Shown piece by piece: positions 1 to 56,115 of a stretch of 56,115 bases of DNA. The stretch is from Candidatus Peribacteria bacterium (lineage in GTDB: Bacteria; Patescibacteriota; Gracilibacteria; Peribacterales; Peribacteraceae): contig SICN01000005.1 of the NCBI GenBank assembly GCA_009691405.1, forward strand, positions 1 through 56,115, read 5' to 3'. Under the pieces are notes generated by a model. That model was not told the DNA's origin, did not search any database, and was given only the letters and a program-made list of their open reading frames with translations. A program made the translations under genes and the position numbers. Numbering within the stretch: the first letter of the stretch is position 1; each line of letters starts with the position of its first letter.

Positions 1-634
1 CATGAAAGAAGAGAGCAAAGAAGGAGATGATCACGATTGCAGAAATGTTGCGGAAAAGTATGGCAAGCTCGGGCATCATATGTGACAGGTACTTCTTGAA
101 AAGAACCGCACCCGTACCGAAGAAGAGCGATCCTGCAACAATGAACAAATCCCCAATGTGCACGCTGGAAGGCACTCCGGTACCTGCGACATTGACGATG
201 ACAACGCCAAGCATGACGATCGATCCTCCCAAAATCTGCATGTGACTGACTTTTTCCTTTAAAATGAAATGCGCTCCAAGGAGGATGATGATGATGTCTG
301 CGGATGACAGCATGGAAGCATTGATGGCGGAGGTGCGCGCAAGACCCGTAAAGAAAAGGAGAGGAGCAACAGCGGAACACAGAAGACCGATCAACATGGA
401 GATCCAAATGGAACGGCGATCCATTTTGCGAAACTCATGCAGGAGAGGAAAGAACCCGAACGTCATCAAGATAAAGATTGCTGTAAGCCCCTCGCTTAAG
501 AGGAGCAGCGTGACCGGAGACAGAAAGGGTGTAAGTCCTTTTGCCAGAGCGTTATAGGTTCCGTTCCACAGAAGAGCGCCAAAACCGAGAAAGAGACCGA
601 GATGGTACTGATGATGCTTGTAAGCAGACGTCAT
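1..634 (-). CDS. EamA/DMT-family transporter, partial (runs off the left edge)
   Basis: Reverse-strand translation from ATG at 634: MTSAYKHHQYHLGLFLGFGALLWNGTYNALAKGLTPFLSPVTLLLLSEG...LLFFTGLARTSAINASMLSSADIIIILLGAHFILKEKVS...; EamA-like TM pattern. Missing from ORF track because it is open at the edge. Confidence 0.8.
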   Translation of the reverse strand, partial: MTSAYKHHQYHLGLFLGFGALLWNGTYNALAKGLTPFLSPVTLLLLSEGLTAIFILMTFGFFPLLHEFRKMDRRSIWISMLIGLLCSAVAPLLFFTGLARTSAINASMLSSADIIIILLGAHFILKEKVSHMQILGGSIVMLGVVIVNVAGTGVPSSVHIGDLFIVAGSLFFGTGAVLFKKYLSHMMPELAILFRNISAIVIISFFALFFH

Positions 635-706
635 CGATGAGAGTTGTGAATGTTGATCTTTGCTATATTATAACTTATTTAGAGAGTTTTGTAAATGCCT
701 GCGATT

Positions 707-794
707 TGGTGCCGAGGGTGGGAATTGAACCCACACATCCGGGTATGGATAAGGGATTTTAAGTCCCTCGCGTCTACCATTCCGCCACCTCGGC
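707..794 (-). tRNA. tRNA-Leu (anticodon UAA)
   Basis: Reverse strand GCCGAGGTGGCGGAATGGTAGACGCGAGGGACTTAAAATCCCTTATCCATACCCGGATGTGTGGGTTCAATTCCCACCCTCGGCACCA; 7-bp acceptor, long variable arm, encoded CCA. Confidence 0.95.
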
Positions 795-815
795 ACGCAC
801 CAAGTATAGCTCGAA

Positions 816-1811
816 TTATGTCTCCGTCAGCTCACCGACCAAATTCCTCTCCATCAGCTCCCGAAGACGACGCGGATTTTTTGTCTGCGCGAGCGCCCAC
901 ATGAGCTTCGTAACGGCGCACTCGTAGGTCATGTCTTTCCCCGAGATCACACCCAGTTCCTCCAGCACGAGCTGTTTCATATAGAGATGCAGATCGATCG
1001 AGCCCCGGAGAAGCTGCGAAGTGATGACGATCGGAATCCCCTTCTTCGACACTCTCCTAATCCAGGGGAAAAGATGCTCCGGAAGCATCCCGAGACCGTA
1101 TGCGCGAAGAACAATCCCATGCGGTTTCGCCGCAAGCAATGCCTCGAAGTAAGCCTCGGGCATGCCGGGATGCAAAGTGATCGACACGACATTCGGATCG
1201 AATGAAGGGAAGCACTCGAGCGTACGCTTTCTCCGTACAATCCTCCAAGGATGGAGCGACGTCGACAGATTGAACTCGGCAAGGGAAGGAAATTTCGGAC
1301 TGTCGAATGTTTCGAGAATCGACTGATCAGCTTTCTTGCACCGTGTCCCGCGAAGCACTTTTGGTCCCAGAACGACGCACACTTCGGCAAGATCAAGCTG
1401 TGCCGCTTGGATTGCGAAAGCAAGATTCATGCGTGCATCGCTTCCCGCATCACCGATCGGAAGAAGCGCTCCCGTGAGCACTATGGGCTTACTGAGATTT
1501 TGCAAAGCGAAACTCAAAGCCGCTGCTGTATATGCCATCGTGTTCGTGCCATGAATGACGACAAAACCCTCGACTCTCTTCTCGAGCTTCGAAATTTTGA
1601 TCGCGATCTCCACCCAGTGATGCGGCGTGATATCCGAGGAACCGACGTTGGCAATCGAATGAAACTCGAGGGACGCCTCGCTCTGGGCTTCCGGAATGAA
1701 GCGGTGAATTTCCGCAAGCGATTCAATCGGTTCGATTCTCCCTGTTTTTCTGCTGCGAATCATCCCGATCGAACCCCCGACGTAGAGAACCGCAATGGTT
1801 GGCCTTGGCAT
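816..1811 (-). CDS. L-asparaginase-family protein (type I-like)
   Basis: VGGSIGM, HGTNTMAYTAAALSFAL, GPKVLRGTRCKKADQSILETFDSP match the asparaginase family, with active-site deviations. Confidence 0.85.
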   Translation of the reverse strand: MPRPTIAVLYVGGSIGMIRSRKTGRIEPIESLAEIHRFIPEAQSEASLEFHSIANVGSSDITPHHWVEIAIKISKLEKRVEGFVVIHGTNTMAYTAAALSFALQNLSKPIVLTGALLPIGDAGSDARMNLAFAIQAAQLDLAEVCVVLGPKVLRGTRCKKADQSILETFDSPKFPSLAEFNLSTSLHPWRIVRRKRTLECFPSFDPNVVSITLHPGMPEAYFEALLAAKPHGIVLRAYGLGMLPEHLFPWIRRVSKKGIPIVITSQLLRGSIDLHLYMKQLVLEELGVISGKDMTYECAVTKLMWALAQTKNPRRLRELMERNLVGELTET

Positions 1812-1835
1812 GGGAAGAGTATAGCATCGACGTCT

Positions 1836-2903
1836 TCACTGAACGACAATCGTCTCCTCGATTCTCATGCCCCACTGTCCCTCGAAGTAGAGACCGGGTT
1901 CGATCGTGATCACTTCGTTCTTCTTGATTTTCGAAAGAGGCGCGCGCGATGAAAGCGTCACCCCTTCATGAATGTCGATACCGACTCCGTGACCGAGGGC
2001 GTGCGAGAATTCCTTGTCGTACCCGTACGATTTCAGAATCTTTCTGGCACCGAGATCGAGAGCTCGGTTGGTGACCCCCGGTCGCAGCAGTAAAATCGCA
2101 GCGGCACTCGCTTTCTTCAACGCATGCAACGCACGAGTCTGGTCCGGCGTCTTCTTTCCTGTGAAGTACACCCGACTGTAGTCACTGCAGTAACCTCCGA
2201 ATTTCGCTCCCATATCGATCTGAACGAGATCATGCTTCCTAAGTATTCGATCCGTCGGGTGATGATGGGGTCTTGAGGTGTTGCATCCGAATGCAACGAT
2301 GCTCGAAAACGCCATACCCTCCGCTCCGAGTTTTCTGCACTCGCACTCGATCGTCCACGCGAGTTCCCGCTCGGTGATCCCGAGAATGATCAGTGTGGGC
2401 ATCCGACGAAGAATTGCTTTCGTGATGACGCATGCTTTGGCAATGCTTCGAAGTTCATCAACCTCTTTGGTCCGCCGAAATTCCTCGACGATGCCATAAG
2501 TTTGAACAAATTTTGTGTTCTTATATTTCTTTTTCCACCTGTGCAATCTGGCAACCGTCACATTTTCAGCCTCAATGCACAGAGATCTGATCTTGGAGAG
2601 CGTGTGAGGCAGCTCATGAAGCGGGCGAAAGGTGAGAGTGCCCTGAACATCACTCCTTGCACTCTCGAGATAGCGACTGTCGAGAAACAGCGAATAACCC
2701 TTTCCCTGAGCCAAAAGAAAGCCAGTAGAAACCTGCAAGCCCGTAAGATACGCAATATTTTCAAGTGTGCTGATCAGAAGCGGTCTTCGAGACGTTCTAC
2801 GAAGCAACTGCGAAGCCCTCGGTCTGCGAAGAGAAAGCATAGGAAGATCTGGTACGGAAAGCCAAAGTATGCTATCATAGTGTGATGCTTTCACCTCTCT
2901 CAA
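1836..2903 (-). CDS. M24 family Xaa-Pro peptidase; start probably internal (MLSLRRPRASQL)
   Basis: LVQIDMGAKFGGYCSDYSRVYFTG, GHGVGIDIHE, ITIEPGLYFEGQWGMRIEET: metal-ligand motifs of M24 aminopeptidases. Confidence 0.9.
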   Translation of the reverse strand: MREVKASHYDSILWLSVPDLPMLSLRRPRASQLLRRTSRRPLLISTLENIAYLTGLQVSTGFLLAQGKGYSLFLDSRYLESARSDVQGTLTFRPLHELPHTLSKIRSLCIEAENVTVARLHRWKKKYKNTKFVQTYGIVEEFRRTKEVDELRSIAKACVITKAILRRMPTLIILGITERELAWTIECECRKLGAEGMAFSSIVAFGCNTSRPHHHPTDRILRKHDLVQIDMGAKFGGYCSDYSRVYFTGKKTPDQTRALHALKKASAAAILLLRPGVTNRALDLGARKILKSYGYDKEFSHALGHGVGIDIHEGVTLSSRAPLSKIKKNEVITIEPGLYFEGQWGMRIEETIVVQ

Positions 2904-3286
2904 GCGTGCACATGACTCTCACTCCCTGTCGGCGGATGTTGTTTGCTGCAATTCTCGCTGCAATTCTCCTGTTTCTTTTTGCAGAATCCGCCCATGCCTA
3001 CACCGCCGTGTACTCGGGAAGCGGTCTTTCGCTGAGCCCAATCAGCGGCATGAGCAGTAATACGGACGTGAATAGCATTGTCGTCAAAATCATCAACTTC
3101 ATTCTCAATTTCGTGCTGATCATCGGCGTACTTGCAATCGTCGTTGCCGGCATTTACCTCATCACAAGCGGCGGCGATGAAGGGCAGAAGGACAAAGCGA
3201 AATCGATCATTCTCTACGTTGCAATCGGAATCATCGTAATCCTGCTTGCTAAGCTGATCGTGCTCTTCGTCAACAATATTTTATGA
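2882..3286 (+). CDS. TrbC/VirB2-like small membrane protein (pilin-like)
   Basis: Signal peptide followed by two hydrophobic helices with GIYLITSGGDEGQKDKAKSIILYVAIGIIVILLAKLIV. Confidence 0.65.
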   Translation: MMLSPLSSVHMTLTPCRRMLFAAILAAILLFLFAESAHAYTAVYSGSGLSLSPISGMSSNTDVNSIVVKIINFILNFVLIIGVLAIVVAGIYLITSGGDEGQKDKAKSIILYVAIGIIVILLAKLIVLFVNNIL

Positions 3287-5145
3287 TCTCGATGCACCGT
3301 CCTTCAAAGCTCCTTGCAGGCTCGTCTGTCGCCTTGTTTGCTGTGCTGTTCTCGACAGTCGCATTCGCGCAGGTTTCCGGCACCCCTGCGACAGATTCAG
3401 TGCAAATCGAAGCCGGGCAAATGTTCGAAATCGGTACCGATACCGTTGCAGAAAATCCCGACTTCAGTTGGATTCTTACCAAAAATCGCACATTCCAGAG
3501 CGCTCAACGCTCTCGTTTCTTCCAGACGAGACCGGCTCAAACCGGGAACTACATGCTCGATGTCAGCGTGCAGGGAAGGAACGGAGCGCAGAACGAATAC
3601 AAGGCATTCTCGATCATCGTCACCGAACCGGCTTCATTTGGAGAGCAGGCTTCATCCTCGGGAAACACGCTGAAGGCAAGACTCAAAACCATCCCAGCCG
3701 CAATCAACGGAACCATCTATCTGCCTCCTGCGGGAGGAATTCTTGTGATGGACGGAACGCTCTCGACGGGGCAAATCGATTCGTACTCGCTGGATCTCGA
3801 TACGAGTGTCGATACCGATGGAGACGGAAATGCCACAAACGATCGAGACAATGAGGACACATACTCCGAGCAATCCGGTTCTCCTCTTTCCTACTTTGTG
3901 CTGCCGAAAGGAGAGAAACGCACGATTACGCTGAGCATCTGGAGCAGTGTCACAGGCGAGATCGACACCGATGAAATTCGGGTCGAATTTTCCGTCGCTC
4001 CTTCGAGCGCAACGGCGGCAAGCGAGCCACAGCAAGCGAGCGCCGAAATCCTCATCGGAGGATCGGAGAACAACGCGAATTTTTCAGCTGCACTTCCGGA
4101 GTCACTGATTGTCGGAAAGGAACTTCTCTACGAGTGGGACTTCGGAGACCGAAGCAAGAGTCTCCTCACGACGCCGACTCACGTCTATAAAACATCCGGA
4201 ACGTTTGCAGTGAGTCTGACCGTCCGAGACATCACGAACGGTCAGGTTGTCTTTCAAGGAACGAACAGCGTGACTATCCAATCTGTCCCTCAGGCATCCC
4301 AAAGTTCTGCAGTAAGTTCTGCGGCATCGACAGAAGCACCGGCTGAAGAAGAGAAAGCATCTTCTTCACTTGGCTCGATTCTTACTGTCGGAATGATCGT
4401 TCTATTCCTGCTCGCGATCGCAATCGGCATGTACATGCTGTTTATGTGGGTGAAAAACAAAACAGCGGGGCACCTGAGCGCAACCCTTGAAAGCATGGAG
4501 AAAACCATCGTGCAGAAAACAAAGACCGAGGACGCGACGGTCGAACCCCTGAAGTTGAAGAAAGACACACCGACCATTGTTCCCGCATCTACTCCTGCAC
4601 TCGCGCCGAAGCCAGAAGACATCAGCGAACGAGAGAAGTCGAAAACAGAATTTGCATCCAAGACTCGTGACAACCCAGTGCCTGCAAGCTCATCCGGACC
4701 CGTACCGAGCTGGCTTGCGAAAGCATCGACAACACCTGCGACTCAGGCACCTTCGAAGCCGACACCCGTAGGCACACCTGAACCAAAGACTCCGAGCGTA
4801 ACCCAAGCAGCACCCGTTCCGGACTGGCTGAAGCCTACTCCAAAAAAAGAAACGAATCCGGAAACCGTAAAGCCTGCACCGGAGACTGCACCAAAACCCG
4901 CTGCGCCGACTCCCACCCCTTCTCCTACTCTTCAGGCTCCAAATCCTGCTGCCGCACCGGTTCCGACACCATCAAGCCCAAAGCCTGCACCTCCTTCACC
5001 TGCACCGATCATTCCAAAGCCAATGCCGGCAAAAGAAGAAGAAACGAAAACTGAGACGCCTGCACCAAAGCCGGTTGCTCCGAAATCAGAAGGCAACGAC
5101 GAACCGCCGATTGCATTCATCAAAGCAGACAGTCTTACGAAATAG
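3283..5145 (+). CDS. PKD-domain membrane protein with Pro-rich cytoplasmic tail
   Basis: Signal peptide; LLYEWDFGDRSKSLLTTPTHVYKTSGTFAVSLTVRD (PKD); one TM; long Pro-rich tail. ATGA overlap with the upstream pilin-like gene. Confidence 0.75.
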   Translation: MISMHRPSKLLAGSSVALFAVLFSTVAFAQVSGTPATDSVQIEAGQMFEIGTDTVAENPDFSWILTKNRTFQSAQRSRFFQTRPAQTGNYMLDVSVQGRNGAQNEYKAFSIIVTEPASFGEQASSSGNTLKARLKTIPAAINGTIYLPPAGGILVMDGTLSTGQIDSYSLDLDTSVDTDGDGNATNDRDNEDTYSEQSGSPLSYFVLPKGEKRTITLSIWSSVTGEIDTDEIRVEFSVAPSSATAASEPQQASAEILIGGSENNANFSAALPESLIVGKELLYEWDFGDRSKSLLTTPTHVYKTSGTFAVSLTVRDITNGQVVFQGTNSVTIQSVPQASQSSAVSSAASTEAPAEEEKASSSLGSILTVGMIVLFLLAIAIGMYMLFMWVKNKTAGHLSATLESMEKTIVQKTKTEDATVEPLKLKKDTPTIVPASTPALAPKPEDISEREKSKTEFASKTRDNPVPASSSGPVPSWLAKASTTPATQAPSKPTPVGTPEPKTPSVTQAAPVPDWLKPTPKKETNPETVKPAPETAPKPAAPTPTPSPTLQAPNPAAAPVPTPSSPKPAPPSPAPIIPKPMPAKEEETKTETPAPKPVAPKSEGNDEPPIAFIKADSLTK

Positions 5146-5158
5146 CAAAGTGGATAAC

Positions 5159-5237
5159 TGGGGCGATCGACGGGACTCGAACCCGCGACCCTCTGGACCA
5201 CAACCAGATGCTCTAACCAAGCTGAGCTACGATCGCC
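5159..5237 (-). tRNA. tRNA-His (anticodon GUG), including G-1
   Basis: Reverse strand GGCGATCGTAGCTCAGCTTGGTTAGAGCATCTGGTTGTGGTCCAGAGGGTCGCGGGTTCGAGTCCCGTCGATCGCCCCA; G-1 opposite C73, encoded CCA. Confidence 0.95.
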
Positions 5238-5311
5238 ATAGGATGACGCAAAAGAACAAATCAGACAGAGCATAGCTTTTTTATTCACGCACCGCTGCCG
5301 CGGTGCTGTAG

Positions 5312-5335
5312 CCAAGCTGAGCTACGATCGCCATA
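5312..5335 (-). repeat. Truncated duplicate of the tRNA-His 5' end
   Basis: 24-bp exact copy (ccaagctgagctacgatcgccata) of 5217-5240. Confidence 0.9.
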
Positions 5336-5388
5336 CTTTTATTGCCCGGTGATTGTAGCCGAAAATTCTTTCAGGTACACTCCGTCGT

Positions 5389-6744
5389 ATGGCTGAACTG
5401 AAGTATCGCTCACCGAAGGGAGTCAACGATGTGCTGCCTGCAGATCATCAGTACATGACGTACATCAAGAAATCCGTTCGTCATCGCGCACGCCAGGCAG
5501 GCTACAAGCGCATCGATCCGCCTATTTTTGAGGAGCGAGCCCTCTTCGAGCGCGGCATCGGTGCTCACACGGATATCGTGTCCAAGGAACTCTTTGCAGT
5601 CGGAAGAAAGGGCGAGGGAGATACGATCGACAAGGACTACGCGCTCCGTCCGGAATTCACGGCGGGCATTTGCAGAAGCTTCATCGAACAGGGAATGCAG
5701 GAGCTCCCGCAGCCCGTAGAACTGTATGCAATCGGACCGTGCTTCCGGTACGACAGACCACAGAAAGGGCGCTACCGTCAGTTCCACCAGTTCGACTTCG
5801 AAGTGATCGGACTCAGCGATCCGTCAATCGATGCGCAGCTCATAGCAGTGGTCGTGAAGATTTTCTCCGACCTCAAGATTTTGAGTCGCCTGAAGATGCA
5901 GATCAACAATATCGGTATTCCGGAGGATCGAAAGAATTACACGCAGGCGCTGAAGGATTATTTCGTCGGGAAAGAGAGAAATCTGCCCGAACTCGACAGG
6001 AAAAGGCTGCAAGGAAATCCTCTGCGACTCTTGGATTCAAAGGAAGAGGATACGCAGATTCTCTTGAAGATGGCTCCAACCATGGAGCAGTTCATCGGTC
6101 CCGAGAGCAAGAAATACCACGCAACGCTTCTGGAGTATTTGCAGACTCTCGGCATCGAATACACCTCAAACCCCGGCCTCGTCCGCGGTCTCGATTACTA
6201 CAATCAGACCGTGTTCGAATTCTGGGACAGCTCGACCGGTGCCCAGAACGCGGTCGGCGGGGGCGGCCGATACGACTATTTGATCGAGCAACTCGGAGGC
6301 AAGGCGACAGCGGGTGTCGGCTTCGCAGGCGGCATCGAGCGGATCATGTGGCACATGCAGGAGGCAGGCGTCGTCGCGCCAAACAAAGATCAGGTCGACG
6401 TCTTCGTCGCGCAACTCGGACCCGAGGCGAAGAAGAAATGTCTTCCGCTTGTGAGCGCACTCCGCGATCTCGGCATTCACACAGTCGGTGCGCTCGGAGA
6501 AGCGAGTTTAAAAAGCCAAATGCGTCTCGCGGATCGGTTCCAAGCACGGTACACGCTCCTCCTCGGGCAGCTGGAAGTGAAGGAGGATACGATCATCCTC
6601 AGGGATATGGCTGCCGGAAAGCAGAAGCAAATCCCCTTCTCTCATGCAATTCCGGAAATCGTGAAACTGATCGGTAAAGAACACCTCGACAGCTATTCAC
6701 TGACCGACAAGTTCGGCAAATTCAGCGATCCGGGGGAGGGATAA
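5389..6744 (+). CDS. hisS: Histidyl-tRNA synthetase
   Basis: KYRSPKGVNDVLPADHQYM, RPEFTAGICRSFIEQGMQ, GPCFRYDRPQKGRYRQFHQFDFEVIG, LVRGLDYYNQTVFEF, VGGGGRYDYLIEQLGG. Confidence 0.97.
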   Translation: MAELKYRSPKGVNDVLPADHQYMTYIKKSVRHRARQAGYKRIDPPIFEERALFERGIGAHTDIVSKELFAVGRKGEGDTIDKDYALRPEFTAGICRSFIEQGMQELPQPVELYAIGPCFRYDRPQKGRYRQFHQFDFEVIGLSDPSIDAQLIAVVVKIFSDLKILSRLKMQINNIGIPEDRKNYTQALKDYFVGKERNLPELDRKRLQGNPLRLLDSKEEDTQILLKMAPTMEQFIGPESKKYHATLLEYLQTLGIEYTSNPGLVRGLDYYNQTVFEFWDSSTGAQNAVGGGGRYDYLIEQLGGKATAGVGFAGGIERIMWHMQEAGVVAPNKDQVDVFVAQLGPEAKKKCLPLVSALRDLGIHTVGALGEASLKSQMRLADRFQARYTLLLGQLEVKEDTIILRDMAAGKQKQIPFSHAIPEIVKLIGKEHLDSYSLTDKFGKFSDPGEG

Positions 6745-6758
6745 TCAGTGGTAATGCT

Positions 6759-9011
<2,253 letters not shown>

Positions 9012-9054
9012 TCACCCATCTACGGAATTCCGTGGCAACAAGAGGAGTCCTGCC

Positions 9055-9231
9055 ATGTTAGTTCTCACCCGGAAATTGTATCAGGAAATTCGCATTGCCC
9101 AGAACATCTCGGTTCGAGTTCTCGGCATTAAGGGGAACAAGGTTCGCCTGGGCATCGTCGCCCCCCCCGAGGTTCCGGTGCTCCGTGAGGAAACCCTCAC
9201 GAAAACCCGAAAGCCTCCGAATAATCCTTGA
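9055..9231 (+). CDS. csrA: CsrA-family RNA-binding carbon storage regulator
   Basis: MLVLTRKLYQEIRIAQNISVRVLGIKGNKVRLGIVAPPEVPVLREE; upstream AGAGGAG Shine-Dalgarno. Confidence 0.93.
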   Translation: MLVLTRKLYQEIRIAQNISVRVLGIKGNKVRLGIVAPPEVPVLREETLTKTRKPPNNP

Positions 9232-9422
9232 TGTTTCCGCACAGAGCTAAGAAAGGTCCAGAGACGATGATCGTGTTTGGACCGCCGGTTCCGTAGTTGG
9301 AACCAAGAGAGCTGCATAGGTGTTTCACCTCTGCAGCTCTTGAATTACCCAAGAATGCAAAGCCTCGATGCCCGGGGTTTTCCCTTTTCATCGCACCCGC
9401 TCTCCCCTACACTCTCTCCGCT

Positions 9423-9941
9423 ATGACAACCACCAACCCACCGTCTACCGGCTTCGTCGAGAGTGAGGACATGCTCATCACCAAGGAGGGGCTGAAGAAA
9501 ATCAAAGAAGAACTCGAGTTCCTCAAGACCACGAAGCGCGTCGAAATCGCGCAGCGACTCAAGGAAGCGATTTCGTACGGAGACCTCTCCGAAAACGCCG
9601 AGTACGAGGAAGCGAAAAACGATCAGGCATTCATCGAAGGAAGAATTCTCGAACTCGAAAAACAGATCAAGAATGCGAAGCTCATCACCGAGAACATCGT
9701 CGCAAAATCGAAGAGCAAGACCATCGACATCGGTTCCATTGTGACGGTTCGAAACAAGACCGATAACGACGAACCCGAGACCTACACGATCGTCGGCAGC
9801 ATGGAAGCAGACCCCATCGAACACAAGATTTCAAACGAATCACCAATCGGTCGAGCTTTGCTTGGTCGCGAGAAAGGAGACGTCGTCGATGTCGCGGCAC
9901 CTGCGGGGAAGTTCAAATACGAGATTTTAAAGGTTGCGTAA
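9423..9941 (+). CDS. greA: Transcription elongation factor GreA
   Basis: LITKEGLKKIKEELEFLKTTKRVEIAQRLKEAISYGDLSENAEYEEAKNDQAFIEGRI...SNESPIGRALLGREKGDVVDVAAPAG. Confidence 0.97.
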   Translation: MTTTNPPSTGFVESEDMLITKEGLKKIKEELEFLKTTKRVEIAQRLKEAISYGDLSENAEYEEAKNDQAFIEGRILELEKQIKNAKLITENIVAKSKSKTIDIGSIVTVRNKTDNDEPETYTIVGSMEADPIEHKISNESPIGRALLGREKGDVVDVAAPAGKFKYEILKVA

Positions 9942-9950
9942 TCCAGCATT

Positions 9951-10334
9951 ATGTCCGACCAATCGCAACCGCAAACCTCAGGACTCGTCATTCCTCCCGA
10001 AGTGCAGGAGAAATTCGGTGCGCTTATTCTGCTGATCCAGGGCTCTGAAAGCATGAACAATGAGGAGCGTCAGTATTGGGTGAATATTTTACCCGTGATG
10101 ACCCCCGAGCAGATCAAGAATCTGCAGGAGATTTTGGCAAATGAAAAGCAGCAGCTCGCCGCCATCGATGCCAAGTACACAAAGGAAGCGGCAAAGAGTC
10201 CTCCTATTGATACGGTTGCGATCGGGGAGAAGATGAAGAGCAAGAAAGAGAAGCGGCAGAAAATAGAAGAAGAAGATGCAGCGAAAGAAGAAGTTACCGA
10301 AGCGGAGCTCCTCGGAAAAATACAATCGATGTGA
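9951..10334 (+). CDS. Hypothetical coiled-coil/charged protein
   Basis: 127-aa ORF directly downstream of greA, same strand, Lys/Glu-rich C-terminus. Confidence 0.65.
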   Translation: MSDQSQPQTSGLVIPPEVQEKFGALILLIQGSESMNNEERQYWVNILPVMTPEQIKNLQEILANEKQQLAAIDAKYTKEAAKSPPIDTVAIGEKMKSKKEKRQKIEEEDAAKEEVTEAELLGKIQSM

Positions 10335-10340
10335 TAAGAC

Positions 10341-11306
10341 CTACATCGAAGCAGTCATCATAATCGCTCGCTCGGTGAGTGCAATCACTTCTCCCGGTCT
10401 TTCCGCCGAGTAGTGATACCCTCCGGACTTCAGTTCGATGTCCGCTGCAGTGACCCAATCGACAAGATTTTTCATCTGAGCAGGACTCATCGACCTTGCA
10501 AGCGGAAGCAAACCGCGTACCGAAAGAAAGTGAAGTCCCGTTCCGGAAGCAATCGATCGCTCGTCTCTGATCCCCGCTTCGGTCGACGCAAAGACCAGCG
10601 TAAGATTTTTGATCATGGAAAGCAGAATCGTCCACATCCCATAGACTTCTTCGCCTCGTTCGATGCGAGAGGTGAGGAAAGCAAGAGCCTCCAGAGGTTT
10701 CTTCGAACCGATGAGATCGGTGAGCTTCCACACGACCTGAGATCCCGATGGTACAGCAAGACGCTCGACATCCTCGACCCCTATCTCGCTCTTCGATCCC
10801 GAAGAGATTTTCCGCAGCTCCATCTCGAGTGTCCACTGATCGGTTCCAACGATATCGAGAAGCGACTGAAGCCCCTGAGGCGTGATCGTCGAACCGAGGG
10901 ACCGAAGCGAAGCTTTGATCCACGCAGAGAGTTCTCCGGGAGAGAGCTCGGGGAAAGATAGTATTTCGGCATGCTTCTCAAGCTCTTTCACGATCCCGAG
11001 CCTTTTGTCAGGCTTCGGCTCGACGATCAGAAGCACGGTTGCAGGATGGATATTTTCAAGGATCTTCGGCATTTCTTCCTTGTCAATTTTGGGGATTCCT
11101 TCAAGAATCACAAGTCGCTTCTCGGCAATGAACGGCATCACCGATACGGCGTCTAGGAGATCGGAAACCGTGCACTCCTTCGCCTGGAGCGTGAGAAGAT
11201 TCTCCGGTCCATGCTTGTCTGAAAAGACCTTCTTCCAGCGCTGAAGCTCTTTGCCAAGGGCAAAGGTATTCTCTCCGATGAACAGATGCAGATTGGGAGT
11301 GTCCAT
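10341..11306 (-). CDS. holA: DNA polymerase III delta subunit
   Basis: LHLFIGENTFALGKELQRW...EKRLVILEGIPK...ELSAWIKASLRSLGSTITPQGLQSLLDIVGTDQWTLEMELRKIS; start taken at MDTPNLH. Confidence 0.85.
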   Translation of the reverse strand: MDTPNLHLFIGENTFALGKELQRWKKVFSDKHGPENLLTLQAKECTVSDLLDAVSVMPFIAEKRLVILEGIPKIDKEEMPKILENIHPATVLLIVEPKPDKRLGIVKELEKHAEILSFPELSPGELSAWIKASLRSLGSTITPQGLQSLLDIVGTDQWTLEMELRKISSGSKSEIGVEDVERLAVPSGSQVVWKLTDLIGSKKPLEALAFLTSRIERGEEVYGMWTILLSMIKNLTLVFASTEAGIRDERSIASGTGLHFLSVRGLLPLARSMSPAQMKNLVDWVTAADIELKSGGYHYSAERPGEVIALTERAIMMTASM

Positions 11307-11403
11307 GAGATGAATATCGTACCGCAAGATTCCATCATATCCACTAAAATAGTCAACTCCACTGGATGGAAGAAAAGTCACTTTTAGGCTACAATAGTAG
11401 GAA

Positions 11404-11742
11404 ATGCACCACTCGTATTCCTTCTTCAAGCGCAAATCTCTCAAGACGATTTCCATCGTCGCAAGCAGCATGACCGTTGCGTTCGTCGTAGGAATCCAAA
11501 CGGCAAATAACGTTCACCCCGTCATCTCGGAGACCAGAGCGGGAGGCGCCGTGGTTCTTGGCGACATGAACGGAAGCGGAGTCATCGATATTGCAGATGT
11601 GCAGATTGCCGTCGAACTCTCGAACGGCGCTCGGACTCCGACCCCAAGTGAACTCTCCGCGGATCCAAACCAGGATTTCGTGATCACCAGTGAAGATGCC
11701 CTGAGCATTCTCGAGATGTTGGAAGCACAGGAACCTCGATAG
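11404..11742 (+). CDS. Secreted dockerin type I-like protein
   Basis: Signal/TM then GDMNGSGVIDIADVQIAVELS...ADPNQDFVITSEDALSILEMLEA: two EF-hand-like dockerin repeats. Confidence 0.75.
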   Translation: MHHSYSFFKRKSLKTISIVASSMTVAFVVGIQTANNVHPVISETRAGGAVVLGDMNGSGVIDIADVQIAVELSNGARTPTPSELSADPNQDFVITSEDALSILEMLEAQEPR

Positions 11743-11763
11743 GAAAAAAATAAAACAAACACC

Positions 11764-13035
11764 ATGAAATCACTTCGTATTCTCCTCGCATTCGGCATTC
11801 TCTCGTTCTGTATCGGGTTTCCGATCCGGAGTGCCTTTGGAGCGGAAGGAGACGGAGTTCTGCGACTTGTGCTCGAGCCGCACTGCGCTGATGAAAACCG
11901 CACGCAGTGTCCCGTCTATCCGGTCTCCGATGCTCTACATCTCACGACCGATATGCTCAAGGTCGATGACCTCGTCGATATCGACGTGGTTCTTGAAAAC
12001 GCAGCCGGCGCAACGGTGGAATCCATTCGAAGTTGGTTGACCTACGACCCTCAGATTCTGGAAGCACGCAGCGTGACGCTCACACCCGTCATCGCAAAAC
12101 CTGTCCCTGGAGAACAAGCGGCATATCCCAACGTCCGACTCGTAAAGATCGGAGGAGCAGCTGGAGAAATACAAAGTAATCGCGTTGCAATTGCGCGCGT
12201 CACCTTCCGAGTGCGTTCCGGTGGAAATGCAACGGAAATCGCGTTTGAAAACTTCAGGGAAGACGGACTCGGGCAGACTGCCGTGAACGGAACTCCGAAA
12301 CTGACGGAAAACACGGAAGGGCTTATGGAGCCGCCTTGCATCGGTGGCATCCTCTGCCAGAAGACACTCACACCGCTTCTCACACAAGCTCCAAGCATTC
12401 TGTCCATTCTCCTCGAACCGCAGCATGAAGCTGCTTCCTCGACACCGAATGCAGCAGAGCCGGAATCGCTCGTCATTCCCATCCGCGGGACAGAGGAGCA
12501 GCCTGCCGCTTCGAAAGCATCGACTGCAGAACAGAATACCGCATCGTCATTCGGTCTTCTGCAAGTCCAAAACTTGAAGATCACCTCGAGAGACACGAGC
12601 ATCTTCCTCGGCTGGCAACCGCTCCGGAGCAGTGAGCTCGCTGGCTACAACGTCTACTTCAGCACTGTCAGCGGCAAGTACATCCAACGTCGCACCATCG
12701 AAAAAACCGCCTCCAGTCTGGTTCTTCGCGATCTGGAACCCGACACAACCTACTACGTAGCCATACGAGCATTCAATAAAGAGAACGCCGAGAGCGTCTT
12801 CAGCCAGGAAGTATCGGTACGAATTGGCAGCCCCGAGAGTGCCTCTGCGCCTCTTGGCGGCAAGCTCGTCGAGTCACAACCGGTCGAAGGAAACCCAATT
12901 CAGAATTACGGGGGCACGGAAATAAAAGGCGATACCGGAACAAGTGACACATTGGTTTTCTTCTTGGTGCTCAGCGCAATCATCGGCACCTCGTTTGCCT
13001 GCCACAGACAGTACGCATATCTGCATTCCGCATAA
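11764..13035 (+). CDS. Cohesin-like plus fibronectin type III surface protein with C-terminal TM
   Basis: DDLVDIDVVLENAAGATVESIRSWLTYDPQILEARSV...NRVAIARVTFRV (cohesin-like); LKITSRDTSIFLGWQPLRSSELAGYNVYFS...LRDLEPDTTYYVAIRAFNKENAESVFSQEVSV (FN3); C-terminal TM. Confidence 0.7.
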   Translation: MKSLRILLAFGILSFCIGFPIRSAFGAEGDGVLRLVLEPHCADENRTQCPVYPVSDALHLTTDMLKVDDLVDIDVVLENAAGATVESIRSWLTYDPQILEARSVTLTPVIAKPVPGEQAAYPNVRLVKIGGAAGEIQSNRVAIARVTFRVRSGGNATEIAFENFREDGLGQTAVNGTPKLTENTEGLMEPPCIGGILCQKTLTPLLTQAPSILSILLEPQHEAASSTPNAAEPESLVIPIRGTEEQPAASKASTAEQNTASSFGLLQVQNLKITSRDTSIFLGWQPLRSSELAGYNVYFSTVSGKYIQRRTIEKTASSLVLRDLEPDTTYYVAIRAFNKENAESVFSQEVSVRIGSPESASAPLGGKLVESQPVEGNPIQNYGGTEIKGDTGTSDTLVFFLVLSAIIGTSFACHRQYAYLHSA

Positions 13036-13036
13036 T

Positions 13037-14104
13037 ATGTCGATTCCTTTCGTCAACGCTGGCTGGACGAATATCGATGACGACGCACCATCCGTGCGCA
13101 TCACAACCGGTGCCGCAAAAAAGGAAGAGACGAGTGCACCTAAGATCCATACATCCGAGCCTGCAATGCCTCTCGTTCACAAGTTCGAGAAGCACGATGC
13201 CGCGGTGCAACCGAACCCCAAGGCAATGAGGCTCTCTGCGATCACCGGGATTGCAGTCGTCCTCATCATCGTCACCATGTATCTGGGAGTCGATACGCTC
13301 CGCGGAAGCCTCACCGAAAGCGGAGGCACCGTCACAACCGTGACAGTCACAGCGGAAAACACGTTCTCGCCTGCAACCATCACTATAGCAGCCGGAACCA
13401 CACTCACTCTGGAGAACAAGAATCCAAATCCCGCAGTCATCAAATCCAAAGACACCCGCGAACTGTTTCCCACACAGCTTCTCTTTGACAAACCGTACAC
13501 GTTTACGATTCCGACAGGCGTCTCCGGAACATTCACCTATGTCTCGGAAACCATGCCGCCGGATCAGACGCTCATGATTATCGTAACGCCTTCAGTCGAA
13601 GCCACGGCACTTTCAAGCGTCGGTACAAGCAGCACCGTTGCCTCACCTGCCGATGAAGTCATCAGTGCAGACGATTTCCCTCTCCCCTTCGGAGGACCAA
13701 TGGAACCTGTCGCAAATCCGAATGCGGCAGCCGTGCCGGAAATCTCGATCGCGCCTCAGGCGACGTCACCTGCGACTACAAACATACTGATTACGGAGGA
13801 AAGCGACACGACGGAAATCATCAGTGTCGGGGCAACTTCTTCGACTCAGGAAAAAGCCGAGGTGTCTTTCGGAGGCAATTCCGTCCCGACAAATCCCTAT
13901 ACTGTCGGAAACAAGAAAGCCTACGGAAACGCAGGAAATGCGATTGCAGCAGCTGCAAACAATCTGCACTCAGGCGCACCACTTCTGAAGATGCAACAGT
14001 ACCGCCCAAGAACGAACACTTCCACCGGGCCTGCTGCGTGGGGAATATTTGTGTTTTCAGCATGTGTGATGGTCATGGCATACCGGAGAGGAATCATCAA
14101 TTAA
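13037..14104 (+). CDS. Membrane protein with cupredoxin-like domain
   Basis: VTVTAENTFSPATITIAAGTTLTLENKNPNPAVIKSKD...TFTIPTGVSGTFTYVSETMPPDQTLMIIVTP; N-terminal TM and C-terminal TSTGPAAWGIFVFSACVMVMAYRRG. Confidence 0.65.
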   Translation: MSIPFVNAGWTNIDDDAPSVRITTGAAKKEETSAPKIHTSEPAMPLVHKFEKHDAAVQPNPKAMRLSAITGIAVVLIIVTMYLGVDTLRGSLTESGGTVTTVTVTAENTFSPATITIAAGTTLTLENKNPNPAVIKSKDTRELFPTQLLFDKPYTFTIPTGVSGTFTYVSETMPPDQTLMIIVTPSVEATALSSVGTSSTVASPADEVISADDFPLPFGGPMEPVANPNAAAVPEISIAPQATSPATTNILITEESDTTEIISVGATSSTQEKAEVSFGGNSVPTNPYTVGNKKAYGNAGNAIAAAANNLHSGAPLLKMQQYRPRTNTSTGPAAWGIFVFSACVMVMAYRRGIIN

Positions 14105-14152
14105 TACTGAGGATCTTGATCAACCTCATCCTTTCGCGTACAAGAAAGAGGC

Positions 14153-15070
14153 ATGACGGTCTTTCTGATTCTGCTTGGCAAACTTCTGCCCCTCTACGCA
14201 GTCATCGTACTCGGGTATATCTCAGGAAGAGTATTGAAGGTGCATAAAGAGAGCATCGCGATTCTCCTCCTCTACGTCCTGTCACCCATCATCGTTTTTC
14301 ACGGAGCGTTCACAACGGAATTGAATTTCGGCATCGCAATCCTGCCCGTATTCTTCCTCCTCTCCGCGTATCTTTTCTCCGGGCTTGCGTACGCTCTCGG
14401 GGGAAAAGTTTGGTCGGATTCCACACGCAACATCTTCGCCTATACCGCAGGAACCGGGAATACGGGGTATTTCGGGATTCCCGTTGCCATGGCACTGCTC
14501 GGACCCGAGGTTCTCGGACCTGTGGTTCTAGCGACGATGGGTCTTGTTTTGTACGAGAGCACGCTCGGGTTCTATATCACTGCAAAAGGAACGTATTCAC
14601 CTCGGGAAAGTCTGCGAAAACTTTTGCGTCTGCCATCACTCTATGCCCTGATCGCAGGTCTTCTGATGAACGCAGGCACCGTGCAATTGCCCGAGAGTTA
14701 CTTCTCTCTCGCCGACAATTTCCGCGGCGCGTACTCCATCCTTGGAATGATGATTATCGGGCTTGGGGTGTCCGGATTCAAAACGCTTGCATGGGACTGG
14801 AGTTTCCTCGGTCTCTCATTTCTCACAAAATTCATCCTATGGCCGCTCTATTCACTCCTGTTCACTTCACTCGATGCGCAATCCTGGCACCTTCTCACAC
14901 CAACAATGCATTCGATCGTGATTCTCCTTTCACTCACGCCGATGGCGGCAAATACCGTGGTGCTTGCGACCGCTCTGAATGTGAAGCCCGAGAAAGCAGC
15001 ACTCGGCGTGCTTTTGACGACTCTTTTCGCTCTCTTCTACATACCGCTTGCATTAAGTTTCCTTGCATAG
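14153..15070 (+). CDS. AEC-family (auxin efflux carrier/malate-type) permease
   Basis: LPLYAVIVLGYISGRVL...ILLLYVLSPIIVFHGAF...TAGTGNTGYFGIPVAMALLG. Confidence 0.85.
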   Translation: MTVFLILLGKLLPLYAVIVLGYISGRVLKVHKESIAILLLYVLSPIIVFHGAFTTELNFGIAILPVFFLLSAYLFSGLAYALGGKVWSDSTRNIFAYTAGTGNTGYFGIPVAMALLGPEVLGPVVLATMGLVLYESTLGFYITAKGTYSPRESLRKLLRLPSLYALIAGLLMNAGTVQLPESYFSLADNFRGAYSILGMMIIGLGVSGFKTLAWDWSFLGLSFLTKFILWPLYSLLFTSLDAQSWHLLTPTMHSIVILLSLTPMAANTVVLATALNVKPEKAALGVLLTTLFALFYIPLALSFLA

Positions 15071-15100
15071 CGCTAAAGAATCGCTAGCATTCGCCTCCAA

Positions 15101-17211
15101 ATGCCAGAAGTAGCAACACCAGAGGCCAGAGTTGATAAAGTACGAGAGTCGCAAATACAGCAACTTGAAGGAAGGATACGTGCAGCAATCAACCATCTCG
15201 ATGTCAAAGGGAAGGAGCACTTTGATTTTGCGAGAGCGGAAAGAATTTTGCAGGATGCTCAGGAAAACCCCAAGCATGCTATCGATACACATGGGCTCGA
15301 ACTCGTGCAAATCCTGGACGGCAGTTATCGCAAGAGTGTCGCTGCTCTTTCGACTCGCGTGTCGGGAGTCAATTCCTATTCAAATGACATTGCTCATTGG
15401 GAGACCCAGAAGGCAATATAAATCAGTCCTGCGGAGGAGAAAGATGCAGGCAAAAATATTGTGAGAACAAGAGATGACCTAAGAAAAAGATTTGAAGAGC
15501 TCAGTGCAAGAGGAGGCAAAAGTATTGATTGGTTGATGAAAAATGCATTGAGAATACTCGGTGAAATACCTGCGCGCCGTGAATTTTTAGTCACCCAGCA
15601 CGGACGAGAAATTGTAGAAGGTATCGAGCAGCTTGCAACTGGAATTCGAAGCCAGCTCACCGTGGTTATTGCTGCACCTGCAAAAGCTCCTCCTGCAAAT
15701 CCTGATGCTGGGTCTGAACCACTAAGCCGAGTGGATGGAACAAACGCATCGTCTCAGGCAAAAATAGTCGCTGACAACGTAGTCACAACTGGAGAGCCGA
15801 CCTCGGATCACCTTAAAGAAATAGCTAATCCAGGCGTTACTGCAGTCGAAAGAGAAAGTATGCCTGTGCAAGAAGTCTCACTGGATGCTCCCTATAGAGC
15901 ATGGGGAGAAGCTGAAATTCTCTATTTTCTCGCTCTCGCAGCCGAAGCTGAACGAGCCTCTCCTGGTCAAGGTGAACACAGAACAAGAGCGCAGTACGGC
16001 GTATCCAAATTCTTTCATGAACAAGATTGGAAAGTACGATTCACGGCAAACTACGTTGTCTCTGCCGAGAAGGCAGATGAAGCAAATGAGACAGTTGCAA
16101 TATCAGGAGATAGAACATTACCAAAGAACTGGCAGGGTTGGAGCGATGCTCATATCGAAACCTTCGAGATAGAGGCACGGGCAGAGGAGAGCAGAGGGAA
16201 AAACGGATCTGTACGATTGCGTCAAAAATTCGGTATTCCTCTGACAACGCACAGCGAATGGGAGAGGCGTTTCCCGAATAACCGCGGCACGGGAGGTCTG
16301 ACACCTGCAGCACGAGCACCGATCTATGAACGTGCGGAAGCCGAATCGCCTGAGAGAGACAACGGAGTGCCATTGCCGAAGTACGTGAAGAAAGAGTGGA
16401 CCAACAAACAGATTGTACAATTCCTCGACATGATTGATCGTGCTGACTATGGAGGTGCAACGAGACTGTGTTCCGAATATGATGTTCCGCCTGGAAATAT
16501 TCCTTACTGGAGAAAACAAAAGCTAAAGTGGGATTCTCAGGAACAAGTTGATGCGCCCACGAATGCCGCTAACACTCGGAGTGAAGCGACGGACTCATCG
16601 GCAGCAGGTACTGCAGAAACAGAAAAAGAACAGGATGGAAAAGAAGATATTCCGATCATGAGCAACGTGTCATCGTCGGCAGAATCCAAACGCTGAACGA
16701 AACCGAAGGCGTAGAACTCGAGCAGGCATGCCAAAGGCTCACCATTACGTCGGCGACGTACCGGAAATGGTCGGCAAAACTTGTAACACTCGCTCGGCTT
16801 GTCATCGACGACGATGCTGCGGAAACGAAACCCGATATCGATCTCGCGAAAACGGATGAGACAGCAAACGCCGATTCTGCTCTGGAGGATCAGAGTCACA
16901 TCGACACCGAGAGGCGCGACCCAAGCCTCGACCCGAAACCGGAAGCCGAAGTACTCGCGACCAAGACCGCGGACGCCACTGCTAAGACCATTGAAAATGT
17001 CGATCCTGTTGTTGCTCAGGTTGAGACCAAGGCAGACGAAATCACCCAGATCAAAGCAATCATCGGTCCGGAACGAATGAAAGATCCGATCGTAAAATCA
17101 GCTGTGCGCATTCTGCGACTGCAGTTCAATAAACTACTGGAGCGGACGCCGAAACATGAAGCGCCAACCGGTGCAGAGCAAACTACTTCCGAGATTGCCC
17201 GTGAGGGATAA
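15101..17211 (+). pseudogene. Disrupted gene with N-terminal repeats and tandem HTH-like repeats (three ORF pieces)
   Basis: 15101-15421 and 15461-16696 share a frame separated by one TAA (15419-15421). An open -1 frame without ATG (about 16588-17211) continues the repeat series. See findings. Confidence 0.55.
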
Positions 17212-17259
17212 AGAGTAGTCATGCCTATTTTTTGGCATCAAGACGCCATTTGTAGGTGA

Positions 17260-17287
17260 TTGACAAATATATAATAAAGTTTATAAT
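17260..17287 (+). promoter_or_regulatory. Sigma70-type promoter TTGACA-N16-TATAAT
   Basis: ttgaca (17260-17265), 16-bp spacer, tataat (17282-17287); ATG at 17294. Confidence 0.75.
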
Positions 17288-17293
17288 TTCTTC

Positions 17294-17848
17294 ATGCAAT
17301 TGCAGTGCGCAGAAATCGCCGAGCAAGCATTTCTTCAGAAAGTGGATCTGAAGCGCCTGTACACGGAAATGATTGAAGGAGTGGCTCTCGAACTACATTC
17401 GGTACGAATTGGTGGTGGCATGCTAGCAACGGAACCCGAGGTCACCGCACTGGCTAAAAAAATCAAGACACTGGGATTTTCAGGTCTTTCGGAAGGTCAA
17501 TGGAGGAAAGTTCTTGGTGTGGGAGGCGGAACCTCACCCACTATCCTCGATCATCTTGAATCTCTGATCCGTTCATTCGGTCGCTACTGCAACATCAGCG
17601 ATGCTGCAGAAGTCAGGATGAGCATTGAGGCTCTCAAAACAATCAATCGCAATTTTTCCGGAGTGGACATTGATGCGTTTCTGCAATCTCTAGCCGAAAC
17701 TGCGGTCAATCAGCAACTGGATGCATCCGGAATCGGCATGATTGAGATGCAACGATTGAATTCGAACATCGATGTGGATCTTTTGGTGGAAAGTAAAAAG
17801 ATCGTGCAGATGACAAGAGAGAAGATCGACATGCTGATGAAAGCTTGA
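17294..17848 (+). CDS. Hypothetical protein
   Basis: 184-aa ORF with a consensus promoter directly upstream. Confidence 0.7.
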   Translation: MQLQCAEIAEQAFLQKVDLKRLYTEMIEGVALELHSVRIGGGMLATEPEVTALAKKIKTLGFSGLSEGQWRKVLGVGGGTSPTILDHLESLIRSFGRYCNISDAAEVRMSIEALKTINRNFSGVDIDAFLQSLAETAVNQQLDASGIGMIEMQRLNSNIDVDLLVESKKIVQMTREKIDMLMKA

Positions 17849-17947
17849 GAAAATGTGGCTTGCTATCCGTAGCAACGCGGCTTTGATGCATGCAAAACAA
17901 GTACAAAACTCAAAAGCTACGGAGGACATCCTTCGCGTTGCGAAGGA

Positions 17948-18033
17948 TGGTGGGCCGGGCTGGATTCGAACCAGCGAAGGCATAAGCCGTCAGATTTACA
18001 GTCTGATGCGTTTGGCCACTTCGCTACCGACCC
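17948..18033 (-). tRNA. tRNA-Tyr (anticodon GUA)
   Basis: Reverse strand GGGTCGGTAGCGAAGTGGCCAAACGCATCAGACTGTAAATCTGACGGCTTATGCCTTCGCTGGTTCGAATCCAGCCCGGCCCACCA. Confidence 0.95.
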
Positions 18034-18124
18034 ACGTGATGCAGAGAAAGAACATGCGGGAAGTGTAACAGCTGAGTTACCCGCCCGCCAAAGCTTCATC
18101 AGAAGCGAAGGAGGGTCGACCCAC

Positions 18125-18162
18125 GAATGAATTATGAATCAAGAATGAAGAATTATGAAGTG
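18125..18162. repeat. Simple-sequence-like direct repeat (gaattatgaatcaagaatgaagaattatgaa)
   Basis: ATTATGAA present twice within an A/T/G-biased tract. Confidence 0.5.
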
Positions 18163-18174
18163 AATCCTGCATAG

Positions 18175-18212
18175 ACAAAAAACGGACCAGCAGAGCTGGC
18201 CCAATTTTTTTC
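18175..18212. terminator. Bidirectional Rho-independent terminator
   Basis: aaaaaacGGACCAGCagaGCTGGCCCaattttttt: GC stem with A-tract on one side and T-tract on the other. Confidence 0.75.
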
Positions 18213-18378
18213 GATCAATCCTTGTGGGACTGACCTAGGCAATCTTTTTGAGGAAATTGCTTTAGAGTCATTCTACCACCCCCCTCTTCCGCTGTCAACA
18301 CGGTACAGAATGCTTGCTTGTGCTTTCCAGGGCACTCGCTCTAGAATCTCGACCATCTACTTCTTCCCCTTTTATCCA

Positions 18379-18543
18379 ATGATCGTTCAATCTCATGTCA
18401 AGGAGACGCTCTCCAAGATGGGTCTCCGCTGCGGTGGTGACTTCTGCGATGCTCTCGCCAAGTCTTGCGAGGAGCTCGTCAAGAAGGCTGCATGGCGCTG
18501 CAAGGAGAACAAGCGTCAGACCGTGTACGGCTGCGACTGCTAA
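18379..18543 (+). CDS. Histone-fold-like small basic protein, Cys-rich
   Basis: MIVQSHVKETLSKMGLRCGGDFCDALAKSCEELVKKAAWRCKENKRQTVYGCDC: short helix, SGD/GGD-like loop, long helix, R-x-T loop; strongly biased codons; own terminator downstream. Confidence 0.7.
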   Translation: MIVQSHVKETLSKMGLRCGGDFCDALAKSCEELVKKAAWRCKENKRQTVYGCDC

Positions 18544-18557
18544 TTTCGGTATTACTA

Positions 18558-18594
18558 CAAAAGGGGCCGTTCCTCTGTGAATGGTCCTTTTTTG
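18558..18594 (+). terminator. Rho-independent terminator after the histone-like gene
   Basis: aaaAGGGGCCGTTCctctgtGAATGGTCCTtttttgt. Confidence 0.8.
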
Positions 18595-18596
18595 TA

Positions 18597-19811
18597 CTAC
18601 TCATGCCGTAGCGCTTCCATAGGGCTTAAGGCTGCCGCACGCTTTGCCGGATAGATACCGAAAATCAGCCCCGTAACAATTGCCATAAAAAGTGCCAGAA
18701 AAATTGCAGAGAAAGACAGGACGAACTGAAACTCACCGAGAAAACGAGCGGCTATCGCACTCAGAAGCCAGCCAAAGAAAACGCCGGTCACCGTGCCGAT
18801 TGCACCTCCGGTGAGAGTCAAAGAAACTGCCTCGAGTAGAAACTGCAGAAGAATGTCAGATTGCCGAGCGCCGACGGCTTTCCGAAGACCGATTTCTCTT
18901 GTCCTCTCGGTTACAGACACCAGCATGATGTTCATGATGCCGATGCCACCAACGAGGAGAGAGATCGCTGCGACGAGCGAAAGGAAAATCGTGAGACCGA
19001 GCGTGACCGAATTAATGATCTGCGTAATCTGCTCGGCGCTCCTGGCGATGAAGTCGTCCTTGTCGGGATCGTTTTCCAGATTATCGATGCGATGACGCTG
19101 ACGAAGCAGCATCGTGATGTCTTGCTTCGTAAGGTCGGTGTCGGTCGCGGCTTTGAGGGTCATGTACGTCAAATGCTTTTGACCGCTCACGGCTCTTGCC
19201 GTCGAGTAGGGAATGAAGACAGGCTTGTCGAGATTTTGGAGCAAAAACGAACCGACGCTCCGAAGAACACCCACGACGGTGAACGAAAAATCTCCGATGG
19301 TGATTTTCTTGCCGACGGGGTCTCGGTTGCCGAATAGATCTTGCGCGGTCTGATACGCGAGGACTGCGACGGATTTGGCGCCATCCTCGTCGCTACGGTC
19401 GAGTAGCCGACCATGATCGAGTTTCAGTCCGTAGTTTGCAAACAACTGTCCGTACGAGCCCATGACCATCGGCGACACTTCTTCTTTCCCGTAGTGTACG
19501 GATTTCCCGACGATGATCACCGGCACAGCACTTTGGACGGTCGAAAGCTGCGACACGGCGCGATAATCATCAAAGATAAGACTGTCGAGGTTGCCTCCGA
19601 ATTTCTCGAACCCCTTCGGGAATACATCGATCGTATTCGAGCCGAACGACTCGACCTGCACGATGATGTAATTTTGGAAACTTGTACCGAGAGAGACCAT
19701 CAACACGACCGACGCGACCCCGATGATGATCCCAAGCATCGTGAGTGCGGCTCGGCGCTTGTTGACCGTGATGCCTTTGAGAGCCGTTGAGAGAGTGTCG
19801 GAAAAAAGCAT
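18597..19811 (-). CDS. ABC transporter permease (MacB/FtsX type)
   Basis: ALKGITVNKRRAALTMLGIIIGVASVVLMVSLG...LLVGGIGIMNIMLVSVTERTREIGLRKAVGARQSDILLQFLLEA. Confidence 0.93.
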   Translation of the reverse strand: MLFSDTLSTALKGITVNKRRAALTMLGIIIGVASVVLMVSLGTSFQNYIIVQVESFGSNTIDVFPKGFEKFGGNLDSLIFDDYRAVSQLSTVQSAVPVIIVGKSVHYGKEEVSPMVMGSYGQLFANYGLKLDHGRLLDRSDEDGAKSVAVLAYQTAQDLFGNRDPVGKKITIGDFSFTVVGVLRSVGSFLLQNLDKPVFIPYSTARAVSGQKHLTYMTLKAATDTDLTKQDITMLLRQRHRIDNLENDPDKDDFIARSAEQITQIINSVTLGLTIFLSLVAAISLLVGGIGIMNIMLVSVTERTREIGLRKAVGARQSDILLQFLLEAVSLTLTGGAIGTVTGVFFGWLLSAIAARFLGEFQFVLSFSAIFLALFMAIVTGLIFGIYPAKRAAALSPMEALRHE

Positions 19812-19816
19812 AAGAA

Positions 19817-21043
19817 TTATTCGTAACGGAGCGCTTCGATCGGATGCAGGCCTGCGGCATGCCGCGCGGGCGAAATGCCAAATGCAACGCCCGTGAATGC
19901 CGCCATCACGAATGCGGCGATAATCGAACGAATCGAAACCGCAAAGAAATACGTTGTGAGGAAATACTTGGCGATGCCAGCAATGAGAAACGCGATGAAA
20001 ATGCCGCCGATGACTCCGATCGCTCCTCCGATCATCGTCAGTAGTACGGATTCCGTGAGAAACTGCAGCAAAATATCCCTGCGTTTTGCGCCGAGCGCCT
20101 TCCGAAGACCGATTTCCCCGGTTCGTTCCGTGACGGACACGAGCATGATGTTCATGATGCCGATGCCGCCGACGAGAAGTGAAATGGCTGCGATGGTTGT
20201 GATGAACAGTGTCAGCCCGAGTGACACCGACCCGAGAATTTCACCAGCTTGTGCAGATGATCGAACGATAAAATCGTCCTTCTTCGGATCGTCTTTGGGA
20301 TTATCAATGCCGTGCCTGCGGCGCATCAGCGTTTTCACATCGTCGAATGCGAGATCAAACCCTTCCGTCGACTGCATCGTCGCATAGTTCAAATACTTCT
20401 GACCCGTAACGTCGCGTGCGACATTGAACGGCACGTAGATTCTATTGTCGGCATTCTGGAAGAATTGCGACCCGAGCGCATTGGTCGTGCCGATGACCGT
20501 GTAGTGCCGGTCGCCGATCTTGATGCGCTTGCCGAGCGGTTCGATCGATCCGAAATACTTTTCGACAACGTCGGGCGCGAGAACAGCGACTGCTTTGGCA
20601 CCGTCATTGTCTTCGGAGTCGAGCAGACGTCCGGATCTCGGGGCGATGCTCTGGTTCTGGAAAAAGTTCGGCCGCACTCCGAACACCTGCGGAGCGCCTT
20701 CTTCTCGGCCGTACGATACCGTTCCAGTGATGAAAATAACCGGAGCAATATTCGTAATCGTTTTGAGTTGTTCAAGTTCACGAAGATCTTCGAACGTAAA
20801 ACTATCAAAGCCCGTCGAAACGCCATTCGGTCCTCCGTTGTCTTGCCCCGGAAAAATGACCATGCTCTTCGGGCCCAGAGAACTGATCTGCCCGAGGATC
20901 ACCCCCTGCATGCTCTGGCCGACGGAGCTCATGAGCACGACAGATCCGACTCCGATGATGATGCCGAGCATGGTGAGCATCGAACGGTTTTTGTTGACCG
21001 CAATACCTTTGAGTGCCGAGCGGAACGTGTCCTGGATCAGCAT
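19817..21043 (-). CDS. ABC transporter permease (MacB/FtsX type), paralogue
   Basis: ALKGIAVNKNRSMLTMLGIIIGVGSVVLMSSVG...GGIGIMNIMLVSVTERTGEIGLRKALGAKRRDILLQFLTES. Confidence 0.93.
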   Translation of the reverse strand: MLIQDTFRSALKGIAVNKNRSMLTMLGIIIGVGSVVLMSSVGQSMQGVILGQISSLGPKSMVIFPGQDNGGPNGVSTGFDSFTFEDLRELEQLKTITNIAPVIFITGTVSYGREEGAPQVFGVRPNFFQNQSIAPRSGRLLDSEDNDGAKAVAVLAPDVVEKYFGSIEPLGKRIKIGDRHYTVIGTTNALGSQFFQNADNRIYVPFNVARDVTGQKYLNYATMQSTEGFDLAFDDVKTLMRRRHGIDNPKDDPKKDDFIVRSSAQAGEILGSVSLGLTLFITTIAAISLLVGGIGIMNIMLVSVTERTGEIGLRKALGAKRRDILLQFLTESVLLTMIGGAIGVIGGIFIAFLIAGIAKYFLTTYFFAVSIRSIIAAFVMAAFTGVAFGISPARHAAGLHPIEALRYE

Positions 21044-21044
21044 G

Positions 21045-21773
21045 CTATTTGAGTATTCCCTTCTCTCCCGCCATCACACGCTTGAAATCGGTCGAGTCGC
21101 TGACGATGCGGCCGTCGCGAATATGAATGATGCGGCTCGCGTGCTGAGCCGTCGTTTGCTCATGGGTCACAAGAATAATCGTATGGCCTTGCGCATTCAG
21201 CTTCTGCAAGACCTGCATCACAGCGACTCCCGAGGCCGAATCGAGGTTGCCGGTCGGCTCGTCCGCAAAGATGAGATCGGGATTCGTCACGAGCGAACGG
21301 GCGATCGCTGTGCGTTGCTTCTGGCCGCCACTCAGTTGATTGCTCAAGTAGTCTTTGCGATCTGTGAGTCCCACGATGTCGATGGCCTTTAGAGCATTCT
21401 TCTCGCGATCGGCAACTGGGATCGTCGGGTGATAGAGAAGCGGCAGCATCACGTTTTCAAGCACGGTCGTTCTCGGAAGCAAGTTGAACGACTGGAACAC
21501 AAAACTCACGCGCGTCGCTCGAATACGCGCGAGATCGTCGTCGCTCAAGGTCTTCGTCTGTTCTCCTTGAAACAAATAGTCGCCGCTCGTGTGGCCGTCG
21601 AGGAACCCGAGAATGTGCATCAGCGTGGACTTTCCGGAACCAGAAGGCCCCATGATCGACACGAACTCGCCCTTCTTGATCTTCACGTTAATGTCGTAGA
21701 GCACTGGCGTGAGGACGCCGTCATTCTCGTATGACTTGAAGAGATTTCTGGTTTCGATGAGAGGAGAATTCAT
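21045..21773 (-). CDS. ABC transporter ATP-binding protein (MacB/LolD type)
   Basis: GPSGSGKSTLMHILGFLD (Walker A), LSGGQKQRTAIARSLVTNPDLIFADEPTGNLDS (signature, Walker B). Confidence 0.96.
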   Translation of the reverse strand: MNSPLIETRNLFKSYENDGVLTPVLYDINVKIKKGEFVSIMGPSGSGKSTLMHILGFLDGHTSGDYLFQGEQTKTLSDDDLARIRATRVSFVFQSFNLLPRTTVLENVMLPLLYHPTIPVADREKNALKAIDIVGLTDRKDYLSNQLSGGQKQRTAIARSLVTNPDLIFADEPTGNLDSASGVAVMQVLQKLNAQGHTIILVTHEQTTAQHASRIIHIRDGRIVSDSTDFKRVMAGEKGILK

Positions 21774-22339
21774 ACAGCTTCTTGAAAAAGATTCACAACA
21801 TTCGCATCGTGAGGCCACACAATGGGAGCGACTTCGTGCACAATGTTGAATTCCTTTGCCTGATCCGCCGAAAGAAAAGATTGCTGAGACAATAACTCCA
21901 ATGCTTTATCCCGAGTGATAGATGTGTGAGCGAGCAATTTCTCAACGACATCTCTCTCACACCCTTCAGAAATCAGGCAAATCTGCTCCTCGCTTGCGTG
22001 TGAAATCGTAGGAGGATGGATAAGAAATTTCGAGTCTGGCTCAGCGAAACGATGATCACCTGCAAGGAAAGGGATTAATGCGGCAGACTCCACAAAATTT
22101 CTGGCATACGTCGTAATCGGAATCCCAAGCTTTCGAAGAGCCTGATACATTGCCATTGAGAGAAAGTGACTTCCTCCGGGACTTTTGATTGCAAGATGCA
22201 ATTCTTTCGCACCATTCTGAACAAGCTCTTCGACAGTCCGTATGAATCTCATTGCAGGCTGAGGCCGAATCTCATCCATAAATCGAACGTATGCGATTGG
22301 TTGCTGTTCGAGCCGAACATAGTCGGGAAGTGCAGTCAT
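21770..22339 (-). CDS. ClpP/crotonase-fold serine protease-like protein
   Basis: AIKSPGGSHFLSMAMYQALRKLGIPITTYARNFVESAALIPFLAGDHRFAEPDSKFLIHPP: ClpP oxyanion, Ser and His motifs; ATGA overlap with the ABC ATPase gene. Confidence 0.85.
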   Translation of the reverse strand: MTALPDYVRLEQQPIAYVRFMDEIRPQPAMRFIRTVEELVQNGAKELHLAIKSPGGSHFLSMAMYQALRKLGIPITTYARNFVESAALIPFLAGDHRFAEPDSKFLIHPPTISHASEEQICLISEGCERDVVEKLLAHTSITRDKALELLSQQSFLSADQAKEFNIVHEVAPIVWPHDANVVNLFQEAV

Positions 22340-22354
22340 AGAAACAAACGAAAT

Positions 22355-24130
22355 CTACTGCTTGATAAGAACAACCACGACGTCGCCTTCCTTCACACCC
22401 GTCACCTCAACGTTCCCGCCGACCCCTTCCATGCCAGTCGTCACGGTGCGTGCGTCGAACGACTTACCGTCCGTGCGGAGAATGCGAACGAGCTTGCTGC
22501 CAGTTTCAGTCTCGAGCACCGAGCGAAGCGGGACGCTCACGACATCTGTTCGCATGCCGGTCGTAATCTCGCCGTCGCCCGTCATGCCGACTTTGAGACC
22601 GTCATTCGAAACAAGGAAATCAAGCTTCACGCGGTACTTCGACACGCCGTCTTTGTCCGTTGCGGCTGAATCGATCTCGCTGACCTTCAAGGCGAACTCG
22701 ATTGAACGAAAGGCGTCGAGCTTAATCGAACCGGTCTGTGCAAATTTCACTTTGGGAATGTCTACTTCGGAAACGAACATCTCGATTCTATACGGCGACT
22801 CTCCGAGCATTTCAACGGACGCCTCGGACGACGGACGCATCTCGCCAGCTTTCACGTTGACCTTCGTGACGATGCCAGCAACAGGTGCCGTGAGGATCGT
22901 ATCGCTGAATTGCGCAGCGGCTCTTGCAAGATCGGCCTGAGCCTGTCTGACGCGCGCAGTCGCCGCATCGATGTCGGTTTTCCTTGCCGGAGCGCGCTTC
23001 AAATCAAGCTGCGCTTGATCGATCGCCAGTGACGTTTGATACGTATTGATGTCTGCCTTCGCCCTGTCGCGCGTTCCCTGCAGTGACACAATCTCGGACT
23101 GCTGCGACGAAATTCTGGTGTCGTAGACGGCCGAGTCATCCCTGAGTGACTTACTCGCGACATCGATCGAGGACAGCGCGGACTGAACGTACGATTTCTG
23201 CGTCGCGATCGTCGACTTGTTGGTTTCGCGTGAGGTATTCGTGAAATACGAAGTGATCGGCAATGCCGAAAGAATATCGTATGCGCGATTGAGGGTATTC
23301 GTTGCCGTCACAAGTATCTGCCGCGCAAGATCGAAATTCCGAAGCGCGGTCTGATAATCCGTAACAGAAGCGGACGCCTGCAGCGACGAGATGGCCGAAA
23401 GAGAAGCGAGGATGTTCTGCTGCATTGCATCGTAGCCCGAAGGGATTCCTTTCACGACTCCGTCTTGGACGTCGTTGGCGTTGAAGACTCCCTGCGATGA
23501 AAGAAGCGCGGTCTTCGCAGTCGCAAGATGCTGTGCAATCGTGCTTCCGGCACTGCCAACCTGTCCGGCAAGACTGATGGCTGCTTCGCTTCGAAGCACC
23601 GTCAGTTGCGACTCGGCGGTCTTCAAATTATCTTCGGCATTCTTGAGAGTTTGCTTTACAGCCTCGAGCGATGCGCGTTTGTTTGCCACCTGCGCCTCGG
23701 CAATGGCGATATCCTCGGGACGAGATCCTTCGAGCAGAGCATCCAGCTGCGCCTGCGCCGATTGTCTATTAGCACTTGCGCCAGCGACACTCGCTGCGAG
23801 ACTTCCTGAACGCAAACTTGCAAGTCTCTGTCCCGCCTTCACTGTATCGCCTTCTTTCACGTACACCTTCGAGACGACGTCCACAGTTGGAAATTGGAGT
23901 GACAGATCCTTTTCGGAAATGACGGTTCCGACGGCTTCGACAGTTTGACGAAGCTCGCCCCGCTCTGCGACGGCCGTTACGAAGATGACCTGTTTCGGAC
24001 GCGTTACGGCGTAGGAAACAAAGACAAGAACGAGAAAAATCGAGACTGCGACAACAATCTTCAGGTGACTCCTGAGAAACCGTAGTGCAATGAGGATCTT
24101 GCCGTAGGGAATCGAAAGCAGAGAATGCAT
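22355..24130 (-). CDS. HlyD/MacA-type periplasmic adaptor (membrane fusion) protein
   Basis: TM, GTVISEKDLSLQFPTVDVVSKVYVKEGDTVKAGQRLASL, long coiled coil, SDTILTAPVAGIVTKVNVKAGEM. Confidence 0.9.
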   Translation of the reverse strand: MHSLLSIPYGKILIALRFLRSHLKIVVAVSIFLVLVFVSYAVTRPKQVIFVTAVAERGELRQTVEAVGTVISEKDLSLQFPTVDVVSKVYVKEGDTVKAGQRLASLRSGSLAASVAGASANRQSAQAQLDALLEGSRPEDIAIAEAQVANKRASLEAVKQTLKNAEDNLKTAESQLTVLRSEAAISLAGQVGSAGSTIAQHLATAKTALLSSQGVFNANDVQDGVVKGIPSGYDAMQQNILASLSAISSLQASASVTDYQTALRNFDLARQILVTATNTLNRAYDILSALPITSYFTNTSRETNKSTIATQKSYVQSALSSIDVASKSLRDDSAVYDTRISSQQSEIVSLQGTRDRAKADINTYQTSLAIDQAQLDLKRAPARKTDIDAATARVRQAQADLARAAAQFSDTILTAPVAGIVTKVNVKAGEMRPSSEASVEMLGESPYRIEMFVSEVDIPKVKFAQTGSIKLDAFRSIEFALKVSEIDSAATDKDGVSKYRVKLDFLVSNDGLKVGMTGDGEITTGMRTDVVSVPLRSVLETETGSKLVRILRTDGKSFDARTVTTGMEGVGGNVEVTGVKEGDVVVVLIKQ

Positions 24131-24158
24131 GAAGAGAAGACGAAAATGAGTGTGAAGA

Positions 24159-24199
24159 ATTACAATAGAAATTGTAATACTATTATGACTATATGTCAA
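24159..24199 (-). promoter_or_regulatory. Promoter with overlapping palindromic operator upstream of the MacA-like gene
   Basis: Reverse strand TTGACA-N17-TACAAT; the -10 lies inside ATTACAAT-TTCT-ATTGTAAT (24159-24178). Confidence 0.65.
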
Positions 24200-24212
24200 T
24201 ATCTCTTATGGC

Positions 24213-25031
24213 TTACACAAGAGCTTTCAACGCCTCGTCCGTTGCCTCCGAGACAGGCCTCATCCGCACTCCTTCCTTCAGAAGTTTCTCGCAGGAAAGC
24301 GTGCAATTGCTTCGTCCGGCCTTTACGACATCGCTCAGGTGATCGAGTGTGAGCCGTTCGACCTTGTGGGTCGGGTCGACGATTTTTTGGTACCGCAACA
24401 TGATCTTGTACGGGGAAATCGTCCCCGGATTCACGACGTTATAGATGCCGGTTTTACGCTTCGCAATGAGGATGTTCGCCGCAACAAGAAAATCCGGCAA
24501 ATAGGTGATCGAATTCTGCTCGTCGAGAATTTTTGTGTATTTTCGAAGCTTGCTGATGAGATTGCGAGGGTGAGTGGAACCGTCGAACGGCATGCGAAGC
24601 CGAAGCTGCAGTACGGGGAAATCCTTAAGGATTTGATCGATCCAGAGCTTTGTTCGTGCGTAGAAGCTGCCCGTGAAATTCGGCAAATCTGTCTCTGCGT
24701 ATCCTTTGCCATGATTGTCGCCCTCATACGTGCAACCCGAACCTATATGCACCCAGTAGATACCACGTCTCGCACAGGCATCGAGAAGATTCAAGGGTCC
24801 CTGAACGTTACTGAGGACCGTCTCGAGCTTGTGGTCTTCGCACCAGTCAACGTTAGGCTTCCCTGTTTTCCCCGCTGCATTAATGACGACAGCGGGCTTT
24901 TCCTTCTCGAGAACGTCTGCAAGTGCGACGGCATCGCATATATCGATTTCGGGAAGAATCGCATCCGGATAAATTGTCTTCAAATGACCGGCAATGAATC
25001 CTCTGCCACCGAAAATCATGACTTTTTCCAT
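24213..25031 (-). CDS. RmlD-like NAD-dependent sugar epimerase/reductase
   Basis: MEKVMIFGGRGFIAGHL...VVINAAGKTGKPNVDWCEDHKLET...SFYARTKLWIDQIL. Confidence 0.85.
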   Translation of the reverse strand: MEKVMIFGGRGFIAGHLKTIYPDAILPEIDICDAVALADVLEKEKPAVVINAAGKTGKPNVDWCEDHKLETVLSNVQGPLNLLDACARRGIYWVHIGSGCTYEGDNHGKGYAETDLPNFTGSFYARTKLWIDQILKDFPVLQLRLRMPFDGSTHPRNLISKLRKYTKILDEQNSITYLPDFLVAANILIAKRKTGIYNVVNPGTISPYKIMLRYQKIVDPTHKVERLTLDHLSDVVKAGRSNCTLSCEKLLKEGVRMRPVSEATDEALKALV

Positions 25032-25083
25032 AGGGTGATGATACGTAAGAAACGACGAATTTGGTATACGATTACGAGGCACT

Positions 25084-25773
25084 ATGCCTTCACTTCCACA
25101 TACGATCAAACGAACCGGCAATCGCACGTCCCGCGCAACGATCCGGGACGGATCGATTGTGATCGGACTTGCAAGAAATCTGTCGAGCAGAGAAGAGGCA
25201 CGGCATATCGACGTATTACTGAGAAGAATGGCAAAAGCATTTCTCAAGGAACAGACAAGGACACCGATCGATCCTTTCACAGGAATTTTGCAGGGAGACA
25301 CTCAAGTGACTGTGTATCTCATCACGGGACAGTCCATGCGATTTACGACCGAAGTCGGCGTAAGAGCACGGACCAAAGCTATCCCGAATGGCTGGCACAT
25401 CACGAAGGCGCCGCACACGGACAAGCGCACGTTTCATTCCATGCTCTGGAGACTTCTTGCGAAATCCGCAAGCGCTTCGATCCGTTCACTTGTGCGAGGC
25501 ATCAATGAGGAAACAATCAGGGCTGACATCAGGAGTGTCACCCTCAAGTTCATGCGATCACGGTGGGGAAGCTGCGGACGAAAAGGACAGATTGCACTCT
25601 CGACTCCCCTACTCCTCACAAGCCCCGATATCCTGCGGTACGTCATTCTCCACGAACTCTGCCATATGCCGCATCCGAATCATTCTGCAAAGTTCTGGAG
25701 AACAGTAGAAAAGTACATGCCGGACTATAAGGAGAAAATGAAAGAACTCAGGAAGTTCAAGCTACACGGTTAA
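25084..25773 (+). CDS. YgjP/WLM-like metallopeptidase-family protein
   Basis: FMRSRWGSCGRKGQIALSTPLLLTSPDILRYVILHELCHMPHPNHSAKFWRTVEKYMPDY. Confidence 0.88.
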   Translation: MPSLPHTIKRTGNRTSRATIRDGSIVIGLARNLSSREEARHIDVLLRRMAKAFLKEQTRTPIDPFTGILQGDTQVTVYLITGQSMRFTTEVGVRARTKAIPNGWHITKAPHTDKRTFHSMLWRLLAKSASASIRSLVRGINEETIRADIRSVTLKFMRSRWGSCGRKGQIALSTPLLLTSPDILRYVILHELCHMPHPNHSAKFWRTVEKYMPDYKEKMKELRKFKLHG

Positions 25774-25807
25774 CACGCAAGATACATGCCAAATTATTGA
25801 TTCGTCG

Positions 25808-25853
25808 CAGCTGAAACCTGCCTACCGGCAGGCAGGCGCCGCGTTTCAGCTTC
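25808..25853. repeat. Palindromic repeat with inner core CCTGCCTACCGGCAGGCAGG
   Basis: GCTGAAAC...GTTTCAGC outer stem (25810-25850) enclosing the core at 25817-25836. Confidence 0.85.
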
Positions 25854-25887
25854 GGGAATAATACTGAATACGCTATAATCACCTCCG

Positions 25888-28119
25888 ATGCCAAAAGTCC
25901 GTCGGAAAGCCATCCTCAGAAGGCGACGCAGAACGGTGAAGAAACGCAAGCCTCTGTTCGTGCTCGAGGAACACACGAGCAGACAGGTGAAAGCCGTACT
26001 CAGTATCGGTTGCGGACTCGTGCTCTTTCTTGCTCTTCGAGGCAATGCGGGTGCAATGGGGATCGCAACGTCGAAAATTCTCATGTTCTTCTTCGGTGCC
26101 TGGAAGGTTCTCTTCCCCGCGATGCTCGTCGCTCTCGGCTGTCTTCTGATGGTCGGAACGTCGCCGAATATCGGAACGAAAAGAACGGTAGGACTGTCTC
26201 TGTGCTTCGCCGCTTTCCTCGGCTTCGTGACACTCTTGTCACCGGCAATCGATATGGCATCGGAAAGAGACCAGCTTGGGGGAGCCGTCGGCTTCATGGT
26301 TGCGTTTCCGTTCGTCGCATTCCTCAGTAAAGCCGCAGGCTACGTGTCGCTTGCGGTTGTCTTCGTCATCGGTCTCTTCATCACGTTCGAACCCGATCTT
26401 CCTGCACTGATTGCTTCCCTCAGGGCTCCGAAGGAACCGGAACGCAAGCGCAGAATCCAAACGGAGGAAGAGGAAGACGAGGAACAAGAGGACGATGAGG
26501 ATCTCATCGAGAAAGGAGCGAAGGAAGACGAGGAGGAAGAAGACCTGAATATCGTTCGACCGGAATTTGCACTGGCAAACGACGCGAAGAAAAAGGAAGT
26601 TCTGCCTCCGAAAACGAAACCGAAAGGCATGCTCGAGATGAAGGACACGAGGTTCGAGGAGTGGAAATTCCCAGACATGGATCTGCTCGATGCTCGAAAG
26701 AGCGAACTGACGGTCAATGATGAAGATCTGAAGAGCCAAGCCGCACTGATCAAAGAAAAACTTGGAGAATTCGAAGTGGACGTCACGATGAAGGACGCCC
26801 ATCCTGGACCCACCGTCACGCAGTTCACGCTGCAGCCTGCGGAGGGAATCAAGCTCAGTAAGATCGAGAACCTCAAAGATGACCTGGCTCTGGCACTTGC
26901 GGCGCAGAGTCTTAGAATCGAGGCACCGATCCCGGGTAAGGCGCTCGTCGGCATCGAGATGCCAAATGAACGACGCTCGACTGTCTACCTTCGAGAACTC
27001 CTCGAATCACAGGTGTTCAGGCAGTCCGAATCCCCTCTCACGATCCCTCTTGGGAGAGGCGTTTCCGGAGACGCCATCGTCGCGACGATCGAAGACATGC
27101 CTCACCTCCTGATCGCCGGAGCAACCGGAGCCGGAAAGTCCGTTGCCATGAATACGTTTTTGATTTCACTTCTTTTCCAGAACGCTCCTCACGAACTGAA
27201 GCTGATCCTCATTGACCCCAAGCGCGTTGAGCTGATGCCCTATAACGGCATCCCGCATCTTCTTACTCCGGTCATCACAGAATCCGAAAAGGCACTGCAA
27301 GCCATGCGCTGGGCGATCGCGGAAATGGGCAGGCGCCTGCACCGCTTCTCGGAAGCGGGAGTGAGAAATCTCGCCGAATACAATGAGAAGCAGGAGGACG
27401 AAGAGAAGAAACTTGCACGCATCGTCATCGTTATCGATGAGCTTGCAGACCTGATGATGCGTCAGCACAGGAAGGACACGGAGACGATGATCGCCCGCAT
27501 CGCTCAGATGGCGAGAGCCGTCGGCATGCACCTCATTATTGCAACACAGCGCCCGAGCGTGGATGTCATCACGGGTCTCATCAAAGCGAATATTCCCACT
27601 CGCATTGCGTTCAGAGTCGTCAGTTCCATCGACTCCCGCACGATCATCGACAGCATCGGTGCTGAGGATCTCCTCGGCAAAGGAGACATGCTCCTCATGA
27701 CTGCCGTCACCCCGAAACCGATTCGCATTCAAGGAATTTATATTTCAACAAAGGAAATCGAGCGCATCATCAACTCGGTGAAAGTCGCAGGTGGTGGCAT
27801 GCTGACAGAAGAGATTACGCTCGGAAACGGAGATGATCAGGAGGAAGGTGGAGAGGAAGGAGACAACTCGGGAGCACGAGGAATGATTGATCTGGATCAG
27901 GATGACAATGGCGGAGACGATCTCTTCTTCGAAGCCGTGCGCGTCGTGCAGGAAACAGGGAAAGCGTCTGCAAGCCTTCTCCAGAGACACCTTAAGGTCG
28001 GCTACGCGCGCGCTGCTAGGCTTCTTGATATCATGGAGGAGAAAGGCGTTGTCGGGCCTGTCGACGGAGCGAAAGCGAGGAAGGTCTACATTGATCGCAT
28101 GGCGGAGGCGAATAGGTAA
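25888..28119 (+). CDS. ftsK: DNA translocase FtsK/SpoIIIE
   Basis: N-terminal TM region; LLIAGATGAGKSVAMNTFLISLLF, LILIDPKRVELMPYNGIPHLLTPVITE, VIDELADLMM, IIATQRPSVDVITGLIKANIPTRIAFRV; C-terminal winged helix. Confidence 0.97.
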   Translation: MPKVRRKAILRRRRRTVKKRKPLFVLEEHTSRQVKAVLSIGCGLVLFLALRGNAGAMGIATSKILMFFFGAWKVLFPAMLVALGCLLMVGTSPNIGTKRTVGLSLCFAAFLGFVTLLSPAIDMASERDQLGGAVGFMVAFPFVAFLSKAAGYVSLAVVFVIGLFITFEPDLPALIASLRAPKEPERKRRIQTEEEEDEEQEDDEDLIEKGAKEDEEEEDLNIVRPEFALANDAKKKEVLPPKTKPKGMLEMKDTRFEEWKFPDMDLLDARKSELTVNDEDLKSQAALIKEKLGEFEVDVTMKDAHPGPTVTQFTLQPAEGIKLSKIENLKDDLALALAAQSLRIEAPIPGKALVGIEMPNERRSTVYLRELLESQVFRQSESPLTIPLGRGVSGDAIVATIEDMPHLLIAGATGAGKSVAMNTFLISLLFQNAPHELKLILIDPKRVELMPYNGIPHLLTPVITESEKALQAMRWAIAEMGRRLHRFSEAGVRNLAEYNEKQEDEEKKLARIVIVIDELADLMMRQHRKDTETMIARIAQMARAVGMHLIIATQRPSVDVITGLIKANIPTRIAFRVVSSIDSRTIIDSIGAEDLLGKGDMLLMTAVTPKPIRIQGIYISTKEIERIINSVKVAGGGMLTEEITLGNGDDQEEGGEEGDNSGARGMIDLDQDDNGGDDLFFEAVRVVQETGKASASLLQRHLKVGYARAARLLDIMEEKGVVGPVDGAKARKVYIDRMAEANR

Positions 28120-28127
28120 AGTGATGC

Positions 28128-28154
28128 TTGACATATTTTATATATTGATATAAT
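28128..28154 (+). promoter_or_regulatory. Sigma70-type promoter TTGACA-N15-TATAAT
   Basis: ttgaca 28128-28133, tataat 28149-28154. Confidence 0.6.
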
Positions 28155-28186
28155 AATAGTATTATTCCCCCCCCCTTTTTTTGCCA

Positions 28187-28510
28187 ATGCCTATTACCGG
28201 TCATGAGAACTCCCCTGAGCGTAATTCCGACGGTCTTCTTGGCGAAGGCCGACTCCCCGGTCCTCTCGGAATCGAGCGCAAAAAAAATAATATTGACCTG
28301 AAAGAACTCAAGAAGCTGTCCGATAAGCAAGACACCGAGAAGGAACTGGTTTATGCCCCCGCCAAACCCGAAGACACGACGATCGTCGAGCCCTTCCCTG
28401 CTGAGGCACAGCAGCATATTGCGACACAGATACAGAGAGTCGTGCCCGAAGTCGTAAAAGACAAGAAACCGCGCGACCCGAAGGACACGATTCGCTACGG
28501 CGAATACTAG
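28187..28510 (+). CDS. Hypothetical protein
   Basis: ORF of about 107 aa (ATG at 28187) with a promoter-like sequence upstream. Confidence 0.6.
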   Translation: MPITGHENSPERNSDGLLGEGRLPGPLGIERKKNNIDLKELKKLSDKQDTEKELVYAPAKPEDTTIVEPFPAEAQQHIATQIQRVVPEVVKDKKPRDPKDTIRYGEY

Positions 28511-28546
28511 CCTACTAAATAAACGAAACGAGCGAATCGTAGTGCC

Positions 28547-28575
28547 TTGACAGCTTTCTAAAGTGTGTGTAGAGT
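28547..28575 (+). promoter_or_regulatory. Sigma70-type promoter TTGACA-N17-TAGAGT
   Basis: ttgaca 28547-28552, 17-bp spacer, tagagt 28570-28575. Confidence 0.55.
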
Positions 28576-28630
28576 ATTCGCGCTTCAATTTGAGGAATTT
28601 CTCCTCGATCTTCAATTCTCAATCCATCGC

Positions 28631-28927
28631 ATGTCAGAAAAAGATCTAAACCACGAGCGTATCGATTCGCATCTCCGCGTCGATCCTGCTGCAGGCGAAC
28701 ATCATCATGCATCTGGTCATCACGAGCACATGCATGTACACGCAGTGACGGTAACTCAGGCCTCTGTTCAGAAAGCAGTGAAGAAAGCCGGCATCGTGAG
28801 CGTGGGTGCAAAATTTGATTTCGATTTTCAGGACCCTCCGCATCAGGACCCTCCGCAAAAGAAGTCCAATGACCGGAGAATTGAGAACATGCAGTTGGAC
28901 AAGAAGATCGAGACTTCTGAGCAGTAG
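28631..28927 (+). CDS. Hypothetical His-rich protein
   Basis: MSEKDLNHERIDSHLRVDPAAGEHHHASGHHEHMHVHAVTVTQ...; promoter upstream. Confidence 0.6.
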   Translation: MSEKDLNHERIDSHLRVDPAAGEHHHASGHHEHMHVHAVTVTQASVQKAVKKAGIVSVGAKFDFDFQDPPHQDPPQKKSNDRRIENMQLDKKIETSEQ

Positions 28928-29012
28928 GAAGAGCAAAACTCCACTATTGGCAGGTAAAGATTGCCACAGTTCACTGTGCCCCTATACTGCGCGCAATTCC
29001 TCCATCCGTTGC

Positions 29013-29369
29013 ATGAACGTTTTCGGTAACAGTGGACAGCACGAATTTTTTTCGGCTCCGCGGTCCAGGCCCATTTCTTCCGAAAATGGACTGACAAAAG
29101 CAATTTGGACCGCGATTGATCGGTCGAGATCCGTGAGCTTTGGGGCAATCAACACTGACAAGCGCGTGGTGTTGCCTCCGGTGCGAAAGCAGGAACCACC
29201 GCCAAAGCCTCATACAATATCCTTACAACCAACTGAAGACTTTGAAACGCCTGTATTCGTGACGGTACCGCCAGGAGAAGACGCTTCAAGCATTCCACAG
29301 AATTTGGTTGAGCAGACAGATGATGATGAAACACGACCTGAAGAGGTGGATCGAGCAGAGGAGGACTGA
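29013..29369 (+). CDS. Hypothetical protein
   Basis: 118-aa ORF from ATG 29013, acidic C-terminus, followed by the rdgB-like gene. Confidence 0.5.
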   Translation: MNVFGNSGQHEFFSAPRSRPISSENGLTKAIWTAIDRSRSVSFGAINTDKRVVLPPVRKQEPPPKPHTISLQPTEDFETPVFVTVPPGEDASSIPQNLVEQTDDDETRPEEVDRAEED

Positions 29370-29396
29370 TGGAAAGGAATTCTGTAGAATCTGCGC

Positions 29397-30020
29397 ATGC
29401 AACTGCTGCTCGGGACGAACAATCGGGGCAAAGTGATCGAAATGACAGAGGTTCTTTCGGGACTACCGATCGAACTTCTCACTCTCCTGCAGCTGAAACT
29501 GCGTCCTGAAGTCGAGGAAGCCGGAACGACTTTCAGAGAGAATGCGCTGATCAAAGCACAACATTTCTTCCGGCTCTCGGGTCTGCCGACACTCGCGGAC
29601 GATTCGGGCATCATCGTGGATGCACTTCACGAAGAGCTCGGCGTATTCACTCGTCGCTGGGGGGCAGGACCGACTGCCAGTGACGAGGAGTGGATTGAAT
29701 TTTTCTTGAAGAGAATGAAGGGCGAGAAGAACAAGAAGGCGCGCTTCGTTTGCTGCCTTGCCTACTGTGACAAGGAAGGCACCGAGCACGTCTTCGAAGG
29801 CTTCTGCGATGGGACGATCACCGAAACACTGGAAGCATCGTATCTCCCGGGGCTCCCGATCTCTGCCTGCTTTAAGCCTGATGGTTGCTCATTCGTGTAT
29901 TCTGCGATGACGATCGAAGAGAAAAACAAGACGAGCCATCGAGGGAAAGCGATGAAGAAAGTGAGAGATTTTTTGGAAGATGCTCAAAAGATAAATCATG
30001 GATCTCGCACAGCTATATAG
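29397..30020 (+). CDS. RdgB/HAM1-family XTP/dITP pyrophosphatase
   Basis: LLLGTNNRGKVIEM, TFRENALIKAQ, PTLADDSGIIVDAL, SHRGKAMKKVRDF. Confidence 0.9.
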   Translation: MQLLLGTNNRGKVIEMTEVLSGLPIELLTLLQLKLRPEVEEAGTTFRENALIKAQHFFRLSGLPTLADDSGIIVDALHEELGVFTRRWGAGPTASDEEWIEFFLKRMKGEKNKKARFVCCLAYCDKEGTEHVFEGFCDGTITETLEASYLPGLPISACFKPDGCSFVYSAMTIEEKNKTSHRGKAMKKVRDFLEDAQKINHGSRTAI

Positions 30021-30571
30021 CCGTAAGGCAATCCTCCAAGAAGGGAACCATTGGAATCGAGCAATAATTGCAGATCGTGAAAATCGGGGTGCTTCCAAAT
30101 ATTTAGAGCACCGCGATGATAGTCGCGACAGGACAGAGGAATCACCTTATGTACGTGAGCCCTCCTGTAATCAAAAGTATCAATATTTCTCATGACAAGA
30201 CCCTTGCGAATAGGTTTACCTGAAACACAAACATTCCAAACAGGATTTGATGAGCGAACTACGCCGTTATTCTTAAGACGAAGTATCTTCTGAGTTGTGA
30301 GCAAAATAAGAGGGAGAGTACTCTCAATTCGTTCATGAAAATCCTTGACTCTCAGAATCAATAGCGAGGAGTGCGGCATAGCCGTTCCGTAAACTTCAAG
30401 AAGAACAATTGGTGATTCTGCAAATGTAACGACACTCGACTGCTCAAAAAAAATCAGGGTGCAAACAATCCGAAGAAAAAAACGGCAAGACATAAAGGAT
30501 AAGGTAGAATTGCAATCAGTAGACAACTGAAGATGGAATGTGGAAATGTCATCGACATCGGCAGACTGCAA
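29996..30571 (-). CDS. Hypothetical protein
   Basis: 191-aa ORF, convergent with and slightly overlapping the rdgB-like gene; no competing ORF; weak support. Confidence 0.4.
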   Translation of the reverse strand: MQSADVDDISTFHLQLSTDCNSTLSFMSCRFFLRIVCTLIFFEQSSVVTFAESPIVLLEVYGTAMPHSSLLILRVKDFHERIESTLPLILLTTQKILRLKNNGVVRSSNPVWNVCVSGKPIRKGLVMRNIDTFDYRRAHVHKVIPLSCRDYHRGALNIWKHPDFHDLQLLLDSNGSLLGGLPYGYIAVRDP

Positions 30572-30802
30572 TCAAATGAAGAAATGGCTTGGTGAAAGCG
30601 AAATTTCTGTTCTACGGGAATCAAGAACGATGCATGTTTGATACTGAAAGCTTTCTCTGCCCCTGATCCATCAATGTGTGATATTTCTGTAGTCCCAATG
30701 CTTCTATCGCCCACTGCGGCACAGGTTCAGCCATAGAATGCGAAAGTATTGCACAGCGGAATACCATCGCAAATTATTGCGAATGGGCAGGGCGAAAATG
30801 GC

Positions 30803-33775
30803 TTACAGAGGCGTAAAATCCAGTGCGAGAATCTTGCTCCAGACTTGCCTGATCAACGACCGAAGATCTTCCTTCTCCGTCTCGAGAATCGAAAACTGAC
30901 GAAAAGCAGGTTCCTCCCCACGCTCACCAATGAACTCGAGAGAGAAAGTCACCGGCACGAGCATCGGTTCCGCTTGCTCGAGAAGGAGTGCATAGAACAC
31001 GAGCTGACGAAAATTATCTCCATCTCGGGTCCTCGACACCGTCCCGGATTCGATGCCACCACGTATGGCTGCAGGTGCTTTCGGCCTTCCCGTCTTGTAA
31101 TCGATGATCACCGCATCCGCCGAAGTCGGAGATGCAGTATCGATGCGGTCTATTTTCCCTTTGAGCGGAATTCCTGCCGATGACGAATCCGACAAGATCG
31201 CCCGATACTCGCGCTCGACTGCGTAGATGCACGGCACGGTGCCCTGCAGTCGGTTCGTAACATAGAGAGGGAGAGCATCCTTCGCCTGCGAGAGAAGGTC
31301 TTCACACTGTTTTTTTGTGAGAATGGTTCTCTCCTCAAGGTACCACTGAAACGCCGAAAGTATTTCACGAAGTGCGAAAGGAAGCCCCTGCTTCATGGCT
31401 CCCGCCCATTCCTTCAATGCGTAGTGGACTGCACTGCCATACGCAAGTGAGCGAACCGAGGACTCGGAGAGCTTTTCAGGCTGCCCAAGTAAGTAGAGAC
31501 GACGAAACTCTTTGGGGTCACCCAAAAACGCAGAAAGTGAACTGGGTGACAAGGCAAAACCGGCTATACGCTCCCGAAGGTACGCCTCGAGTTCGCTCCC
31601 GAGCTTCCTCTCGGGCCTGAGAAGCAGAAGCGAAGACTTTTCGGCATCCTTTAGGGCTCCATCGAATTCCGGTAGTGGGCCGGCTTCCGAAAAGAATGCA
31701 GAAGGTGCAACCGGCCTTGCTCGTTCACCGACGGAAAACTCTTTCGGACACAGCATGAAGAGTTCGCGCTTGGCACGCGTCATGGCGACGTACGCAACGC
31801 GCCTCTCATCTTGGTGCTTCTCGAATCTCTTCTGCTCAGTCTCCCACCCGAAGAGCAAGTCCTCGGGCACCGACAACCCGGATCTAGCTTTGCGCTCGTC
31901 CCAATGCCCTTCTCGAAACCCGGTCAAAAATACGCTCTGAAACTCGAGACCTTTGCTCTGGTGCGCGGTGAGAAGCTGCACGCCTTCCGTCACCAGATGC
32001 GGCATCTGATAGGTGAGACGAAGCTGAGAATATCCTTCGTCGGCATACAGGTTGAGTTCGGACATGAACTCTCGAAGAGAAAGAAAAGGGTGGTCGAGAC
32101 AACGCTTCTTGACATAGTGAAAGAACGCTTCGATTGCCGCAAGATCGAGAGGATCGAGATCCTCAGCACTCTCGGAGAGACCGGACTCCCTGAGGACATG
32201 CTCGATTGTATCGAGCACCGAGCGGGAGTGTTGCTTCTGCTCCAGATCGAGGAGAAGATCGCGCGCGTGAAGCAGTGCTTCCCGATTGGTAAAAGCAATA
32301 TCGGCAGTCTCGATACTCAAGAGAAACTCCTTCGTCTTTCGCCTGAGAGCGCGAGCAGCGGCAATGACACGACCGATGTCCGCCGGATGACACGCAAAGC
32401 ATTCGCAGCAAAGAGCATGGATAAAATCATCGTCGGATGACGATTCGATGCTTCGAAGAATCGTGAGGGCCTGAGAGACGAGAGAATGCGTCAGCAAATC
32501 CGACTTTCCCATCAGGATCACCGGGATTTCTCGTGCTCGGAGGACGTCGTAGATCGGCATGAGCTCCGCATTCGTCTGAACGAGCACGGAAATCTCCTGC
32601 GGTGGAATCCCCTTTTCGAGTCTTTCGGCTATCAAATCGGCAAGCAGCCAGGGCTCTGCTGCATCGGAGGGTGCTCTCAGAAGGACAGGATCTGTTCCTT
32701 CATCCTTCGTGAAAGCTTTCAAATCTTTTTTCAGTCCCGGAATTCTGCCGATCAATCTTTCCTCATTATGCAAAATCAAACGTCCGGCTGCATCGAGAAT
32801 CTTCTGCGTGGAACGATAATTGGTCGTAAGCACAATGACAGGGGCCTTCGGAAAACGCTCCCGAAACCCCATCAGGTGCTCCATGTTCGCTCCCTGAAAA
32901 CGGTACACGGATTGATCGTCATCACCGACCAGAAAAAAGTTCGGCTCGTGCGGGACAGCGGCATACGTCGTGAGCTTTTCGATCACCTGCCACTGCGCAC
33001 CGTTGAGATCCTGGGCTTCATCGACGAGAATGTACTGGTACCGCTCCTGCAATGACTGAAGCAACCACTCTTCGTCCGAAAAAGCTGCGATCACCGTAAG
33101 AATCATATCGTCGTAATCGTATAAACTCTGTTCCTCCAGAGCCTCCTGATAGCGCTTAAAGAGATCCGTAAACTCTCGAAATTTCCGGGCTTGCAGCAGA
33201 TTCTTTTCGTGCTGCTTCGTCCCCTTCTTGCTTTTGTCTTCCATCACCGCATCGTGCTCACGTGCGACGCGCTGGAGGTCGAGAAGAGTCTTGCCCTCGC
33301 GCTTGCAATCGCTGATGCGACCAAGAATATCCGGGATCCTGTCGTACGGATTCTTCGGATTGATGAGTGCCGACGTGCTGCTGACGGCATCGACGATTGT
33401 CTGGAGAAGTTTGTACTTCCCGAGATCCGATAGCGCCTTCTTTGATTCCCACTCGGAGAACATGACCGCATTCCGAGTGATGATCGAATCGCAGAAACCA
33501 TGCACGGTCGAGACGGTCACTCCGTAGGCATCCGAACCGATGATGGTCCGGAGACGACTGCGCATGGCAACGGCTCCGCTCGTTGAAAACGTGAGACAGA
33601 GAATGTTGCTTGGCTTTGCGTGCGTTTTCTGAAGAATCGATGCGACTCTCATTGCAAGCACCTGGGTCTTCCCCGTTCCGGGACCGGCAACGACCATCAC
33701 GGGTCCTTCGACGGTATCCACCGCCTTCTTCTGCTCTGCATTCAGGCGATTGTACTCGGAGGAAAAGGTGGGCAT
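30803..33775 (-). CDS. UvrD/PcrA-like superfamily I helicase with C-terminal PD-(D/E)XK nuclease domain
   Basis: LNAEQKKAVDTVEGPVMVVAGPGTGKTQVLAMRV, YILVDEAQDLNGAQW, VGDDDQSVYRFQGA, VAYVAMTRAKRELFMLCP; C-terminal GKIDRID...AVIIDYKTGRPK. Confidence 0.93.
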   Translation of the reverse strand: MPTFSSEYNRLNAEQKKAVDTVEGPVMVVAGPGTGKTQVLAMRVASILQKTHAKPSNILCLTFSTSGAVAMRSRLRTIIGSDAYGVTVSTVHGFCDSIITRNAVMFSEWESKKALSDLGKYKLLQTIVDAVSSTSALINPKNPYDRIPDILGRISDCKREGKTLLDLQRVAREHDAVMEDKSKKGTKQHEKNLLQARKFREFTDLFKRYQEALEEQSLYDYDDMILTVIAAFSDEEWLLQSLQERYQYILVDEAQDLNGAQWQVIEKLTTYAAVPHEPNFFLVGDDDQSVYRFQGANMEHLMGFRERFPKAPVIVLTTNYRSTQKILDAAGRLILHNEERLIGRIPGLKKDLKAFTKDEGTDPVLLRAPSDAAEPWLLADLIAERLEKGIPPQEISVLVQTNAELMPIYDVLRAREIPVILMGKSDLLTHSLVSQALTILRSIESSSDDDFIHALCCECFACHPADIGRVIAAARALRRKTKEFLLSIETADIAFTNREALLHARDLLLDLEQKQHSRSVLDTIEHVLRESGLSESAEDLDPLDLAAIEAFFHYVKKRCLDHPFLSLREFMSELNLYADEGYSQLRLTYQMPHLVTEGVQLLTAHQSKGLEFQSVFLTGFREGHWDERKARSGLSVPEDLLFGWETEQKRFEKHQDERRVAYVAMTRAKRELFMLCPKEFSVGERARPVAPSAFFSEAGPLPEFDGALKDAEKSSLLLLRPERKLGSELEAYLRERIAGFALSPSSLSAFLGDPKEFRRLYLLGQPEKLSESSVRSLAYGSAVHYALKEWAGAMKQGLPFALREILSAFQWYLEERTILTKKQCEDLLSQAKDALPLYVTNRLQGTVPCIYAVEREYRAILSDSSSAGIPLKGKIDRIDTASPTSADAVIIDYKTGRPKAPAAIRGGIESGTVSRTRDGDNFRQLVFYALLLEQAEPMLVPVTFSLEFIGERGEEPAFRQFSILETEKEDLRSLIRQVWSKILALDFTPL

Positions 33776-33793
33776 GGGCGAAGTATAGCAGAC

Positions 33794-34657
33794 CTAAGCC
33801 ATCTCCTTACTCAATGCCATCAGAAAAAACATCTGTACTGCCGTGAGAAACATGGTGAGAAGAAGCCAAAGGAAGAAACTGAGCTTCGCGGAAAACAACG
33901 AAACCACGGCGACAATCACGATGCCAAACCACAGCATCGCAACGCTTGCCAAGAAAAGAAACAGCAAGGAACCCGTCATGAAGAACCAACGACCTTTCGT
34001 CGCTTTCATGCTCTCCCTACAACTCAGGAAGATTCCAGATTTTTTCTTCGCCAGAAGTGCAGGAGCCAATGCAAGCCTCGGCGTCATGTACACAGCCAGG
34101 AGCGGTCCGATGATCGGAAACCAGAGGAACGAACGAACGACGTACCAGAGAAGCACCACGAGCATCTTAAACGTAAACAGCGGAAGTTCCAGGAACAAAC
34201 GATCGAGAGGCAGAAGCGGATGCGCCGACATCCGGAGAAAGAAGACGGAAGCGATGAAATGCAGAATCAACATCGAGAAGAACGACACGAGTATCCATGG
34301 TCCTGCGGCAACGACGAATGCGAGAGCGACGGTCTCCTTGGACCCTGAGAGTTCCTCGACAGTTACCGTCGACGATCCGATCCCAAATCGAGCCATCACG
34401 ACTTCGGCATCCTTCTGATCAAACGCACCGAGACTTTCATTGACCTCGAATCGAAGCTCCTCCCAGGACAGAGAGGCGCTCTCTAAAATGCGATCTTCGA
34501 TGGAACGGATCTGTCTGTTGACCGTCGCAGACACGAGTGCGCAGAGCATCGCGAAACAGAAGATACCGACTGCGAGAGACTTCCGAGAATCCGAAAGTAA
34601 AGAGACGGTGCCGCGGAGCACAGCGCGAAGTCCCGGAGCAGCAGAACGATGAACCAT
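33794..34657 (-). CDS. Multi-pass membrane protein, unknown function
   Basis: Several hydrophobic helices; start taken at MVHRSAAPG. Confidence 0.65.
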   Translation of the reverse strand: MVHRSAAPGLRAVLRGTVSLLSDSRKSLAVGIFCFAMLCALVSATVNRQIRSIEDRILESASLSWEELRFEVNESLGAFDQKDAEVVMARFGIGSSTVTVEELSGSKETVALAFVVAAGPWILVSFFSMLILHFIASVFFLRMSAHPLLPLDRLFLELPLFTFKMLVVLLWYVVRSFLWFPIIGPLLAVYMTPRLALAPALLAKKKSGIFLSCRESMKATKGRWFFMTGSLLFLFLASVAMLWFGIVIVAVVSLFSAKLSFFLWLLLTMFLTAVQMFFLMALSKEMA

Positions 34658-34662
34658 AGAAG

Positions 34663-36078
34663 CTAGTCGTTTGGAGACTCGATCGTATAGGCGCAGCGAT
34701 CGCATTTGAGGAATGTCGATCCGGCCTGATGAATCTCGACCAAAGAACCCTTCCTGCACTCGGGGCAAAGCTTGCCGCTCATGAACGCAGGCGATGAGAA
34801 TGCAGCGGGCTTACTGGTCGGTGAATGCTCTCGGATCGAAACAGATCTTGGGTGATCCCTGAGCTTCTGCAGTACTTTTGCCTCGATCTGACGAATGCGC
34901 TCTCTCGTGACATTGAATTCTTTACCGACCTCTTCAAGCGTGTGGCCGATGCCATCTCTAAGACCGAAGCGCATCTCGATGATTTTCCGTTCTCTTGGGG
35001 TCAGGTACTCGAGCATCGCATGCACATTCTCTTTACGGAGCTGCCTGTTGGTCGCATCGAACGGGTTCACCGCTTCCTCATCCTCGATGAAGTCCCCAAG
35101 CTTGCTGTCCTCTTCGGAACCGACCGGAGCCTCAAGAGAGATGATGTCTTGACTGATTTTCTGAATGTGACGCACTTTCTTGATGTCCATTTCCATTTCG
35201 ACCGCGAGTTCTTCGACCGTCGGCTCGCGACCGAGTTCCTGCACGAGTCTGCGCTGCGTGTGGGTCAGCTTATTGATCGTCTCGACCATGTGCACGGGAA
35301 TTCGAATCGTGCGTGCTTGATCGGCTATCGCTCGTGTAATTGCCTGACGAATCCACCACGTTGCGTACGTACTGAACTTAAACCCGCGTTCCGGATCAAA
35401 CTTCTCGACGGCGCGGAACAAACCGATATTGCCCTCCTGAATGAGATCCAGAAAAGACAGTCCTCTTCCGATGTACTTCTTCGCAATCGACACCACAAGA
35501 CGCAGGTTCGCTTCGGCAAGTTGCTGTTTGGCACCGGCATCGCCTTTGCGGATGCGGCGCGCAAGCTCGACTTCTTTTCGTCCGTCGATCAGGGGGACGC
35601 GACCGATCTCGGAGAGATACATGCGAACCGAGTCGTTGCTGATCTCGAGGAGATCCACCTCGCGCTCTTTCTTTTTCTTCTTGTCGTCGGCTGCCGCTTT
35701 CTTCGGATCCACCGTGATGCTGATACCGGCGGTGGCAACAACTTCGAGAGACGCGTCATCCGTATCGGAAGCCGTCGTCGCACCGGTTCCCGCCTCGCTG
35801 TCCTGGATTTGCGCGGGAGTCTGCGTATTGGCTTTTCGCTGCCAGATCAAGGTGTCTTTCACGTCGATCACGTCGATACCGAGACTCACGAAAAGCGTAT
35901 AGACCTCATCGAGGAGATCGATATTTTCCTCCGCATTCGGAACAGCCTTCAGGATTTCCTGATGCGTAACGTAACGCTGCTCTCTGCCTTTTTTCACAAG
36001 GTGACGAATCTCCTCTGGAAACGCCTTCAATTCGTCATCAGTCGGCTGATGAATGAAGCTTCGTGGGTGCGAGGCCAT
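34663..36078 (-). CDS. rpoD: Primary sigma factor (sigma70) with C-terminal zinc-ribbon-like extension
   Basis: [86 protein letters not shown]; region 4 [29 protein letters not shown]; then CPEC...CDRC. Confidence 0.97.
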
Positions 36079-36129
36079 AAAAGTAGAAAGAGAGTATAGG
36101 GTGAGAGCGGCGAGCGCAAGCCCACGAAC

Positions 36130-36205
36130 GCAGCGGAAGATCCACCCGCCTACCGGCAGGCAGGTATCTTCCGCGGTACCGCGGAGGTTACGAACCTCCG
36201 CTACG
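36130..36205. repeat. Two-hairpin palindromic element, copy A
   Basis: GCAGCGGAAGATCCACCCGCCTACCGGCAGGCAGGTATCTTCCGC-ggtacc-GCGGAGGTTACGAACCTCCGCTACG. Confidence 0.92.
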
Positions 36206-37964
36206 AAGACTTTGCCATCTGTGTCAGCTTCACCAGCTGCTGGTACTGCGTCAGGAGCTTTGCTTCTTCATCGGCTCTGCCGTTCTTCCTTGCCTCTTTC
36301 AGCTCTGCAATAAGCTGAACCTGACGGGAGACAACCAATTCCCGATTTGCCGCACTGCACATCTTCCTGATTTCCCGCTGCGCCACGATATCGGACCACG
36401 ATGGAAAATTCTCCTCGCAATAGAGTGCAAGAACCTGCATGCGTTCTCGCAGAACTGGATCGATCGTAAGCGGAACCAAGATCTCGATAATCCCAAGCTC
36501 CGGTGCCGCAGATGAGGCGGCGAATCTGACAGCTTCAAGATGGGGTGAGGACAGAGGTATAAGTTCTCTGAGCAACGGTCGACACGTCGGGTACAGAAGT
36601 GCGAGGCCAATCGACAACTCGGCACTTGAAAATGGCGCATCGCCAAGAGCTGCCTTGGCTTCAAGTGTACGAGGCAGTGCAGACACATGTGCGAATGCAC
36701 GAAAATCCTGTGCAAATTCACTCGCTACCACACCAAATTCCTGCGCTGCCTTGTCCAGATAGGCGCGCAATTCCACTGATGTCGGAAGCATAGCAAGCAG
36801 TGGAAACAAGGTCTCCGCAATGCGACGCTTGCCTGCGGGTTCGGTGCGATCCGGAAGGAGCTTCAACCTGCCGATCACCGAGTCGAGATACGGAATCGCC
36901 TGCTCCTGCACGATCGTTCGGAATAATCCCGGATCACGCTGCACCAGTTCATCGGGGTCTTTTGCGGGAAGCGAAACCGAAAGAATCCGAAGCTGCGCCT
37001 TGCTGAGAAGTTCGAATGCCCTTCCCGCTGCAAGCTGACCAGCATTGTCCTGATCAAGACAGAGCACCACTTCATCGGCGTACCGCTTGAGTATTTTCAC
37101 ATGCTCTTCGGTGAGCGCCGTACCGCTCACCGCGACGACATTCTCAACGCCCGCTTTGTGCGAGGCGACGGCGTCGAAGTATCCTTCAACGAGAACGACT
37201 CTATGAGATTTCCTGATCGCATCACGCGCATGAAAAAGTCCGAAGAGCACCGCCGATTTGTTGTAGAGAATGGTCTCCGGAGAGTTGACATACTTCGCAT
37301 CATTTTCACCCATCGTTCTGCCCCCAAACCCGATGATGACTCCTTGCGCATCGGTGATCGGGAACTGGATGCGATGACGGAAGCGATCGTAGATGCGCTC
37401 CTGCTCGAGCTCTTTCTGCACACCGAGACCGCTACCGACAATCTCTGCTCTCGAGAAACCCGCTTTCAAGAGATGCTCATACGTCTCCGAAAATGAATCC
37501 GGTGCGTAGCCGATAGCAAATTTCTCGAGCAGCTCGGCCGTTACTCCCCGCTTCAACACGTAGTCTTTTGCATTCGGCGTCGACTGTAATTTCGATGCGA
37601 AGAAACGAGAGGCGGAATCCAAACATTCGCGAAAGCGTTCCCTTTCATCTTTGCTGACAGCAGGCTTAGTTTGACGCATACCCTCCTTTGGAAGCTCCAC
37701 TCCCGCCTTCTCTGCAAGCATGCGAAGCGCTGAGGGAAAATCGATGCCTTCGATCTTCTGCACGAAGCTGAAGATGTCTCCTCCGCTTTGGCATGCAAAA
37801 CAGTACGCAATGCCCTTATCCGGCGAGACGAGAAGGCTCGGCTTGCTGTCATTATGAAATGGGCAGAGAGCCACAAAACTTTTGCCTTTGCGCTTCAACT
37901 GACAGTACTGACTGACGAGCTGATCGATCGGAAGCCGAAGTTTGATCTCGTCTTTTGCGTCCAC
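36201..37964 (-). CDS. dnaG: DNA primase DnaG (GTG start likely at [11 protein letters not shown])
   Basis: [36 protein letters not shown] (zinc finger), [68 protein letters not shown] (Toprim). Confidence 0.96.
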
Positions 37965-37993
37965 AGGGAGAGAGTATACCTTGGAAATGAAAA

Positions 37994-38099
37994 ATAGCAC
38001 CGCAGCGGAGGTTCGTAACCTCCGCGGTTATGGAGAGTCATTGCTCATATTTGCGGAAGATACCTGCCTGCCGGTAGGCGGGTGGATCTTCCGCTACGG
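37994..38099. repeat. Two-hairpin palindromic element, copy B (inverted relative to copy A)
   Basis: Reverse complement reads CCGTAGCGGAAGATCCACCCGCCTACCGGCAGGCAGGTATCTTCCGC-N27-GCGGAGGTTACGAACCTCCGCTGCGG. Confidence 0.92.
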
Positions 38100-40085
38100 T
38101 TTTTCCTTATTCAAAATCTTGTGCCTCATAAAATATGCACAACCCGCAAGCAAGGCAAGCAGCCCAATCACAGAAAATTCCGGAACAGAGTTGCCTCCAC
38201 CCGCTCCGCTATTCTCACCTTCGCCGCCGGTGCCCTTCAGATTGTCGATATTCCAATAGCCATCGCTCACACTCACGGCAATACCCGTCGTATCAAATCC
38301 TCCATTTGTCGACGTGATCGTGCCCTGGTCATTGGCGACAAAACTCCAGCTGTTGCTTGCGGTGCACCCGAGTGTCGTGGCACCGGAACAGACACGAACA
38401 GAATCGTGCGAGACGCTCTTCGGAACGAAAAGAACGTAGCCTGAACTGTTGTTCACGGTTCTGTATCCTCCGGTCGGGTGAGCGTACGCTGTTTGACCGC
38501 TGGTATTCGCATTGAAATTCGTCGGATTATTGGCAAAAACGTTCCCTGCATATCCGCCGCAAACAAGACGAAAATCGAGCACATATTCCGCGATGGGGAT
38601 ACTACCTTTCTTAATGCGAGCGACATGAACTCCCGTTTGACTGCTTATTTGCGTCAAATCAATCGATTCGTTGTTCGCATCGACGATGGCATCAGCACCT
38701 CCCGAGAGCGTGATGCCGTTCTGCTTGCCGACGCAGCCGCACCAGCAAAAAGGAAATTCAAAATCACCTTTCGGACAAAACCACACGTTACTTGAATTTG
38801 CAGCGAGATAGCCTGCTGAAAAAGTGCCGGTGACTTGCAATGTCATGGAATCGACGTAAGCAGTACCTGTCAGAGCATCGGACAGGAAAAAGAGACAATC
38901 AGCGCTCGTGCATATTGCCGTGAGCGTTGCAGTGACGGCTTTCATTGTAGCGGACGTAAGACCGGTAAGTCCCCAAAGATCACTCGGACCGCCATATTCT
39001 TTCGTTTCATCTCCTCCGGTAGGCCAATCTGTCAGAACAGCCTTGTTTTCGGAAGTGTTCCCATTGATCGTCAAAGTCATAACACTGTCCTTCACATTTT
39101 CAGGAAAAACTGCATCGGTCTTTCGCTCCACCTTCACAGTCATCCCGGAAATCGTTGCACTTGAGTCCGGAATGAAAAACGTAAAGAGTGGTACCAAGCT
39201 TGCGGCCAAAAGATTGCTTGCCAATGTTCTTGTCGCATACACATCATCGCTTCCGATGATATTGGAAGCATTTGTCCATCCGCCGGACACGCTCCGGGGA
39301 TCCTTGAACCTTGTATTGGGGTCGATAACGTACATTCCCGGCAATCCTTCAGGATCGTAGAGATACTCGTACATTCCATCCCCAAGCGGACGAAGGGAAA
39401 TAGGATGGTCGAGAATCCGACCGTGCGTCTCCTGCAGATTCGGAGCATCGGACAGGAAGATGTCGGTACCTCTTTCATCACTCAGCACGATTTCATTCCG
39501 AATGAGACGCTGCCTCAGACCGCTGTCTTGCGTCACGGAAAACCGGAGATCCGCGGGGTCGACCGGACCCGTGACAAATATGTTTTTCATCACGGAAGAA
39601 CCGTGAACGGTAAAGCGAACTGTGATATTCGGAGTCAATGCGTATGCGACAGTATTCGGGGTCTCGAGATGAGCAACAGCATCACCCCGATACGTCAGCG
39701 TGAAAAAGTGACCGCCTTTGCTGAAAGTATAACTCGGATGGAAACGCGAAAACACGACCGAGGCATCCCCTGCCAGTCGATCAAAGACGATACCTTCTTT
39801 AGTCACACGCCCGGTTTCGTCGATCGGAACGAGCACTCCGTTCTCATCATGGGTGAAGACATCGGCGAGCGCCCCGACCGTCACGAATTCTCCGTTTTTC
39901 TTGACGAACGTAACGGTCTTCTCGGTTCGGAGTGGCGGAAACTCGCGATACTCAGACCCGAGACCGTAGGTGAGCGGATCCAAAACGGAATCGACAGGTT
40001 TGAAGGACTGTGCGACAGCCGAAAATGGTATCTGGATGAGCATGAAGACCAGAAGCAGAATCGATGCGGGTAGTCGCTGGTTCAT
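38094..40085 (-). CDS. Secreted surface protein with VPEFS-type C-terminal sorting-like signal (paralogue 1)
   Basis: Signal peptide MNQRLPASILLLVFMLIQIPFSAVAQ; C-terminus GTGGEGENSGAGGGNSVPEFSVIGLLALLAGCAYFMRHKILNKEKP. Confidence 0.8.
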   Translation of the reverse strand: MNQRLPASILLLVFMLIQIPFSAVAQSFKPVDSVLDPLTYGLGSEYREFPPLRTEKTVTFVKKNGEFVTVGALADVFTHDENGVLVPIDETGRVTKEGIVFDRLAGDASVVFSRFHPSYTFSKGGHFFTLTYRGDAVAHLETPNTVAYALTPNITVRFTVHGSSVMKNIFVTGPVDPADLRFSVTQDSGLRQRLIRNEIVLSDERGTDIFLSDAPNLQETHGRILDHPISLRPLGDGMYEYLYDPEGLPGMYVIDPNTRFKDPRSVSGGWTNASNIIGSDDVYATRTLASNLLAASLVPLFTFFIPDSSATISGMTVKVERKTDAVFPENVKDSVMTLTINGNTSENKAVLTDWPTGGDETKEYGGPSDLWGLTGLTSATMKAVTATLTAICTSADCLFFLSDALTGTAYVDSMTLQVTGTFSAGYLAANSSNVWFCPKGDFEFPFCWCGCVGKQNGITLSGGADAIVDANNESIDLTQISSQTGVHVARIKKGSIPIAEYVLDFRLVCGGYAGNVFANNPTNFNANTSGQTAYAHPTGGYRTVNNSSGYVLFVPKSVSHDSVRVCSGATTLGCTASNSWSFVANDQGTITSTNGGFDTTGIAVSVSDGYWNIDNLKGTGGEGENSGAGGGNSVPEFSVIGLLALLAGCAYFMRHKILNKEKP

Positions 40086-40114
40086 GGAAGTAGAGCAGGG
40101 AAAACAGAGAAAAC

Positions 40115-42145
40115 TCAACGCAACACCCACTTTCGCAGAACGTATCCGCAAGAAGCAAGCAGGGCAAGAAGACCGATCGCCGAAAATTCCGGCACCGTCG
40201 TTCCTCCCGCACCGCTGCCTTCTCCTTCTCCGCCGCTTCCCTTCACACCCATAATCTGCCAATACCCGTCTGCAACGGTCGAGGTGATGCCGGTCGTATT
40301 GAATGCACCATTGGGAACGATGGTTCCTTGATCGTTTGCGTAGTAACTCCAGCTGTTTGCGCTCGTGCAGCCGAGCGAAACAGCGCCCGAGCAAATGCGC
40401 ACACGATCGTGAGAGACGCTCTTTGGGATGTAGAGCTTGTAACCGGTGCTGGCTCTGGGATCAAGCGTCGAAATGTGAAAGTAGGATTTCTGTCCACTGA
40501 AATCCGTTTGCACCGTCGCCGTTACATTCCCGCAACCAAAACTCATTCGGATGTCCGCAAGTCTCGTCGAGCCTTTCTTGAATCGAACAAGCTCATCGGT
40601 GCTCCCGCCATTCGTCGCCAAATCGTACGATTCATCACTCGCTCTCACGGCGGTAACGCCATCGGGAAGTGTTGCAAGACCCGCAGGCCCAACACAGCCG
40701 CCACAATGCGCTCCGCATACAAGAGTTCCCGGCGGATTCGCGCCACAAGGAGCATCAAAACCAGTATTTGCGCCGCAGACACCGCACGAACCTGATGTGC
40801 AATCCGCACCGGAAGTGCACGTCATTCCCCATGTCAGAAGATACGTCACGCTCACCCGTACATGATCGACCATGGCTGTGCCAATGGGAGTCTGGCAACC
40901 TGCGCAGGTTGCCACGGCTGCAATTGCAACTCCGAATTTAGTGCTCGTCACATCGGCAGTCGGATTGTTGATATCCGATGCCTGCCAGGCTTCACCCCAC
41001 AAATCTGTTTCGCTTCCGTACGTGACATAGGAGTTAGGGTCACTTGTTGCCCAATTATTCGCATTACTTCTGTCCGTCGATCCGATGACGCTAGTTTTGA
41101 CAATCCTGATTCTGGAATCTTTGACAGTCACTGACTCGCTGAAAGTCGCAGTACGATGGCGCTCTACCTCAACAGTGATTCCTTTAATAAATGCTCCTGT
41201 CGCAATGGAAAAAGCCATGCCCGTAACCCTGAGATAGTTTGTCGAATCACCCGAAGCTGTGATGCTCGATCCTGCATAGGAATCGCCTGACGTTACGGCA
41301 TTCGTAAGGTTTGACCACGATGCAGTTCCGAATCCACCGTCGTTTGCAAACATCAGACCATTAAGGGGTCCTGCCGTTGGATCGATGATGTACGTCTCGG
41401 GAAGTCCGGTTGGATCGTAGTCATATTCGTACAAACCTCCACCGAGTGCCCGAAGTGTGATCGGATGATCCAGTGGAACTCCCGATACGTCCTGCAATGA
41501 CGGAGCGAGTGTTCGGAAAAGAATGTTGGCTTCGGAGGTTTCGAAATCAATTCCATCCGATGTTGTTCTCTGTCGAAGTTCCGCATCCTGCGTCAATGCG
41601 AAACGGAGAGTGCTGCTGTCGACAGGTCCGTCGATTGTGATGGTTTTCCGTATGCCTGCTCCGTGAATCGAAAAACGCAAAATCGCGTGCGGCGAAAGGT
41701 CGTAGCGCACGACATTCGGCTTCTCGAGAATCGCCTCGGCAATTCCTTCGTACGTCAAACGAAAGAAGTGATTCCCGAGACGATACGTGTAACCGGGGAC
41801 GGACGCATCGAAATGCACGCGTGCATTGCGCGGGAGGCGATCGAAAACAATGCCATTTGCCGTGATCTTGCCGGTCTCGTCGATCGGAACGAGTGCACCG
41901 TTCTCATCGTGCGTGAAAATTTCTTCGCCGCTCGACACCGCCTGATACGATCCGTTTGGCAATCGAAACGTCACCGCACCGGTTGTGCGGAAAGAAGAAA
42001 CCTCGACGGCATTCCTGTCGACGCCAAACGTCACAGGGTCGAGCAAGACAGTCACCGGTTCGAAGGACTGCGCAAAGGCTGAAAACGGTATCTGCACAAA
42101 CGTGAACAGTGCGATCAAAACGATAGAAACCATCCGAGTGCTCAT
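40115..42145 (-). CDS. Secreted surface protein with VPEFS-type C-terminal sorting-like signal (paralogue 2)
   Basis: Signal peptide MSTRMVSIVLIALFTFVQIPFSAFAQ; C-terminus GSGGEGEGSGAGGTTVPEFSAIGLLALLASCGYVLRKWVLR; collinear with paralogue 1 (HDENGxLVPIDETGxxTxxGIVFDRL). Confidence 0.8.
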   Translation of the reverse strand: MSTRMVSIVLIALFTFVQIPFSAFAQSFEPVTVLLDPVTFGVDRNAVEVSSFRTTGAVTFRLPNGSYQAVSSGEEIFTHDENGALVPIDETGKITANGIVFDRLPRNARVHFDASVPGYTYRLGNHFFRLTYEGIAEAILEKPNVVRYDLSPHAILRFSIHGAGIRKTITIDGPVDSSTLRFALTQDAELRQRTTSDGIDFETSEANILFRTLAPSLQDVSGVPLDHPITLRALGGGLYEYDYDPTGLPETYIIDPTAGPLNGLMFANDGGFGTASWSNLTNAVTSGDSYAGSSITASGDSTNYLRVTGMAFSIATGAFIKGITVEVERHRTATFSESVTVKDSRIRIVKTSVIGSTDRSNANNWATSDPNSYVTYGSETDLWGEAWQASDINNPTADVTSTKFGVAIAAVATCAGCQTPIGTAMVDHVRVSVTYLLTWGMTCTSGADCTSGSCGVCGANTGFDAPCGANPPGTLVCGAHCGGCVGPAGLATLPDGVTAVRASDESYDLATNGGSTDELVRFKKGSTRLADIRMSFGCGNVTATVQTDFSGQKSYFHISTLDPRASTGYKLYIPKSVSHDRVRICSGAVSLGCTSANSWSYYANDQGTIVPNGAFNTTGITSTVADGYWQIMGVKGSGGEGEGSGAGGTTVPEFSAIGLLALLASCGYVLRKWVLR

Positions 42146-42174
42146 ATGCGAAAAGAAATGTTGAACGCCTGCGG

Positions 42175-43173
42175 TCATTTCCTGCGAGTGATGAATTTTC
42201 TGATGAACGGAAACGCGAGAAGAAAGAAAAGAAAGAAGTAGACGCTCCCGATGACACTGTGAAACAGCGTGAGCGCAAACTCCGGATACTCGATGCCAAC
42301 AAGCATCAGCGTCACAATACGTAGAATATTCAGGAAAAAGACGGCAGTGAGACCGAGCACGAGTGCCAGAAGCGCACGCATCGAAGAGACTTTTTTGACC
42401 GTGCCGAGATAAAATACGAGATAGGTGAAGAAGAGCAGGAACAACAGCATGTACCCGAACCCCGCGCACGCAGCGCCGATGACGACCCGAAATCCGTCGA
42501 TGCTGATGAGCGTGTGCTCGATGTTCACGTACACGTTCCACGAAAAGAGCAGGAGAATCTTCGTGAGAAGCTGCATGATGAATGGAGCCAGCAACGTGAA
42601 GTACACAGCCTCGATCACACTGATGAAGAAACAACCGATGAGCGTGATGTAGATGACGAGTAGTTCCCATCCCTTACTGAGCGCTGTGAGTGGCGCAATG
42701 AACGCGTATGCGGGGAAGAAAGGAGTAACGATCGCAACTGCAACGACTGCGGCGACGATCGGTCCGCCAAGGAGCTTATTTTCTGCAATGAAATTGACGA
42801 TATACTGATAGATCGCATCGCTTGGATGCGTGAGCCAGAGTGCAAAGACGACCGTTGCAATGTAGAGCAGGAGCGAACAGTACTCGAACCAACGGATGCG
42901 CTCCTCAAGAATCGCAGGCGGTGTCGTGCGCGGCGGCTTCAGGTAGGCGCACATGAGGAGCACGAGTGCGAGCCACTCGATCGGAGATGCGGTGTAGTTC
43001 ACGATCTCAAGATGCGGTATGCCAATCAGGCGATCGAACCAAATGCTCGACGTGAGAAACGAACACAGAAATGCAAGCGCGAATGCAACGGAGAGATGCA
43101 GCAATTCGCTCTTGGTGATCCTGTTCCAGAATATTTTGATGTCGCTGATCGTCCCTTGGAAAACCGCATGCAT
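42175..43173 (-). CDS. Exosortase/archaeosortase-family transpeptidase-like membrane protein
   Basis: Multi-TM with DGFRVVIGAACAGFGYMLLFL (Cys), FFLNILRIVTLMLVG (Arg), LTLFHSVIGSVYFFLFF (His): order and spacing of the exosortase Cys-Arg-His triad. Confidence 0.78.
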   Translation of the reverse strand: MHAVFQGTISDIKIFWNRITKSELLHLSVAFALAFLCSFLTSSIWFDRLIGIPHLEIVNYTASPIEWLALVLLMCAYLKPPRTTPPAILEERIRWFEYCSLLLYIATVVFALWLTHPSDAIYQYIVNFIAENKLLGGPIVAAVVAVAIVTPFFPAYAFIAPLTALSKGWELLVIYITLIGCFFISVIEAVYFTLLAPFIMQLLTKILLLFSWNVYVNIEHTLISIDGFRVVIGAACAGFGYMLLFLLFFTYLVFYLGTVKKVSSMRALLALVLGLTAVFFLNILRIVTLMLVGIEYPEFALTLFHSVIGSVYFFLFFLLAFPFIRKFITRRK

Positions 43174-43213
43174 AACGTACCCCTTTATAGAGGAAAAACC
43201 TGAAATTAGGAAG

Positions 43214-44794
43214 CTACGAAAACATCCTCACCATGTCTCTCGGCAAGCGATTCATCACGATGCCTGCTTTCAGCACGCCTCGTCCGACAATCATGTTTCT
43301 TCCCAGAACCGGAAAATCCACGGCAAGAAGAACGTCTCCGTCATCCATGCCCTCTGGCTTCGTCACTGAAAGATTCATGCCTTTCATCATCTCATGCATT
43401 TGCGACTCCGTGATGACAAGTACTTGCTTCGGCGCATCGAGTCCTCTGAGTGTTGCGATTTCATGCGAAAGTCTGACAAGTCCGTGATTCGTGGATTTTC
43501 CAAACGGCAGTCCGCCGAGGATCGGCTGAACACTGAGAGGAAAATCCAGCAATTCCCTCGGCATGATCGAGAGTTGCTCCTTGTATTCCGTCAGCACCTC
43601 ATCTTCTCTGATGAACGACATTCCATACCAATCGATCAAATTCTCCGCGATTTCTTTCACCCTCGCCTTCGGCAATACCGACCACTGATGCGGCTGGTTT
43701 TGCGTTCTCGCATTGCCTCTGTCTCTTGTCGGTGCGCGTTTCTCGAATACTGCACAGAAAAATCCCTCGGTATCGTAGGTCTGAGGCCACAATCGAAGAA
43801 GTGGAAAGTTAAAACTGGAAAGTGGAAAGTTTCCACTCTTTTCCAACGATTTTTGTACGACAATAGAATCTTCTATCGCACGATCGAATCCTGCCTTCAC
43901 GCCTTCGTCACTTTGCACTTTTAACTTTCCACTTTGGATTTCTCTCGGATCAATGACCACTAACTGAGTACTAAATTTGTTCAAGATCGACAGTACCACT
44001 TCCTCGTTCTCTTCGGGCGTGAGCGTGCACGTCGAGTACACGATTCGTCCTCCGACTTTGCATGCGTGGACGGCGGATTCGAGAAGCTCTCTCTGCAATT
44101 TCGCCATTTTGCCGATATTATCCATTGAACAATAATCCAGAGAATCCGTGTCCTTGCGCACCGTTCCCTGCGCCGTGCAAGGAGCATCGCAGAGCACACG
44201 ATCGAATCTCTCCGTCATGTTTCCCGCAAACCATTGCCCGACTTTCCGCGTGACAACCTCGTTCATCACTCCAGATCGTTGCAAATTCGTGATCAAAGAC
44301 CAAATACGTTTCTCCTGCACGTCGTTTGCGATCAGGACTCCCCTGCCCTCCATCCTATCCGCAATTTGCGTTGTTTTGCTTCCGGGTGCTGCGGACATAT
44401 CGAGAATGACGTCACTGGGCTTAGGATCGAGAAGCGCAACAGGCAACATGCTCGCCGCTTCCTGCATGTAAAAACCTCCGAAGAGATGTAGGAGATCTTT
44501 CCCTAAAGCCTCACGCTTAGGTTCATCAACTCGGCTTGCCGGCCATAGCCCAGCCGCAGCGGGCGACGGCCGGTCTATGTAAAATCCCTCGCTGCACCAC
44601 GGCACGGGTTCGAGCGTCCAGTTCTTGCTCTTTCCCCATGCTTTAATTTCCTCGACCGTGCACTTGAGCGTATTCACGCGAATCGATTTCCGAAGTGGCT
44701 TAGCACTGCTCGCATTCAGAGCGGAGAGATCGGTGAATGGAGCGTAACGGCTGAAAGCTCTGAGCATCGCCGAAGAGTCGAAGGCTTTGAACAT
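43214..44794 (-). CDS. NOL1/NOP2/Sun (RsmB/RsmF)-family RNA m5C methyltransferase
   Basis: ILDMSAAPGSKTTQIADRMEGRG, FDRVLCDAPCTAQGTVRKD, GGRIVYSTCTLTPEENEEVV. Confidence 0.93.
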   Translation of the reverse strand: MFKAFDSSAMLRAFSRYAPFTDLSALNASSAKPLRKSIRVNTLKCTVEEIKAWGKSKNWTLEPVPWCSEGFYIDRPSPAAAGLWPASRVDEPKREALGKDLLHLFGGFYMQEAASMLPVALLDPKPSDVILDMSAAPGSKTTQIADRMEGRGVLIANDVQEKRIWSLITNLQRSGVMNEVVTRKVGQWFAGNMTERFDRVLCDAPCTAQGTVRKDTDSLDYCSMDNIGKMAKLQRELLESAVHACKVGGRIVYSTCTLTPEENEEVVLSILNKFSTQLVVIDPREIQSGKLKVQSDEGVKAGFDRAIEDSIVVQKSLEKSGNFPLSSFNFPLLRLWPQTYDTEGFFCAVFEKRAPTRDRGNARTQNQPHQWSVLPKARVKEIAENLIDWYGMSFIREDEVLTEYKEQLSIMPRELLDFPLSVQPILGGLPFGKSTNHGLVRLSHEIATLRGLDAPKQVLVITESQMHEMMKGMNLSVTKPEGMDDGDVLLAVDFPVLGRNMIVGRGVLKAGIVMNRLPRDMVRMFS

Positions 44795-44890
44795 GAGGGT
44801 ATGGTACGAGAACGAGGCGATCTGCCAAAGGCAATTGTGAACTTAAAATCAGCCTGATGATTTTCTTGGATGATAGCAAAAAGGTGCATC

Positions 44891-45460
44891 TCACTTTTCA
44901 ATCCATTGACCTGACACTTGATTGGATGCCTTAAAATTTTCAAGAGCGACCAAATGATCGCCCGCAGCCATGATTTCCTCGATGCGTTTCCAGACCAGAT
45001 CCCGCTGACAATCGCCGAAACGAAGAGCTTCAAGAACATCAGCAGATTCCGCACCGAGATACTCACGCAGACGCGTCAGCTTCTCCATCTTCTCTTCATC
45101 GGTGAGTGTGGCATCACCCGGTGCGAGACCAAGGCCAAGCATCCGTTTCCTCATGGAAGGCTTTGCACGAAAACTCTCGAGCCGCTGATCGTCGAAAGGT
45201 CGAAAGGGAATCCCCGTTCCAACGAATAATTCCTGCATGCGTTGCTGAGTCCACGCAAACATCTGAAAGGCGATACGTCCCTTCAGACCTGTCTCCTGAG
45301 AATGAACGACTAATTGCTGAAAGCCGTCTGCAGTAAGAGGGATACCTTTATCAATCATCTGCTGCATACAGCCATAGGCAAAAATTTCCACAATTTTTCT
45401 TCCGAGTTGCGTCCGTGTTATTTCGCTCTGCCTTAGAGGTTGGCTTGACGGATTATCCAT
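44891..45460 (-). CDS. Hypothetical protein
   Basis: ORF of about 189 aa from ATG 45460; divergent from the hydrolase gene. Confidence 0.6.
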   Translation of the reverse strand: MDNPSSQPLRQSEITRTQLGRKIVEIFAYGCMQQMIDKGIPLTADGFQQLVVHSQETGLKGRIAFQMFAWTQQRMQELFVGTGIPFRPFDDQRLESFRAKPSMRKRMLGLGLAPGDATLTDEEKMEKLTRLREYLGAESADVLEALRFGDCQRDLVWKRIEEIMAAGDHLVALENFKASNQVSGQWIEK

Positions 45461-45501
45461 AGGACTTGCGTACATTAGAATCCATAGTAAACTATCTGTC
45501 A

Positions 45502-46308
45502 ATGCCTCATGAAATACACCATTGGTCAAGCGGCGATTACGCCATCAGTACCTTTGGCAAAGGAACACCGACCGTTGCCTGTCTTGGAGGTCTGGCGTAC
45601 GCTCCTTCAGATTTTCACGAAGTAGCAAAACAACTGCCCGGGACTGCTCATATCATCAATAACCCTATCCACACGGGAGCAGTCGCCAGAAGTACGGAGT
45701 GGCAAAAGAATCTTCGAGGAGGGTACGCAAGGGTGCTCAACGAAACGAATGCCGACTACATACTCGGGCACTCCTGCGGAGGCTTCGATGCCATCAATAT
45801 TTCCGATGATATCGCGAGTCTGAAAGGGCTCATCATGCTCACGCCACCGTATGGGTTACCTGGCAATGCGGATGAAGGAAGAAGAACGGAATTCGGGCTT
45901 CTGGATCGATGCCTTGCGGGTCTCTGCGAAGATATGCCTGACGAATTATACGAACAAATGATCGATGATCACGCGAAAGAATACGGTGCGAGGGTGAAAG
46001 ACATTTATCGTCACGAAATTCCCAAAGGCAGAGAAGTCGTTGCGAACATTCTCGAAAGAATGCGCTCTTCCCGCGTTCCGATACTTGTCATCCTCGGATC
46101 GAAGGATCCTTGGAATTTGCAGGGCGATTTCCCATTTCTTGGAAATCATGTTTCACAACGCCGCATCGACAATTCCCACTACCCTCAGCGCTCGAATCCT
46201 GAGGGCGTCTCAACAATCGCAACGGAATGGATTGCGAATGTTCAAAATAAAATCGGGGCTCCAAGTGAAGTTTCAACTACTGAGAAGCCATATTTGACAG
46301 TTGTTTGA
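45502..46308 (+). CDS. Alpha/beta hydrolase
   Basis: YILGHSCGGFDA (nucleophile elbow), PILVILGSKDPW (acid), DNSHYPQ (His). Confidence 0.8.
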   Translation: MPHEIHHWSSGDYAISTFGKGTPTVACLGGLAYAPSDFHEVAKQLPGTAHIINNPIHTGAVARSTEWQKNLRGGYARVLNETNADYILGHSCGGFDAINISDDIASLKGLIMLTPPYGLPGNADEGRRTEFGLLDRCLAGLCEDMPDELYEQMIDDHAKEYGARVKDIYRHEIPKGREVVANILERMRSSRVPILVILGSKDPWNLQGDFPFLGNHVSQRRIDNSHYPQRSNPEGVSTIATEWIANVQNKIGAPSEVSTTEKPYLTVV

Positions 46309-46318
46309 AGCCACCGCT

Positions 46319-48778
46319 CTACACAACAAAACTGACTAATTTCCCCGGCACATAAATTTCTTTCTTGATGCCTGATTCGATGTATTTCTTCACATTCTCA
46401 TTCGCTTTCGCAAGCTTCAGAATTTCTTCCTTCGCCAAATCCTTCGGTACGACGATGTCCCCGCGGACTTTGCCGTTGATCTGAATGACGACCGTCATCG
46501 TTGCTTCGACGATCAGAGCCGGATCGTACTTCGGCCAGGGCTGCTGTATGGCAAATCCTTTACCACCAAGTTTGCACCACAGTTCTTCTGCCAAATGTGG
46601 AGCAAGAGAAGCGAGCAGCAGCGCGACGGTTTTGCCGAGATGAACCGAAAGCGTTTCTTCTTTCTCGATCAGGTTCAAAAATTCCATCAGTGCACTGATT
46701 GCCGTATTGAAATGCATCTTCTCGATGTCTTCTGTTACTTTTTTGATTGTCTTATGAAGCGCTGCCATCACCGCAGGACTATCAGACTTTAACTTCGAAT
46801 CAGCCTTTTCCGTAATTGCCCTATGCATGCGCCTCGCGAACCTGACGACACCGTTGATCCCAAGGTCGCTCCAGTCCCCTCCTGCTTCAAAGGGACCCAT
46901 GAACATCAGGTACATGCGGAAGACATCGCTGCCATGAGCATTCACAAATGAATCGGGGCTCACGACGTTTCCTTTGCTCTTGCTCATCTTCGCGCCTTTG
47001 TGCGTGACAAGACCCTGATGAACGAGCTTTTTGAAAGGCTCATCGTGGGAAACGTATCCGAAATCTTTGAGTGCCATCATCACGAAGCGCGCATAGATCA
47101 GATGCATGCACGCGTGCTCCGGTCCGCCGATGTACAAAGAGACCGGCATCCAATTCTTCTCGATTGGAGGATCAATAATAAGATTTTGGTTTTTGGTTTT
47201 TAAGTTTTGGCTTTTTCCTTGATCTGCATTTTCCATCAGATACCTCAAATAGTAGAAGCTGCTACAAACAAACGTATCCATCGTGTCGTATTCCGGTGTC
47301 CAGCCTTTGCCGAAGATTTTCTCCGTTCGGGACTTGAACTCTTTGGAGAGTTTGAGCGGCGACTCGCCTGTCGGGCGGAACTCGACATCGGTCGGCAACA
47401 GCCACGGCAGATGCTCTTCGGGCACCGGATGCGGCTTCCCGTCGGGATCGTACACAATCGGAATCGGTGCACCCCAGTAGCGTTGGCGCGAGACAAGCCA
47501 ATCGCGGAGACGATACTGAACCGTCGGCTTCCCGAGACCGGTCTTTGTCATGTGTGTGATGACATCATCTCTCACTTCTCCCCAACGTCTGCCCCTGAAC
47601 TGATCCGGTTTCATCATGACACCTTTCGGGTCTTTCGCATAACAGACCTCCAGATTCCTCACTTTCTCGGCTTCCTTAGGGTCCTCCGGAAACATCACGG
47701 GGCGAAGCGGAATGCCGTACTTCTTCGCGAATGCGAAGTCACGCGTGTCGTGCGCGCTGCAGTGCACGATGCCGGTACCGTAGTCCATGACCACAAACGA
47801 TGCGACCCAAATCGGAAGATCGCCGGTGCCAAAGGGATTCTCGACGTAGCGTCCTGTGAAGATGCCTTCGACGTGTTCCTCGAAATTATACTTCTCCGTC
47901 GCCTTCAGCTTCTTCATGCGCGCAACAAATGCCATGACGTCTTTCTCCTCCATCGTTCCTTTCACCATCTTCTCGACGAGAGGATGCTCGGGTGCGATGA
48001 CGGTAAACGTCTGCGCCATAAACGTCTGCGGGACGGAATCGAACACTTCGAACTCGTCCCCGAAATCTTTAATCCGAGACGGAATGTTCACGCCTTCATT
48101 TCTGCCGATCCAGTTACGTTGCATCACTTTCGTCTTCTCCGGCCAATCGAGCGTATCCAAGCCATCGAGTAATTTCTGCGAATACTTCTTGATGTTCCAG
48201 AACCACTGCTCCAAAGACTTCTGCACAATCTCAGTCCCGCATCGCTCGCACTTTCCTTCCTGTGCCTGCTCGTTTGCGAGCACTGTCTGGCAGCTTGGAC
48301 AGAAGTTCACGTTGCCTTTCTTCTTGTAGGCGAGCTTATTTTTAAACATCTCCAGAAACAACCACTGCGTAAATCGGTAATAGCTCGGATCGGTCGTATT
48401 CACCATCTTGTCCCAGTCGTACATGCAGCCGATTTTCTTGAGCTGCGTGATCATCGTCTCGACATTCTTTTTGGTCGACTCCGCCGGATGCACGCCCGTT
48501 TTGATTGCATAGTTCTCGGCAGGAAGGCCAAACGCATCAAAGCCCATCGGCGAAAAGACGTCGTGTCCCTGCATTTTTCGAAATCTCGCGATGCTGTCGG
48601 CCGGTGCGTAGTTGTACCAGTGACCGATATGAAGCTTATCTCCGCTCGGGTACGGAAACATCACGAGTGAGTAGTAGGGATTCTTCGCTTCCTTGAGATC
48701 TGTTTTAAAGACCCCTGCCTCTTCCCACTTCCTCTGCCATTTCGCTTCGGTCTGACTTGGATTGTAGTCGTTTGGCAT
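46319..48778 (-). CDS. leuS: Leucyl-tRNA synthetase
   Basis: YPSGDKLHIGHWYNYAPADSIARFRKMQGHDVFSPMGFDAFGLPAENYAI, LVTHKGAKMSKSKGNVVSPD. Confidence 0.97.
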   Translation of the reverse strand: MPNDYNPSQTEAKWQRKWEEAGVFKTDLKEAKNPYYSLVMFPYPSGDKLHIGHWYNYAPADSIARFRKMQGHDVFSPMGFDAFGLPAENYAIKTGVHPAESTKKNVETMITQLKKIGCMYDWDKMVNTTDPSYYRFTQWLFLEMFKNKLAYKKKGNVNFCPSCQTVLANEQAQEGKCERCGTEIVQKSLEQWFWNIKKYSQKLLDGLDTLDWPEKTKVMQRNWIGRNEGVNIPSRIKDFGDEFEVFDSVPQTFMAQTFTVIAPEHPLVEKMVKGTMEEKDVMAFVARMKKLKATEKYNFEEHVEGIFTGRYVENPFGTGDLPIWVASFVVMDYGTGIVHCSAHDTRDFAFAKKYGIPLRPVMFPEDPKEAEKVRNLEVCYAKDPKGVMMKPDQFRGRRWGEVRDDVITHMTKTGLGKPTVQYRLRDWLVSRQRYWGAPIPIVYDPDGKPHPVPEEHLPWLLPTDVEFRPTGESPLKLSKEFKSRTEKIFGKGWTPEYDTMDTFVCSSFYYLRYLMENADQGKSQNLKTKNQNLIIDPPIEKNWMPVSLYIGGPEHACMHLIYARFVMMALKDFGYVSHDEPFKKLVHQGLVTHKGAKMSKSKGNVVSPDSFVNAHGSDVFRMYLMFMGPFEAGGDWSDLGINGVVRFARRMHRAITEKADSKLKSDSPAVMAALHKTIKKVTEDIEKMHFNTAISALMEFLNLIEKEETLSVHLGKTVALLLASLAPHLAEELWCKLGGKGFAIQQPWPKYDPALIVEATMTVVIQINGKVRGDIVVPKDLAKEEILKLAKANENVKKYIESGIKKEIYVPGKLVSFVV

Positions 48779-48820
48779 GCGTTCATCGTACCATTTTCTG
48801 TGCTACACTGTCGCTTCATC

Positions 48821-50197
48821 ATGTCACGCTTACCAACAGTCGCCATCATCGGCAGACCGAATACCGGAAAATCCACGCTGTTTAACAGGCTCGTAGGCTC
48901 GAGGCGCGCCATCGAAAGCGAAGTGGCGGGAACGACGAGGGACCTGATCAGCCACCGCATCGACGAGGCCGAGGTGCCCTACATTCTGCTCGATACAGGA
49001 GGCATCGGCTCGACTGAAGACAAAGACTTCGAAGCGGATGTGAAAGGACAGTCGATACTGGCTCTCGAGCACGCCGATCTGATCGTCTTCACCGTCAACT
49101 CGAGGGAAGCAATCACAGGCGATGACCAGAAAGTAGTCGATATGTTACGCAAGCGTAGGAAAAAGAACGTCCCTGTTCTGGTCGTCCTCACCAAAGTCGA
49201 TGATCCCGGCAAATCTGCATCGGTGATTGCGGATTTTCAGGAGATGAATGTGGGGGAAGATCTCGTCACCGTGAGCGCACCACACTATCTCGGCATTTTG
49301 GAGCTGAATTCGGCAATTGCAAAACAGCTGAAAAAGTTGGGGTTCCTCGCCGTCACCGTTGCTGTGGATCCCGAGACGAAAGCTGCAGCGCGCATTGCGA
49401 TCATCGGTCGACCGAACGTCGGAAAAAGTTCGATTGTGAACGCGATGATGTCCGACGGTCAGCGCGAAACATTACCTCTGCTTGTCTCCCCTGTCGCAGG
49501 AACAACGAGAGACTCCACCGATACGGAAGTGAAATTTTCCGGTCGCTCGTACATCCTCGTCGACACCGCAGGGCTTAAGAAACGGGTGTACAAGCTCGAA
49601 GATGTCGAAAGATTTTCGACCATGCGCACGATCCAGGCGATCGAGCAGTCCGATGTGGTCGTACTCGTTCTCGACGCACTGGTCGAAGTGAGCCAGCAGG
49701 ACAAGCGCATCGCATCGATGGCAATCGAAAGCGGAAAGGGTTTGATCATCCTCGCGAACAAAATCGACGGTATCAAAGGCGAAGCGAGAAAGCAGAGCCT
49801 CCACGAAATCTCACTGCACCTGAGCTTCTGCAAGTTCGCGCCGATCCTCCCCTGCTCCGCCGTAAGTCGCGAAGGACTCCTGAAACTCTTCGACATGGTC
49901 GACTCGGTGCAGCGAAGTCGCGTGCGTCACATTACCACGAGAGAACTGCGCCGCTGGTTCGAACAGATCGTCCACGGACAGCCGCTCGGAGAGGTCGGCA
50001 AGTGCAAGCACATCACGCAAGCAGATGACCTGCCGCCGACGTTCGTCCTCTTCGTGAAAGACGCAAAGCGCGTTCGCGTGTCGCAGCTTCGATACCTCGA
50101 AAACAGGCTCCGGGAAACGTTCGGCTTCGACGGCGTGCCGATCCGATGGGTCACGAAATCGACACCGAAGAAAGAGAGCAAGATGAAGGTCAAATAG
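48821..50197 (+). CDS. der: Double-GTPase ribosome assembly factor Der (EngA)
   Basis: Two G domains: IIGRPNTGKSTLFNRLVG and IIGRPNVGKSSIVNAMM; KH-like C-terminus. Confidence 0.97.
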   Translation: MSRLPTVAIIGRPNTGKSTLFNRLVGSRRAIESEVAGTTRDLISHRIDEAEVPYILLDTGGIGSTEDKDFEADVKGQSILALEHADLIVFTVNSREAITGDDQKVVDMLRKRRKKNVPVLVVLTKVDDPGKSASVIADFQEMNVGEDLVTVSAPHYLGILELNSAIAKQLKKLGFLAVTVAVDPETKAAARIAIIGRPNVGKSSIVNAMMSDGQRETLPLLVSPVAGTTRDSTDTEVKFSGRSYILVDTAGLKKRVYKLEDVERFSTMRTIQAIEQSDVVVLVLDALVEVSQQDKRIASMAIESGKGLIILANKIDGIKGEARKQSLHEISLHLSFCKFAPILPCSAVSREGLLKLFDMVDSVQRSRVRHITTRELRRWFEQIVHGQPLGEVGKCKHITQADDLPPTFVLFVKDAKRVRVSQLRYLENRLRETFGFDGVPIRWVTKSTPKKESKMKVK

Positions 50198-50276
50198 TAC
50201 CGCAGCGGAAGATCCATATCTTCCGCGGATATTCATGATTCTTCGGTACCGCGGAAGTTACGAACTTCCGCTGCGT
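50198..50276. repeat. Two-hairpin palindromic element, copy C (lacks inner core)
   Basis: ACCGCAGCGGAAGATCCATATCTTCCGC-spacer-GCGGAAGTTACGAACTTCCGCTGCG between der and the convergent LOG-family gene. Confidence 0.9.
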
Positions 50277-50885
50277 TTATCCTCGTCCCTCCTTCGCATC
50301 CTTCACCCTTCCATCTTCATGGATCGGCAAAGGGTACTCTTCGATGATGCGCTCGAGCTTGATGATGAGTTTCTTCGGATCATCGTCGAAGACCATATTG
50401 GGCGGGACTTTTCGCTTGCAGAGACCTTCGATGACGAACGGAATCGAATTGCTGATGCCTCCGGAATTCGTGACAACACCGACAGAACGACCTTCGTCGT
50501 AGGCGATCGTGAGTTCATTCAGGGTGCCGATGCCGCCGCCGATGATGACGATGGCGTCGCTGCTTCGGATGTTGATGATGTCTCGCTCCATGAATCCCAT
50601 CCCCGTGAAGATGATGATGTCATTATCGGCGGGAGAAAGATACTCGTTGATGTGCTCGTACTCCGAAAATGCAGGAGAAATGCCGATCGTCATACCGCCG
50701 TGTGCCTTCGCCGCAAGCAACGCCTCATGTGGCAAGCCCGGACATGCACCGTTGATGCAAATGTGCCCACGCTTGGCGATTTCCGTTCCGAGCTGTTTCG
50801 CCTTCTGACGTGCAACACGATCTTCGGTCTGCGGACCGCTTGCCGAGCCCATCACGCCTATCTTCAGTTTGCGTCGGTGTTTCAT
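50277..50885 (-). CDS. LOG/TIGR00725-like Rossmann protein
   Basis: KIGVMGSASGPQTEDRVARQKAKQLGTEIAKRGHICINGACPGLPHEAL...SDAIVIIGGGIGTLNELTIAYDEGRSVGV. Confidence 0.85.
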   Translation of the reverse strand: MKHRRKLKIGVMGSASGPQTEDRVARQKAKQLGTEIAKRGHICINGACPGLPHEALLAAKAHGGMTIGISPAFSEYEHINEYLSPADNDIIIFTGMGFMERDIINIRSSDAIVIIGGGIGTLNELTIAYDEGRSVGVVTNSGGISNSIPFVIEGLCKRKVPPNMVFDDDPKKLIIKLERIIEEYPLPIHEDGRVKDAKEGRG

Positions 50886-50928
50886 AGTGTGGAGAAAGTA
50901 TACGCAGGAAAATCGATACCATGAATGA

Positions 50929-51489
50929 CTAGATCTGAATTTCAAGGTCTTTCCTGCAAGTTTCAAGGAGTGCGGGTGCTGTGACGGGATCGATCTGACC
51001 ACATCGATTCGCCTCTCTCGTAGTTTCAGCGAGGCACAATGCAAGCAGATCTCCGAGCGTCGGAAGTCCGGCTTCGGGCTTCTGCGGATAAAATTCGGAA
51101 AGCAAATTGCAAAGTCTCGGATCATGATTGGATGAAGCCCAGAGCATTCGCTCGAATTGCAACCGGAGTCCGTTATCCCGTTCTGCATTCGCAAGCAATG
51201 CGAGAGTCGTTGTCCCTCCGTTCGCACCAATGACGGAGTGTGCAACCGTCTTGAGAACCGTCTTTGAATCAGGGACAAGAGACACCGCATTGCTATACGC
51301 AGCATCAACCGCCGATCGGGCATTCGTTTGGTCGAGTGCGCCAGCGACGCGAGAAACAATTGCCGTAGAATCCAGTGAACTCAAATCCTTCGCCATCGCC
51401 GTAAAGGCACGAAAATTCGCCTGTGACGGAGGTACCAGAGCGCACAGTATGTACAGCGCAACCGAGCCAAAAATGCAGAGAGCACGCAT
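50929..51489 (-). CDS. Hypothetical secreted/lipid-anchored-like protein
   Basis: N-terminal hydrophobic signal MRALCIFGSVALYILCALVPPSQA; 186 aa. Confidence 0.6.
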   Translation of the reverse strand: MRALCIFGSVALYILCALVPPSQANFRAFTAMAKDLSSLDSTAIVSRVAGALDQTNARSAVDAAYSNAVSLVPDSKTVLKTVAHSVIGANGGTTTLALLANAERDNGLRLQFERMLWASSNHDPRLCNLLSEFYPQKPEAGLPTLGDLLALCLAETTREANRCGQIDPVTAPALLETCRKDLEIQI

Positions 51490-51529
51490 CGAAACAGTAT
51501 AGCAGATTTTTGGCTTGGTGACGAGAGCT

Positions 51530-51652
51530 TCTCGATACGCGCCTCGAAGGCGCTACTCGAAGTGACAGAGTAAAGGAAGCTACTCGAAATAAGCCGGCTG
51601 GCTGTGTCAGTTCGAGTAGCACGAGCGTCAGCGAGTGCGTATCGAGAACTAC
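51530..51652. repeat. Long nested palindromic repeat
   Basis: Outer arms cTTCTCGATACGC ... GCGTATCGAGAA; inner arms GCTACTCGAAGTGACA ... TGTGTCAGTTCGAGTAGC. Confidence 0.88.
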
Positions 51653-54144
51653 ATCCCCTGCATACCGATTCTTCGGATGATTTCTCTGCCAACGAATTCC
51701 TTGTCCCTACCGTACTTCAAGCGTGAGAGCTGTTTATACGCCTCCACCGCTTTCGTGTCCTTCACGTACGTTGTATCAAGCCATGGACGAGGAACCTCGA
51801 TCGAGAATGGCGTTGAGGGTTGGCTGTCGATCGACAGCTTCATACATGCTTTGAATGCATCAAGGTTCACAAGGTCAGACTGCGAGAAAGACGGCGCCAT
51901 TTCTTTGGCACAGAACTCCGCATCCTGCGGACCGATCTTATAGAACATCATCGTTCCGACGTTGCCGAAGACCGCACCTTTCAGCTTCACCGAACCCGAG
52001 AGTTTGCTGTCCTTCTCGAGCTGGTCGAGGTACTGGTGAGCAATGATGAGACCGAGACGGTACTTGCGAGCCTCACTTAAAATCGACTCGATCGAGTCTG
52101 TCACGTAGTTTTGGAATTCATCGATGTAGAGGAAGAAGTCCTTGCGAGCGGCGCTCTCCTCGCGCTGGCGACGCATGGCGGCGACTTGAATTTTATTGAC
52201 GATCATCATACCGAGAAGCTTGCTGTTGATGTCTCCGATGAGACCTTTGGAGAGGTTCATCAGAAGAATCTTGCCATTGTTCATGATATCGCTGAAATCG
52301 ATTGAACTCTTCACCTGACCGACAATGTTTCGGATGAGCGTATTGGTCGTAAACTGACCGAACTTCGCCGCAAAGTACGGGATCATCTCCTGCTTCTCGC
52401 GCTGCCCTGTCTGCGCCATCTGCTTGTCCCAGAAGGATCTGACGATCGGATTCTTGAGGCGTGCAACCTTGTGCTTCGCCCACTCGTCGTCGGTGAAGAG
52501 ACGCACGAGATCGGTGATCGCTCCACCCTCTTCCTCGTCACCCATCAATGTGAGACAGCCGTTTCGGAAGTAGTCTTGGATACGGGGTCCGAAGATTTCC
52601 TCTCCGAACATCTTGACCATCATGTTCATCGCATCGAGCGCGATGAGGTCACGCTCTTCGTCAGTCTTCGCCTCGAGCATGTTAAGACCCATCGGACGCT
52701 CGGTATCGGCCGGGTTGAAATACACGATGTCATCGGCACGCTCTCTTGGGATATACGGAAAGAGATCTTCGATGAGAGACCCGTGGGGATCAACCACGCA
52801 GATGCCGCGCTTGTTATGGAAATCCTGACGCGCCATGATCTGAATGACGGAGGACTTTCCAGTACCCGTCTGACCGATGACGTAGAAGTGACGGAAGCGA
52901 TCGTCATTCTTGAGGAATATTTTTTTCTTGTCGCCTCGGACTGTGTTGTATCCGAGGAATAAACCATCTTCGGGGACGTTCATTGGTGCGGCTGCGATCT
53001 TGAAGTTCTGCCACTTGATATTCTGGACTTTGTTGTACTTGATGCTTGGGAAGTGAAAGAAGCTCGAAAGCTCGGCAGTCCCGAGAAGCATCTTATTCCA
53101 GAGAAGCATCTGCACGAACGTGTGCCTCGGCGTCCTTCGGATGAAGTCGTAGATCATGCGCGCGTTGCTGTGATATCTCGTATGGCGGAGACTGTTGCCA
53201 CGAATATCGTTGAACTGCGAAAAACTGTTCTTAATACTCTCGAGATTGAGCTTCGCCCGTTCGTGAGTCTCGGCGGAGCTGACAATGCGTATGGTCGCAA
53301 GAAATCCCGGAGACCCCGCCTTCTCATCGATAGCCTTACTGAGTTCTTCGACTTGCTGCGACACACGTTCCGATCCCTGGGGACCTTCCTTCATCGGATC
53401 CTTGTCGTCGCTAGTCAGCATGTTCGCGAGACTCAGCATGAGTGAGAACGGATTCCACCACTTGAGGTGATCTCCGCCTTTCTTGGGATTTAGAATCTTT
53501 TGCGCCTCCTTCTGGAGCACTTTCTGCCAGCCGGACTTCACGGGACGAAGGACGATCTGCACCGCCGCACCTTCGTCTTTCTTCAGCTTGCTAAATGCAT
53601 TCGTGATCGTGTTGAACGGATCGCTTTTGAGCTGGGTATACGTTTTGAACGGATACACAAACTGCTTCGTCGGCACCATGGCGGTCGAGACACTGACCGA
53701 GTGCTTCGTGAAGATGTTGTAATCCTCCACCAGATCGATCACGGCATCGGGGTAGAATGACGTGAGCTGTTTCTCGATGAGCGGGATGATCGATCTCGGG
53801 GCAACGACGAATATCAGAATTTCTCCCGCGAGAGCGGCGTACTCAAAAGAGAAGAAGTGCGAGCCTTTCCAATAGCGCTTCACCGTGGAAACCTTCAGGC
53901 TCCCGAGTGTCTGGCAAAGGTGATCCATGATCCCAAGCACATCCTTGAAACTCTTGCCCGTCGAGAATTGTTCGGATTCCACTTCTTTGTCCTCCTTGCT
54001 TTCCTTTTTCGGCATCAAAATCTGAAGAAAGACGAGTTCCCGCTCGCGTTTCCTGTCCGTCATCAGACGCAGCCACGCAAGCACTCCCGCTATCGAAGCG
54101 ACGATAAGAACGAGTGCCAGGAGAAGAGTGTAGAGAGTCTGCAT
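51649..54144 (-). CDS. VirD4/TraD/HerA-like membrane-anchored secretion ATPase
   Basis: N-terminal TM; HFYVIGQTGTGKSSVIQIMARQDF (Walker A), GICVVDPHGSLIEDLFPYIP, FFLYIDEFQNYVTDSIESILSEARKYRLGLIIAHQYLDQL. Confidence 0.88.
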   Translation of the reverse strand: MQTLYTLLLALVLIVASIAGVLAWLRLMTDRKRERELVFLQILMPKKESKEDKEVESEQFSTGKSFKDVLGIMDHLCQTLGSLKVSTVKRYWKGSHFFSFEYAALAGEILIFVVAPRSIIPLIEKQLTSFYPDAVIDLVEDYNIFTKHSVSVSTAMVPTKQFVYPFKTYTQLKSDPFNTITNAFSKLKKDEGAAVQIVLRPVKSGWQKVLQKEAQKILNPKKGGDHLKWWNPFSLMLSLANMLTSDDKDPMKEGPQGSERVSQQVEELSKAIDEKAGSPGFLATIRIVSSAETHERAKLNLESIKNSFSQFNDIRGNSLRHTRYHSNARMIYDFIRRTPRHTFVQMLLWNKMLLGTAELSSFFHFPSIKYNKVQNIKWQNFKIAAAPMNVPEDGLFLGYNTVRGDKKKIFLKNDDRFRHFYVIGQTGTGKSSVIQIMARQDFHNKRGICVVDPHGSLIEDLFPYIPRERADDIVYFNPADTERPMGLNMLEAKTDEERDLIALDAMNMMVKMFGEEIFGPRIQDYFRNGCLTLMGDEEEGGAITDLVRLFTDDEWAKHKVARLKNPIVRSFWDKQMAQTGQREKQEMIPYFAAKFGQFTTNTLIRNIVGQVKSSIDFSDIMNNGKILLMNLSKGLIGDINSKLLGMMIVNKIQVAAMRRQREESAARKDFFLYIDEFQNYVTDSIESILSEARKYRLGLIIAHQYLDQLEKDSKLSGSVKLKGAVFGNVGTMMFYKIGPQDAEFCAKEMAPSFSQSDLVNLDAFKACMKLSIDSQPSTPFSIEVPRPWLDTTYVKDTKAVEAYKQLSRLKYGRDKEFVGREIIRRIGMQGM

Positions 54145-54212
54145 TGCGTGCGGTTTCTATAGTAACTCAGTCTCGAAAGAAATGAAGAATGGTGAAATGA
54201 ATATTTCCTTTT

Positions 54213-54242
54213 ATTATAGCACAAAAATGACATTTATTATAG
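54213..54242 (-). promoter_or_regulatory. Tandem -10-like TATAAT boxes upstream of the VirD4-like gene
   Basis: Reverse strand GCACTATAATAAATGTCATTTTTGTGCTATAATAAAA: two TATAAT boxes 24 bp apart. Confidence 0.45.
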
Positions 54243-54248
54243 TGCCAT

Positions 54249-55262
54249 TCATCTCAGATATTTAGCCCTGTTGCCATTGTGTTCCTCATTGGTCACCGCA
54301 TAGTGAATGATGCCCTTGGGGTCATGCAGGTAATACCAATAGGATGAATCTTTTGGTCTGAGGGAAGCCAAAAAAGACGATTCTCCTGCACTCGCTATCG
54401 GACTCGGGGGCAGCCCCTGCTTGCGTCTCGTGTTGTACGGAGAGACCGTTTCGACATCCGTTTTCGTCAGAGGTTCCGTCTTCTTGCCGAGTTCGTACCT
54501 CGTTGTCGCATCGACACCGAGAACGACTCTGTTCTGGAGACGCTTCCAGAGAATGCCAGCGATGATTGCACGTTCCTCGGCGTGTCTCGACTCGGTCTCG
54601 ACGAGAGATGCCATCGTGACAAATCCACCGAAGGTCATCCCCTCTCTCTTCGCTTCCGCTGCATAAGGAGTAACAATGCGCTTGCGGAAATTGCCAAGCA
54701 TGCGCTCGAGAAAAAATTTCGGAACGTAGTCGCCGGGGGAAATAGAGTAGGTGTCCGGAAAAAGATAGCCTTCAAGACGTGAGCCTATCCTTTGCTCCCT
54801 CGTACCTGTAGTTTTGACAGGTAAAAACTCGAACGTTGAAAAATCGCAGCTGAAAGCGCAGTCCAAGATGTCGCCTTCAATGCCCAAGCCTTTCGATGCC
54901 ATTAATCGATCGATATCTGCAACCGTGAAACCTTCGGGGATCGTCACATTCAATTCCTGCGATTTTCCGCTGACGATCGTATCGGTGATCTCTTGAACCG
55001 ACTGTGCAGGATTCAACCCAAACACTCCAGCTTGCAACTTTCCTGCAGAACCTGAGAAACGTGCGTAGATCTTGAATGCTGAAGAAGAACGAATAATCTC
55101 AGCACCTTTCAGTTTTGCCGCAATCACAGAGAGAGACGAGCCCTGTTCGATCGTCACGGGAATATTCTTGGTGTTCGAGAAATCAACCGGAGTGAGCGCA
55201 TGAAAAAACCAAAGAGTGCTGAGGATGCCGATGCATGCAAGAAACAGAAAGATTTTTTTCAC
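54249..55262 (-). CDS. MltG/YceG-like endolytic transglycosylase
   Basis: Signal anchor, VTIPEGFTVADIDRLM, EGYLFPDTYSI, FVTMASLVETESRHAEERAIIAGILWKRL, SPYNTRRKQGLPPSPIASAG. Confidence 0.94.
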   Translation of the reverse strand: MKKIFLFLACIGILSTLWFFHALTPVDFSNTKNIPVTIEQGSSLSVIAAKLKGAEIIRSSSAFKIYARFSGSAGKLQAGVFGLNPAQSVQEITDTIVSGKSQELNVTIPEGFTVADIDRLMASKGLGIEGDILDCAFSCDFSTFEFLPVKTTGTREQRIGSRLEGYLFPDTYSISPGDYVPKFFLERMLGNFRKRIVTPYAAEAKREGMTFGGFVTMASLVETESRHAEERAIIAGILWKRLQNRVVLGVDATTRYELGKKTEPLTKTDVETVSPYNTRRKQGLPPSPIASAGESSFLASLRPKDSSYWYYLHDPKGIIHYAVTNEEHNGNRAKYLR

Positions 55263-55311
55263 GATTTTATTGTTTATTGTTCAGTCGTGAGTGTCAAGAA
55301 ACCTCACTCTT

Positions 55312-55602
55312 TTAACTATTTATTCCCAGACCCATTTGCCCCATCACGCCTTGCATGCGCTCTGCTGATACTATCTGTGCTTTCTTCATCGCACGGTTGA
55401 AGGCATCGACGATCAGTGCGGGAATCCTTTCCCGCTGAACCTCCGGTGCAATCTCGACCGAAATCACTTCCATAGCTGCAGACAAAACGACTTTCACGCC
55501 CGAAGCTTCTGCCTCGACATGAATATACTTGAGTTCGCTTTGCACCTTTTTTGCCTGCCGCTGGAACTTGAACGAGTTTTTGAGTTCGGAAAAGGAGACC
55601 AT
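55312..55602 (-). CDS. YbaB/EbfC-family nucleoid-associated protein
   Basis: AKKVQSELKYIHVEAEASGVKVVLSAAMEVISVEIAPEV...DAFNRAMKKAQIVSAERMQGVMGQMGL. Confidence 0.85.
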   Translation of the reverse strand: MVSFSELKNSFKFQRQAKKVQSELKYIHVEAEASGVKVVLSAAMEVISVEIAPEVQRERIPALIVDAFNRAMKKAQIVSAERMQGVMGQMGLGINS

Positions 55603-55708
55603 ACAAAACGAAGCGTATAGCGGTTAGCGGAAAGCGGCAAGCAAGGTGACCGCACACAAAAGAAAGTAATTGACGTATATAAGAAATCAAAATATAGTAT
55701 TTGCAAGT

Positions 55709-56065
55709 ATGGCGTCTGCCGAACATCTGAAGGCTCAACTCACGACACTCAAAGATGAGTCTCAACGACTCAGCGCAGATTTTGAAATGCTTTCGCAAGC
55801 AGCACACGTCACCTTCGCAAAAATCATGAAAGAGCCGGACGTACTAGCCGCCCAAGTGAAGATCTCGGATGCTGCTGTGCGCGTAGATCAACTTTCTCTA
55901 ACGACGGACGTAGAAATGAGTGATGAACAATGCTTCACTGAGGGTCTGCGACAGATGCAAAGGGTCGTCACGGAAAAGAAAATCATCTTGGGGAAACTGA
56001 CTGCTGCCATGAAAGCCGAAACCGCAATCACCGATGAAGATGAATTGATGTTTGAGCCGAAATAA
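55709..56065 (+). CDS. Hypothetical helical protein
   Basis: 118-aa ORF from ATG 55709; TTGACG-N17-TATAGT upstream (tatagt 55693-55698). Confidence 0.65.
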   Translation: MASAEHLKAQLTTLKDESQRLSADFEMLSQAAHVTFAKIMKEPDVLAAQVKISDAAVRVDQLSLTTDVEMSDEQCFTEGLRQMQRVVTEKKIILGKLTAAMKAETAITDEDELMFEPK

Positions 56066-56115
56066 TCGCGCTGATTTATTTGCCGAGCTCCCAGAGCGAT
56101 CGTTTTTTAAGGATC

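Follow-up and report, generated by a model that had tools for sequence, protein, structure and literature searches.

A dedicated exosortase-type sorting cassette most probably occupies three adjacent genes of a Candidatus Peribacteria (Patescibacteria) genome, in which a membrane transpeptidase would cleave two surface proteins at a VPEFS signal and couple them to a membrane nucleophile in the manner of archaeosortase A (ArtA). The genes lie in the window, that is, the whole stretch of 56,115 nucleotides that was analyzed, which is contig C14 of a genome of 1.01 Mb (G000), and the closest named record for the enzyme is a Candidatus Peribacteria MAG with 93% identity (Table 1). The case is built on family membership, catalytic residues, tripartite tails, co-occurrence of enzyme and tag, tracking of the tag with the enzyme, and insertion of the genes into an otherwise conserved locus.

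Table 1. Features of the putative sorting cassette and the ordinary sortases of the same genome
Feature	Position	Strand	Remarks
Three-gene cassette, whole	38094..43173	(-)	Between rsmF (43214-44794) and dnaG (36201-38000)
Exosortase/archaeosortase-family membrane transpeptidase (predicted), 332 aa	42175..43173	(-)	TIGR04178 and PF09721 matches; Cys236, Arg285, His305
Substrate 1 (putative), 676 aa	40115..42145	(-)	Signal peptide, ectodomain, Gly/Glu/Ser linker, VPEFS-TM-basic tail
Substrate 2 (putative), 663 aa	38094..40085	(-)	Paralogue of substrate 1
Substrate 1 sorting tail, VPEFSAIGLLALLASCGYVLRKWVLR	40118..40195	(-)	VPEFS codons 40195-40181; tail HMM E 5.9e-26
Substrate 2 sorting tail, VPEFSVIGLLALLAGCAYFMRHKILNKEKP	38097..38186	(-)	VPEFS codons 38186-38172; tail HMM E 3.9e-24
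Ordinary sortases (PF04203)	G000:C15:54579-55007; G000:C44:933-1337		

The product of the first gene is, by its profile matches, a member of the exosortase/archaeosortase superfamily with predicted catalytic activity. It scores 40.9 bits against the superfamily signature TIGR04178 (cut-off, 23), which is matched by all 12 Peribacteria homologues, and 25.9 bits against the Pfam model Exosortase_EpsH (PF09721), barely above the cut-off of 25.7. The sequence-only reading had proposed such an enzyme from the order of its Cys, Arg, and His motifs, and both the models and the alignment bear this out: the motifs GAACAGFGY (aa 233), NILRIV (aa 282), and LFHSVIG (aa 303) hold C236, R285, and H305, none of which varies among the 12 Peribacteria homologues or the other CPR (Patescibacteria) exosortases of our tree. 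Hydropathy analysis gave about 7 to 10 hydrophobic segments, partly overlapping, in keeping with the approximately eight helices expected of the superfamily; the AlphaFold model (pLDDT 41, from a two-sequence alignment) is too poor for counting helices, and a PDB sequence search with the enzyme returned no credible relatives. A small tree groups the Peribacteria enzymes in a single clade (support, 0.94) with a subclade A, consisting of the window enzyme and those of G001, G002, and G051 (support, 1.0), and a subclade B (support, 0.935). The exosortase of G049 (L034), which belongs to the same family and is followed by a gene for a large multi-TM protein, was excluded from the clade as a different type in another neighborhood.

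Among the named NCBIfam models, the enzyme reached 26.4 bits for XrtX (cut-off, 170), 23.4 for XrtK (cut-off, 55), 22.7 for ArtC (cut-off, 100), and 20.8 for XrtH (cut-off, 86), and ArtA was absent from its matches. Because these scores lie far under the cut-offs, the enzyme is placed in the superfamily and in none of these subfamilies; membership in XrtX, XrtK, ArtC, XrtH, XrtR, or XrtE was rejected at 18.5 to 26.4 bits against cut-offs of 55 to 170. The earlier suggestion of a possible new subfamily agrees with this result and with the separate clade in the tree.

Downstream of the enzyme gene are two co-oriented ORFs with C-termini ending in ...GGEGEGSGAGGTTVPEFSAIGLLALLASCGYVLRKWVLR and ...GEGENSGAGGGNSVPEFSVIGLLALLAGCAYFMRHKILNKEKP, and the ORFs and codons of the two paralogous signal-peptide proteins with linker, VPEFS, TM segment, and basic tail, as first described from the sequence, could all be located. 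The two proteins share 45% identity. Their signal peptides start at Met codons at positions 42145 (with an alternative Met at 42178) and 40085, relative to which the program-made ORF starts at 42670 and 40394 are overlong. No domain was matched in a Pfam and NCBIfam scan of the ectodomains and no credible relatives were returned by a PDB sequence search with a substrate; the AlphaFold substrate model is of low confidence (pLDDT 32, from 3 sequences). The cysteines noted earlier in a Cys-rich middle region are present, but the insert that carries them is not conserved across the family, in which a CSG-x(n)-LGC pair in the C-terminal domain is more widespread; a role of the substrate cysteines in disulfides or metal binding is weakly supported. 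Every tail of subclade A retains a cysteine in its helix, in surroundings that resemble a lipobox (LLASC, LLAGC, LAGC, and SLAC), and by topology this residue is expected near the inner face of the membrane.

Established tail models recognize these C-termini poorly. The PEP_CTERM model (TIGR02595) gave 14.8 bits for tail 2 (cut-off, 16) and no match for tail 1; PEF_CTERM (TIGR03024) matched only the G051 tail (VPEFPFLG), at 14.7 bits (cut-off, 23); and the VPFF-type tails of relatives (see below) matched none of the CTERM or anchor models tried. From the enzyme and tail scores together, the VPEFS system has no proper fit among the named Xrt/Art subfamilies or the CTERM models. The one score above a cut-off was that of tail 1 with the LPXTG_anchor model (16.4 bits; cut-off, 15.9). 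As the genome encodes two PF04203 sortases, this marginal score might point to processing of the tails by an ordinary LPXTG-type sortase. We consider this most improbable, since neither window tail contains an LPXTG motif, tail 2 falls under the cut-off of the same model, the sortases are on contigs C15 and C44 while the exosortase adjoins the substrates, and different exosortase clades go with different tags. The C44 sortase is near a 1,396-aa ORF that shares a domain with residues 264 to 450 of substrate 1.

A search of 144 genomes (the host's own and those of relatives) at an E value of ≤0.001 found the enzyme in 11. A VPEF-tail HMM applied to 96 genomes retrieved six tails at E values of ≤5e-22, exclusively in the four subclade A genomes (two each in G000 and G001 and one each in G002 and G051), and the next two matches had E values of 0.0075 and 0.008. 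This gap, from ≤5e-22 to about 0.007, indicates that the tail is no chance pattern. The match at 0.008 is itself a genuine VPFF tail in the enzyme-bearing genome G037. Genes neighboring the subclade B enzymes encode C-termini with VPFFSWW-type tails, and a VPFF[SP]-x-W tail HMM searched against 138 genomes gave E values of <1e-5 only in the seven subclade B genomes (G003, G013, G026, G031, G037, G050, and G061). At the DNA level, a PFFSWW pattern revealed two more tails in the enzyme-bearing G003, whereas genomes without the enzyme yielded no protein tail; matches in G069 and G101 were rejected as they are not C-terminal tails. In these tail scans for co-occurrence with the enzyme, of the kind proposed in the sequence-only reading, strong VPEF tails (96 genomes) and VPFF tails (138 genomes) are thus confined to enzyme-bearing genomes.

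The seeds of the tail HMMs came partly from enzyme neighborhoods, which makes the presence side of this correlation circular in part. No such circularity affects the absence side: about 127 genomes that lack the enzyme clade also lack such tails. Moreover, tails were found independently of the position of the enzyme in G003 (by the motif pattern), in G050 (by ectodomain homology), and in G037, where the weak VPEF match is on a contig other than that of the enzyme. Enzyme and substrate genes are neighbors in G000, G001, G051, G013, G026, G031, G061, and G003 and are separated by one gene in G002. In the latter genome, the enzyme gene comes after one (L014:2-9079) whose 3,025-aa product combines FG-GAP repeats with an endosialidase-chaperone domain.

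The ectodomains that carry the VPFF tag are unrelated, with NHL repeats in G026 and a short ectodomain in G013, and in G050 an ectodomain of the window type carries a VPFF tail. The occurrence of the tag on unrelated ectodomains and the mixed case of G050 suggest that the tag follows the enzyme rather than the ectodomain. A helix with basic residues suffices as an anchor, and the LPXTG_anchor model, which looks generic, accepts tail 1, so the tails could in principle be ordinary C-terminal membrane anchors with the exosortase acting on other targets. That reading is very unlikely given the retention of V-P-[EF]-F before the helix on unrelated ectodomains, the restriction of strong motif matches to enzyme-bearing genomes, and the adjacency of enzyme and substrate genes. 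A cognate pairing of enzyme and substrates is, by comparison of these genomes, well supported by the HMM match of the enzyme, its invariant Cys, Arg, and His, and the lack of strong tails in enzyme-less genomes.

In the window, the cassette interrupts an rsmF-dnaG-rpoD locus that is otherwise conserved: it begins past the rsmF stop codon, and its end precedes a conserved GGTATACTC that lies ahead of dnaG. The junctions in G001 agree with those of the window, and the second substrate of G001 is split across two contigs. In eight relatives (G002, G027, G051, G006, G008, G009, G019, and G023) rsmF and dnaG are adjacent, and in G002 and G051, which are of the same genus, enzyme and substrate are found elsewhere in the genome, away from rsmF-dnaG. 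This arrangement argues for the gain or movement of enzyme and substrates as a unit. No clear flanking repeat and no mobile-element or transposase gene was seen at the cassette edges, and a search of a plasmid collection found no relative of the enzyme.

In the proposed mechanism, the N-terminal signal peptide would direct export of the substrates, which the C-terminal helix would retain in the membrane with VPEFS facing outward. We infer that Cys236, helped by the Arg and His, cleaves at VPEFS, the presumed position, and becomes linked by a thioester to the newly made C-terminus. This thioester would then be resolved by a nucleophile associated with the membrane, most probably a lipid, and the ectodomain would be anchored again. 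The precedent is ArtA, for which lipid anchoring is described together with a speculative model of a Cys thioester attacked by a lipid amine (PMC7157517), and by homology ArtA-type chemistry is likely in the window enzyme. The CDP-alcohol phosphatidyltransferase and phosphatidylserine decarboxylase families (PF01066 and PF02666) make the proposed lipid donor of ArtA. Neither family was matched in seven Peribacteria genomes (G000, G001, G002, G013, G031, G037, and G051), while controls matched, and a self-made phosphatidylethanolamine donor is therefore unlikely. The reaction might be completed by a scavenged lipid, by another nucleophile, or by hydrolysis. The absence of these families in the seven genomes also suggests that membrane phospholipids are obtained otherwise.

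Hydrolysis would make the enzyme a dedicated C-terminal protease that uses water as the acceptor, removing the helix and releasing the ectodomains to the S-layer or the medium. This outcome is possible but clearly the less probable one: the lack of the head-group families for a self-made aminophospholipid in the seven genomes speaks for it, while the flexible Gly/Glu/Ser linker suits release as well as anchoring, the sequence fits both outcomes, and the experimental precedent of ArtA is lipid attachment (PMC7157517). Returning to the sorting cassette with a membrane acceptor, we regard as a long shot its boldest extension, namely, that an ultra-small, probably host-dependent bacterium anchors its surface proteins to host-derived phospholipid, a lipid beyond its own synthetic capacity, with a tag that co-evolves with the enzyme and a three-gene cassette that travels.

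Of 380 genomes sampled from the phylum, 16 scored above the TIGR04178 cut-off, some of them with VPE/IPE-type tails next to the enzyme, so exosortases are sporadic in Patescibacteria. Genes beside other CPR exosortases (L105, L109, L112, and L113) encode proteins with the tails VPEYGWLGG, IPEFGLLG, VPEKSLILL, VPEAALLL, and IPERLWLL, which, judging by this placement, are probably further cognate tags. In the literature, PEP-CTERM/exosortase is presented as a Gram-negative system and archaeosortase as one of archaea (PMC3237569). Our literature search found nothing linking exosortase with Peribacteria, Peregrinibacteria, Patescibacteria, or monoderms, which is weak evidence as few subscription journals were covered; for exosortase and the Candidate Phyla Radiation, it returned hot-spring virus work. 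The VPEFS system thus occurs in a group for which we found no earlier report. Sister enzyme clades have distinct tags, VPEF in one and VPFF-x-W in the other, and in some cases both tags occur within one ectodomain family; with a minimal system of one enzyme and one or two substrates, enzyme-tag specificity is directly testable. Given the lack of phospholipid head-group genes, the nature of the acceptor becomes a question in its own right.

Compared with known systems, exosortases X, K, and H are the next best HMM matches of the window enzyme, below their cut-offs. Archaeosortase C/PEF-CTERM of methanogens is weakly similar in both enzyme (22.7 bits) and tail (G051, 14.7 bits), but these scores are far under the cut-offs of 100 and 23, the window host is bacterial, and sister genomes have VPFF for VPEF. 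With the EpsH-type exosortase/PEP-CTERM systems of Gram-negative bacteria, the window shares the EpsH Pfam match, tripartite tails, and signal peptides; it differs in that PEP_CTERM scores below the cut-off and for one tail only and in that window-type systems have one or two substrates, whereas PEP-CTERM systems often have at least twenty (PMC3237569). In contrast to archaeosortase A/PGF-CTERM of Haloferax volcanii, the window motif is VPEFS, and the seven Peribacteria genomes are without the head-group families implicated in ArtA-dependent lipidation. The two systems are alike in superfamily, in the Cys, Arg, and His residues, and in a tripartite tag of motif, helix, and basic residues, and CPR cells likely have a single membrane with an S-layer, as does the host of archaeosortase A.
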